A DNA stretch of 64,000 bases from Myrmaecium sp. VS I D KN 1. Taxonomy: Eukaryota; Ascomycota; Dothideomycetes; Valsariales; Valsariaceae. Every line of letters starts with the position of its first letter. Positions within the stretch are counted from its first letter, which is position 1. The position numbers and the translations under genes are program-made. The stretch spans positions 112,271 through 176,270 of the forward strand of contig JADQAV010000045.1 of assembly GCA_019775845.1 (NCBI GenBank), in the 5' to 3' direction. Under the pieces are notes generated by a model. The model ran no database searches. It worked only from the letters and a program-made list of their open reading frames with translations, and was not told the origin of the DNA. Of the stretch, positions 1-64,000 are shown piece by piece.

Positions 1-3000
1 AACCTCGCGAAAGTGAGGTCGGTTCTTACTAGATCTGAGAAGCTCAGTTAGGATGTCAATGGCGTTCGAATTCTGAAGAGCGTCATGAGTAGTAGCAAGC
101 ATCGATAGGTTCTTAATGAATTTCAGCATGGTGATCTGATGCTGCGGGAGCATCTTCTTTAGATCTTTCAGGACCCCTAGCGTAGTGTCAGTTGAGCAAT
201 TCACACCATAGCTTGTTGAGGCGACTTACTGATGAGGACCATGCGATCTGCCACATGCTCCTTGACCTGGGTTTCAGCTTGCGAAAAGATGAGGAAAATG
301 TTGACTATCCGCTCCTGGATAGACACAGACACCTTATCCGTCTCATCAAGAACCCGGTTTAGCACCTGTGACAGAGGGTAGAGAACCGAGCTGCGAGAGA
401 AGATCCGGCAGAAGTCGTTCTTAGGCGTCGGCCCTTGGAACCCGAACACGTTCCACACGCCATTGACCCCGATGAGAACAAGGTCCCGCTCATCATCGAT
501 GTCCTCTTCCAGGAATTCGGCCAGCACGTTGATACCTCCGCAGCAGATGAACATTTGCAACGTCAAGGACGAGGTCTGGTACATCTGCCGCACGAAAGCC
601 GCTGCTTCCTTCCGTATCTCACTCGCAAATTTCTTCTGCGCGAATCCTGAGATGATTGGAATGCCGCCCAAGTAACAGAGACTCTCCTGGGCCTCGGCAT
701 CCTCAAAGATGATCATGTTAACAATCTTTAGTAGCGGGAGGATAAGATCTCTACGCGGGTCGTTATTCAGGATCTCCAGGATTGGGAGCATGCCGTGCGA
801 CTTGTAGATAACGGCCTTCTTGTCGGGAGACTCGATCAAAACCGCCATCAGCTGCTCGGTAACATCCAAACGTTCATCATCCGAAAGACTGGATTTTAGT
901 TGAACAACAAGGTCTTCGGTTTGCTTGTGTAAGCGCAGATCTCTGTCACGAGCGACGTTATTCTCAAGATCCATGGGATCAAGACCCTCCTCTTCCAATT
1001 GGGCAAACGGATCGATATCGTCCTCCTCATTTCCCATCCATGAGGTGAGCGAGAGCTTGGAAGTTATCATAGCCAGACTGCTGTGTTCCGAGCCACTGTC
1101 ACTGTCCGGCCTAGGAAAGCTTTGTGTATCTGCGAAGATGTCCGAGAAATCTTCATCCTTAACATCTTCAGCATAACGCTGAATCTCCACTTCCGAATTC
1201 GATCTCTGTATGGGACCGGTTCGACTTGAATCTCCTTGCGATGAAGCACGATTTCGTGGCCCTCTTTTTTCACGGGTGGAACGGGGTGCTATCTTCAAGT
1301 CGGAAGGATGAAACAGCTTGGGAGTGAACGACGCCTCAGCGCGAGCCTTCTGCATATGAGTTATTTGTACCCACTGAATAGACAATCAAAGAGCTTACCT
1401 GCATGGCCTGAAGTTTCTTCTGGAAAGCAGCATCATCGGCAGCAATCAAATCCGAGTAGTCTTCTACCGAGCTTTCTCGGAATATAGTGGTAGGGCGAGC
1501 AATCTGTCCGACCCGGGTCTTTGGATCTTGGGAAGGTTTTGGGGTGCCACGCAAGATCGCAGTCCTGGGTTCTGCGTCCCGTTTCGACGAGGGAACCGGC
1601 GCCAGGGCCGACCGGTTCGACTTCGAACCCGAAGGCATTGCCTTTGCAGCTGTACTTGCAGGTCGCACGGTTTCGAAGTCGCTGGGTTCGGCTCCTTGTC
1701 TAGAGCTCTGCGTCATCCCGGAATCGCTCCATTCATCCAAACTGGATTCCTCAACCACAGAATCAAACGTTGCATAGGTCTTCAGCTTTTCGGAAGATAA
1801 CATCCCCCCGAAATGATCCTGGGGCTTAAGGTGCGGAAGTTGCTGCAGGGCAGTAGGGCTGATGGCAGAGGCAAAGTCGGCGTCCCAGTTGTCGTTCATA
1901 TCAGCCTCTGGCGATCGATAGATGTCGGTGTTAGGCCTCGATCTTGTACTTTGCGCTCCTGGTTTGAGGAATGATGGGGTTCTCAACTGCGGTGGTGAGA
2001 CCTTCTTGCCAGGATTCGGAGCGGACACCGGAGGAGGTCGATTGGACCTTCGAAGGGTGGTATGGTTGGGGGATTTTAGGGCTTCATTCCATTCCTGGAC
2101 ACTCTTGACTGCCTCGTCGTACTTTGTCGTCTTCATTGCTAGTACAGAATCTGCCCTTTTCGCACTCGTTATCCATGCATGCTTCAAGAGTCGTCGGGCA
2201 GAGATCCGGAGGTTTGGATTCTTTTGAAAACATTGCATCAAGAAGTCCCTCACGCTCTAAATGTTGTCAGCTTGGTAGTGAGAGGCTCATTCATAGGATC
2301 TAGACTTACTGTGGAAGCAGCTTGCGGTAAAGGGGGATGCTCGTCGTTGACGATCCGAAACAGCGCCTGCATAGGTTGAAGCTTGTGATAGGGCGGTTTC
2401 CCTTCTATCAGTTCAATTACTGTGCATCCAACGCTCCAGATGTCCGAAGCCGTCGTCGCTCCGCTGAGTTCAATAACCTCGGGAGCCATCCAATATGGTG
2501 TCCCAACCACGCTGGATTCATCTAGGCCTGCCGCTTTGGTGGCCACGCCGAAATCCGCCAGTTTGACAAGGCCCTCCTTAGTCGTGAGGATGTTTGCGCC
2601 TTTGATGTCACGGTGAATAACACCCTGTTCGTGTAGATAGAGCAGCCCATTGAGGACTTGGGACATGTACAGAGCCACAAGGTTCTCGGGGAACTTGCCG
2701 AAATTCTTGCAGATGGAGTGAAGCGAGCCGTTCTCGCAGTATCTACCAAGAGTTAGAATGATGCTCAGAGATAAATGGGTCCACGTATATGCCACGCACT
2801 CCAGAATGATGTAAAGACATTCCGACGACTTAACGAAGCCATGGTATTTGACAATATTGGGATGCTACCAAATCCGGTCAGAATGCCGCACGGTCTAAAG
2901 ATCTCCGGGTTGCTTACGTTTAGGTTCTTGAGCAAGTCGATCTCGAACTACAAATACTGGCCGTCAGTATCCTTGACTGCCTCTCCCAGAGGTGGTCCAT

Positions 3001-3365
3001 ACCATGATTGTCTTCAGCTCGCTCTTGGGTAAATCAGAGAGCTTGACCTGCTTGATAGCGACAGTCTCTCCGGTCCCCCAGTTGAGAGCCCTGTATACCG
3101 ACCCAAAGGCGCCTTTGCCCAGGCAATCGCCCAATTGCTAGACTTCTTGTCAGCGTATACACATTCTCCCCTTCCTGGACGAAACCGTGTGGCAACCTAC
3201 ATAGTCCTTGAGCCCCGTCACATCCTGCGCAGCTCTCTGATTGTGACCGTTGCGACTCGGAGGTGCCGAGTTTGCGCTCGTCGTCTTGACCGCGCGAGCC
3301 TGTGCCGGGGTGCCACGACTGTTGGGTTGCCTGCCGGAGCCGACATGCGGCGATTTCGTGACCAT
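1..3365 (-). CDS. sepH: Septation-initiation-network protein kinase, Cdc7/SepH type (partial, C-terminus outside window)
   Basis: Eight exons are visible: 3365-3201, 3137-3003, 2947-2918, 2864-2800, 2742-2310, 2256-1399, 1349-230 and 176 to the window edge. The start is the ATG giving [10 protein letters not shown] Ser/Thr kinase domain spans about residues 55-320: glycine loop GKGAFGSV, catalytic lysine in [21 protein letters not shown] and APEVIEL. A long Ser/Pro-rich linker follows, then a helical armadillo/HEAT-like region in the last two exons. This layout (N-terminal kinase plus C-terminal ARM-like region) is that of S. pombe Cdc7 and A. nidulans SepH, which act at the spindle pole downstream of the Spg1 GTPase to trigger septum formation. 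That role is inferred from family. The 30-nt third exon is short but in frame. The C-terminus lies beyond position 1, so full length cannot be judged. Confidence 0.9.
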
Positions 3366-4587
3366 CGCGGGCTCGGATAACGACTCTGTCGTCGACGGAG
3401 CTAGGTGTACGGAAGCTCGAATATCGAAGGGATCGCGAGGGGTACACGGGTGCGAGACGAAAAAGGAGGAGAAGGATAATTCGCGGTAAAATAGGCGTAA
3501 AAGCTCGCTCTTGAGATCCTCATAGCACACTCGGCCTCGGGTGGACTAGTCGAAGCGTTTGCGGTATGGAGTAGCGACGTTCGAGCCTCCCTTCGTCTGT
3601 CGGTCGCGCAGGTGGATATGCGGATGCGGAGTGTATCGCCTGCGAGGGGGATATCGCAGGTAACAGTTACGGCTGGTTCGAACGCTGGGATGAAGCGTTA
3701 CAGCTAGAGAGCTGAACCCGGCGACAAAGATCCCAGCAAACCGCTCGATCCCTTGTATTTTCCTAAAGCGGGCTCATATGTAAGGCTGACCACTGTCTGG
3801 CATGTAGGCCGCCGGCGCAGCTGGCGAGGGTGTCCGATGCTCTGGTGAAGAATAAGTGCCGTGGATTGGCTGCGGCGACTCGCTGGCTCTCGATGTTGTG
3901 TCCGAGTCGTTGTGTCGCTCTCCATGCCCCGTCGCACCGACCCGTCCAAAGACCGCCCGCCGCCCGCCCGCTAAACTCCGCACCGTGACTAGGAGTACTG
4001 ACAGCCTACCAGGTAGCGAAGACAAATCTTTTCACCAGAAATTGATGAAAGTGGCAGGCCGGCAACTCACACACAGTCAACGGGATGCCCTTGAGCAATT
4101 CCACGCTCTGCACACGCACAGCGGAAGTCCTTCAAGCTGTTTGCGAAACGGTGAATCATAGTATTTACATATAGCTCCGAGCATACATCCTCAGGGCTAT
4201 CGCTGCAAAGGTACGCCAGGGTCTCTTCTCACGACTCAGGTTCCCCGGCCTTATCCACCTCGACATCTCACGTCGTGGGTTCATTGGACAACTGCCATGC
4301 TGACATGATGAGATCTTTGCCAGACCTGCTTAGCCGATTGCTAAGATCTCGTGAGTTCCAGATCTACTAGGGTTACTCAGGTGCTGCATGCTTGACGAGC
4401 TTGATGGGCAAGATAACTTTGCCAGTAGGTAGGCATTGTGTTTATTATTTGTTCAACTCCACGCTTTTGGGCTCAAATATTTGCCCCGTGTGTTTTTACC
4501 TCATCAGACGAAAATGAATGTATACAGAGAAGAAAAATCGACTCCGCAACTGTCCTTCCTCCTCCGTTCAAAGACGCGAGCCTTGCC
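3366..4587. other. Intergenic, sepH upstream region
   Basis: About 1.2 kb lies between the sepH start and the stop of the SDR gene on the same strand. Only short overlapping open frames without coding character are present. It presumably holds the sepH promoter and leader and the SDR 3' UTR. I recognise no RNA gene or repeat. Confidence 0.5.
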
Positions 4588-5563
4588 TTAAGCTCCTCCG
4601 ACAACGTTCAGCACGCCACCATCAACCGTCAGGATCTGGCCATTGACGTAGTTGTTCTTCGTCAAAAAGAGCTTCGATAGTGTCAGTTACTGCAACTGTA
4701 CATAGGACAGGGGTACTTACTACTGCCTGCGCCATCTCCTCGTCAGCACCTCCCCGACCAGCAGGCACGTGCCCTTTCTCTTGTACTTTCTCAGCAGGTA
4801 GTTTACTCTTTTGGTCCGGACCGCTCTCTTTCACAGTCATTTCGGATGGGAAGTATCTAAGACAACGGTCAGCAGACTGTCATGTCCAACGGTGCAGATG
4901 ATCCTACCCCGGAGCAATGCTGTTCACACGGATATTCAGCTTCTGAAATTCCGCACTCATCAGCTTGGACAAGTGCACCGTGGCAGCCTTAGCAGCATTG
5001 TATGCGAAATGCCCTTGAGCATGACGCATGATGCCGCTCATGCTGGAGATGGTGATGACGTTCGCCGAATGGTGTCCCTCCTTCGCCGCGGCTTGCAGGA
5101 GCGGCAGGAAGGCGACGGTGGTGAAGTACACGGCGGAAACATCCACGTTGTAGGTCTCGTTCCACTCCTCGAAGCTCTCGCTCTCCCAAAGTTTCTTCTT
5201 CATGTCTCCCGCGTCCTCGTGCTCGGGCGCCGCTTTGGGGCCCGGGATTCCGGCCGCGCACACCAACAGGTTCAGCACTTTCTCTTTCTTCTCCAACTCC
5301 TGGACGGCTTTCTCGAGCTCTTGTTTGCTGCGGACATCGCACGTGCACAGGGGAATGATCTGACCGTGGCCGTCGGGACTGTGATATTCTGATGCTCGCT
5401 TCAAGGCTTCCTCCCGGCGTCCCACGATGTACACCTTGGCTCCGTTGGCGGCCAGCGCTTGTGCAGCCATGAGGCCGATGCCGGAACCTCCACCGGTGAC
5501 AAGACATACATCCCCCTTCACGGAGAAGAGCTTGTCCGCTCTGAGATCGTTCGTCTCAGCCAT
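4588..5563 (-). CDS. Short-chain dehydrogenase/reductase (classical SDR)
   Basis: Three exons (5563-4908, 4856-4721, 4671-4588) join to 876 nt, or 291 aa. The Rossmann motif TGGGSGIG is near residue 22. The CAAG motif (equivalent of NNAG), the catalytic serine in ISSMSG and the YNAAK Tyr/Lys pair follow in the usual order. The C-terminal exon gives LTKNNYVNGQ followed by VDGG, the typical SDR ending. The second intron uses a cgaAG acceptor about 12 nt after a taactgac branch point. The nearer cAG sites would bring in a stop, so the in-frame choice is clear. It is an NAD(P)-dependent oxidoreductase with unknown substrate. Relatives are often labelled 3-oxoacyl-ACP reductase/RhlG-like by homology only. 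No biosynthetic neighbours point to a pathway. Confidence 0.88.
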
Positions 5564-6749
5564 GACGGGTTATACTTGCGAACTTGTTTCGATGAACTTG
5601 AGTAACTTCCGTTGGGCTTGCAGGAAAACAGATTATTGTGTAGTTGAAGTTAGAGAAGGGAAATCGAAGGAAATATTTATTGTTTTAAAGCCCTGGAGCG
5701 TTGATGGTCGCTCGAGTCCCTGACGTACTGATTTGCAATGCGCGACACCGCCACCACGACGTCATCGATTCGGCTGCTCCCGGTCGATCAACGAACCGGT
5801 CTGACAGCCTTATCTAAATTACTCGCTAAAACTGCTTATTCCAGATAGTCCATATCTACTGTACAATATTTATGGATCGCCATTCTTCAGCACCGTCTCT
5901 ACGTAGAGCAAAGCACACACCTAGATCATGGTTTGTACTCCGTGCTGCATGATGTAGCCATCGTGCATTGCAAAAAGGCCCCAAGCGGATCCACGCATAG
6001 CAACTATCATAAGCAGGGCATCTTCTGGGTGAAGCGCTCGAAAATCGAAAGTGTGGGTTATAAGAATTCGCTATAACATTGAATGGCTTTATGAAACGAG
6101 GAACGATCGAGAAAGAACGGCTGAGGGGTATCCTACCATCGCGACGGACTTCGACTCCGTCTATCTAGAGATTTTTGCTCCACCGCTCGCGCGGTTTCAA
6201 GTGACTTCTTCAGATCCTCCTCACAACATTCAGACCTTGGCTCGACCCCCTCCCCGACCCCAAAGAGGTACAAAGTATCTATACCCCATCGAACGCTTTG
6301 ACCGCTTTCATCCTCCTAGAATCTCTCATAGATAGCATGTGAAATATCGATGCATGGAATGGTGTGAAGACATGACCACAGCTCGGGCTAGTGAGAGGCA
6401 GACTGTCTGGAATGAAGAATGCAATACTGAACTATTGCGCTTTGAGGTCACGGACATCGAGCCCATGGCTGCGCAATGGATAGTGTCAGCATCTACATTT
6501 GCTGAGATGCCGTTTCCTGCTATCTGAGACCATTCAGGTCGGTCAACATGATAGGTGCGACAAGGCCGGAACAAGAAGGTAGTCTGTTTATGCATTGGCG
6601 GGTGCATAACAGATGGGATTGATCATGTTGGCTCCCTTAACAAGTTGGAAGTCGATTCCCGCTGATGATATACGCCCGCGGATAAGATCTGCCCCAAGGA
6701 CGCTGAATGGGGGAGAGACGCTGCTGTCCTCCTTCAGACCTCAATCTGA
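5564..6749. other. Intergenic region
   Basis: About 1.2 kb between the SDR start and the ICE2 stop (both minus strand). It serves as SDR promoter and ICE2 3' flank. A GACGTC palindrome, the core of a bZIP/CRE-like site, lies near 5758 about 195 bp upstream of the SDR start; a six-base match alone is weak evidence. No gene was seen. Confidence 0.45.
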
Positions 6750-8168
6750 TCAGTCCGACTTCCAGTGGCTCGTTAAACGTCCATCGTCGTCTTCTTTCGA
6801 GATCTTGAGCTCGATGAAGTACAGCGCCATTGTACAGCCGAGATTGACCCATCTCCAAAGATTCCCGCCAGCATCGCCGCCCTGACCTCTCCACCAATCA
6901 GCTGTTTCACTATCGCCGTTTGAAGAGGCGAAATGTTGCATCAACAGGCTCGTGTATACAGCGATCAGGATGCTGGGGCTGAACCAGTTCAGCAAAGCGA
7001 GTATTCTGCTCGCATCATCGCTATCTTCCAGCGAAGGTTCCTGGGATAAGGCACGTGCACCCGATTCGCGCACTGCAGGAATAATGCGTGCGGCAGCATA
7101 CATAACCATAACTCGGTAAGCCAACGAAATCAGGACCGATGGAGTGATGGTTTGAACTGCGGCCATGATAATATTGAACGTGGAATGGACAATCGAAGGC
7201 AGCGATGACAGTGCATGTACGAGAGTCGTATACGAAGCCATGATGATAGGAGGGAGCGGAGGCAAAGCCGGCTGCGCAGGAGGCTCAGAAGCACCGGCTG
7301 CAGAGGAGGGCTGATAGTCTGTGAAGATCTGATAGATACACAGCGTAATGTAGGCAAACTGATATGTCTGTTAGACTAGTTCTAGTAGGGGCACAGATCA
7401 CTTACAAGTAATGCACTTTCCACCGGGTTGCCTCTACCGCTCACAACACCCCAGGAGCAGAGGAAAACAAGGCACATCAATGCAGCGCCGATCAGCATCG
7501 CGTCAACAGGGCTGATATCCGGGAAATGAGTAATCCTCCAGAGAAAATAGAGCGAGCTGGAAAAGATCGATGCGGAGAATATCAAGAGGCCGATCTGATT
7601 CTCAAGTTAACAATATGATAGGCGATCCGAGCCTTGCACCGCTTACCATCCAGTTGTCTCCTCTCTCTCGATTGACAAGCCATCTGGTGATTTGGCCGGC
7701 AGCTTGAATGACAAGCAGGCTGCAAAAGCCTTCGGCGATCTGGAAGACGGGAATCGACCACCGCAATATTTTGTCCCAGCTGCCAACAGTGACCCACTCC
7801 AGCAAACCTTGTCTTCCAAAGAGCCATTCTTGTATTGAAGTTTCTTCAGCCCGCTTGCTGCCAAATGTCCTCTCAGCCCATCCATGCTTCGTTACATCAG
7901 AGTCGACAGAGAATTTGTTCAGGCTCCAGATCAGCAGAACCGAAATCGCGAGCCACTGGCTCCACCCTATCGACTGCACCAGCAACCACCTAATCCGTGA
8001 TGTATCCGGTGTCGCGAGTCGGAGGACGGAGTAGAAGAAGTAGTAGGCGGCCAAAGATAACGAGAAAGCCAGACCGCAAGTTCGGCCACCTACGTCGAAG
8101 GCGAGCGGAATTGTGAAGAGGATGGCGAATAAGAAGGCTACCGAGCCCAGCACTCGTGTTATCCACAT
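6750..8168 (-). CDS. ice2: ICE2 family ER membrane protein
   Basis: Exons 8168-7647, 7594-7406 and 7358-6750 join in phase 0 to 440 codons (439 aa), normal length for the family. The start is ATG giving MWITRVLGS, directly followed by the conserved hydrophobic segment IPLAFDVGGRTCGLA and LRLATPD. About eight to ten membrane segments are visible across the protein. A short acidic loop (SLEDSDDASR) and a hydrophilic tail (KISKEDDDGRL) follow. Yeast Ice2 is an ER integral membrane protein needed for cortical ER inheritance and for linking lipid droplets and phospholipid synthesis. Function here is by family. The gene is transcribed away from MYG1, sharing a 1.05-kb upstream region. Confidence 0.85.
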
Positions 8169-9216
8169 CGATGCAGACAGTTCGAGCTGGCACGGAACGC
8201 CAGCTCGGAGATCAAACTCGGTGTAACGACCGCGGCGGTTGGGTTGGAAAAGTCCCTTGCGCGTCCTTGCGCGCAGATCGCGCCCGAGCCGGGTGGACGT
8301 TGAAGGTGTTCGGCAAGTTGGTTTGCGAGGGGGGAATTTGACCTGAAAGCTGTGGTTGGGTGAAGAAACAATCCGTCCTGATGACGATAGGACACGTGAA
8401 AGTCGAGGAGGCCTAAGGCAGGGAGAAAGGGTGACGGTGCACTGGAGCTGCAACGTAAGGTATCGGCCAGGGATATCCAAGGCACGGTACAATGGTACTT
8501 TTGGCGCGAGTTGGATGCGAGCGGTTCGGAGGCATGCACCTTGCTACTGGTAGTGAGGCAGGTACAAAATGTAGAGGCAGTGGCAGAGGGGTGGACCGGC
8601 GGTGTTAACGTGTCGAGTGGAGTGGTCAAGAGCGGTGAAAAGGCGGGAAACCGATGGAGGCCGGGGGTCCGTGGGCGGAGGCTGTCGCGTGTCGGGGGAT
8701 GTTGTCAGGGCTCGATCTCGTCCTCCCCCAAGCTGAGCTGCTGTGGCGGGTGCGCCCGAAGCCTGAAGTGGGCGGCGGAGCGTGCGGAACAGAGCGGAGC
8801 AGAACAACTTGGCCAAGTCACTTTCGCGAGATATACCAAGGATGGGTGGAGGATACTACCAATGTTCATTTTGTTTTATACGAGCACCTACAATCGTATG
8901 TACTTAGTCGGTAGGTATGTATCTTAGGTATTCGTACGGAGGAGCATAAGAGTAAAAGAGACTTCAATAATGTACAGCTGGTGCTCATCCCCCCACTCTA
9001 TGCACAGCCACTGCACTCGGCGCCTGTAGGCGGAAGAAAAACTTAACTAGTGGGGGTAATCCTCTGGGCTATCATTGGCGAATTCACGCTGTCCTGTTGT
9101 ATCTCCCGTATTGTTTCGCTCACCAATACCGATCACTAGTAGTACTCGTACACATTTTCATGCTCACCAGCAGTTTGTTCATATAATCCTGTCTGCCCGC
9201 GTGCTCTCACTGTTTG
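8169..9216. promoter_or_regulatory. Divergent intergenic region between ice2 and MYG1
   Basis: The 1.05-kb gap separates two start codons facing away from each other, so it must contain both promoters and leaders. A tract rich in GTAC/GGTA words (about 8895-8937) is one of several similar tracts in this window. No open frame here looks like a gene. Confidence 0.6.
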
Positions 9217-10500
9217 ATGCTCAAACCTGCGCTGAGGACATTCTCATTCCGTGCTGCATTCACTCCATCCCGCCTCGCTTTTCCTTCACGCCATCCATTT
9301 GCCCCGCTGTCACGCATGACGACCACGCATCAGCGCAACCTTTCCGACGTCGCAGAGACTCCCGCAAAGCGTCTGAAGATGTCCGGACCCCTCATTGGAA
9401 CCCATAGGTCAGTATTCCTTCCCAGATCTCCCGACCACACCACGTTGGCCGCGCTCGAATGCAGCTAACACCTTCAAACCAAAAAAAGTGGTCACTTCCA
9501 CGCCGACGAAGCTTTGGCCGTCTACCTTCTCCGCCTCCTGCCTACCTATGCCGACAGCCCTCTCGTGCGCACCCGTGATCCCGCAGTGTTGCAGACATGC
9601 CACACCGTCGTGGATGTCGGTGGTGAATACGACGCCGCTCGTAACCGGTTCGACCACCACCAGCGCGAGTTCCAGACCACCTTCCCGGGCAAGAACACCC
9701 GCCTCTCCTCCGCCGGCCTGGTCTACATGCACTTCGGCAAGCAGATCATCGCCGAGGTGACCAAGCTTGCGTCGGACAGCGAAGACGTGTCCGTTCTTTA
9801 TGAGAAGATCTACGAATGCTTCGTCGAGGCCTTCGATGCCAACGACAACGGTGTCTCCGTCTATGACACCAAGGCCCTCCTCGCTGCCGGGCTCACCAAG
9901 CGCTTCGAGGACCGCGGCTTCAGCATCGCCTCCGTCGTGAACCGCTACAACTACGAGGTCGCTGCGCCCGGCGCTGCCTCGCAGCCCACCGAAGAGAAGA
10001 CAAAGGAGCAACAGCAAGCCGAAGAGGACGCGCGTTTCCTCAAGGCATCCGCCTTCACCGGTGAACAATTCACCATCGAGCTACTCGACAAGGCCTTCTC
10101 CTGGCTGCCCGCCCGCGCCTCCGTGCGCGCCGCCTACGCCGCCCGCCACACTCACCACCCCTCGGGCCAGATCATGGTGCTCAACGAAGGCCTCCCGTGG
10201 ACCGACCACCTGTACACCGTGGAGGCGGAGCACCCGGATGACGCGCCGGTCCTGTACGTGCTGTTCCCCGAGTCGGCCGAGGAGGACGCCAAGTGGCGGA
10301 TCCGCGCCGTGAGCGTCCAGAACGGCGGCTTCGACAACCGCAAGGACCTGCCGGACGCGTGGAAGGGAGTGCGGGACGAGGAGCTGGACAAGGTGTCCGG
10401 CATCCCCGGCTGCGTCTTCGTGCACGCCAGCGGCTTCATCGGCGGCAACAAGACCTTCGAAGGTGCTTTGGGGATGGCCAAGAAGGCGGTGGAGATGTAA
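9217..10500 (+). CDS. myg1: MYG1 family exonuclease/metal-dependent hydrolase
   Basis: Exons 9217-9407 and 9489-10500 give 401 codons (400 aa). The N-terminus (MLKPALRTFSFRAAF) is basic, Arg/Ser/Phe-rich and free of acidic residues for about 30 residues, as in a mitochondrial presequence. A second ATG at 9316 (MTTTHQRN) and a third at 9379 lie downstream; a short basic patch (AKRLK) lies between them. The core has the family signatures GHFHADEA, VDVGGEYD and FDHHQREF, which match the DHH-type metal-binding pattern, and then GFIGGNKTFEGA near the C-terminus. Vertebrate MYG1 is a 3'-5' RNA exonuclease acting in both nucleus/nucleolus and mitochondria. Dual targeting by alternative starts is an inference here. 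The intron ends in a long A-run before its AG. Confidence 0.9.
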
Positions 10501-11531
10501 AGGGAGGACCAAAGTCACCGGGGTGGTTGAAAAAGAAGTGGAACAGAGTAAGTCTAGAGCCATCATGGTCATCGTTCGTATATCATCAATGGCGTTATCG
10601 GCAAGTTTATGAAAGCGTCACCGTGCGGCTGTGTTCGCCCACATGTTCTCATTCGAGAGGAAGTTGGATTGAAACGTGGAAAATATAAGAAGGCAATGGA
10701 AAATAAGATCTGCAATAGAGGTGCTGATTCCCTTCCTGGTTGCCGAATTTACTGATCTGGATGCGAGATACCTATGAGATAGCAACAAATCAATGAAAAT
10801 TCAGAAGATGAAGACGAACTGTCACGCGAACTGCAGTGCCCAACTTCCAAGTTGTTTCCGCCCAATCACTTTGCGCTCGCTCGCTCGATCGCTCGCCGTC
10901 GTTGTTGTAAAGAGTTGTGCCACAGCCATTGGATGTCCTTCGTTTACCTTTGCAATCAATAGGAATGTCTATGAGGTAGCGACTGATCGACTTCATATGA
11001 CAACACACGCAAGCGAGCCGTACCGTGAAAAAGGATGAGCGACAAAAGACGCCATTTCAACCAGACGATCCGGGCACAGAAGGGGAATGTGAGGTTTTCA
11101 ACCGGGAGGCCTGTAAGATACGGATACATTGGGTGGATGGAAAAAGCATAAAACGCCTAGAACTCCCGTCCACCATCACGAGTGTTGACTGAAACCCCTC
11201 CAAAAAAAAACAATACAGGTAAGGAAGGTCCCGAAACCCCATTGTGAGGACACAGCTTTCCGCCGAGTATGATGGCTCACCGCTTTGTTTTTTTTTATTC
11301 TTTTCTTTTCCCTGGCTTCTTTTCCACGAAAAAGCTCGGGCACAGTCAGCCTGACGACATCCGTTGAGCAGGTTGAGATCAGACCGATGGGGATCTTTGG
11401 CCAGTTGCGCCGGCGGATCTTCCTCGTTATACCTCGTTGTGCTCCTCGGCACATACGGGCCACTCGTGTCATTCACACCGGGGTGGCTTTTGCTGCACGA
11501 ATGTCCGCATGCTACATAGCAAGGGCCCCAC
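10501..11531. other. Convergent intergenic region (3' flanks of MYG1 and igo1)
   Basis: One kilobase between two convergent stop codons. Open frames on both strands are short and of non-coding composition. It contains short A-runs (11202-11210) and T-runs (11286-11294) and a GCTCGCTCGCTCGATCGCTCG tract near 10878, but no recognised gene. Confidence 0.5.
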
Positions 11532-12143
11532 TCATGACTGCTGCTGTCCCTCTTCAACGTCGCTGGCATTTGTTTCACGCATCAGGCTGGTTTCGCGGTG
11601 CAAAAAGCTACCTTCCTTGACCGGAGAGGTTGATTCGGAACCCCTCGGGATCGCTCCAGCTGGCGGGGAGAGGCTAATGCCGTTTAGGCTATTGGCGTTG
11701 TGTTGCTGTGCAGCATGGTGGGGAGTGCTGCTATGAGGAATCTTCTCAGGCACTGGGTGTTCGCGACCGATTTGGGTGACGCCAATGTCGGATGCCTTGC
11801 CTGCTTTGCTGAGAGCATAGTCCCCGCTATCGAAATACTTGCGCTCCTAAGAAGAGAAGTTCGTTCAGCCCTCGATTCCTCGACTGTACAGTAACGACGC
11901 GAAGGCAATAGGCCTTACCTTCAATTTGTTCTGAAGAAGGTCCTTTTTGTTGGGCAACTTGCCATATAGGCGGAACAGACGCTGCTCATCCGGCGACAGA
12001 GACTATTCAGATCAGTAATGTGTATCTCCACGAGTATCTCGCAATCACCCTAAGCACGAAGCACGATGGGTGGAGGAGAGAAATAGAGGTTGGAGGGGGT
12101 TACGCACGCTAACGTCGACCTTGTTCTGTTGATGAGGATTCAT
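11532..12143 (-). CDS. igo1: Endosulfine-family PP2A inhibitor (Igo1/ARPP19-like)
   Basis: Three exons (12143-12108, 12002-11919, 11846-11532) join to 145 codons (144 aa). The first exon is only 36 nt (MNPHQQNKVDVS). The family core is complete: SLSPDEQRLFRLYGKLPNKK followed by LLQNKLKERKYFDSGDYAL. Ser47 within FDSGDY is the residue that Greatwall/Rim15 kinases phosphorylate in homologues, turning the protein into an inhibitor of PP2A-B55 and so affecting mitotic entry and quiescence. The C-terminal part is Ser/Pro/His-rich and probably disordered. The gene is small and intron-split, so an automated ORF search would miss two of its three exons. Function is by strong motif identity; regulation by a Rim15 orthologue is inferred. 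Confidence 0.93.
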
Positions 12144-13832
12144 GACGAGAGAGAAGCGAGATATCAAGGCGCGTTGCAGACAGTTGTATAGCCGTGGTTG
12201 TGCGGCAAGATCTACTTCAACGGCTCTTTGTTCCTAGAATTCGAACAAACGGCCCGTACTTGGTCGTGGTTTTGTCGGTGCCAGGCAGTGGTGGGAGTTG
12301 ACGTAGTCTCTTGAATAGCGACCGCGGCCTTCTGTTGGGAGTTGGGCTCCGCGGTTATATTATCCTACACGGCGGTGCAAGTGCTGCGCAGATGCGAAGA
12401 CCAGGTCTTTCAGGCCTCACTCTGTAGCGGTGGTGAGGGAATACGATAAGGTGTTATCGACGACTGACGTGTGGACGTAGGCGCTGGCGAGAGGGTGCAG
12501 TTAAGCGGAGCGGATCGATGGTAAAGGCGTCAATGGTCCGATGAGACGTTGAGCGGGTATCGTCGACAGAATCACAGCGTATGCATGCAGACAGTGCAAG
12601 GCGGCGGACAGGCTGATGATGGGATGGTGGTGAAATCGTGCAGAGGTTGTTGGTGGTAGCCGTTAAAGAGCCAAGGCAGAGGGTGCAAACCTAGGGTGGT
12701 GCGTGTCGATGGTGGGGTCAGTGCAGCGGATGAGTAGCGGCGTGATGCAGGTCGTGGAGTGCTTGCTGCCCGGTCACAAACAACCGGACAATCGCGATGA
12801 GCCCGCTGGAGGGGCGCCGCTGGGATGAACTATTTCCGTGTGATTTGCTCCTAGAACGGGGACGTTCTCACAACGAACGGAGCTCGATGCTGCTGCTGGC
12901 CTGACCGACAGAGGGATGCAGATCTAAGGTGAATGACAGAGATGCGAGGAAGAGGCTGCGAGAGAGGCTGCGAGGGGGTTTATCACTGAAGATTTGGGTT
13001 TCGCACCGCCAACGATCCGTCTTGTCGGTCCTTGACTACTGTACATACCCTCAGCAGTTACTTACTAACCTTGGTACATATAGGTACCGCTATGCCTGGT
13101 AACCAGACGCCTCGATATTCCGTTTTGAATAATACAAACGTTCGCTAGGTACAGTACCAGCTATTAAAGTAGTATGTTCATGAAGGGTGATGGCAATACC
13201 GTACCAATATCTGAGTACAGGCCTCTCGTCACACAAACTCTTCGTGTACAGGGAGATATAACTAGGATAGCCAAGCAGACGAGCAGTCACATGGAAGTTC
13301 CCTCCACCGGCGATCACCTTCGTCGTTTGAAGGAGAGCATGACAATCGTGCAAGACTTGCTTGTTTGCTTGACTCCTCTCGCTTTCCTCACTCCCCACCA
13401 TCTCCCCTCCTTCCTTGCATGCTCCCCTACAGTCGCATTGCTCGGCCGCTCCCTCGTCCTCCACTGGTTGGTTGGTGTCGTGCAGTTGTGCAGAGTGCAG
13501 GCTGCTCGCAGGCTGCCGACGGTTGACCGAGCCACTAGTCACTGCAAGCTTCGACTAAGGAATGCCGATCGCACTAGCTGATATCATTGGTCCCTGCGTG
13601 CAAAAAAGTGCCGTTTGGCTCGCTGTAACTCGAGTTAACCAACCCTCAGCGAACGGCCACAAGCGCGAGAAGGACGGTACATACATTTCGGCATCGACTG
13701 GGTAGAAGGAGGACACGTAGCAATCAATCAGATCGGAAACCTCAACTGTAGAAGTCAGATCAGAGACGCGACGTCCATCTCCCCAATCGGACCACGGCCT
13801 CAGCACCTGTGAAACTACGGATAACCTCAATC
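12144..13832. promoter_or_regulatory. Divergent intergenic region between igo1 and sfm1
   Basis: This 1.7-kb gap separates two divergent start codons. It is unusually long for such a small gene as igo1, which suggests a long leader or complex control. GTAC/TACC-rich tracts occur at about 13037-13090 and 13147-13160. Apparent frames at 13090-13581 on both strands lack conserved features and were not accepted as genes. Confidence 0.5.
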
Positions 13833-14668
13833 ATGTCCGCAACATCACAGGCCAAGACATACATCGTTGAACACCTGGACCCGGAGCTCGGCCAGTGGTC
13901 TGCGCTTGAGTATGCAAATATCGCCAGCGAAAGCCATGCAGCAGGTTCGCGTTTCATGCTTTCCTCTGTGCCGCCCGAGCTTGAACTGCCGGACTTCCTC
14001 AAGTCGGCCAACGGCCTGCAGGTCGAGCATAGGAGCGTAGAAGAGCTGTTTGCCGATAGCAAGGACAAAGTCTGTCTTTTAGATCCTGCCGCAACCAAGG
14101 AGTTGAGTCCAGAAGACGGCGACAAGTTTGATTGCTTCCTGTTTGGCGGTATACTAGGTATATTTGAAATGGCCCTCTGGTCGGTTGGAGCGTGAACTGA
14201 CGGATACGCAGGCGATGACCCACCGAGAGGCATGTTCAGCCGCCAGTTACAAGGAAGATCACTGTAAATACTGACTTGTGTAGATCGGACTTCAGAGCTT
14301 AGGAAGAAAGGCTTTGAGGGTAGGAGGCTAGGACCTGTACAGATGACCACTGACACCGCCGTTCGAGTTACTCGGATAGTGGTACAAGACCGAGGTGGGC
14401 AACTTCCTCTGAAACGGTAACCGTGCCAACAACTAACGATGTCAGTCTCCCTGGAAAGCATACCCTATGCCGATAACCCCGAGATCAAGGTGAGCAAAAA
14501 CGAAAGCGTAGGCATGCCATTTCGCTACGTGAAGGACAGGCATGGGAACCCGATTATGCCGGAGGTGAGCTGCCATTCCGCGCGTGAGTATACTTCTACT
14601 GACTATCGGAGGGTATGATCGATCTTATCAAGAAAGATTCTGAGAAGGACCTCGTGGATTTATTCTAG
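13833..14668 (+). CDS. sfm1: SPOUT-family protein arginine methyltransferase Sfm1
   Basis: Five exons (13833-14157, 14212-14229, 14284-14394, 14446-14564, 14612-14668) join to 210 codons (209 aa, close to yeast Sfm1). Diagnostic segments are YIVEHLDPE, CLLDPAA, FDCFLFGGILG, DDPPRDRTSEL, RRLGPVQMTTDTAVR, MPFRYVKD and EGMIDLIKKDS. Yeast Sfm1 is a SPOUT-fold enzyme that mono-methylates an arginine of ribosomal protein Rps3 using AdoMet. The second exon is only 18 nt. The intron after it begins with GC (agag|gcatgt) and ends tag, a GC-AG intron; with this junction the reading restores the invariant PPRDRT. No nearby GT donor keeps the frame. The gene runs in tandem with rad52, 396 bp away. Confidence 0.93.
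14230..14283 (+). other. GC-AG intron in sfm1
   Basis: The donor is AGAG|GCATGT, which fits the known rule that GC donors need a strong exon-side AG. A ctgac-type branch sequence and a TAG acceptor follow. Together with exon 2 (14212-14229) it is needed to rebuild the conserved DDPPRDRT motif. Confidence 0.85.
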
Positions 14669-15001
14669 TGCGGAGGGAAAATGGTCAATGTATATACAAA
14701 ATCGTATTCTGTACTAGTTCGTTGGAAATGAAATTCTTGAAAATCAACAGCGACTGACTAAATGAGAGTCAATCTCGAAGGGACGGCCTGATCCTTGGTA
14801 TCTAAAGTAAGCACAATCTGAGAAAGAAGTGTTAAATAGATAACTTATTGAATCTACTAACTTGGAAAGTTGAGGAGCAGGTCAAGTCGTATGCTACCCA
14901 GGCGGAGCCCGGATGTCTGCCTCGCGCGCCGCGAGCACGTGATCACGAGTGGCTGCTGGTCTTATCTAATCGACCACGGACACGTCCACGGCCTGAAGTG
15001 C

Positions 15002-15007
15002 ACGCGT
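15002..15007. promoter_or_regulatory. MluI cell-cycle box (ACGCGT) upstream of rad52
   Basis: The palindrome ACGCGT lies 57 bp before the rad52 ATG. In yeasts this element binds MBF and drives G1/S expression of DNA replication and repair genes. One six-base match is suggestive only. It probably lies in the leader or core promoter. Confidence 0.35.
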
Positions 15008-15064
15008 CTTCCGTTGTTGCCTCTCGTGGGACAACCTCTACTCTCCACCACAACTACCGCTACA

Positions 15065-16817
15065 ATGCCCGCGTGAGTCTTCACTCCCTTGCTGACACTT
15101 ATGCGCAGTTTCTAATGTCCTTCAGTCATGATGATCAGCGGCGCATAGCAAACAGCATCCCCAACCCTTTCGAAGATGGGCCACAACGCCTCAGCGAGTA
15201 CACGGCGCAAGAGATCGCGACGCTGCAAAGTCGTCTTAATAAGCAGCTGGGGCCAGAGTATATCTCAACGAGGCCAGGTGCAGGAGGTGGAAAGGTTGCA
15301 TACCTTGCCGCTGAGAAAGTCATAAATCTTGCAAACGAGGTCTTTGGTTTTAACGGTTGGTCAAGCTCGATACAGAATGTACAGATCGATTTTGTAAGTC
15401 TCTATGGCCAGGCGTATCATTTCAACAGCTGACAGGATGGGAGGTCGACGAGAGTCAGAGCACGGGCAAGATCAGTCTTGGACTCTCTATCATCGTGAGG
15501 GTGACATTGAAAGACGGCACGTATCACGAAGACATTGGATACGGACAAATCGAGAATTGCAAAGGCAAGGCGGCAGCCTTTGAAAAGGCGAAGAAGGAAG
15601 CTGCTACAGATGGACTGAAGAGAGCTTTGAGGACCTTTGGCAACGTCCTGGGTAACTGCCTATACGACAAAGATTATCTGAATCGCGTCAAGACGCTCAA
15701 GGTGGCGCCAGTGAAGTGGGACGTGGAAAATCTCCATCGACACCGAGATTATGCGCCACAAGTTAAGGTAGAAGCAGCACCGGCAGAAGCGCCGCAGGCC
15801 AAACCTGCACCAGTCGTACGGAAACCAAGCCAACAATTAGCTACGTCTACGAGCATGGAGTTTGAAGACGAGTTCGGAGGTGATGTCTTTGAAGGAGTCA
15901 TAATCGAGGAGGGACACGGGGATGAAGTTACTCTCGATTCTATAGTTGGACCTGACTCGACGGCCAAGTCTCTAGCCCAGCGGACGCAGTCAGTACCGCC
16001 GCCGACAACGAATAACGGACGTCCAGCATTGCCCGCTCCGCAGCAGCAGGGGCAACAACAACAGCCACGGCCTGCACAACCCCTGAATCCGAATGTAAAC
16101 CAGTCGTCACGGTCATCCGTTCATGGGCCCCAGCATGGAAACCACGGCAGTCGACCCCCGAACAGGCCGGCGCAATCACACCTCAACCAACATCCTATTA
16201 ACCAGAATGCTCAACGCGGCAATGGAGCAACACCACCCGAGTCTGGCGCCTCTAATGGAGTTGCACAACCGGGAAATAACGAGCCGCCCGCAACAGTCAC
16301 GTTTGTAAATTCACGAGCCGCCGAGATTTTACAGAAATCCGATAACCCGGCCTCTCCACTTCCTCCCAATGTCCCAGCTTTTAACCCACACCTTGAAAGT
16401 CCCTCCCTCAGACGCACGAGCGGAATCAACCATAAGACCTCCGCGCCTATAAGTAGACAAGCAGTTGGCATCGGCGGGGCGATGGCGAACGCAGCCCCCG
16501 GAGTAGCGAACGGTCATATCAACGGACCGCAGGGGCTTGGCTCCGTGCCCGGAAAGCCGAACTTTGTCAACCCTCAAGCTGATCTTGGGCGGAGGATTGG
16601 TATGCCGAATGGGGCGCAAAGCCCCCTTGCGAATAGGAGTGCTTATAAGCCACCCACCATGAACGCAGGTGCTGGCATCAAGAGACCGAACCAAGCCATA
16701 AACGCAGGACCGGGTCCACCGCAGGCTGCTGACAGACAGCCCTTGGCGGATTTGAGTAATGTGCACTCGGACTCAGAAACAGTGGATGTCAAGAGGGCAA
16801 AGGTTGGCGGTGCGTAG
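15065..16817 (+). CDS. rad52: DNA recombination and repair protein Rad52 (RadC)
   Basis: Exons 15065-15072, 15126-15393 and 15444-16817 give 550 codons (549 aa). The first exon holds only 8 nt (ATG CCC GC); splicing gives [13 protein letters not shown]. The conserved annealing domain spans about residues 5-180: [55 protein letters not shown] and KALRTFG-type [12 protein letters not shown]. The second acceptor is gggAG. Upstream AGs at aacAG and gacAG are skipped, because only gggAG restores the invariant FVDES. The C-terminal 350 residues are Pro/Gln/Asn-rich and disordered, as in other Rad52 proteins where this part binds Rad51 and RPA. It mediates Rad51 loading and single-strand annealing in the nucleus. 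Confidence 0.95.
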
Positions 16818-17144
16818 TTCAGAGGACAGCGAAGCGTATTCTTTCGGGAGACTTTGTTTGGGCATTCCGGTTTCATTTGCAAGGCGTTCGAGAGTGGCTT
16901 CTGGCAATTGATCAACATATGTTCTTGCCTGGGGGGGTGTTTGAGCTTGATCGGTTACTCTGATATATTTATGCGTGGCATCCACTTCTGGGGAGGACTG
17001 TAGCTTGGCCGCCGGAGCAGTCATTATTGCCTTGCGCTCTGTCTCTTCCTTGCCGGAATATGGATGGATCTCAGGGCATTGGCTTTCGAATAGTTCACAC
17101 AAAACTTCTTTGCTACATGGGCGCCATATTGGCTCACGCCGCAA
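16773..17144 (-). CDS. Possible small unassigned protein, convergent with rad52
   Basis: An open frame of about 120 codons on the minus strand overlaps the last 45 nt of rad52 from the opposite side. The translation looks protein-like ([51 protein letters not shown]), with balanced charged and hydrophobic residues. However, no ATG opens it: the frame begins at a TTG, and the first in-frame ATG (about 17022) would leave 83 aa. A TAA closes the frame a little further upstream. A spliced 5' exon would be needed for the full frame. I do not recognise a family. It could equally be a chance frame in the rad52 3' flank. Confidence 0.2.
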
Positions 17145-18310
17145 TGTCAGGATGAACTCAGAGATGTGCCATTACAACATTCAACTCAAGCGTGGAAAAA
17201 AAAAAGAAAAAAAAAAAAACGCAAATCCCTTGTGAGAGTGTAGTACAATCTTGGATATTCTCTAAGCTGCAACTCTATAAACCCAGCGATAAAGCTTCCA
17301 GAAAGTTGTGTTTATCAGATACCGTCGTATACCGTTTTGATAGCATCAAAGGCGTCGCACTTCCACTGAAGGTAAGCGCTGGTGCTCTCAGTGCTTGACT
17401 CTATTTGGTATATCATCATATAAACACGCCTTCCAGGCTTGACGCTGGAATGATGAATCTGGCTCGTTCGACCGAGCATGGGCGTGCTTGAGATAAGCAC
17501 CCGGCAGATCCTGAAGAGAGAAAAAAGATGTACAGTGCCCTTCCTCGCCTCAAGAATAAGCCCCATCGAGTTACCCTTGCCTACACCGAGTGAACGGCAG
17601 GCCTCGGGCAATCGCATGACTATCCATCGTGACGATAAATCCTCAAGCTTACCCCGTTACCCAGCTGCGGCTCCATTGTGATCGCGGAACCTCCTCCGTG
17701 ACAGCAGGTAGCTGGGTACTGGCTCGGGCCAGCAACTGCGGACTCGTATCTTCGTCCTGTGGCAGCTGCTGACCGAGCCGACCCAGCGTTACCTATCGCC
17801 AAGGAGTGTGGACGGTCCCAAGGATGGAGCGGGAACTGGAAGGCAAGGAGGCTGCATGCTTCTGTGGCAGCGCGTTGGCACGGCGTCTCTGCTCGACGAC
17901 AGAGGTGTCCGGGGACTTTCTCCCAAAGCGATATGTGAAAGGAAGGGCCGGAGCCCTCCTGTATGTGAGCTTTGAATGCGATTCTTTGAGCGAGGAAGGT
18001 GAAGGGAAAAATGAATGATAGGCGAGAGGCCCGCAGAAGTTTTGTACTTGCATCGCTTGGGCGGACAAACTGTTTTGCCGGTGTCCGAACGCTTCAGGCG
18101 TCGCTAGGCTGTTACCAGGCACGCTAGGCTACTGGCGCGGTGAAGCTTGAAAGCTGCCTCGACCGAGTTGTTTGGAGACCGTGAAGGTGCCATAAAACCC
18201 GCCCACGACGTGCGCGCAACTGTTCCTCCCGTCGCTGCTCTTTCCAGGTCCACTACGTACTATCTCAATTACCACGAACGCTTCCTCCGCAGCAAGTCTG
18301 CCCGTGCAAC
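16818..18310. other. Intergenic, rad52 3' flank and rae1 promoter
   Basis: 1.5 kb between two plus-strand genes. It contains an A-rich run (about 17196-17219) and, on the minus strand, the doubtful frame listed separately. No other coding signal was recognised. Confidence 0.45.
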
Positions 18311-19490
18311 ATGTCACTCTTCGGCGCTGCGGCCACCAGTGCCACAACGAATCCGACCCAGGGCGACATCTCGAAGGATGTAGCTGTGAAGGAGCCTCCC
18401 AAAGATGGAATTTCTGACCTGTGCTTCTCTCCGGCTGGAGACTTCCTTGCCGTTTCATCCTGGGATAACCAAGTCCGCATCTATGAGATCGACGGGCAGG
18501 GCAACAGTCAAGGGCGCGCAGCATTCGAACACGCGGGACCAGCGCTAGCCTGCGCGTGGTCACAGGTAGGCAAAATGATCCTTCCGGCGCATATGGCATT
18601 GACATTGACACATCATCTAGGATGGTACTAAAGTGGTTGGAGGTGGTGCGGACAAAGCCGCGTTCATGCTGGATCTTAAGGCCGGTGCAGCAAAGCAGCA
18701 GGTCGCGGCCCATGATGACACAATCAAGTCGGTCAAGATGTTCCAGAGTGGAGGCAACGATATGCTGGTGACAGGCTCTTGGGACAAAACGATCAAATAC
18801 TGGGATCTTCGTCAGCCCAACCCGGCCGCGACCGTCCAGATGCAGGAGCGTGTCTACTCTATGGACATCAAGGACAAGCTGCTGGTTGTCGGCTGCGCTG
18901 ACCGTTATATCAACATCTTCAACCTGGATGCGCCGGACAAAATCTTCAAGACGATGCAGAGCCCGCTGAAATGGCAAACCAGAGTTGTGAGCTGCTTTAC
19001 TGATGCTTCGGGATTCGCCGTGGGCAGCGTTGAGGGACGCTGCGCGATCCAGTATGTCGAAGATAAGAACTCAAGGTAAGTTACGTTCAGATCTGAGTCC
19101 TAACTTACAACTAATCAAATATGCAGCCTCAACTTCTCCTTCAAGTGTCACCGGCAACCTGACCCTGCACAACGTGATGTCTCGAAAGTTTACGCTGTGA
19201 ATGCAATCTCTTTCCATCCCGAACATGGCACTTTCAGCACCGCCGGTAGTGACGGCACGTTCCACTTCTGGGACAAGGACGCGAAGCATAGGCTGAAGGG
19301 ATACCCCGAGGTCGGTGGCCCGATCACTGCCACCGCGTTCAATCGCACCGGAACCATCTTCGCATATGGAGTCAGCTACGACTGGAGCAAAGGATACGCC
19401 CATAACAACCCTAATCTTCCTATCAAAATCATGCTTCATCCGGTGGCGCCGGAAGAGTGCAAACCCAGGCCAGGGGGCCGGAAGAAGTAA
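18311..19490 (+). CDS. rae1: mRNA export/nucleoporin protein Rae1 (Gle2, SonA)
   Basis: Exons 18311-18565, 18621-19075 and 19127-19490 give 358 codons (357 aa), the usual Rae1 length. After an N-terminal MSLFGAAATSA come WD40 blades: GISDLCFSPAGDFLAVSSWDNQVRIYE, VVGGGADKAAFMLD, LVTGSWDKTIKYWDLRQP, KLLVVGCADRYINIFNLD and TFSTAGSDGTFHFWDKDA. The C-terminus carries GVSYDWSKGY and a basic tail ending GRKK, all typical of Rae1/Gle2. Rae1 binds the GLEBS motif of Nup98-type nucleoporins and supports poly(A) RNA export and spindle assembly. The A. nidulans orthologue is SonA, a suppressor of nimA1. The function is secure by sequence. Confidence 0.95.
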
Positions 19491-20343
19491 ATTTCGCCAG
19501 GGCACAGATGCAGCACCGTTTTTCCTTGGACTCTCTAGATTACGGGCTTGGTAGGGAAAAATCATGTACTGTAGGGAGGCTTGCATGGTGTTCATGGAGT
19601 ATCAGGGTTTTTATTCCACTTGCGGCAAGCATGTCGTCGATGGACGTTAGCGGAACGGCTACACACGATGGATGAGTTCAGAAGGGGGTTTAAATGTTTT
19701 CGATGCCGTGAAATTTTAATTATGAGTTCAATTCGTGCGCACCGGAGCGATGCCTCCAATCAGTCAGGGGGCAGCCTTGCAAATGAATAAGCATGTGAAT
19801 TGCGGAGGCCACCAGGACAAATGCCGCATCCATGTCCATGTGGCGGCGTTTGTGGCTTTCTCCTACTTTTAGATCACCCAGCGCCGGTGATGTTCGCGAT
19901 TACTCCATAATCGTACATTAGGGTGCCTGGGGTCGACTCCGAGCTTCTCACCCTTAACTCCCACGGTGCTCCCTTCTTGTCCTCCCCCTTCCTGATCCCC
20001 TCCTGTCGTCGTCCTCTTCTCGTCGTCGCGGAGCTCCCGGATTGCGTGAGGTCGTTCCTGTCTCGCTCCGCCTCCCTTGTTGCCCCAGCTTGCCCTGAGC
20101 GCTCCCGGTCTGATCCAGTCCAGGCCACGCATCCCTTCTTTCAAGCCATAACAACGACAATAGAGCTCTGTTGGCGAGCTGCGCGACTCTGTCTATATCT
20201 CGAATAGCCGAACTGCGCATTCTTTCGAAGCGACCGCTTATCCACGCCGTACCCCTGACCCTTCAGGAGTACTCGCCGCCCGGCATACATGAGATAAGCC
20301 ACGTCTTACTCTACAGTCGATCTGACCATTGCCTCCGTACAGG
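19491..20343. other. Intergenic, rae1 3' flank and kex1 promoter
   Basis: 850 bp between two plus-strand genes. The second half is pyrimidine-rich on the plus strand (about 19940-20110), as is common before transcription starts in filamentous fungi. No gene was recognised. Confidence 0.45.
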
Positions 20344-22413
20344 ATGTGGCTCACTGGAAGATCGCGACCGTCACGGTGGCATAGCGTTCTGGCTATGGCC
20401 GCGCTCTTGTCGGCTGAGGGCTACGCTGCGGACAAAACCGCCGCAGACTATTACATACACTCCCTACCAGGCGCTCCGGATGGGCCTCTATTGAAGATGC
20501 ATGCAGGGTACGTTTCCTGTCAGCGAACGTGTTGAAGTGCCATAATAACGTCTTTCTGCAGGCATATCGAAGTAACTCCCGAGCATCACGGCAACCTCTT
20601 CTTCTGGCTCTACGGGAACCGGCACATAGCAGACAAGCAAAGGACGGTGATATGGCTAAATGGCGGCCCGGGATGTAGTTCAATGGATGGCGCGCTCATG
20701 GAGGTTGGGCCTTATCGAGTTCGGGAAGGTGGCAAGCTGGAATACAATGACGGGTCATGGGATGAGTTTGCAAATCTTCTTTTTGTGGACAATCCTGTCG
20801 GAACCGGTTTCAGTTACGTGGATACTGACAGCTTTATCCATGAGCTGGATGAGATGGCTTCGCAGTTTGTTACTTTCCTGGAGAAGTGGTTCGACATATT
20901 TCCCGAGTACATGCATGACGATGTGAGTATGAACAGGATGTACGGTCAATGTGCCAAATTCTAACCATGGCAGATTTATATCGCTGGCGAGTCGTACGCC
21001 GGTCAGCACATCCCCTACATTGCCAAAGCTATCCTGGATAGGAACAACAACACGAGGAAGGATCCCTGGAATCTTGCCGGTTTGCTCATTGGAAATGGGT
21101 GGATCTCGCCGGTCGACCAGTACCTTGCTTACCTTCCTTTTGCCTATGAGAATGGACTGATCCAGGGGGGGACGTCCAAGGCGCAGTTGATTGAGAAACA
21201 GCAAGCGCAGTGCGTCGAATATCTGAACAGTGAAGATGGACAGCATTCAGTCGACAGTAACGTCTGCGAGAGAATATTGACCGATCTTCTTGAAGTCACC
21301 AAGAACAAAGACGGCGAAAAGTACGAACGGTGTGTCAATATGTACGACATCCGCCTACGCGACGATGACAGCTGTGGTATGAACTGGCCCCCTGATCTCC
21401 AATACGTCACCCCCTATCTCCGCGATAAGAAGGTCATCGAAGCCTTGCACATTAACCCTGACAAGCGCACCGGCTGGTCTGAATGCAGCGGCGCTGTCAG
21501 CTCAAACTTCAGGGCTCAGAACTCTGCGCCCTCTATAGATCTTTTACCCGGCCTGTTGGAGCATGTCCCAATTGTTCTTTTCTCTGGAGATAAGGATTTG
21601 ATCTGCAACCACATCGGCACGGAAGAGCTTATCAACAAAATGGAGTGGAACGGCGGCAAAGGCTTCGAGTTGTCGCCCGGCATCGTCGCACCTCGTCGCG
21701 ACTGGACTTTCGAACACGAGCCGGCCGGCATCTATCAAGAAGCGCGGAACCTGACTTACGTGAAATTCTACAACTCCTCCCACATGGTTCCCTTCGACTA
21801 CGCGCGACGGTCGCGCGACATGCTGGACCGGTTCATGAAGGTCGACATTGCCTCGATCGGCGGCAAGCCCTCGGAAAGCCTGATTGATGGCGAGAAGGGC
21901 CCCCTCACTAGCGTTGGTTCCCACCCTAACTCCACTGCGGCACAGGAAGCTCAAAAGGACAAACTCAAGCAGGCGGAATGGAAGGCGTACTACCGGTCTG
22001 GCGAGGTGGCGCTCGTCGTCGTCGTCATCGCGGCCAGCCTCTGGGGCTGGTTCGTCTGGCGCGACCGTCGCCAACGGGCCGGATATAGCGGCCTCTTCGG
22101 CACCGGCAAGAACCCGTCGGCGGAGGGCCGAGAAGGTCTCATGGGCGGCATGGGCCTGGAGAACTTCCGGAGCCGGCGGTCGGGCGTGTCGGATCGCGAC
22201 GTGGAAGCGGCGGATTTCGACGAGCGGGAGCTGGATTCGGTCCGCTTCGACGGTATGCCGATGCGGAACAAGGAGCGCGGGTTCCAGGACCATCCGCCCG
22301 CCTCCCGCGGAGCCGGCGTGGTGGATCCGGAGGAGGATCGACGGTATTCGCTTGGCGAGGCGAGCGAGAGCGGGGAGAGCGATGTCGAGGCGCGGAAGCA
22401 ACGGACAGGTTGA
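20344..22413 (+). CDS. kex1: Pheromone-processing carboxypeptidase Kex1
   Basis: Exons 20344-20507, 20562-20922 and 20974-22413 give 655 codons (654 aa). Residues 1-28 form a signal peptide. The serine carboxypeptidase S10 core follows: [13 protein letters not shown], catalytic Ser in GESYAGQH, catalytic Asp in [10 protein letters not shown] and catalytic His in [11 protein letters not shown]-glycosylation sequons include NLTYV and NSSH. Near residue 555 one transmembrane segment ([18 protein letters not shown]) precedes an acidic cytosolic tail of about 80 residues rich in Asp, Glu and Gly. This is the Kex1 layout: a late-Golgi enzyme that trims C-terminal Lys/Arg after Kex2 cleavage. The ATG at 20344 is the first ATG in the frame. 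Confidence 0.95.
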
Positions 22414-23479
22414 TCCGGGCTTCTTCGTTAGCTTTGGCGCCCTTGGGTAGGAGGAGGAGGGAGGGAAGGAGAAGGAGGAGGCTCTGTCTTTTGCTTCCGT
22501 TCGTTTGGTTCGAGATGGTTGTACGATACGCAATTAGTATTTACACCTGTCGTCGTTGAGTCGCCGTTCTTGCTGCACACGCGGCTCTTAGAACGTGGTT
22601 TACATGCTCACGCCTCAGTTTCCTACTTCCAAACGCCTTCAGTTGTTTAGTAGCATCAATCGCCGTCGTGACCGAAACCCCTGGAGATATAGATGTAACA
22701 TGATATAATACGAGATGGGATGGGAGCAATTTGGAGTTCGCTCGACGTTCAGAGAGGAAATAGAAGTGTGCGTAAATATCCAGTGGAATGCTGCTTTTTT
22801 ATTCCGCCCTTCCCCTTCACTACTTTGTATCTGCTTCTTCCATGATTCGCTGCTCAGCGATTTCTTCTTTTTCTCCTTCTGATTATTGCAGCAACAAACG
22901 GGAAACGAGGACAAATTGTTCCCATGTTCCAAGCCATCTCAGCCCACTAAGTAAATCTAGAGTGTTCACTCTCTCCGACACGGCACGTAATGGGAACGGC
23001 AGCGTGAACCGGCGGTAGGCCGCTCCATTGAATATATATATAGGATCAAGGCGAGCCACAGTCGATCATGTACGTATTTTCTGATATATACTAGAAAGTA
23101 TTTCGTCCAATTTAGACGCGATGAATAAACCCAAAGAGAATAGATATGGAATTAAATGGGATAACATAATACAAGATACATTGGCAGAATAATACTATTG
23201 ACCTGCCCGATTTTCAGGAGGAGAAACCCACAGTATAGGCGGGTTATCGTCTAAATATGTGCGGTCGTCGACTCATCATCGTCATCATCAGAGGGAATAA
23301 AAAAGAAGAAAATAAAGTCATAAAACTTCACGCCCAGCCATGCTTCCCAGCCTTTTCATGGAACGCCATGTGCCTTCCCAATGAAACATGCATGAACAGA
23401 GAAATGGAGAAAGAGAAGCAAACAGGGGGAAAACCTCCAAGATGCGTTGCAGACAAGAGCAGGCCGAGAGACCGACTGT
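22414..23479. other. Convergent intergenic region
   Basis: 1.07 kb between the kex1 stop and the stop of the rhodopsin-MFS gene. Part of it (about 23030-23200) is AT-rich with TATATA tracts. No gene was recognised. Confidence 0.5.
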
Positions 23480-26369
23480 TCAAGCTCCCATTCCCGGGCT
23501 CACGTCCCGAAGCACGGCAGCGGCAATGGGCGTTGTCCGCTCGGCGAGCGCAGCCGCCATCTCCACCTGCTGAACCATCGGGCTGCCACTGTCCTCGGAC
23601 GATTGCGCCGAGCCTCGGCGGGCTTTCCGGAGCACCTGCGTCAGCTTCGTGATGCTGCTCCAACGCCGTCGCTTGTCCGCACCGCCCACGTCTCCATGCC
23701 CGCTGTCTCGTCTGCAGTTCCCGTCCCCTTCCTCTTCCCCCGCCAGGGGCGGATCGAAGCCCAGGCCCGGCATCCATCCCGTCCCCACGTGACTGTTCCG
23801 CCTGCTGAATCCGGGCCGGCGCTCGTCCCTCGCCGGCTCGATGATCGCCCTCGCGGTGGGGTTCAGGAAGAGCCAAAGGGGGAAGAAAAAGACGCTTCCG
23901 AAGTTGGCTACCGCAACGCATATGGCGTACTGCATCGTGTGCCTCTTGCCCGCGGCGTAGGCGATGGAGGGGAAGACCGTGCTGCTAGATACCGCCGCGG
24001 TGATGAACGCCGCGGCGTCTTTGGTGTGCTTCCCGCAGCCACGTAGACCCATGGCGTAGATCAGGGAGTACATTGGTCCCTCGAAGAAGTAGATCATGAT
24101 GTAAGATGCTGCCGGTGCGGGACCACGGCCAAACAAGGCGGCGATACTGAAAGCAAGGCAGCCGGTGATGAAGAAGACCACTTGATGCAAGGGTTTGCAA
24201 ACGCGCGGGAAGAGAAACAGCGCGAATGCGGAAGAGAGGCGGGAGACAGCGAAAGCAGTGTGACCGAGGGCTTGATAGTCGTCGTCGTTGAGAGCGATCC
24301 CCATCATGTCTCTGAATGAACCTACATGGGTGGAGATGACTTCCTGACCACCGACATACATGCACTGAGCAAAGACTGCGAAGCCCAGTGTAATGTAAGC
24401 AACCGGGATTGAAGTGGTGAGTCTCGGGTGGTCAGGGTCGCTGCTGATGACGAAACGGGTGGTATGAGGAGGCGTGATGCGAGAGGAGAGTTCTTCCAGT
24501 TCTTGATCGGAGGCTTCGGGAAGAGGTACATAGTAGTAGGCGATCGCGAGAAAGTATACGAAGAGGGCTATCCCAAGATAAGTCCACTGCACGTCAATCA
24601 AAGAGCCGTCGTTTTGTGTGAACAGAACCTTCCTCGCGAGCAGCGGTGAGCAGACACCACCGATAGCTTGGATGCCTTGACACAGGTTGAGACGAGCTTC
24701 GGCGTGTTCCATGGGCCCACACAATGCAATGAACGGGTTAGCTGCGACTTCCAGAGTTCCAAGACCGGTGCCGACGATGAAATTGGAGAACAGGAAGGCC
24801 GTGAAAGATGTTAAGACCGCACTCGGCCAGAACGTCAAAGTACCACAGGCGTAAATGACCAAGCCCACGACGAAACACGCTTTGAAACCCCAGCGCTTCA
24901 GCAGGAGACGACCGAATGTGAGAGGGGACACGAAATAGCCAAGGTAGTACATGCAATAGATGCCTAGAGTCTCTGATGGACTCATACGGGCAATGAGCTG
25001 GAAGCGGACATTGAGAATATTTAGCAGGCCGTACGCGAATCCCCATATGAAGAACAGCAAGGTGACCACGATGATCGGAAATATAGACTCCTTGTTCGTC
25101 AAATGTACCAAGCTCTTCGATCCTCTCAGATTTACGAAATCGAAGAAGGTTGGAACCGCAGCCGTGCGAGTGGTGTTGCATGTAGCTCTTATCGGCGTCC
25201 TCTCGATCGTGCCTCCTGAAAGCATGCCCGGGGTCGTCAGGAAATCCATCATGTCCATAGACTCTTCTGTCGCTTGGGTCCCAGATGAATGCTCCGCGGG
25301 AGCTGTATCGCGCCGGCGCTGTGGGGATGCAGGCTCCCCTCCTTGTTCCACAGTGCCCTCCTGCAGTACTGTCCCTGATCCAAGTTCAGGCTCCATAGAC
25401 TCTCCAGGATCGCGCAGTATGTGGGGTAGAAATCGAGAAATCAAGGGCTTAAGGGCAGGAACGCAGGCACACATGATTCCGACGTGCACCTCGACGGCGG
25501 ACCACATGAACGAGAAAGAGGCGTACCACGAGAGATCAGTGACTTCCGAGTTCCGTGAGGCGTTTTTGGAATGTCGGCCATTCTCTTGGACCACCTTCAA
25601 ACGCGCCGCCGCCGCCGATTGGAGGTAGGCGATCCGAACTACATCAACCACGGCAACGAAGACGCCGAAGCTGAAGGTGATGATCAAGATCCGTTTCTGC
25701 TTCTTTGGCAGGCGCATGCTGGTCAAGATGGGCATCGGAAGGAAAAGAATCGCAAGGTCCGTGACGATGTTGACGGGGGCGGAGGAGAGGTATAAAGTCA
25801 CAATGTCCGTACAATGTGCCGTTTGGGGCACTACCCTCTGGAACGCGGCCGACATGGGCCGGCATTGTAGGATAGTGAGTATCGTCAACGCAAGGCCCGC
25901 AACGATTACGATGGTCAACGTGGCGACGGTCGACCATTTGAAGATCTTGCTCGTTCTCGAGAGCGACAGGTAGAAGGTCAAGATAGAAGTCTTGGTGGCA
26001 ATCAATGCAGGATTCTGGACGCGTTAGATGGGCGGATCGAGAGCCGGTGAACAGGAAGCTCACATAAAGGACCGCAAACGCGTATTCTGCTTTCCTCAGG
26101 GTGGGAGACCATTCTTCCGGAACATCTATCTCATGCCGCCCAAGGCCAAACGATACGCCATAGCAGATGGCGAAGGATAGGCCGAATGCAATGAGCCAAG
26201 CCAGGATCATGAAGTAGTCGTCCCAAGCTGCCCTCCTCAAGACGCAGAACCGAGAGATCATGCGGAAGGCGACGAAGACGGTCGAGCACACAAGCATGGC
26301 GATAACCACTGCGAGCACCGCAGGGCCTCGGGTGGGAAAGTCATGGTGGCCGCCGCTGTCGGCAGCCAT
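23480..26369 (-). CDS. Fusion of a fungal rhodopsin-like 7TM domain with a FucP-type MFS transporter
   Basis: Two exons (26369-26064 and 26014-23480) give 947 codons (946 aa). Residues 1-305 form a seven-helix fungal 'rhodopsin'/PTH11-SAT4-like domain: FRMISRF, WDDYFMILAW, a Cys-containing ILQCRPMSAAF, then DLAILFLPMPIL and MWSAVEVHVGIMCACVPALKPL. This family has no retinal-binding lysine requirement and its ligand is unknown. Residues 305-410 are a hydrophilic Ser/Thr/Glu-rich linker. Residues about 410-865 are a complete 12-helix MFS transporter with fucose-permease-family marks: FFIWGFAYGLLN, TGLGTLEVAANPFIALCGP and EARLNLCQGIQAIGG. An 80-residue cytosolic tail ends the protein. The junction lies inside one uninterrupted 845-codon exon, so it is not a mis-joined pair of gene models. 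It may be a sugar transporter with a built-in sensory or assembly domain, which is inference. Confidence 0.85.
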
Positions 26370-28477
26370 TCTTATCGAATCTCGCCCTCCTCGTTGGCCA
26401 TGCGAAATGCAATCATGGTCTGCTGGCGCCGACAGGATAAGCCGCGAAGAAGTGGAGGCTGTATTAGCGAAGGGAAGAAAGATCGATGTCTTCGAGGGTC
26501 AAGTATGCCGCATGTCCGGGTTGGACGGTGTCATCAGAAGAATGAGAGGATGAAGGTGAGAGGGAGAAAGAGAGAAGGGATGTAAGGTGAACGGAAGCGG
26601 CTCTGATTATGGTGGCGCGGGAGTTGGGAAAAGACTCTTTGCACGTGGTCGTCAACCGGCAACGGGAGAAGGCGTGAATGATGATGGGTTGTTATTCCAC
26701 GGAAAAAAGACTTGATGCGAACCAGAGCGAGAGTGGTAAGGCGAGGTACTGGAGTACGGGCAGGTGAATTCGGTCACTAGCTTAGGTAGCTCACTAGTCA
26801 ACCAATGTTCGCGGATCGCAGTGAATGGCCATAGAACCCGATGCGGAGAAAGGAGTGGGTTGATCAAGTGGGCTACCGCGAGCCAAGTGAAGGGACCAGG
26901 CGCTCCATACCGGGTGGTAAATTCTACTCGAAGTGAGTAAAAGCCTGGTAGGAGTCGCGCGGGAGACAGGTAAGTACAGGGGACAGAGTGGGCTTGGATG
27001 TGACTTGGCCGACCTTGGACGGGAGGCGGTGAAGTCTCCCTCCGGCCGGGGGGGTTGGACCTTTCCGTGGTACCCCGTACATCTCTCTTCTCCCCACCAA
27101 ACGCCTTTTTCCACCCCGCAAACCGGCAGAGGACCTTGGGGGAGGCGGTCCAGATCCCCTTGGGGGTTTTCGAAAGGGAGGGGCGCGGAGAAACAGGCAT
27201 AAAGTCAAAAGTTCACCATCACGACCACCACGACCGCCGCCATACAAACGGCGACCACGTTCACCATCCATTCGTGGGTCCCCGTATCTGCCGACCGTCT
27301 GGTTCGGAGGACGTTCCGAGCGGGCCGTCGAGGGGAAAAGGACGTGCAAGTCGGCCGCCGGTCAGCAGAAGGAGGATCCCCCGTGAGGGCGGATGAGAAT
27401 GTCAAAGCCCGTAGCACACCGGCCACGCGAAAGAAGAGAAATGCGATTGCGCTCCGTCGGTCTTGCCGAAGCCCACACGGTACTCGATGATCGTTTGGGC
27501 AGGTTAACGAGAAGGAACGGGGAAGACCAGCCGGACCATGGAAGACATCGTCCCTCGCTCCAAGGGAGATATCTCGATGTTTAAAATCCCGCCAGCGGAA
27601 TAGGTAATGACGATCGCGCCCCGTGGGAAACACAGCATGTTGTGGGGAAGTCGGCCGGAACGATCTAGACGGGGAGAAGGGTGGACCTATCTATGGTGGA
27701 GGAGGACCGTGGAGGACCTCGCCTGAGGAGGGGCGGGCGGAGGATAAGGTAATCAGTTCCGACCTCGGAGCGACCCTGCTTGCCTGAGGCAGTGCGTGAG
27801 GTAACACGGCAAGGAACGGCAACGAGCTCTGAAATTCCCAGATATATCACATCCCATGCATGCCATGGCCGCCCTGCACGACGACGGGCAAGTGTACCGA
27901 TCCGCGTGGAGACAAAGATTTGAGGGTATGACGATAGGGTGTATGAATACCTATACTGACAAAACTCGCGTGAGCGCGAAGACATGCATTTGATCGATGC
28001 GAGAAAGTGAAAGAAAATAAAAAGAGTTATCTACAACGCTGAATGCTGAATAGGGTGTTTATATATGTGCTCGTGAACCACCGATTGATATCCGCTGTAA
28101 TCGGATATAGTATGATGATGATTGATGATGTGCCGGTGAAGGTATCGCTCGTTTGATGACAACAGGACGTTCCCTGTCTTGGATTGAAAAATTCCACCAA
28201 CGCCCCCCTTTCCCCCTTCCCCCTATGGTGATAGCATACACGCTCAGGCAGATTGCCGCCTTTTATTCACTCCCAACCATTTCAGAAGGGGTGGCATGGA
28301 CACCTGATCACGTCCCGAGGTCCGACCAAGGATGCAAAAGCCTCGACCCTCGTCTCGCCATTCCGCTCGTGGAGTCTGTCTATAGGCAGAAGTGTCTGCG
28401 GTTCGAGCCAGGGTGACACTCAGTCGGCGACAGTAAAAGGAGATCACTGTACAATGATGGTACTGCTTCTGGGTGCT
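26370..28477. other. Long intergenic region upstream of the rhodopsin-MFS gene
   Basis: 2.1 kb between the fusion-gene start and the hulA stop (both minus). Several 80-180-codon frames exist on both strands, but all are Pro/Arg/Ser-rich and lack motifs. A small inverted repeat (ATATCCG, 7-nt loop, CGGATAT) sits near 28088. No gene was accepted. Confidence 0.45.
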
Positions 28478-31336
<2,859 letters not shown>

Positions 31337-32335
31337 CTTGGCAGACGACCTCTAGATGCTGCGATGTCGAAACAGTATGGCCGTGGAGGGCCTTATGACA
31401 GCGGGAAACTGGCGATGGATAACGTCAGGAGTGGTTTGGAAGCACGAGCGACTCTCTAGGGCGGGTTTCGAGCGAGGGGCCAGGACGGAAGAAGGCTGTG
31501 CAGATGAGCGACGACTGGACCAGTGGGTGGCCCGCGGCTCATGCGGCACCAACGACGCAGGAGGCGTAGACAAGAGAGTCGCGATCTCTATTTTTTCGCA
31601 GAGCGTTGCGCGGCCGTTGTGAGCGACTCGAGCGGGACGGATCGAGGGGAGTCGTCGACGGGCTGGTGGGTTTCCTTACGTTGTCATTCGTAGGGATGTG
31701 AAGTTTCCAGGTTCCAGTTCGCCCGTGCCGATGTTCTTCTATCTTTGGCGGGGTACTAACGTTAGCACTGTAGGAACCTACCTGACCTACGTACAGCATC
31801 AAGACTTTACTTACCACACCCTTGTGGCTGGCCCAGTAGATAGTCCCGTCATCCACAACTGGATCGGATCAAGAACCGTCAAAGTACCAAAGTACCAAAG
31901 TACTCAATAAACCCGCGCGGCTACCCGGTCTACATCGACATCCTGACGTTGCGAGCGAGATGCATGCAGAGCTTGATGGCCATCGTCTGCATGCGGCCAA
32001 CCGTGCTTCGCCGCTCAGGTAGGCGCATGGATAAGGTACTGTATGCGAGGGTGTCTGGGGGAAATTCTCCGCAATTCTCAACCGGTGGTGGTCAGCTCAT
32101 GTCGAGACATCCATCATGCACGTAACCGCTTCATCTCAGCAATCCGACCAGGAGATAGAACATGCATTTTTCGCCTCCCCCGAACGAAGCCTCCACGGCA
32201 CATGCTATCAATAGGACGCCGTACTTCCTGATTACATTATATACACGATTCCACCAATGACTTGTCTCGACTGTCCTTGTGACGGCTCTCCTACCTACCC
32301 TACCAGCCTCATGATAAAATTCTCTTGAACGAATG
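31337..32335. promoter_or_regulatory. Intergenic, hulA promoter and ABC1-kinase 3' flank
   Basis: 1 kb between the hulA start and the stop of the next minus-strand gene. It holds a TACC/GTAC-rich tract (31773-31795) and a short AAAGTACC tandem (31879-31903). No open frame looks like a gene. Confidence 0.45.
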
Positions 32336-34183
32336 CTAAATCGCAATGGGCGCCATCCCAAGCATCCTCCTGACAGACAGCCACGACTCAAATGCATTGA
32401 GCTTGAACTCGATCCTCATATGCGCGATCCAAGCACGAATCCACGCGACTAGATTGGCAGGCCGCAACGGATGACCGCGCATCCGTTCAAGCTCTTCTTC
32501 GTACACTGTTCGGGATGCATACCGTGCGAGAATCAGAAAGGTGCGGATAGGGCCTTGTCGAGTGTGAAGGCTCTCGTCAAGAGATCGTGCTATGCGACGG
32601 TCAGTACAAAGTAGGGCAGGGGTTCTGAGCGAACTTACTGAGATCGTTCGTCTTGAGAATCAGTAGGATCACCCTGGGGACCCGCCCCAGCAGTTGCACA
32701 AGCTCAACCAACATACCGTCCCCTAACGCATCAGATATGTTTTCCTTCTCTGCCTCACTACGAGGCGCTGTCACACTCTTCCTCACCACGGAGAAGTCCC
32801 GGCCCGTGATAGCACTTGCGAATAACGGGAAATGCTCATCGTCAACGCCTGCAACTTCTTTGGCATACTTTCTCATCCGTGGCTCATCGGCGTCCAAGAC
32901 CGCCAGCCATAGTTTGGCATATGCACGGCGAAGGCCTGTCGGGATATCTCGATACAGCCCGTGATCGTAAAGGATGATGTCGAAGTTTGGCCCACGGTGC
33001 CGGGAAGGATTATGAACAACCTTGACATTTCCGGCGTGCGGGTCGCAGTGCAGTGGAGCATTGGTGCCAAAAATCATCTCATTGAATATGCGTGCAAGCG
33101 ATGCAGAAACCTCGTCCCGGTCGATTCCGTGAGAATCCAGGTATTCGAGATCATCGATGCGGTGACCAGTAACATACTCCATGACCAGCAATCGTCGTTT
33201 GGCCCATATCACGTCCGGAATCACCAAAGGTACATTCCCGATCGCCTCAAAATACCTCTTAGCACGGATGGCATTGTACCCTTCCCGATTGAAGTCCAGC
33301 TCTTGTGGCAACGAGATGTCAAGCTCCTCCGCCAGCCAGGTGAGATCGTAATCTGGGAAGAATTTCTTAAGCATTTTGAAGGTAAATCTTGTGAGCGTCA
33401 GATCCAAAGGTACCCATTCGTCCAGGGCCGGGTGTTGAACTTTGACGGCTACTCTTTGTCCAGTTTCCCTCAAAGTGGCTACGTGCACTTGTGCCAGCGA
33501 AGCCGCACCGATGGGAACAGGCTCAAACTCGGAGAAGATGTCCGAGAGAGGCTTTCCAGTATCCTTCAGCACCATCTCCTCGATTGATTCGATCGAGGAC
33601 ACCGGGCATTTGTCCTGCAACGGGATGAACGTATCACACCATTCGCTGGGAAGGAGATAGTTCAAACTGCTCAGATGCTGGCCCAATTTGATGAACATCG
33701 AACCGCTCTTCTCCATTGTATGCAGTGTTCGCTCGGCGCATCGTTTGTGGCAAGCCTTCAAGAGTGCTTGATAGTCTGCTTCATTATCATGCTCGTGCTT
33801 CAGGGTAACACGGTAGCTGGGTTCAAAGTCAGATGTCACGGCACGCGGAATTGAGAGTAAGACTGGTAAACGCACTCGTTGATGCATACAAAGAGTGTCG
33901 AGACCACTCGTCCCGTCCTCTGTGCGGCTCTCGCCGCATGCCTCGCATCATCGCTGACCGCAACGGCTCCCGCGATCACACTCCCCGCCGCGGCAACGAT
34001 GATGATTCGTCTTCTACGCTTGGACCTCGGTGTGGAATTGGGAACGAGCGGTGCTTTGGTCGCGAAAGGCGCCCGCTGGCGGGAGACGCGGATGATTTGC
34101 TGGCGAAGACAAGAATTACAGGTCCATGGGTTCGTCGACGGCCTGGATAAGAGGAGTCGGGGGAGGGAACTGAAGCCCGACAT
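32336..34183 (-). CDS. Mitochondrial ABC1/ADCK-family atypical kinase (Mcp2/Cqd2-like)
   Basis: Exons 34183-33876, 33816-32639 and 32589-32336 give 580 codons (579 aa). The N-terminus (LPRLLLSRPSTNP, then CLRQQIIRVSRQRAPF) is a basic presequence. A single hydrophobic segment (IIIVAAAGSVIAGAVAV) after an RSKRRRR patch suits an inner-membrane anchor. The UbiB kinase domain shows the KxGQ motif (FIKLGQHLSS), the alanine-rich loop (PIGAASLAQVH), the VAVKVQHP lysine, LPQELDF, catalytic LHCDPHAGNV and the metal-binding DHG in LYDHGL. In yeast, Mcp2/Cqd2 (YLR253W) and Cqd1 affect distribution of coenzyme Q and mitochondrial lipid homeostasis. The exact subfamily assignment is from overall resemblance. 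The start is the first ATG of the presequence. Confidence 0.85.
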
Positions 34184-34700
34184 CACCGACGCATAGTCGT
34201 AAGGTGTAAGAATGGGTTTTCTTCTCTTCCAAGGGACAGGGCTCGACCGTGAACGCTCTGGGTGCTTAATTCTGCAAGAGAAGCAGATGGGGGAAGGAGA
34301 TTGCGGCGAACAGAGCAGACCTCCGTGTCCCGATGGCCGTTTCCATTCCGTTTCGAGCCGATCTGATATTTTTGCGACCCTGTCCGCGCCGCGGATCAGC
34401 CACACTTCCTTCACCTCCTCAACAAATCCACCCTGGACAGCTCACGACATCCTCCGACCGGAGCAGATCTCCACACCGCATCCTCGAGACTTGCTTCATA
34501 CTTGAGTTTGAAACGCCAAGACAGCCAAATTCATATCAAGCCTTCCTTTCGATTCAAGTATTTGCGGCGTCATCGACTATGGTTAGATTTTTATGGCCAG
34601 CCTCGTCACGTTCTGCCTACGGAGTACTACATCCCAGACTCATATCAACTACGATGAATTCTAGGACTTTAATATATCAGTCCAGATCTGACTTCGTCCC
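34184..34700. other. Intergenic region
   Basis: Half a kilobase between the ABC1-kinase start and the thiolase stop, both on the minus strand. No gene, repeat or RNA was recognised. Confidence 0.45.
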
Positions 34701-35801
34701 TCAATATCGCGCTTCCACCTTCTGATCCACGTCCTGCAGAGCCCATGCGCTCCTGGCTTTCCTCGACCTCACCTGATCCGCTTGCGCCTTGGTGAACCCC
34801 TTCGCCTCAACAGCGGGATTATACCCGAGTCCAGTCATTCTTCCCACCGCCTCACTGGAGACTTCGACGTTTTCCCTCCCGTCCGCACATCTGTAAACGG
34901 TGCACACGGCCGCGCCGCCGAGGCCCAGGTTGTGCTGCAGCGGCATGTCGGTATGCGGGGCCAGGCGATTGTTCGCCCAGCCGCGGAGCTGCCAGACCAG
35001 CTCCGCGCACTGAGCGAGTTCTGTCGCACCCAGCGGATGTCCCTTGCTGATCAACCCTCCGGAAGGGTTGACCACGCATCTCCCGCCATAGGTGATGTCG
35101 CCGCGACGGACCATCTCGTGGGCTTTTCCCGGATCGCAGAGGCCCAGCGCGTCCAGCGTCACCATCTCGTTTGCTGAGAAACAGTCGTGCAGCTTACACA
35201 GCCGGATCTCCTTGGGTGATACGTTGGCCTGCCGCAGCGCTTCGGTCGCCGCTCTTTGAGCCATGCTGTAGCCGACAAGTTCGATAGCGCTCTTGTTGGA
35301 AAGGTAGGGAGAGTCGGTAGCGAGATGCTGACCGGCGATGACAATGGCTTGCTCCTTGAGCTCCATCCGGGCTTCAAGGAAGCTTTGCGAGATCAGTACG
35401 GCGGCAGCACCGCCGTCGGAGGTAGAACAGCATTGCAGCTTGGTGAGCGGCTCGTGGATCACAGGGACATCCAAGATCTGTGCCAAGCTGTACTGGTCTC
35501 GAAACTGACTGTACGGGTTCTTCGCCGAGTGGGCGTGGTTGACGCGGGCGATTTCCGCAAAGTCCTCAGGCTTTGCGCCGTATCTGACAGTCCCGATCAG
35601 CAACCGTGACGGCGCTCGATAGGCAGGACACTATGAGTAGGACCGCGCTCACTTTTCCATGTACAAGAAAAGATTCACTCGTCCGTGCGCATCAACCGGA
35701 GCGGGAACACCCCACCTCCCCCAGATGATTGTCCACCTTTCGTAGTATGTGGGGAACCGAGGCAAGCTGAGTTGTCGGGATGCGGCAATGCGGGGTTTCA
35801 T
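34701..35801 (-). pseudogene. SCP2-type thiolase missing its N-terminal half (probable decayed gene)
   Basis: The main exon (35583-34701) encodes the C-terminal 294 residues of an SCP-x-type thiolase: YGAKPEDFAEIARVNHAHS, NPYSQFRDQYS, CSTSDGGAAAVL, the HDCFSANE motif and GGLISKGHPLGAT with the catalytic His and Gly-rich turn. It ends in GYNPAVEAKGF. A plausible intron (35652-35584) joins it in frame to a 149-nt exon opened by an ATG at 35801, ending LFLYMEK, which runs naturally into YGAK. Otherwise this exon does not resemble thiolase. The expected N-terminal domain of some 200 residues, with the nucleophilic cysteine in an NNCATGS-like motif, is absent there and in the next 1.5 kb upstream. 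Without that cysteine, ordinary thiolase chemistry is not possible. Either upstream exons are unrecognisable or the gene is truncated; I favour truncation. No internal stop is present. Confidence 0.6.
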
Positions 35802-37772
35802 GGCAGCCCAGGATTGCAGTGATCTACATGCTGTACAAATTGAGCGGCGGAAGAGTCACGAACGTCCGCTCACGGGCAGTTCAAGTACTACTACTGGCCA
35901 GACGTTCGGTTTCAGCCTTGCCAACGTCGAAAAGCCATGCCGTACTTGGCCCGTGGTATATATGTAGGTTTTGTCCTCCTTCTAGCTCATCAAGCCGCTC
36001 ATCTGGACGCGCATCATCACTGGGAGTATCATCCACGGTCGTAGATATACTTGAACTGACCGGAGAGGGCAAGATGCCGGGGTTTACAGATACTGGACAT
36101 AAATAGTACTTCTATCTGCCGCTGACCTTCACTCTGATGAAGGCGAATGATCCTGATACAGACGGGCATGGCATGCACTCCGGAGCCCATTGATGGATTA
36201 ATCGCATACTGTCCTTTATGATCCCCTTTTTGCTTATAATACTCCGATGTCGCGTGCGAGATCTATCTATTCTCCAACGACGATCCAGGTGGAGAAAGAA
36301 AGGAGCAAAACTTATAATCTATCCTATCTGTTATTTATATTTGAATCACAAAGTACACGGCCCTTTGTATAGGCCCTTGGTCGATGCTCGTGAGCAAATG
36401 CCGGGACCGGCGGGGGAAGAAAGGGGGTGGAGTTTTTGATGAGACTGGTAATGGTTAATGATATTATGATATTGTAAACCGCACAATATCAGACGGGAGG
36501 ATAGAGAAAAATAAAATTGGAACGTGGAAAGGAAGATGGAGATGGATGATGGACGAGGCAACGTGACCAGCTGACTTTTCGGATGGCGGACGCGAAGGAA
36601 GTGAAGCGGAAGCCCAAGCAGAAGCTCCTACCTTACCCTGTACCTACCTGACTCCGCCAATACCGCCTTACCTACCTACCATACTTGTACGCTCGACGAT
36701 CGAAATTTTTATATGATTTTCTTATATCTTAAATTATAGAGAATGATTCAAAGGAAAGAGAGAGAGAGAGAGCAAATTCGATCGGATGGAGAGGTATTAC
36801 TTCGTACTACGTACATCGTCGGTCGGAGTCGGTAGTCGGAGCTATGTCACGATAAGTGGGGAGAGGCGGAGAGTGATGACATCGGTTTTTCTTGTGTTCA
36901 TGTCTGTTCGAGTTGTTTCCGGGGGAGGAACAGCGGCGTGGCGTGGCGGGGCGTGGCGGGGCAATGGCGGGCGAGGGCGGACAAGGGGCAGCGCTGGGAG
37001 GTGGGAGGTCGACTTTTATTTCCATCGCCGGCCCCAGTTTTCTCCTCTGCTTATGACACCATCGATCCCCCGATGATCGCGCTCCGCAGGCAGACTGTGC
37101 TGGTGATGCTGCTGCTGCTGTTGTTCCTGCGCGGCGGGCATAACGATGGTGGTGACAGCCGATGAAAAAAAGAAGAAGAAAAAAAATCGGTTGTTCCTCC
37201 AATTCCCTTAATGGCCGCGTCTGCTTTTGCCATGTTGCAGTTTGTTGCTTGCTTGCTGTGCTTTCCTGCCTGCCTGCCTACCTGCCTCTCTCCCACTCTC
37301 CCCCCACAGCTGCCCCCCAACTCTCCCCCCCCCTCCATCCTTCCCCCCTTTCCTTGGCTCTCCCGCCCACACCCGCCCACGCCCGCCCGCCCGCCCACGC
37401 CGCGCACTGCACAGTGTGACTGGCCGACGAGTGGGTGGGAGAAGTGGGCACATTCCCCATCCATCGCGATGCTCCAGCTTCCCATCCCAAGCCGTCCGCC
37501 TTCATTGGGCGTTGGCCTGCCTCGTCCTGCCCTGCCCTCCCCCGACCCTCGCCCGACCCACCGAGCGCACCACCCTTCCGGTTCCTCACATGTGAATGGC
37601 AGATGGCAAATGGCAAACCCCGTCCTGACTGAACTCGCCTTGACATCAGCTCCTTCGCTCCAGCGCCGCCGCGCCGCCCGCCCGCCCGCTCTTAAAACCC
37701 ATCGCAGCCGACCAAGCCTCCCTTCATCTCCTTCTCCTTCCCCCTTCCTCCCACACAACCCCCCCGCCCTCA
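35802..37772. promoter_or_regulatory. Region upstream of gut2 and behind the truncated thiolase
   Basis: 2 kb. The part nearest the thiolase (35881-36072, minus) has a short open frame (LEGGQNLHIYHGPSTAWLFD) that looks like residual coding sequence but matches no thiolase motif. A TACC/GTAC-rich tract lies at 36628-36690 and a (GA)n run near 36758. From about 37250 to 37410 the plus strand is a long C/T-rich tract, a pattern seen before strongly expressed fungal genes and presumably part of the gut2 promoter. Confidence 0.45.
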
Positions 37773-40007
37773 ATGGCTTCCCGCAGATCAACTCGCCTGC
37801 TAAAGCCGGCACTCTACACCACGGCCGCCGCCGCCGTTGGTGCCGGCGCTCTCTACGTCGCCTACCGCCCGCGCAACGTCCCGGGCTTCGACGAAGCCGC
37901 CGTGCCGCCGCCCTTTTACGGGCCGGACGGCGTGTTCCGCCCGCCCAAGTTCCCGCTGATCAAGTCGAGAGACGAGATGATTGCGGACTTGAAGCGCAGC
38001 GCTGGCCACGTCTCCGGCGCCGTGTCCAAGGCCGCTTCGAGCCTGAGGCAGAAAGTGGGCGGCGCGCCCGACCAGACCGCGGAGGAGGAGCCCTACGACC
38101 TGTTGATTATCGGCGGAGGTGCCACCGGCTCTGGCATCGCCCTCGATGCCGTCACTCGTGGCCTCAAGGTCGCTTTGGTCGAGCGGGACGACTTCTCCTC
38201 CGGAACGAGCAGTAAGAGCACCAAGCTCGTTCACGGCGGTGTTCGTTATCTGGAGAAGGCTTTCAAGGAGCTGGATTACAATCAGTACGCTCGATCCGCA
38301 TCCCCTCGATGGAGCTCGGTGCGCTAACAAAGTCCCAGATACAAGCTGGTCAAGGAGGCCCTTCGTGAGCGGAGGTATTTCTTGGACACCGCTCCTCACC
38401 TGTCCCATTGGCTGCCCATCATGATCCCGGTCGACAAGTGGTACAAAGCTCCCTACTTCTGGGCGGGCACCAAGGTCTACGATATTCTGGCGGGCGCGGA
38501 GAACATCGAGACGTCCTACTTCTTGACGAGGAGCAAGGCCCTGGAGGCCTATCCGATGCTCAAGAAGGACGGGCTCTTCGGTGCTCTGGTCTACTACGAC
38601 GGCGCTCACAACGACTCGCGGATGAACGTTTCGCTTGCTGCAACCGCTGCCGTTTACGGCGCGACCGTCGTCAACCACGTCGAGGTTACCGGGCTCGAGA
38701 AGGGTCCGGACGGCAAGCTCAACGGCGCCCGCGTCAAGGACCGAACCACGGAATATGATGGACGGACACCCGACGTATTCACCATCAAGGCCAAGGGCAT
38801 CATCAATGCCACTGGCCCCTTCACCGACTCGATCCGCAAGTTCGACGACCCCAACGCCCAAGAGATCGTTGCTCCCAGCTCCGGCGTCCACATCATCCTC
38901 CCCGGCTACTTCAGCCCCTCGAACATGGGTCTGATTGACCCCCAGACATCCGATGGCCGTGTCATCTTCTTCCTGCCATGGCAAGGGAACACGATCGCCG
39001 GTACAACGGACGCACCGACCGAGATCAAGCAGAACCCCGTGGCTGGTGAGGACGAGATCAATTGGATTCTGAGCGAGATCAAGGGTTACCTGCAGCCCGG
39101 CATCGAGATTCGCCGCGGCGACGTCCTCGCAGCGTGGTCTGGCATTCGCCCTCTGGTCCGCGACCCGAAAGCGAAGAAGACCGAGGGTCTTGTCCGGAAC
39201 CACCTGGTCACCACCTCGGAGTCCGGTCTGATCACATGCTCCGGTGGTAAATGGACGACTTACCGCCAGATGGCTGAGGATACCGTGGATGAGGCCATCA
39301 AGCAGTTCGGTCTTGTACCCAAGCCTCTGACGAACCCTCCCCTTGTCAGTGGATTCGAGACCGTCCAGGACGAGGCTCCGCTGGATGGCGCGTGCCAAAC
39401 CCACCGGGTGCGCCTCGTGGGAGCTCACGGCTACTCCAAGACCCTCTTCATCAACCTCATCCAGCATTACGGACTCGAGACCGAGGTGGCCCAGTACCTG
39501 GCCACCGCGTACGGTGACCGCGCCTGGACCGTCGCCGCTCTCTGCCAGCCTCTCGGCCAGCGCTACCCGGTCCGCGGCAAGCGCATCTCGCAACTCTACC
39601 CCTACGTCGACGGCGAAGTCCGCTACGCGTGCCGGCACGAGTTTGCGCAGCGGGCCACCGATGTGCTCGCCCGCCGGATGCGTCTCGCCTTCCTGAACGC
39701 GCAAGCGGCGCTTGAGTCTCTTCCCCAGGTTATCGACCTGATGGCGGAGGAGCTCCACTGGGACTCCAAGCGCAAGGAGACCGAGTGGCGGGACGCCGTC
39801 ACGTTCCTGGGCAGCATGGGCCTGCCCAAGGGCCAGCTGAGCATCACCCGCAAGGAGGTCGAGAGCGGCTACCTGAACAAGTTCATCGACGAGAAGTACG
39901 ACCTGTACGCCCGCCACGACCCCGCCGCCGAGACCCTCGAGTCCGACTCCAAGTACCCCCCCGGCCACAATCCGGTCGAGGGCAAGGATTCCGCTGCCAA
40001 CAAGTAA
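37773..40007 (+). CDS. gut2: Mitochondrial FAD-dependent glycerol-3-phosphate dehydrogenase
   Basis: Exons 37773-38284 and 38339-40007 give 727 codons (726 aa). The N-terminus ([15 protein letters not shown]) is a basic presequence followed by a hydrophobic anchor ([16 protein letters not shown]), placing the enzyme at the inner membrane. The FAD fold begins at [17 protein letters not shown] near residue 110, followed by the family signature [17 protein letters not shown]. Later marks are [42 protein letters not shown] and [20 protein letters not shown]. The helical C-terminal domain ([19 protein letters not shown]) is present. It oxidises glycerol-3-phosphate to dihydroxyacetone phosphate, feeding electrons to ubiquinone, and is needed for growth on glycerol. 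Strong codon bias creates a long antisense frame. Identity is secure. Confidence 0.96.
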
Positions 40008-40560
40008 ATCTTCGTTTCGACCACACCCCCCACCTTGCTTTCTTGTTGAACGGGATCGGACCGCACCGCACCGGGACCCGCCACATCCCGCCTTTCCCGC
40101 CTTTCCCGCATCGCGATCATCATCACCATCACCATCACCACCGCCACCCATCCATCTTGTATAATATCCGTATCGTCACCATACCCGACCGACCGACCGG
40201 CAGACTCATCCCTCCTCCATGGGCGCTCGCTGTTTCCTCTTCCTTCCGGTTTCGCTTATTTGTTATCTCATATCCTTTTCACCTCTTGTTATTTCGGGGG
40301 GTTGACGTCGATGGTCCTACTAGGCGACGATGAAGAAAAGGGGACGGGGGCCTACAGAGGCGAGATGATGGCAATAGACCTGCCACATTCTATTATCCGT
40401 GTTTTCTTTGGGTCTTTTATTCCGAAAAGTTTGCTCTCGTCCTTGCGGACGACGTCCTTCCTTCATCACGAAGAAAACCGAGGGACATGCGAAAAAAACA
40501 GAAAGGAACGGCATAGAGAAAGGGTGATGTGTAGACAAAAGTGGCATGCCCTGGCATGCA

Positions 40561-40585
40561 TTGCGTTGCGTTGCGTTGCGTTGCG
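40561..40585. repeat. GCGTT pentanucleotide microsatellite
   Basis: About four tandem GCGTT units ending in a variant GCGCT. It lies in non-coding sequence downstream of gut2. Confidence 0.85.
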
Positions 40586-41373
40586 CTGCGTGGTGGGATC
40601 TCAACGAATGTTTTCTTTTTCTTTTCCCCTTTTATTTCTGGCGGGAGCGAGGGAAGGGACCCGGGCTCGTCGTTGGGCTCGGGCTTTTGGGTTCGAGAGC
40701 GAGTTCTCTTTGTATGTATAGATTGGATCTCGGTCGTAGATGTGAACGATCTGGGCTCATATCTAGCATCCATTCCATCCGCCTCCCTTTGACGCCCGGT
40801 TCTCTTGGGAGTCTTCTCTTGGGGGACTTCGATACCGTATCTTGCTCGGATAGGTAGAGTTCTATGTACTTGTTCACTCATTCTTCCTTCCTTCATCCTG
40901 TTTCCATCTCCCTCCTCTCTCTTTGTCTTCTACTTCCTCATGTCCGCTCGGGATACTCGCTCGAAGCTGGAAGAGGGAGTGAACAGAAAAGAGTCGCGAG
41001 GAGTTGCAGCATTATACTCCAACAAAATGGCTCAGTCACCTTTCTGTAGACGTTCAGGATCCTGAACCAGACTAAAAGTATTCCGTCGTTACATTGTCAT
41101 CATCTGAATATGTTGGATCTTAAACGGTACCCAAAATCATCGCGTCTGTTTCGTTTCACATATGCCGTCCACAGCGCTCTCTTCCTCTCCCCAACACCGC
41201 GCCGTCACTAGCCATGCACTCCTCTGTACTCTCTCGACGCCACAGAAAGAAGGGAAACAACATTCAGTAACCCACAGGTATCGTACCAAACTCTCCCGCT
41301 GCTTTTCCCATTCACCCTTCGCTCTTGACATTCATGGTAAAGTACGGGAACATGTCCCCGCGCTACACGAACC

Positions 41374-41423
41374 NNNNNNNNNNNNNNNNNNNNNNCCCCC
41401 CCCCCCCCCCCCCCCCCCCCCCC
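41374..41423. other. Assembly gap (22 N) followed by a 28-base poly-C run
   Basis: Positions 41374-41395 are N. Positions 41396-41423 are all C. The homopolymer touching the gap suggests that assembly or sequencing failed in a C-rich stretch, so the true length here is unknown. It lies about 110 bp past the MetRS stop, in the 3' flank, and breaks no gene. Confidence 0.95.
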
Positions 41424-41529
41424 AACCCCGAACGAAATGCTCGCAAAAGATCCACACGACACGCGCCGGTCAACATCGTTCGCTTGACTCCGCTTACTCC
41501 CAGTCAAAGGAATGGATCGCTCCCGATCT

Positions 41530-43492
41530 CTACGACGACTGGAGCGCCGCCTGCTTGACGCCCTCGGTCACCTCGGCCACCGCGTCCTTCTCGCTGCTGA
41601 GCGCCTCCCGACCGCCCTTCTCCACCGTCTCCACGCTCTCACCCTTCGCCGCCGCCTTCTTTTCCTTCTTCTTCTGCTTGGCGGCCTTCTTTGCGGCGGC
41701 CTTGGCGGCCGCCTCCTCCTTCGCGCGCCTGGCCTCCTCGCCGCCGAACATCTCACGCCACTCCTGCTCCCGCTCCGGCTTGATGGCGCTGAACAGGTAT
41801 TCGGCCTGGCCGATGGTATGACCGGGCTTGACGCTGTCGGCGTTCCACTCATCCGGGATGGTCAGCGCGGGCAGGTTGAGCTGCTTGTAGATGCTTTCGG
41901 CAGTAGCGGGAAGGTAGGGGGCGATAAGGGCGGCCAAGAGGTGGATGTGGTTGAGTGCGATGCCGACGACGGCGGCGCACTTTTCGGGCTGTTCGGTGGC
42001 AAGCTTGTTGTCGATCTTGTTGTCCTGGAGAAGCTTGTTGCCCAGGCTCGAAACTGCAGGAGTGTGAGTATAGGACCATGGCTTGAGTAGGGAGATACGT
42101 ACCCCTGATGGCAGTCTGAAGAGCCGCCTTAAGCTTCACGTTGTCAAGCTCATCTATATATTGCTTGAGCGCCTCATTGACCTCCTTCTTGTGTTCCTCG
42201 AAATAGGAGTCGGTGTATTGCGTGTAGTCCGGAACGACACTGTTGTAGACCTTGGAGTTGACAAATTTGACAACACGGTTAACGAAATTGCCGAGATTCT
42301 TGAGCAGGACGTTGTTGTTCGAGTCGATGAAACTTGTCCACTCGAATTCAGAATCACCGGTCTCCGGTCTGTGCGAGAGAAGATAGTATCTCCAGACATC
42401 GGATGGAATGCCGGTCTCCTTCGCGTTCGTGCCAAAGACACCGATGCCTCGGGACTTGGAGAACTTGCCCTTTTCGTAATTCAAGTACTCCGTGGTGGAA
42501 AGATGGTGGAGCTGAGTCCACCTGTCACCACTGCCGATTTGAGAGCTGGGGAAGACGACTGTATGGAAAGGGACGTTGTCCTTGCCCATGAACTGATAGA
42601 GTTTGACCTGCTCAGGGTTCTTCCACCATTTCTCCCACTGGTCGGTGTAGCAGGCAGTCATGGAGACGTATCCGATACAGGCATCAAACCACACGTACAG
42701 CACCTTGTCATCGTAACCCGGCAGAGGGACTTTAGTGCCCCACTTGAGGTCACGGGTGATGCCACGCGGCTTCAGGCCCTCCTTCAACCAAGACTCGGTG
42801 ATGTGAATGCCGTTGGCCGACCACTTGCCCTCCCTGGAAGATTTCCTCGCCCACTCCTCCACCGACGCCTGGAGTTTGTCCAAGAGCAAGAAGACGTGCT
42901 TGGTCTCCTTCGGGACGGGCGTGGCACCGTCGAGCTTGCAGCGGGGCTTGATGAGCTCGAGCGGGTCGAGGAGGTGACCGCACTTGTCGCATTGATCGCC
43001 ACGGGCATCGACGTAGTGGCAGAGCGGGCACTCGCCCTCGACGAAGCGGTCGGCCAAGAAGGACTTGTGCTGCTCGCAGTAGGGCTGGATGGTAGTCTGC
43101 TCCTCCAGATAGCCGTTCTTGTACAGTTTTGTGAAGATGTCCTGGGCGATGTCGGTCTGCTGCTGGGTCGGGGTGCGGCCGAAGTAGTCGAACTTGATGT
43201 TGAACCAGTCGTACACCTGCTTGTGAATGGCCCAGTACTTGTCGCAGAGCTCCTGCGGGGTGAGGCCCTCCTCGATGGCCTTGGTCTCGGTCGCGGTGCC
43301 GTACTCGTCCGTGCCGCATACGAAGAAGGCCTGGTAATCGCGACCCTTGCAGTACCGGGAGAAGACGTCGGCGGACAGAACGGAGCCGATGACATTCCCG
43401 AGGTGGGGCACGTTGTTGACGTAGGGAAGAGCGCTGGTGATGAGGATGTTCCGTTTGCCCTCCTTGGGCAGGATCTTGTCGGAGTCCGCCAT
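41530..43492 (-). CDS. Cytosolic methionyl-tRNA synthetase
   Basis: Exons 43492-42103 and 42053-41530 give 638 codons (637 aa). The protein starts close to the catalytic core (ILITSALPYVNNVPHLGN, the HIGH-type motif). The connective peptide has a zinc knuckle pattern (CPLCHYVDARGDQCDKC). The class-I WFDACIGYVS segment, the KMSKS-type motif KFSKSRG and the alpha-helical anticodon-binding domain follow. The C-terminal 70 residues are Lys/Ala/Glu-rich (AKKAAKQKKKEKKAA), a basic helical tail likely to aid tRNA binding. The GST-like N-terminal extension of yeast Mes1, which binds Arc1, is absent. It charges tRNA-Met in the cytosol. The gene is divergent from lto1 with 395 bp between start codons. 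Confidence 0.95.
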
Positions 43493-43540
43493 GGTGAGGT
43501 GGTGACGAACGCGGAGGAAGCGGAGAGGGGAGGTGGGGGA

Positions 43541-43607
43541 GGAAGAAGAAGAGGAGGAGGAGGAGGAGGAGGAGGAAGAAGAAGAAGAAGAAGAAGAAGA
43601 AGAAGAG
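43541..43607. repeat. GAA/GGA trinucleotide microsatellite in the metRS leader
   Basis: About 66 bp of GAA and GGA units on the plus strand (TTC/TCC in the metRS mRNA sense). It would read as poly-Ser in frame with MetRS, but no ATG precedes it, so it is treated as leader sequence. Confidence 0.85.
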
Positions 43608-43660
43608 TGGAGGAAGTAAGCAGAGTGCAAAGAAGAACCTAAGGCTTGAAGTTCTTGAGT

Positions 43661-43667
43661 TGAGTCA
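43661..43667. promoter_or_regulatory. Gcn4/CpcA binding site TGAGTCA
   Basis: A perfect TGAGTCA lies 169 bp upstream of the MetRS ATG and 221 bp upstream of the lto1 ATG. Gcn4-type bZIP factors (CpcA in filamentous fungi) use this sequence, and aminoacyl-tRNA synthetase genes are established targets of amino-acid-starvation control. Binding here is inferred. Confidence 0.6.
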
Positions 43668-43887
43668 AACGTTGGTCGGAATCCCTTGCCTGCTCGAAAA
43701 TGTGGCGGTGGCTCGTGCACTGGCGGGGTAAGTTAGGTATTGCGAATGATCGTCTCCCATCCCGCTAACAACAAAAAAACTCGCCGCCGCGGTCATCGTC
43801 GGGCACTACTCCCGCGTACTCCGACCGCGTGCAGCATTCGCCAACATCACCGCCTCCTCCACCTCCACTCGAAGCCTCTCCCTCACA

Positions 43888-44493
43888 ATGACGGAGCAAG
43901 ACCCATTCGACTCCCTCCTCAGCCTCGAGGACACCTTCTACCAAGAAGGCTACGCCCTCGGCGTTGCCGACGGCTCCAAAGCCGGCCGGATCGAGGGCCG
44001 CGTTTTCGGGTTGGAGAAGGGCTTCGACAAGTTCGCCGCGATGGGCCAATTGCACGGGCGAGCCGCCATCTGGGGCGCGCGGATGCCGAAGAAGACCGAG
44101 ACGAAGGAGGAGCAGGAGGAGGGAGGCGAGCGAGTCGCCCTCCCGCCGCTGCCCTACAACCCGCGTCTGGAGAAGCACATCCATACTCTCTACGCGCTCG
44201 TCGAGCCGGACAGCCTTTCCAAGGAGAATGCCGAGGCGGACGTGTCAGAGTTCGATGACCGTTTCAAGCGCGCTGGCGCCAAGGCCAAGGTCATCGAGCG
44301 GCTCGTTGGCGACGGCAACGTCGATACTGTCCTCGCGCAGGATGTGGCGGCAGCAGCGGCAGGGGCGGCGGCTTCGTCGTCATCCGCATCGTCGCCGCCG
44401 GCCCATCCGCGAAGCAGCCTTAAGGTGTCCCGGACTGACCGTGGCGACAGCAGCATGGAGGATTTCGGGGGAGGGAAGGGGGTGCGGATCTGA
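43888..44493 (+). CDS. lto1: Lto1/ORAOV1 family protein (deca-GX3 motif)
   Basis: A single exon of 202 codons (201 aa). After MTEQDPFDSLLSLED comes the deca-GX3 segment with glycines every four residues (YQEGYALGVADGSKAGRIEG, then RVFGLEKGFDKF) and then LHGRAAIWG, the hallmark of Lto1/ORAOV1. Lto1 and its partner Yae1 form an adaptor that hands the ABC protein Rli1/ABCE1 to the cytosolic iron-sulfur assembly machinery, and so supports ribosome recycling and biogenesis. The C-terminal half is Ala/Ser-rich and poorly conserved. It is divergent from metRS, another translation gene. Lto1 rather than Yae1 is chosen because the protein begins with the DPFDSLLSLE block. Confidence 0.9.
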   Translation: MTEQDPFDSLLSLEDTFYQEGYALGVADGSKAGRIEGRVFGLEKGFDKFAAMGQLHGRAAIWGARMPKKTETKEEQEEGGERVALPPLPYNPRLEKHIHTLYALVEPDSLSKENAEADVSEFDDRFKRAGAKAKVIERLVGDGNVDTVLAQDVAAAAAGAAASSSSASSPPAHPRSSLKVSRTDRGDSSMEDFGGGKGVRI

Positions 44494-46037
44494 CGCAGCC
44501 GATGCAGTAGAATCAGAAAAGCAGAAGAGGCAGAAACCCATCTCTACCGTTCCAGAACACCACATGAGGATAGGTGAAGCGGGATGCGGGATGCCATGCT
44601 CGCCACCATGTCCCGGACAGACTGGCTGGCTGAAAAGCAGCAGCAGCGGGCCGCTCCCGCTCGCAATCACCCCATTTTGAACTGAAAGCCTTTGGGGCCT
44701 CTGGCGTCACCGCCTCTCAACGGAGGGACATTCGTGGGAGTAAATCTGGCAAGGAGAATGCGACCAGCAGGCCGTCGATCTTACCCGACTGATGTGGGTT
44801 CTAACGCGGCAGTACAGCATGCCTAAGGGGTCTCGTGCATCCTGTTTTCGCAACAGCCGGCGTACGACGGGTAATCTGGGAGCGAGGTAGACATAGGGAG
44901 GGAGGGAGGGAGGGAGGGAGGGAGGAGGGATGGAGAGAGGGAGGGAGAGAGAAGAGCAACGGTCTGCTCGGGTCATGTGCGAGACCTTTCAGATGAACAT
45001 AATGCTATTGACAGCCACCGACATAGCCTCGTTTCTATTACTATGGCCGTCAGCATTTGTATACCTGTTCTGATATAGTGAAGTGGCACAGCACCCGACT
45101 GGTAGTTCGCTTCTCGTTGTCTGTCTACATCGTGCTGCGCCTGCATTCAACGCCAGCACTTCCCAACCCCTCACGCCATCAGTGGCCGGTCATACCTGAT
45201 ATGCCTAGTTGCGATGGGGAGAACGAAGGGAGGAGAAGAATAGAGGAAAGGGGAGAAACACACGCTGTGAAGTCCATCAAGATAGATCCACGGATAGCAG
45301 TTGTATTTATATGCACATATATATATAGAATATCTCTGCACGCGCACGCGCGGGAGCGGGAATGAGAATCCCCTCAGGCCAGTCACAGCGTGTGCGCAAG
45401 CGCAAGCGAGACCGTCGAATCATCTTGAAAGGGGTATTGATGATCGAGAAGACGGGAGAGAGTGAGCAGCGCCATGCATCGAAAACGAGGCATTTAGGAT
45501 CTCGGATGGTCGAGAGAGGTGACCCGGCAACGTCCCCAAACCTACTCCTCCTCCTCTCTGAGATCCGCAATACGCACAGAAAACAGATAGACGTATGCTC
45601 AAGATGCCGCGAGATAGCCAAACGATATGCAGAGCAGAAGAGACCTCCCCCGTTCCTTTGGAAATGAGAGAGAGAAGTGCGTGAGAGCAGAAAGGGGTTG
45701 GTCCAGGCTCAATTCGATGATAGAGAGAAGAATATGGAAAAAGGCACATACACACAGAGAGAAAAAGGCAAGATAAGAGAAGAGGGGGAAAATGGTTGCA
45801 CCTCCAACACCGACGCTAGAAAAAAAAAGGAAAAAAAGGGAAAAAAAAGGTAGACAAAAAGGATGGGAAAAAGCCGATCAAACGGGGTTGCTCAAGCACC
45901 CAAATACCTTCCAAAATGCAAGACCCCCAACGTGAATATAGAGAGAGAGAAAAAGTATGTCGTCCGAAGGCGTAAGATGATCTCGATATACAAATCCTTT
46001 TGTGCTCTTGTGTCACTCACCCGCGCCGCACAAGCCT
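44494..46037. other. Convergent intergenic region (lto1 and sog2 3' flanks)
   Basis: 1.5 kb with a GGGA tetranucleotide array (44895-44930), CA/TA-rich tracts near 45311-45330 and A-rich runs (45819-45850). Open frames are short and unconserved. No gene was recognised. Confidence 0.5.
44895..44930. repeat. GGGA tetranucleotide array, potential G-quadruplex
   Basis: About eight GGGA units in tandem on the plus strand, giving at least four GGG runs with single-base spacers. It lies in non-coding sequence between convergent genes. Confidence 0.8.
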
Positions 46038-48959
46038 CTAAATGATTCGGCGCTGCGTGCCCTGCTGCTGTTGCTGCTGTTGCTGCTGGGCCTGCGTGGC
46101 CAGCAGGCGGTCCGCGCGTTCAAAAACGTTGCCGGCAAACACGCCTGTGTGATGCTGCGCAGGCTGCTGGAGCGAAGTCTGAGAGATATTCGGGGTGTGT
46201 GTGCTCGGCGTGCTGGGGACGGTGGCTTGTGCTGCGGCGCCTAGTGCCGCACTGAGGGGGGTTGCTGGGACGGGGGTCACGTAACCGAGTTGTGCGGTAG
46301 GCATCACGCCCGGAAATGAAGTTGCGGCGTTGGGGTTGGAGGTTGGTAAAGCTGGATATGCTGGGTTGCTCGCGCTAAGGGACGACTTTATAGAGGCAAG
46401 GCGATGACCGGCATTGGGATTCGAGGCCATTGTCCCGGTCGGCGTAGCTGCCGGAGACACTGGCGCGTTGCCAAACGATCCATTGAAGGACGAGACGGTG
46501 AGGTGGCTCCAAGGGGAATCATTGATGGCTAGCGAAACCGCCTTCACAGCCTTATGAACAGGCTTCATGGCCGCTTTGACATCTTCGTTGATGAGACCCA
46601 TGTGGCGACCTTGACCAGCTACTGCGGCCACCAGGTTCCCCCACGCCTACGGACGGGTTAGTTATCGAGGTCATTCATAGCCAGATAGGACAGAAGAGCT
46701 CACCTTGATATAGCTGGTGCACTGCTGCCAGAATTCCGGTGAGTTTCGTACCACAGGATCCTTCAGCTGCATCGTCATAAGTCTGTCCTTCATGTTGATA
46801 GTGATGTTGATGAGGTCGTTAGTCTTCTCGATCAGCCCGGTTAAGCCCACAACACGTCCGTCATTGCCGTCGAAGTCTCGACGCGCCGCATCCCGGGCTT
46901 TCAAAAACTGGTGACGGCACAAAGGCAGTCCCTCCAGGGTGGAATCCACCGCGTAACGTAGCTTCCGATATACCCACTCAAATTGCGCTTCCTCGTCGAA
47001 TTCATTCAGGCTGACCATGGTCCCGCTGCGAGAAATTGGCCCCAGCGTCCCGAACGACTCTCCCGATCTCGGAGTGATGGCACCCGTGCTCGTCATCGTG
47101 TTGGTACGACTGATGTCATGATGGCCGTCTCCGCCGTTCAAAGACACCGGAGGCAACGCGTTATTCTGCAAACTAACCTTCGACGGATGCTGATACGCCG
47201 AATGAAAGCGAGGAAGGGGCAAAGGCCGTTGCTGCTTAGAGTGGGCATGCCGGCCATTCTCTTGCACGATCCGAGGCACTTTGACCGGCGAAGTGAAGTT
47301 GACCCCTAGTGTTGCACAAATGTTGCGAATCTCCATGAGACTTCCGTGCTCCATCAGCAGCAGAGTCCGTACGAAACGCAAGTCGCCATGTCGGACAAAG
47401 TCCGACGCAGCTTCGCAGAGCGCCACAAGCGTGCACCTGAAGTGTTCCAAGGAACGGCAGCAGGACCGGCGGATCTGGATGGACAGTTGGTGAGCCTCCT
47501 CTTCGTCCTCCTCAGCAAGCGTATCAAACCGCTGAAGAAGGTCGTTCAAGTTGTTGACTTCCAGGTAGGTGATAGCGAAAAACTGCTCGAATGCCGCATG
47601 CCTCTTCATAGCTAGTCGATCCCGCCGACTCTTGGCACTTCGCGAGAGATTGGAGAGCGGATCATGGAGTTGATAAAGTGCGTAAAGCATGGTTTTCGAA
47701 GCTTCAACCACTACATCCGGAGCACGCGAACGACGCTTGTGCTCCAACAAGTCCGACAAGGGCCGGTGCGGTAACCCACGATGGTTGGGCAGCTCCGATG
47801 CTCCGGCCAGACCGCCGGAATATGACGAGCCGAAGGAATTGTTGTTACTGGAGCTTGCGGATGTCCCGTTGAGCGTAGTCCCAGACAAAACGGATCCTTG
47901 ACTAAAGCCTCGGAAGTGATTGTTTCGAACCTCCAAGCCCAGTTCCGAGCGCTTCTTGACATGCATACCACGCCTCTTGCTCTGCAGACTTGCGGACGAA
48001 GCCCCTTCACTGTGGCTTCGATTTCGCTCATTCATCAGGACCAGGGGTGCAATTGCCGGTCGCCGCACAGCTGACCCCTGCTGCGATTGCCCTCGATAGT
48101 GCGAACGCACAGGGACTGGCGGAACTGCTCCGGAAGGCGAATCGGCCTTGGGGTCCCCCACGAAGGCTTCCAATCCACTGATACTCGGCTTCACGGGAAA
48201 GCGCCCGCTCATGATCCGCCTCGGTGGCCGCGGTGTCTCCACACCTTCACTCGATTCCCCTTCTGACTCCACCTTTAAACGCTCCCTCGTGGCAACCTGC
48301 CTCAGGTATCTCTTGACCTGTGTCGTGATGACCGCATCCTTCTCGTTCTCGTTAGCTGGTGACGGCGCATCCTTACGGATGCTGCAGATATCCGGCGGAG
48401 GGAAGACGAGCGGATTACCGTCCAGCTTTAGCACCTGCAAGCTCCCGATATCGCCCAGGCACAGCGGCAGTCGCTCGACCTTGTTCTTCTGGATCGCTAG
48501 AACCTTGAGCGATGTCAGGTTGCCGAGCCCCTCGGGCAGTTCCCGGATCCGGTTCTTGCTGACGTCCAAGATCTCGAGCGAGGACAGCTGAAGGACCGCA
48601 GCGGGGAACTCGCGCATCACGTTATACCGGACGTTGAGGTACCGCAGCCGCTTGCATTCGGACAGACGGGGGGGCAGCGCCGACAACGCATTGTGCGAGA
48701 GGGCGAGCCGCTCGATCTCATCGCGAATCACGTCGATGACCTCGTCCGGCAGTCGATGGATGTTCTTGTGACCCAAATCGATCGTCACCCCGGGCTGTTG
48801 CAACTCCTTGGGCGTCTGCGAGTCCGGCGTAGCGACGTCGGTGTCGGCGGCGACCGAGCGCCGCGTCTCCTCCCTTGATGCCTCGATGGCTTCCTTCGCA
48901 AGCGCGACCACATCTACATCGCCGACGTCCTTCGCCGCCGGGGGCGTATCCTCGGACAT
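46038..48959 (-). CDS. sog2: RAM/MOR pathway leucine-rich-repeat protein Sog2
   Basis: Exons 48959-46704 and 46646-46038 give 955 codons (954 aa). Leucine-rich repeats occupy about residues 65-190 (LALSHNALSALPPRL, LNVRYNVMREFPAAV, LDVSKNRIRELPEGLGNL, LAIQKNKVERLPLCL, LKLDGNPLVFPP). A Ser/Arg-rich linker follows, then the Sog2-specific helical region (KTMLYALYQLHDPLSNLSRS, AFEQFFAITYLEVNNLN, EWVYRKLRYAVDSTLEGLP). The C-terminus is Pro/Thr/Ala-rich with a poly-Gln run. Sog2 is a component of the RAM (Cbk1/COT1) network controlling polarised growth and cell separation. The start is the ATG giving MSEDTPP; the open frame extends about 24 codons further upstream but only from a TTG. Confidence 0.92.
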
Positions 48960-50698
48960 CTGCGGTGGGAGAATGCGTTCGAAACACCCGGCGAAAGCTG
49001 GACAGGCGCAGGTGGTGGATGGGGCTGTCAAAGGGGGTTCGGCCGTCAGGCGTCTTCCAAGGGGTAAGCCCTGGGATGGGCGAAGTGATCTGGTAACCGC
49101 CGATGCGATGCTCTCATGCAGTGACGGTAGCTCCGCAGCACATCACGCTGGCTTGCTGGTATACAGTGCGTGTCCGTCACGTCGGCGGGGTGGGCGTCGT
49201 GGTGGTGGTGGTGGTGGTGGTCGTCGTCGTCGTCGTGATTGGTGATGTCTGCAGCCCGGATGAACAGCTCAGCTCCGCTCGAAGTGGTAACTTGATCTTA
49301 TGGACGGCGGTGGAGAGCGATTGCCGTTATGCAGGAACGGGATAGGGAAAGCGGGAGGGTAGGTAAGCGAGGGCCATCGCTGCTGCCGCCGGAACAAGAG
49401 GCGAGAACCCCGGGAAGCTGGAGAGGCGTACATGTTGCCTCAGGCACTGAAGCACCTCTACAAGTGAACACGCATCCATCACTCGTACCTCTCCTGTAGA
49501 TCTACCACCTACTTACTCACCGCTTGCACAACTGAGCGCGGAACGCCGTAGCAGTACTCAGCGCGTCAATAGAGCGAGTCAAGTCCAATCACCAGAGTCG
49601 TTTACTCCACGCCCCCGGGTCCCAATATGGAGGTGATCGACCTTCCACGCTCACATCCTGCTCCCTATCTACTACTCAACCAGTTAACCTTCAGAAGACA
49701 GCCCTATAGTTCGCGGCAGATACGAAACGAGCGGATGACCGAGCGAGTCAAATGAAGGCGAGGAGGCACACCATAGTGCTTTGGGATTCATGCGTGCATG
49801 GTGAACGCGTTGATCCACCTTCCCTTTTTCCTTCCCATGTACGTACGTCAGGATGCACACATCACCGCCGTCGGCGACACTCTGAAGAAGAACACAGTAA
49901 GTGCGTGAAGTGCCTCCAATTATGCAGACAATCATGAGTATGAGTAACTGTCACAGTGAAGAGATGGTGGGGGAAGGAAAGGCAGAGAAAAAAAAATAGA
50001 AAAGGTCATATACTTTCTGCAGAAAGAAGGGAGAGATACATATGCCTCATATATCTATAAATTAACCAAGCCGCTCTGTCCCGCCTTACCCTATCACTTC
50101 CAAAAGTAAAGGTAAGAAGAGAATAAGAACAAGCGAACCAGCCAACCAACCAACGCCGTTCGTTCATGCAAGTAAAATTCTCGTGAAATGACAAGACAAG
50201 GAGAGAAAGAGGCCCAGGCGAATCAATCGAAAGAAGCCGGGCAAGCCAAAAAGGAAACGGAAAAAAATGCAGCAGAGAGTACCAGAAACAACGTCGATCG
50301 CTCATCCACTGTCAGCAGCAGTAGCGGTGGTGGAACCAAAATAAGAGTGAACGAGGAAAAAGAAATGAAAAAATCCATCGCCGCGCATACGTATCATGGA
50401 TCTGGTCGTCCCCCCTCCCCTATCGCGGGATCGCCACAAACAAATGAACTCGTGATGATTTTAAAAGTGAAAGAAGAAGAAGAATAAGAAGAAACACAAG
50501 TGCGTACGCCGGTGTGTGTGTGTATGTGTGTGGGTACCAGGTGGCACGAGAATGATAAGAAAACATGCTCTCTCGTCGCAAGAAAAATGTCTTGCCGGTG
50601 CAGCCCCTTCCTCTATCGTTACGACGCCAAACGCCCCCACCCATAAAAGCCGAAATTGTCGTGAGGATGAATAAAAGGGACCACCATCGTCCAGATAA
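48960..50698. promoter_or_regulatory. sog2 upstream region and rgsA 3' flank
   Basis: 1.7 kb between two minus-strand genes. It contains a (GTG)n(GTC)n tract (49199-49241), a TACC-rich tract (about 49500-49520) and TG/GT repeats (50511-50533). No coding sequence was recognised. Confidence 0.45.
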
Positions 50699-51916
50699 TC
50701 AAAACATGCCGCCTTCGTACGCGCCGGGTTGTTCGTCGTCATGCCCTTTGGACCCGCCATGCCCCCTCTTTTTCCAGCTGAGCTTGCTGCTGACCCTCTT
50801 CCACTGATGTGCGGTCGCGGTTGCGAATCCCGTGCCGTGTTCCGCTCGATGATTCCGCGGGCTCGGTGTGCTACCCGTGCTACCGTGCGCGGCAGGCTGG
50901 CCAAACCCGTATTGGACCTCGGTCATCGGCGGTGTGTTTGGTGGTGTCATGGGATCATCGAGCGCGGAAGGGCTGCTCGTGCTACCTGAATCGTCCGTCA
51001 GAGCATCGCTTCCGCTCGCGCTGCCGCCGCTGCTATAGCTGTTCTGGGGGATTCGGGACGTTGAGGTCGCAGCCGGGCCAGAAGCAAACCGCGCATGTGC
51101 TGCTGCTGAATGAAGCGAACGCGAAAATGGAGAGGTCAAGCTCGAGGGGGCTGAAGCCCGATGCGGTGCCGAAGAAGACATGATCGGAGCCGGGGAGGTG
51201 AACGAGTGATATCCGCCAGCATGGTCGTTGAGCGAAGTGGTGTGCTGGAGATTCTCTTCGCTTGTACTGTATGTCGCCTCACTAGCACTCTGCGGACACA
51301 CGCTGTTCAAAAAGGGTACCAAGACTGATTCTTCCATCAACTCGTAAATCTTCGAAACAGCGGTATCCAGGGTCGACGGGTGTGGTGGGACCTCTGCATT
51401 AGCCATCGAGAGCAGGTTGTCACGCACATCACACGGAAGGTTGACTTCGCGCGGGCCATTTGGTGCGATGTATGCCTCGAGCAGCCTCTGCCACAGCATC
51501 TTGACATATTCGCATTCTTCCGTGCCAGGTGTGATGGGATTTTCGGAGCCACGGCTGGCGATCTTGTTATAGTGCTTACGATAACGCGAGGCATCCATGG
51601 TAAACTCCAGAGTTTCCAGGCAGTGATTCTGGGAGAGATACGCCATGAAAGCGCTCAATGTCCACGGAGGGGGCGACTGATTCGCCAAGATTTCCGAGAG
51701 GTTCGGTCGTCGAGGGCAGTATGGCCCTTGTATCGGAGCATACCCCCGCGGAATGGATACCGTGAGCGGTCTCGAGGGAACGTAGTCCTGCATTTGGATC
51801 GTCTTTTCCTCGTCTTCCGATACTTCGTGTACCGAGTCGGAGCCCCGAGAAGACGGGTCTGGTGGTTGGCCTTGTAACGTCACGACGGAGGGAGGTGAGT
51901 GTTTTCGCGGGCTCAT
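50699..51916 (-). CDS. rgsA: RGS-domain regulator of heterotrimeric G-protein signalling (RgsA-type)
   Basis: A single open frame of 406 codons (405 aa) beginning at the first ATG in frame (MSPRKHSPPSV). The RGS domain covers about residues 60-220: NLSEILANQSPPPWTLSAFM, then SQNHCLETLEFTMDASRYRK, MLWQRLLEAYIAPNGPREVN and TAVSKIYELMEESVLVPFLN. The remaining half is Ser/Thr/Pro-rich, low complexity and probably disordered. It ends in a basic segment (WKRVSSKLSWKKRG). In A. nidulans, RgsA accelerates GTP hydrolysis by the G-alpha GanB and so tunes asexual sporulation and stress responses. Assignment to RgsA rather than another fungal RGS class rests on the compact single-RGS layout without DEP or membrane domains. 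An unseen 5' exon cannot be excluded. Confidence 0.82.
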   Translation of the reverse strand: MSPRKHSPPSVVTLQGQPPDPSSRGSDSVHEVSEDEEKTIQMQDYVPSRPLTVSIPRGYAPIQGPYCPRRPNLSEILANQSPPPWTLSAFMAYLSQNHCLETLEFTMDASRYRKHYNKIASRGSENPITPGTEECEYVKMLWQRLLEAYIAPNGPREVNLPCDVRDNLLSMANAEVPPHPSTLDTAVSKIYELMEESVLVPFLNSVCPQSASEATYSTSEENLQHTTSLNDHAGGYHSFTSPAPIMSSSAPHRASAPSSLTSPFSRSLHSAAAHARFASGPAATSTSRIPQNSYSSGGSASGSDALTDDSGSTSSPSALDDPMTPPNTPPMTEVQYGFGQPAAHGSTGSTPSPRNHRAEHGTGFATATAHQWKRVSSKLSWKKRGHGGSKGHDDEQPGAYEGGMF

Positions 51917-52721
51917 TACCAGCTTCCACAACCCCTTGTGTGTCGTCCTCTCGCACTTCTCGGCACCGGGGCAGGAACAGAGTGGAGAGGGCCGCGGACG
52001 ACGATGATGATGCGCCAGCTTGACGAGAGGTAATTATACCGATACCCGAAAGGTGAAACAAGGCGGTGGAATATATATACCAAGTCGAATCAGGAAGGTG
52101 ACCGTTATCGCGACATCTGCAGGCGCCTTCGATTCGCACTCGGAAGTGTTGGGAGACGCCGTCAGTACAGAAACTGCATGCGAGGTGCAGGCGTGGTGTT
52201 CGCTAGCACGATGCTCGATGCTGTGCAGCTTCTGGAACCGCCCGACGAAAAGATCGAGTCGCACCGTGATGCGTACAAGGAAGGCCGACGGTCAAGATCC
52301 GATCCTTTGACCTGGCCCTGAAGTGACACTTCGCGCCGAGCGTGTGGAACGATGCAGCTGCAGGCCGACGCTGGAAGGTGAGCGATGTGGAAAAGGTGCC
52401 AGGAAGCGGGCGGAAGGCGGGGAGCGGATGATGAGCCACCGAGGACGGTATTACGAAGGCGGCAGTCAGTTGGACAAGATTGGAACGAGTGTAAGACCGA
52501 GGGACGAAGCCGAGGTGTGGTAAATAACGGCGAGGGAGAATGCGGATGGCGGAGGAGGATGAGATGGTGCGCCGACCGAGAAGGCAGAGGAGGCGGCTTC
52601 GTTTGAGGATGACAGAGGATGGATTGAGGAGGGAGCCGGACACAACTGAGTTTGACAGGATGGAGTAAGCAAGGTCAGGTTCCACTGCTTGTGTCAGAGC
52701 AAGAGGAGACAGGGAGGAGTG

Positions 52722-52724
<3 letters not shown>

Positions 52725-52754
<30 letters not shown>
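52725..52754. repeat. (GA)n dinucleotide microsatellite
   Basis: About fifteen GA units in tandem, about 0.8 kb upstream of the rgsA start. Confidence 0.85.
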
Positions 52755-52759
<5 letters not shown>

Positions 52760-53470
52760 GGAGAGATGGAGGGAGGGTAGGGGGGGAGTGTAAGGAATGT
52801 GTCAGGTACGGAGGGGCGTGTCGGATTGGGGGAGTCGGGCAGGGAGTAGGGCAGGGAGTAGGCAGAGGCTCAGAGCACATCGGTCGACGAGCACGACGAC
52901 ACTCACGAAGCGCTACCAAAGGGGGGGAGGGAGGGGAGGGCTTGGATCATCTATGGGACAGTTGCGACGGTCACTGGCAGGGTATGTCAGAGCCCGGTCA
53001 TGAATGGGTCGCTCGTTAGGCGGCGAAAAGATCCGTGGACGGGACATTTAGGTACAGTAGGTAGTATTGTACATAGTTACGGAACGACAAGAAATGCGCG
53101 CGAGAGGGAAAGAGAAAGAGATAACGGAGGACGGCGAAGGGGGGGAGGAGGAGGCGGTCGCGTTAGCTCACACTTTCGGCGCCCTTGATGCTCGACGCAG
53201 GACGAGAGGGGGGAACGAGGGCGAAGAAGGAAAGGTCCGGCAAGGGCTATCCCCGCCAGGGCAAGCCATCCCAGGCCACCCCAAGCCATCCCCAAGTCGA
53301 ACGCAATCCACACCTTCTAGCGGGCTTCGACGCCAATCTGAATGATGGGCTTGGCACGGAGGGGGGGGAGGAGAGGAGAGGAGGGGGGCTGCGACGGGCT
53401 GGCTGGCAGGCTGGACAGGATGGACAGGCTGGTTGGCTGTGGCAGGAGGGCAGGGGGGCACCGGAGGGGG

Positions 53471-53505
53471 GCAGGCAGGGCAGGGCAGGGCAGGGCAGGA
53501 CAGGG
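53471..53505. repeat. GGCAG/GGGCA tandem array, potential G-quadruplex
   Basis: Repeated GGGCA units supply five GGG or GG runs separated by two bases (CA). The plus strand could form a G-quadruplex. It is non-coding and about 1.6 kb upstream of the rgsA start. Confidence 0.75.
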
Positions 53506-55226
53506 TCAGCGGGCGAGATGCGATATGCGCTAGGGACTACAGGAGTCGGGAAGGTGTGCGATGCGGCAGGGCAGCCCCTGAAAGCTCGCCGTTGCCGCTA
53601 GGCCGAAACCGCGGCCTTCTCGAGCCGATCGCCGCGCCAGAGCGCCCTAAGAATCACGCTTGGAAGGCCGTCGGCGCCCTCCCCTCGCCCTCTGCTTCTT
53701 CTCCTAGCCCCACCCGGCCTGCTCTGAAACAGCAAGGCGGATGCCTGCCAGGTGCTCGCCCTTCTTTTTGGCGCAGCCGGTCGCTACGCCAACTGCAACC
53801 CGCTCGCCGCTTGTTGGGATGGTCAATCGGCCGATTCGCGCGGTGCGGCGTCTGGCGAACCTTCTGTGCTGCCACACCTGCGCACGAGAGTGGCTGTCGG
53901 GCACGTCTGGGCAACTCCTTTGGTGCTCTCCCAACCTCGCACACCTTGTCGGCGTCTGGTCGACTGCTGCTTCGACGTCGGCTTCTGCTTCTGCTTCTGC
54001 TTCTCCTTCCCTTTCTCTTTCTTTTCCGCCCTTTATATCCCTGCCCACCCTGCCACCCTCCCGACATGCGGCCTCGAGTTGGCCCGCCGTGAGCCATTTG
54101 GCGGCGGGCCGCCGTCGACGGTCGACCGTGCTGTCTTCGTCCCTCCCCGCCTCAATTAATTATAGGGACGGGATGTCTTTACAGATACATCGACCGATAG
54201 GTAGACCGACGGACAGGCCAACGCAGTCAGAAGGAAAGGAAGAATCTCAAACCTCACCGGACCCATTCGCCCCTTCATACATCATCATGACTAACTAGTA
54301 CATATATACTGTACCTCCTCTCAGTACTGCACACGGCTACCCGTGCGTCAGTCAGGCACCACCATCACATCATCCTACCTACCGGCTGGGCTTGGCGGCC
54401 GCCATTCGTTCGACCGGCTCCCATATCCCGGGGCCTTACATAAGTATATTATATACAGTATAATATTATTCTACATGTTATATGTACATAATAAGATGTA
54501 GTACTCTGCATAACCAGGCCCGCCGATTAGCGTCCTGTTTGCTTTCACTACTGGGAGGCATTTAATCCCCGTTTAGGCCAATCGAACGACACCTTGAATT
54601 ACAATCTCTCTTCATTAAGACGTGCAGGACGCCAGCGCTAACTACCAGTTGCGGCAGGATACTATACCTACCCTTACTCCTACCATCGCGTGTATGTATT
54701 ATACAGGTATTCTTATTAGCGCTGAGCTTAAGTGCCTCAGTTAATCTTTGTTCTTCGTGAAATCCAGGGTGCATCATTCAGTCCCGACGGCCCCCTCAAC
54801 CTTACGTCTCTTCAAGAACTACAACCCACACCCGATGACATCCATTTCTCCTCTTCATCTCTTACGTCATCACATGTTCCTCCTAACGGGAACTTCAATT
54901 TTCCTCCACGCTGCCGGAAACGATAACTATCAGGCTGGCCATACTGAACACAACTCTGTACTTGCACACGCCTTTGTCTACGCGGCATAACTTGCCAGCC
55001 CGTACGAAAGTATGTACAGACATCCATGTAATGTAAGCATGATATACGCAACGGGACGATGCTATCGCAACGTGGATTTTCCGCCTTCGTCAACGGGATA
55101 AGAGCGATCGAGCGAGGAGCGCGCGCGCGACAATAGACGTATGTACCGTACTTTCTTGCGAAATTCGCGCGTAGATTATTTGTGGGGCCGCAGCTGCTAA
55201 GGCCGCGAAATAGAACGTCCGCCTGT

Positions 55227-55284
55227 CTAACTAGTATATATCGTCCCCTATATAAATTTATATAGGGGATAATATACTAGTTAG
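55227..55284. repeat. 58-bp near-perfect palindrome at the AT-rich boundary
   Basis: The inner 26 bp (55244-55269) are an exact palindrome centred on 55256/55257. The outer arms CTAACTAGTATAT (from 55227) and ATATACTAGTTAG (to 55284) are also inverted copies. The sequence could extrude as a hairpin. It coincides with the switch from mixed composition to sequence dominated by TA. Confidence 0.85.
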
Positions 55285-55859
55285 TAAATAATAAATATAG
55301 TATTTCTTAAGCTTATTATTAATTAGAAGTTATAAATAGTACTTTATTATATACTAGTAGCTCTAGTATAGTAATAAGCTAGTATTACTTAGAAGGTAAC
55401 TCTCTTATATAAAATTAGTAGATAATAGAACTTCTAACTAATTTCTATCTTACTATCTTACTATCTTATCTACTTCTAATAAATAATTAATAACTTCCTT
55501 CTTTTAACCGCTAATTCGCAGCTTCTTATCGCGGTAGATCTATTATAATTATTATATATTATAATATTAATAATTATAGTTAGGAACTAGCTCTTCTCCT
55601 ATAAAAAAGAACTTATCGTTATTATTACTAGTAATAATCTTAATAGTTTCCTATTTAATATATATCTCCTTTTATTACTTCTAGCTAGTATAGTTAATAG
55701 CGTTAGTATTAATATCTTTAATCTTAATAAGATAGTCTTTACTACTATTCTATATAATAGTAATACTATACTCGACGAAGGCCTTCTTTATTATAGAAGA
55801 AGTTTTTAAGAGCTATTACTAAGTATAAGTAATAGCGTAAGTTATAATAATATAGCTTT

Positions 55860-56700
55860 AAAATAATATTTATTTATTAATATTACTACCGTCCTCTTCT
55901 ATTAGCTCTTTTATTACCTTATAAATCTATTATTTAAAGAGCTTATTAATAGTAGTATCTAACGGCTATAAGAGAGACGTATAACTAGGGGGAATTAACG
56001 CTGTTAGTATATAGTTATAATATAGCTTCTTAAGTATACTATCTATCTTATAGAAGCCTATAATATTTATTACTAGTAGAAGCTCTATATTATAGAGAAG
56101 TACTAACTCTATTATTAATAAAGTAGTAGAAGAGCTTTTTATTATTATATTATTAGGAAATAGGTAGTAACTAGTATAGTTAAGTATTAATAAGGTAGTA
56201 TTACTTATAATATATAGATTAATTCTAATAAGTTACCCCTTTCCTAGCTTCCCCTAATATATTTATATATTTATACTTACTTACGGCTCGCTTATATACC
56301 TCTAATATTATATCGAAGGTATTTATATTTTATCTAGTCCTAAGGCTTCCTAAGCCTTATAACTACCCTTTTTTTCTAAAAAGAATTCTTTTACGGCCTT
56401 AGGTATCGCGATAATCCTAAGAATAATATTTATAATTATTCCTTCTATTTATAGAGCGTCTCGCTTATATATATTATATATATAAATAGCGACCTTCCGT
56501 CTTTAAAAAGGCGTCTTTTATAGCTATTTCTTCTTCTCCTCTTCTTTTTTCTTTATATTCTTACTACCTCTTTCTCTCTCTTTTTATCTATTATTTATTA
56601 ATTATTATCCGTCCGCTTTCTTCTTCTAATACTTCTCTACTCCGCTTTACTAGGAATTTATCCTGAATATAAAGTATTCTTTAGAATTTATATAAATATA
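55860..56700 (-). mobile_element. Decayed pogo-like (DDE_1) DNA transposon remnant
   Basis: On the minus strand, translation around 56020-55930 reads LIPPSYTSLL, then (after a stop) PLDTTINKLFK, matching the conserved end of the pogo/DDE_1 transposase catalytic domain. Further upstream on that strand (56120-56020) lies a weak LLIIELVLLYNIELLLV stretch where the domain's second aspartate block should be. Stops and frame breaks are frequent. Boundaries are approximate; terminal inverted repeats were not identified. Confidence 0.45.
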
Positions 56701-57038
56701 GTAGCTCAGTTCTAGAAGAAGAGTAAGCTTTAGGCTCTTAATTATTATAATTAGAATATAAGTCATAAAGGGTAATAGAGAATAATATAATTATTTTCTT
56801 TAGCTTTCAAGCGGCATAACCTCTGTATAATAAGATTAACTATTCAATCCTATTATTATATTATAATAAGCTTATTCTATAATTTTAAAACTTCCTTAGT
56901 AATGGCTTTAAAACTAATGTTAGATTTTATTATAGTTATTAGATAATATTCAGGTAGCCTGATATACTAAATTATTAAGTCAAAAGTAATCGTAATATTA
57001 TAATTAAGAATATAGCTAGATATAGCCTAATAGTTTAA

Positions 57039-57043
57039 ATTTA
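57039..57043. repeat. Left target-site duplication of the Copia element (ATTTA)
   Basis: ATTTA immediately precedes the left LTR and is repeated at 62714-62718 immediately after the right LTR. Five bases is the usual duplication made by Copia integrases. Confidence 0.8.
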
Positions 57044-57531
57044 TGTTAAACAGGGTAGAGCTGACTAAGCATATAAGGTATTATAAAAGATTTTAGAGGA
57101 GTATTTTACAGGTAATAAATCAGCCCTAGTCTGTTTTATTATCCTAGTAGTTGTCTGGATTGCTTGGATGATTTTTCTAGATACAGGTGGGCAGGCCTTA
57201 TTTATAGACCTTCCCTGTGGCAACGCCGAGCCGCCACTTTCTATTAATTTGAAATCAACTTAATAGGCCTGAGTCTAAGCCTTGGCAAACCTCAAATAAT
57301 CTAAGTCTAGACTTTGGTTGATTCTTAATCATCTGAGTCTAGGCTTTGGTTGATTCTAAATCATCTGAGTCTAGGCTTTGGTTGATTCCAAATCATCCAA
57401 TTCTGGGCCCCGCTTGATTCCTAATCAGCTGGTTCTTTGCCTCAGCTCCTGGTATTATAAGCATCTTATAATGCCTTTGTTTGGTGGTTTTTGATATATT
57501 ATAACCATATTATAATGCCTTAGTTTTGACA
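57044..57531 (-). repeat. Left LTR (3' LTR of the element), 488 bp
   Basis: It begins TGTTAAACAGG and ends TTTTGACA on the plus strand, which is a TG...CA LTR on either strand. It carries four copies of a 32-bp unit (57269-57396) and is less mutated than the right LTR. Confidence 0.92.
57269..57396. repeat. Four 32-bp tandem repeats inside the left LTR
   Basis: Units run 57269-57300, 57301-57332, 57333-57364 and 57365-57396. Each resembles CTGAGTCTAGGCTTTGGTTG followed by ATTCTAAATCAT. The right LTR has one unit (62547-62578). Confidence 0.9.
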
Positions 57532-57540
57532 CACCCCTTA
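57532..57540 (-). other. Polypurine tract of the Copia element
   Basis: On the minus strand TAAGGGGTG abuts the TGTCAAAAC start of the 3' LTR. A purine run here is where plus-strand DNA synthesis starts. Confidence 0.65.
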
Positions 57541-57569
57541 AGCTTTATAATATAGGTTATTAGTGATTA

Positions 57570-57690
57570 TAATCTTACAACAGCGATTATTTGTCTGTTT
57601 CTTTTTATAATAGAGATTATTTGTCTATTATAATCTTATAACAGCATTTATTTGTCTGTTTTTTATAATAGCAATTATTTATCTGTTATA
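57570..57690. repeat. Short imperfect repeats next to the left LTR
   Basis: Three copies of a word resembling GATTATTTGTCTGTT with TTATAATAG between them. It lies between the RNase H remnant and the LTR, in the element's 3' untranslated part. Confidence 0.6.
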
Positions 57691-60600
57691 TTCATTCCCA
57701 GATAGCTTATAAATCTTTCGGTTTTTAATTTATCCAGCCCTTTTATAAATAGATCAGCTGTTTGCTCTGCCATTGGAATATATTTTAGGCTTATAAAACC
57801 TGATGTCACGTGATCTCTAACCATATAATATTATATATCTATATGTTTAGATCAAGCGTGATATTCAGAGTTTTTTGCTAATTTAATAGCTGATTGGCTA
57901 TTAGTTAATAATATATTATTATTACTGTTTTTATATAGGTCTAGTTGTTTAAGTAAAATAACTAGCCATATATATTCTTTTATAGCTTCTTTTAATGCCA
58001 TATATTCGGCTTCGCAGCTTAATAGGGCCACAGATTTTTATAGGGTACTAGACCAGCTTATTAGGCATTTATTTCCTAATAGGAATAAATAGCCGGTGGT
58101 ACTTTTTCTAGTTATATAATCACCCCCCTAATCTAAATTGGTATAGTAGATTAAATTAAGATTAGGTGATTTAGAGTGGTTATATACTAGCCCTATTTCT
58201 TTAGTACCGTTTAAGTACTTCTAGATACGGTCTAGTACCCTCCAGTGATTTTTATCTGGATTTGCTATATATCTGGTGCATTATTAACCGCAAATGCTAT
58301 ATCTGGTCTTGTTTTAGTAGCTAAATAAATTAGACTACCGATTTGTTTTTAATATAAATTAATTAGCTCTTTATTTAAGCTATTTATTTTAATACCTAGA
58401 TAGTATTTTACTGATCCTAGATCAGTTATAATAATAGGTTTATTTGTTTTAATTCGGTAGTTTTTCCTTATTAGGACGGAATATTAATAAATCGTCTATA
58501 TAGCAAGCGATTCTTATTTTTATTTCAGGATTTCTAAATATTGCCTGATTATGCGGTATAGCTTTAAAGCCTAGCTTATTAATAAGTTTTCTAGGTGCTT
58601 ATACCACTGTCTGACTGATTATTTAAGGCCATATAATGCTTTATTTAGCTTATAAACTGGCTCTTTTAGCTGTTTGTTTTGGCTTTCGTCTTTTATTTTA
58701 TTTTTAAAACCGATTAGTAGTATTAGATAGATTTCTTTCTCTGATTCGGTATTTAGGAAGGCGGATTTTATATCCTATTACTCGATTTCCCAGTTTAATT
58801 TAGCTGATATACTAGAAAGTGCGCGCTAAGCTTCTGGTCGAGCGGTATTAGAGAACGTTTCTTCGTAATCTAAACCTAATTTTTGGGTAAATCCTTTTAC
58901 CACCCATCTAGCTTTATGTTTAACTAGATTGCCTTTTTAATCGGTTTTTATTTTAAAGACCTAACGTTCTTTTAATATATCTCTATTAGTAGGTTTTTCT
59001 ACTTTAGACTATATATTTTGGCTAGCTAGGTCGTTTATTTCGATTTCCATAGCTTCTAGCCATTTTTCTTTATTAGGACTTAATATTACTTTATTATAAT
59101 TATTAGGGTCTTTATTTATTATAATATTACTTATTAGAGCGAGTTAATCTTCTGAATCGTCTAAATAAGCGTTATTATAATTATTTTGCCGGTTTTGGCT
59201 TATATTATTAGTTAGACTAATAATATTATTTTGCCCTTAAAGCTCATCTTGGTCTAGGTTTTCTTGACTTAGATTTCAATTTTAGCTTATTTATTAATCT
59301 AGGCCATTATTATAATCATTATTTAGGTCTTGATTTTAACTTATTTAATTATTATCCTAATCTAGAGCAATATTTTACTTATTTAAGCCTTCTAAGTCTG
59401 TTATTTGACTAGCCTTTTCATTTTTATTAGGCTCTTTATAATAGAATTTTCCTTCTATTATATTAACGTCCCTTGCCCAGAATACTTTATTATTTTCAGG
59501 GTTATATAGACGGTATTAGTTTTTTCTAAAGCCAACTAGTATTACCTTATTTCCTTAATTATCCAGTTTTTTAGTAATAGGGTTTTTATAATAGGTTATT
59601 AACCCAAATATTCTAATATTCGAGTATTCTGGGTTTTTATTATATTTTTTCTCATATAGGGATATAAAGCCTATTTCTGAATGCGGTGTTCTATTATATA
59701 TTTAGACCGCGGTATTTAGGGCTTCTCCCCAGAGATTTAACGGTATATTAGCCGTTTTTAATAAGATATAGATTTTATTTAAAATCGTCCTATTTAGTCT
59801 TTCTATTAGACCGTTTTATTCCTTGCTATAAGGAGCAGATAATTCATGGGCGATTCCCTTATCTAATAAATAACGTTTAAAACGTTTATTTATATATTCG
59901 GTGCCATTATCGGTTTTTAAGGCTTTTATTCTTTATTATTTTGATTAAACGTTTGTTTTTAAAATTAATGAATGAGTTTAAAGCTTCCGATTTATTTAGG
60001 GTAACCTTATATTCTAGCCATCTAGTAGCATTATCTAGGAAAGTAATAATATAATTACCCCCTCCTAGACTTATAGGGTTTATTAGCCCTACTAGATCGG
60101 AGCTAATCTTATCTAAATAAGATAGATTAAGTTTATTAGTCTCCTTATTTCTATTAATTGTTTTTAATAAATTTGTTTGGATATAAATCTTATAATTAAT
60201 AGATTGGTTTGTAATATTTCTCTTAATAAGCTGGCTAATATAGGGTATATTTCCTCTATTTTCTAGCTTACTGATTTTATTTAGTGTTTTTTTACTAATA
60301 TAGCCTAGGCGGTAGTGCCAAATATTTACCGATTTAGTATTATTAGTTAAATCATCTTTTGGTTAAATTTAGTTTAGTAATTTAATTTAATTTTTATTAC
60401 TAAGTAGTACTAAATCGGCTATTTCCTATTAACTAGATATAGATACTAGTAGATAATAGAGATTATCTTTATTATACCCCCTAGTAATAATTACCTTTTC
60501 CTTATAGATATATAAGGATTTTTGATTAATCTTAATTTTAAAGCCTTTACTTTAGGTAAGGATTCCTAGGCTTATTAGGTTCACACCAAACTCAGGGGCA

Positions 60601-62309
60601 TATAGGCAGTTTTCTAGCTTAATAATACGTTTTATATTATTAACTCTAAGAAAAACTGTCCTATATTCTTTAGATTAGAGTAAGCCTGTATCTACCTAAC
60701 TAATTTTATTACTAGATTCTTTAAAATCTATAAATAATAATTTATTATAGATAATATGCTTTATATAAGCTAAATTTAGTATAAAACTAGATAGGCTAGC
60801 TTTCCTTTTTAAAGTAGTATAGAGTACTACTTCCCCAGTTTCTTAATAATGAATATTATCTTTTTAGTTATAATCTGAATTAAAGCCTTGATCTTGACTA
60901 TAATCCGATATATAACCTGATTCTTGATTATAACTGTTATCATGATCTGGTTTTTAATTATAATCATTATTATAATCTAGTTTTCAATTAAAATTATTAT
61001 TATAATCTGGTTTTTAATCATCTTTTTGATCAATTTTGTTTTATATTTATTACATCTGTTATTTCTTAAATAACTAGATTTATTATTATTTTTATAACTT
61101 TTGCAGGTCTTCTTAGTTTTGCAAATAATTCGCCTGTAGTAGGGCTTTACTTGGCTTTTTATAAATAATGCTGTTACTAGTATTATTTCTTCTTAATTTT
61201 TCTTAGGCTTCTAGTAATCAGGTGCCTTTTCAAGATTTTTATAAAAGTAGGTTAAATCTGTATGCCCATTTTTATCGCTAAATAAGCAGAATTTTGCCTT
61301 GCTTTTATATCCTTTAGATATTCATCTATTTTTAACCTTAGATAGTAAGGCTATTAGTTTTTCTAGATCCTTATATCGTCTAGATTCATCTAATAGATTA
61401 GAAAATAACATTTCTAAATCTATTAGGTCCTTGTTTGTCCTGAAATTCTAAGTTATTATTATTATAAAGGACTCAAATTTTAAGGATAAACTATTTAAAA
61501 TCTAAGTAATAATTACTTGTTTTAGTAATTTAATTTGCTTAGATTTTAATTGGTCGGTTAGATATTTAATAGTATTAATAAACGTCTCTATATTTATACT
61601 AGTTAAAAAAGTGGTATTAAATAATTCCTTATAGATTAGAAACTCGGAATTAAACCCTCTAGGTAGATAGAGTGATTTAAGTATTTCCTAAGCCTCTAGA
61701 GCTGTTTTAGAATTTTGAATTTATAATAATGGGCCGTCCTTACAGGCTAATCTAATAGATACTAAAGCTCTATTAATTTTATCCTAATCTTAAGTAAGGG
61801 GCTCTTTAATTACTCCTACTATACCCTTTTCGGTAAGTAGGGATTATAATCTTAAAGACCACATTTTATAGTCCTTTTGCCCCTTTAGGCTTTCAAAACT
61901 AAGCTTTTCTATTAACATTTTTGCTTTAGTTTTTAATAGATTTTGTTTTTTCAGAATTTTTAGACTTTTTGTTTTTTTATTGATATAAATCAATTTAATT
62001 ATTTAATTATTTAATTGATTTGAATTAATTAGTTAATTATTTAGTTGATTTAAATCAATTGTTTAATTGTTTAATTGATTTAATCTCAAGCTCTTTATTT
62101 CAGTAGTTTTTTACTAGAATATTTCCAAAAGTTTAATTCTTTTGCAGATTCCCCTTTTTTAAGATTTTTGAAGTCGAATTTTTCCGGTATTTTTCGGTTA
62201 AATTTCGGTTAAATTCCGGTAAGACTTTGGTTATTTTTTGGTAAAACTTCAAATTTCGGACTTTTTTAGGATAAAAAACGTAGTTTTTTATACTTCTTTT
62301 TAGCAGGCC

Positions 62310-62321
62310 GGGCTTATAACC
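62310..62321 (-). other. Primer-binding site resembling half of initiator tRNA-Met
   Basis: Next to the 5' LTR the minus strand reads GGTTATAAGCCC. This equals the complement of the initiator tRNA-Met anticodon region (GGGCTCATAACC) except for one G-to-A change of the RIP type. Copia of Drosophila is known to prime from the 5' half of this tRNA. Confidence 0.55.
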
Positions 62322-62713
62322 TGTTAAACAGGGTAGAGCTGACTAACTATATAAGGTATTATAAAAGATTTTAGAGGAGTATTTTGCAGGTAATAAATTA
62401 GCCCTAGTCTGTTTTATTATCCTAGTAGTTATCTGGATTACTTAAATGATTTTTCTAGATATAAGTAGGCAGGCCTTATTTATAGACCTTCCCTATAGTA
62501 ACGCCGAGCCGCCACTTTCTATTAATTTAAAATTAACTTAATAGGCCTAAGTTTAGGCCTTAGTTAATTTTAAATTATCTAAATCCGGGCCCCGCTTAAT
62601 TCCTAATTAGCTAGTTCTTTACCTTAGCTCCTAGTATTATAAGTATCTTATAATACCTTTGTTTAGTGGTTTTTAATATATTATAACTATATTATAATGC
62701 CTTAGTTTTAATA
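62322..62713 (-). repeat. Right LTR (5' LTR of the element), 392 bp
   Basis: It begins TGTTAAACAGGG and ends TTTTAATA, a mutated form of TTTTGACA. It aligns with the left LTR without other length change except for having one 32-bp unit instead of four. Nearly all substitutions are C-to-T or G-to-A. Confidence 0.9.
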
Positions 62714-62718
62714 ATTTA
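62714..62718. repeat. Right target-site duplication (ATTTA)
   Basis: The same five bases as at 57039-57043, directly following the right LTR. Confidence 0.8.
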
Positions 62719-64000
62719 GAATAAAAAAGATTTATTTAAACCGAAAAGATAGGAAGATAAAGAGGCTTATTAGCTTATATAATATTCTTTATAAATTATA
62801 TATATAAGTATCTATAGTTATATTTACTAGAAGGTAAGTCTATCAGGGTTTACACAGGGTCTTAAAGATATAAGGAAAGAGTATCTAATATTAAATAAGA
62901 TAAATTACTAAAGATCTAATACTATCTTCAGCTCTCCCTTAAGTAGTAGAAAACTCCCTTATATCTTCTAGTAGCTAATCCTCCTCCGTCTAACTATTAA
63001 TACTATTATTATTACCCTTAGTATTAGTATAAGTCCTAGTCTACCGTTCTTTAGCGCTATCTAGCCTATATCGGCCCAGAGGGCCGCTTAGCGCTACTTA
63101 GTACTACCTAAACCTACCTAGTACTACCTAAGGCTACCTAGTACCTCCTTAGGCTGCTAGCTAAGGTAGTTTCTAATAAAGTCCTTAAGATAAATATAGA
63201 TTAATTCTTATTTATATATTCTTATATTAACTCTATCTCCTTATATTTATAATAGTTTATTAGTATAGCGGTAGTTAGTACTAGATATATATTAATAGAG
63301 TAAGGTTATAATTTTCTATCTCTTTTAATTAGCCTGAATAGGGATAAAATACCTCCTATTAGTTAAAGTAAAGAGAATACTAACTACCAGCTGCACTAAC
63401 AGACTATAGTATAGGGGTAATTTTACTTACGTTATATTAGCTTAGTATTATCTAGTAGGCTAGAAAAGTACCGACGTCTACTCTATAAATAGGGGGTTCT
63501 AGTTATTTCTATAATACTACTATAGGGTATATTTACCAGGCGTTATATAAAAGGTAACTAATTAGGTTAATAGCGGCTTAATATAGGTTAGCCTATCTTT
63601 AGGCCTAGATTAGCTTAATACTACTATACTTTACTTAAAAGGGAGGGGATTAATAGGTTTTTATACTATTACTAATATAGCTAATACTTTTTATTAATAC
63701 TGGTAAATATATCTAATATTATTATTATATTTTACTAACGCTAGTCTTAGGCTTCCTATTCGGGCGTTAATATATACTCTAGGTATCCTTAACTAGATTT
63801 CGCCCTAGGAGTTTACTTTTCTTTAGCCGCCTTCTATAGTCTATTAATCTAGTTTACTCTTTTAACTTTCCTATTTATAGATCTTAGCGGGGGTGCCTAA
63901 TAACTCCCTATTTATTTAACTTAATTAGATAGTATAGGGTGGTCCCCCCCCTTTTATATAAATGTAATACTTATTAAGTATATATATATATATATATATA
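62719..64000. other. Unidentified AT-rich repeat-like sequence
   Basis: 1.3 kb of TpA-rich sequence with a local CTA/CCTA-rich stretch (about 63040-63160, repeated TACCTAGTACTACCTA words) and a terminal (TA)n run. It is probably another decayed element. No coding remnant was recognised. Confidence 0.5.

Follow-up and report, generated by a model that had tools for sequence, protein, structure and literature searches.

Can a single fungal polypeptide join a receptor-like domain with seven transmembrane helices (7TM) to a complete sugar carrier, and what would such a protein do? The question is raised by a gene of Myrmaecium sp. VS I D KN 1 located in a stretch of 64,000 nucleotides, which is called the window below. 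The two families concerned, Fung_rhodopsin and the FucP-like transporters of the MFS, are both known. The original prediction had described a 7TM domain and a FucP-type transporter fused in this order within an uninterrupted frame, and had proposed a profile search of both halves. This search confirmed the two domains and their order: in one and the same frame, both exceed their Pfam cut-offs, with 197.2 bits for PF20684 (cut-off 27) and 56.1 bits for PF07690 (cut-off 33.4).

Gene model and domain content

Splice modelling of this minus-strand gene gives a product of 946 amino acids from a two-exon frame (Table 1). The start of exon 1 is the sole Met in its open frame and has a fair start context. 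Several frame-keeping GT/GC-AG pairs were listed for the intron (26063-26015), and only the retained one combines a strong donor with a branch-like site. The whole 946-residue frame contains two intact domains and no internal stop. The Pfam scan of the spliced protein (E <= 1) returned PF20684 and PF07690 and no other family, hence no CFEM domain. A Kyte-Doolittle profile of the 946 residues has 18 peaks above 1.1 (19-residue windows). The count of 7 + 12 helices is based on these peaks, on the FucP alignment and on the model of the transporter half; a manual list had 13 transporter segments, two of which (672-690 and 694-710) form one helix according to the FucP alignment.

Table 1. Position in the window of the predicted gene, its domains and individual carrier residues.
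Feature	Position	Strand	Description
Exon 1	26064..26369	-	102 codons; short N-terminus, 7TM helices 1-2, start of helix 3
Predicted intron	26015..26063	-	49 nt, GTGAGC...CTAAC...CCAG, phase 0; sequence-based
Exon 2	23480..26014	-	844 codons + stop; remaining 7TM domain, linker, transporter, C-terminal tail
Fung_rhodopsin (PF20684)	25433..26267	-	aa 35-296, intron-interrupted; Pfam
Linker	25088..25432	-	aa 297-411, about 115 residues, hydrophilic, predicted disordered; without stop
FucP-like 12-helix MFS transporter	23861..25087	-	aa 412-820; Pfam, phmmer, NCBIfam, model, Foldseek
Asn434	25019..25021	-	aligned without gaps to Asp46, the proton site in E. coli FucP
Glu524	24749..24751	-	equivalent of FucP Glu135, conserved
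Glu660	24341..24343	-	transporter helix 7; possible substitute carboxylate; alignment
Hydrophilic C-terminal tail	23483..23860	-	aa 821-946; RRxS motifs at aa 840, 870, 885, 901

In the spliced protein, the 7TM half matches the entire PF20684 model (positions 1-237 of 237, E 3.9e-58), and exon 1 alone already matches positions 1-62 (E 2.6e-08). The Fung_rhodopsin and Pth11-like labels are taken here to designate the same proteins. A retinal-binding opsin was considered and set aside, the Pfam match being to Fung_rhodopsin, a family that is not known to bind retinal. The short loops 1-2, 3-4 and 5-6 each contain three Lys or Arg and no Asp or Glu, and an N-A-S sequon is found in the loop preceding 7TM helix 7. 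These positive-inside counts suggest that the N-terminus of the domain is outside and its C-terminus cytosolic. As MFS carriers begin in the cytosol, the join would then need no extra helix. The 7TM half was modelled at low confidence, so that no contact with the carrier can be read from the model. Searching for Fung_rhodopsin in two bacterial and 14 control genomes gave no match, which does not prove absence, and no relative was found in the viral contigs scanned with the 7TM half.

The second half matches PF07690 (MFS_1) over aa 421-778 (E 3.9e-15). A phmmer search of the PDB with the protein encoded by exon 2 (E <= 0.1) retrieved two distinct sequences, both of E. coli FucP (3o7q, 1.1e-25; 3o7p, 2e-25). 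The fucP equivalog of NCBIfam (TIGR00885) scores 126.4 bits, far below its cut-off of 280.4, a second fucP model (NF007524) scores 100.4 for a cut-off of 427, and the NagP and gluP models also match below their cut-offs. Since all NCBIfam matches stay under their thresholds, we speak of a FucP-like (FHS) carrier and not of a confirmed L-fucose permease. For comparison, 80 loci were kept after a genome-contig scan and alignment with FucP; all are bacterial and inform the carrier half only. A genome-contig scan with a fungal-style carrier segment gave 23 pattern matches and no relative, and no relative was found in viral contigs scanned with the exon 2 product. The carrier model, built with an alignment of 56 of these 80 bacterial relatives, is a 12-helix MFS fold (mean pLDDT 87.6, pTM 0.88). 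Foldseek placed 3o7p first and 3o7q second among 440 matches at E <= 0.001, with TM scores by query length of 0.74 and 0.75, respectively. In the alignment, the equivalents of FucP Trp38, Glu135, Asn139, Gln159 and Tyr365 are conserved. The carrier is thus a member of the FHS/FucP-like transporters: its nearest sequence and fold are those of FucP, and the pocket residues are conserved.

Among 20 neighbouring frames scanned with Pfam, matches include the housekeeping families Rad52, Peptidase_S10, ABC1, methionyl-tRNA synthetase and SOG2 as well as an RGS protein; no sugar-catabolism cluster was found among these frames. The gene of the RGS-domain protein (50702-52033, minus strand; PF00615, E 4.7e-12) belongs to G-protein signalling and lies about 24 kb away, probably by coincidence. 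Bacterial promoter and terminator patterns in the window were disregarded as uninformative for a fungus.

The linker and the number of products

The linker, announced as 105 residues, measures about 115 from the end of the Pfam domain to transporter helix 1. It is coil in the structure model, with pLDDT of about 27-44. In the proposed frame, its first half is stop-free and contains 72% of disorder-type residues. Windows both stop-free and as disorder-rich were obtained in 21 out of 5274 overlapping windows of the flanks (three stretches assumed to be noncoding) and in none of 1190 off-frame domain windows. Stop-free windows as such are not rare in the flanks (16% for a length of 58 codons and 2.4% for 114), so the open frame alone is weak proof of the join. 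Long frames readily stay open in this window, as two of them, 37800-40175 (minus strand) and 42074-43642 (plus strand), are antisense to frames matching known Pfam families, at 38328-40007 (plus strand; glycerol-3-phosphate-oxidase-like) and 41849-43732 (minus strand; methionyl-tRNA-synthetase). The earlier statement that the join is not a gene-model error was correct about the absence of stops but too strong in its conclusion, because the open frame may be due to chance.

The two antisense frames were dropped from the training of our codon model, which used the other 8 out of 10 long frames; these frames extend between stop codons and could contain some intronic or untranslated sequence. The two halves of the linker score -0.052 and -0.043, values that are low but within the in-frame range (5-95%: -0.129 to 0.258). 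For the first half, the +1 frame scores 0.084, above the proposed frame. The GC3 of codons 301-350 (0.48) is the minimum of the gene. The linker looks like coded disordered protein, and its codon statistics are ambiguous. Scanning it for introns gave no strong candidate, whereas the same scan recovers the 49-nt intron. An intron inside the linker was accordingly set aside; two further candidates begin within the transporter, at 24720. We also observed an exact 12-base direct repeat (25254-25265 and 25392-25403, 138 bases apart) that spans the first half of the linker. One copy contains the in-frame codon of Met309 and the other that of Met355; the repeat may be due to chance.

Two rival explanations bear on the join. 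The transporter could come from an internal transcript starting at Met355, Met357 or Met358, the long frame being read seldom or never. The linker has in-frame Met codons at aa 309, 355, 357, 358 and 366; the three candidate starts lie about 55 residues upstream of transporter helix 1, and Met357 and Met358 are in a fair start context. Such a pair of products would also agree with the frequency of 58-codon open stretches in the flanks, with the better codon score of the linker first half in another frame and with the existence of stand-alone fungal FucP-domain transporters (PMC5161314). However, no stop separates the 7TM part from the transporter, no intron candidate would supply one, and the composition of the linker in the proposed frame is that of disordered protein; two separate products therefore seem unlikely to us. 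Far less probable still is an artefact or decay, in which a sequence error or a recent frame change in the linker would have merged neighbouring genes. The +1 frame of the linker first half is stop-free and ends at a stop right at Met355, and the direct repeat spans this same segment, which would fit such a merger. On the other hand, the +1 reading has 37% of order-type residues vs. 11% in the proposed frame and is unlike a membrane-protein tail, and both domains are intact. The single-protein reading is favoured by a linker that offers no intron candidate and has a disordered, coding-like character, and by the predicted topology, which fits. A single product from the 946-residue frame, whether it works as a sensor or facilitator of sugar or as the H+-coupled importer considered below, is probable.

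The proton site and the C-terminal tail

The fungal carrier and E. coli FucP, an L-fucose:H+ symporter, share about 22% identity, including Trp38, Glu135, Gln159 and Tyr365. They differ at two positions of interest, where Asp46 is replaced by Asn434 and Asn162 by Gln551. Asp46 of FucP is listed as a putative H+ site (PMC4882079). At this position, 73 of the 80 bacterial relatives have Asp; the other seven have Ser (3), Pro (2), Gly (1) or Asn (1). The Asp46-equivalent residue was not part of the scan patterns that collected these loci. The six rows with Ser, Pro or Gly visibly differ in the motif around this place, while the row with Asn keeps the common motif. The latter is a FucP-like carrier from a Parabacteroides MAG record (L062, 2001-3143), the sole one with Asn among the 80 loci. 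At the place of Gln551, all 80 relatives have Asn. More generally, the carrier matches 53 of the 101 columns conserved at >=90% in a set of 57 rows (56 of the 80 bacterial loci plus E. coli FucP), and Asn434 is one of the 48 departures. The Asp-to-Asn change at the FucP proton site is new in this analysis, as are the motifs of the tail described below.

This change suggests a carrier working without H+ coupling. The FucP-type H+ symporter originally predicted is therefore retained for its FucP-like character and not for its coupling, given a score of less than half the equivalog cut-off and the loss of the Asp46 carboxylate. The fused protein could nevertheless be an ordinary H+-coupled sugar importer, in which Glu660 or Glu524 would take the proton and the 7TM half would aid trafficking or anchoring. 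Glu524 is conserved, and Glu660 brings a charge that is absent from the aligned relatives (57 rows), so that it might act as a replacement proton carboxylate. Transport by a protein of this type is also documented, RhtA, a stand-alone FucP-domain protein of Aspergillus niger, transporting L-rhamnose (PMC5161314). Nevertheless, Asp46 is the accepted H+ site of FucP and is retained in most relatives, and the presence of a complete receptor-like 7TM domain would remain unexplained. Such an importer is a doubtful reading, slightly less so than two separate products.

The C-terminal tail has four R-R-x-S motifs in its last 121 residues, for 0.28 expected; at least four were obtained in 5e-5 of 20000 shuffles of the tail, a figure that serves as a pointer only, the motif having been picked after inspection of the tail. 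Elsewhere, one such motif is found in the linker (RRDT, aa 336; 0.127, not unusual) and none in the remaining parts. Codon statistics in the tail favour the coding frame. R-R-x-S is the PKA consensus, and the tail could be phosphorylated by PKA-type kinases.

Possible working and known systems

We propose one 946-residue membrane protein consisting of a Pth11-like/Fung_rhodopsin 7TM domain, a cytosolic disordered tether, a FucP-like (FHS) carrier and a cytosolic tail. In its simplest use, the tether would keep a sensor and an effector adjacent at a one-to-one ratio. The carrier would bind a monosaccharide or a deoxy sugar and cycle without the usual Asp46 proton step. Lacking this residue, it might either bind and release the sugar or pass it downhill, and in doing so report its own state. 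The recipient could be either the 7TM domain or the tail, itself a possible substrate of PKA-type kinases. Our main reading, with a probability of about 0.4, is a 7TM domain and a carrier tethered to each other, the carrier acting as a sensor or facilitator of sugar without H+ symport. The fusion is better supported than this sensing or facilitative function, which is inferred. The transceptor reading is compatible with Asn434 and with the motifs of the tail, which do not show it. The most specific version, a single-chain sugar receptor in which a Pth11-like 7TM domain is tethered to a FucP-type carrier devoid of Asp46 and followed by a PKA-regulated tail, is speculative and rather unlikely as a whole.

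Each part of the tethered pair has known counterparts. RhtA of A. niger is, like the carrier of the fusion, a fungal sugar carrier of the FHS family (TC 2.A.1.7) with a FucP domain, a domain well represented in fungi; unlike for the fusion, no 7TM domain is described in the available part of that source (PMC5161314). Since RhtA carries L-rhamnose, pectin sugars are sensible first candidate ligands for the fusion carrier. Pth11-like proteins (class 14) are the most abundant class of fungal GPCRs (29.6%) and, in the available part of the source, are reported in Pezizomycotina only (PMC12842992). CFEM is present in 4.1% of them, so the fusion protein, without CFEM, resembles most of the class; in contrast to what is found here, fusion to a transporter is not mentioned in that part of the source (PMC12842992). 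Yeast nutrient transceptors such as Pho84 share the idea of a signalling carrier, but both roles are held there by one carrier, whereas the fusion adds a separate 7TM domain (PMC3824880). GprK-type hybrid GPCRs likewise join a fungal 7TM receptor to another functional domain, which is a soluble RGS domain instead of a membrane carrier (PMC5008803). Among the matches listed from the open-licence PMC literature, none describes a fusion of Fung_rhodopsin or another 7TM domain with an MFS carrier.

If the fusion of a Pth11-like protein with a sugar carrier is indeed natural, the partner would be a direct clue to what this member of the family works with. If true, a carrier devoid of Asp46 beside a receptor-like domain would also be a natural test case for the conversion of a transporter into a sensor.
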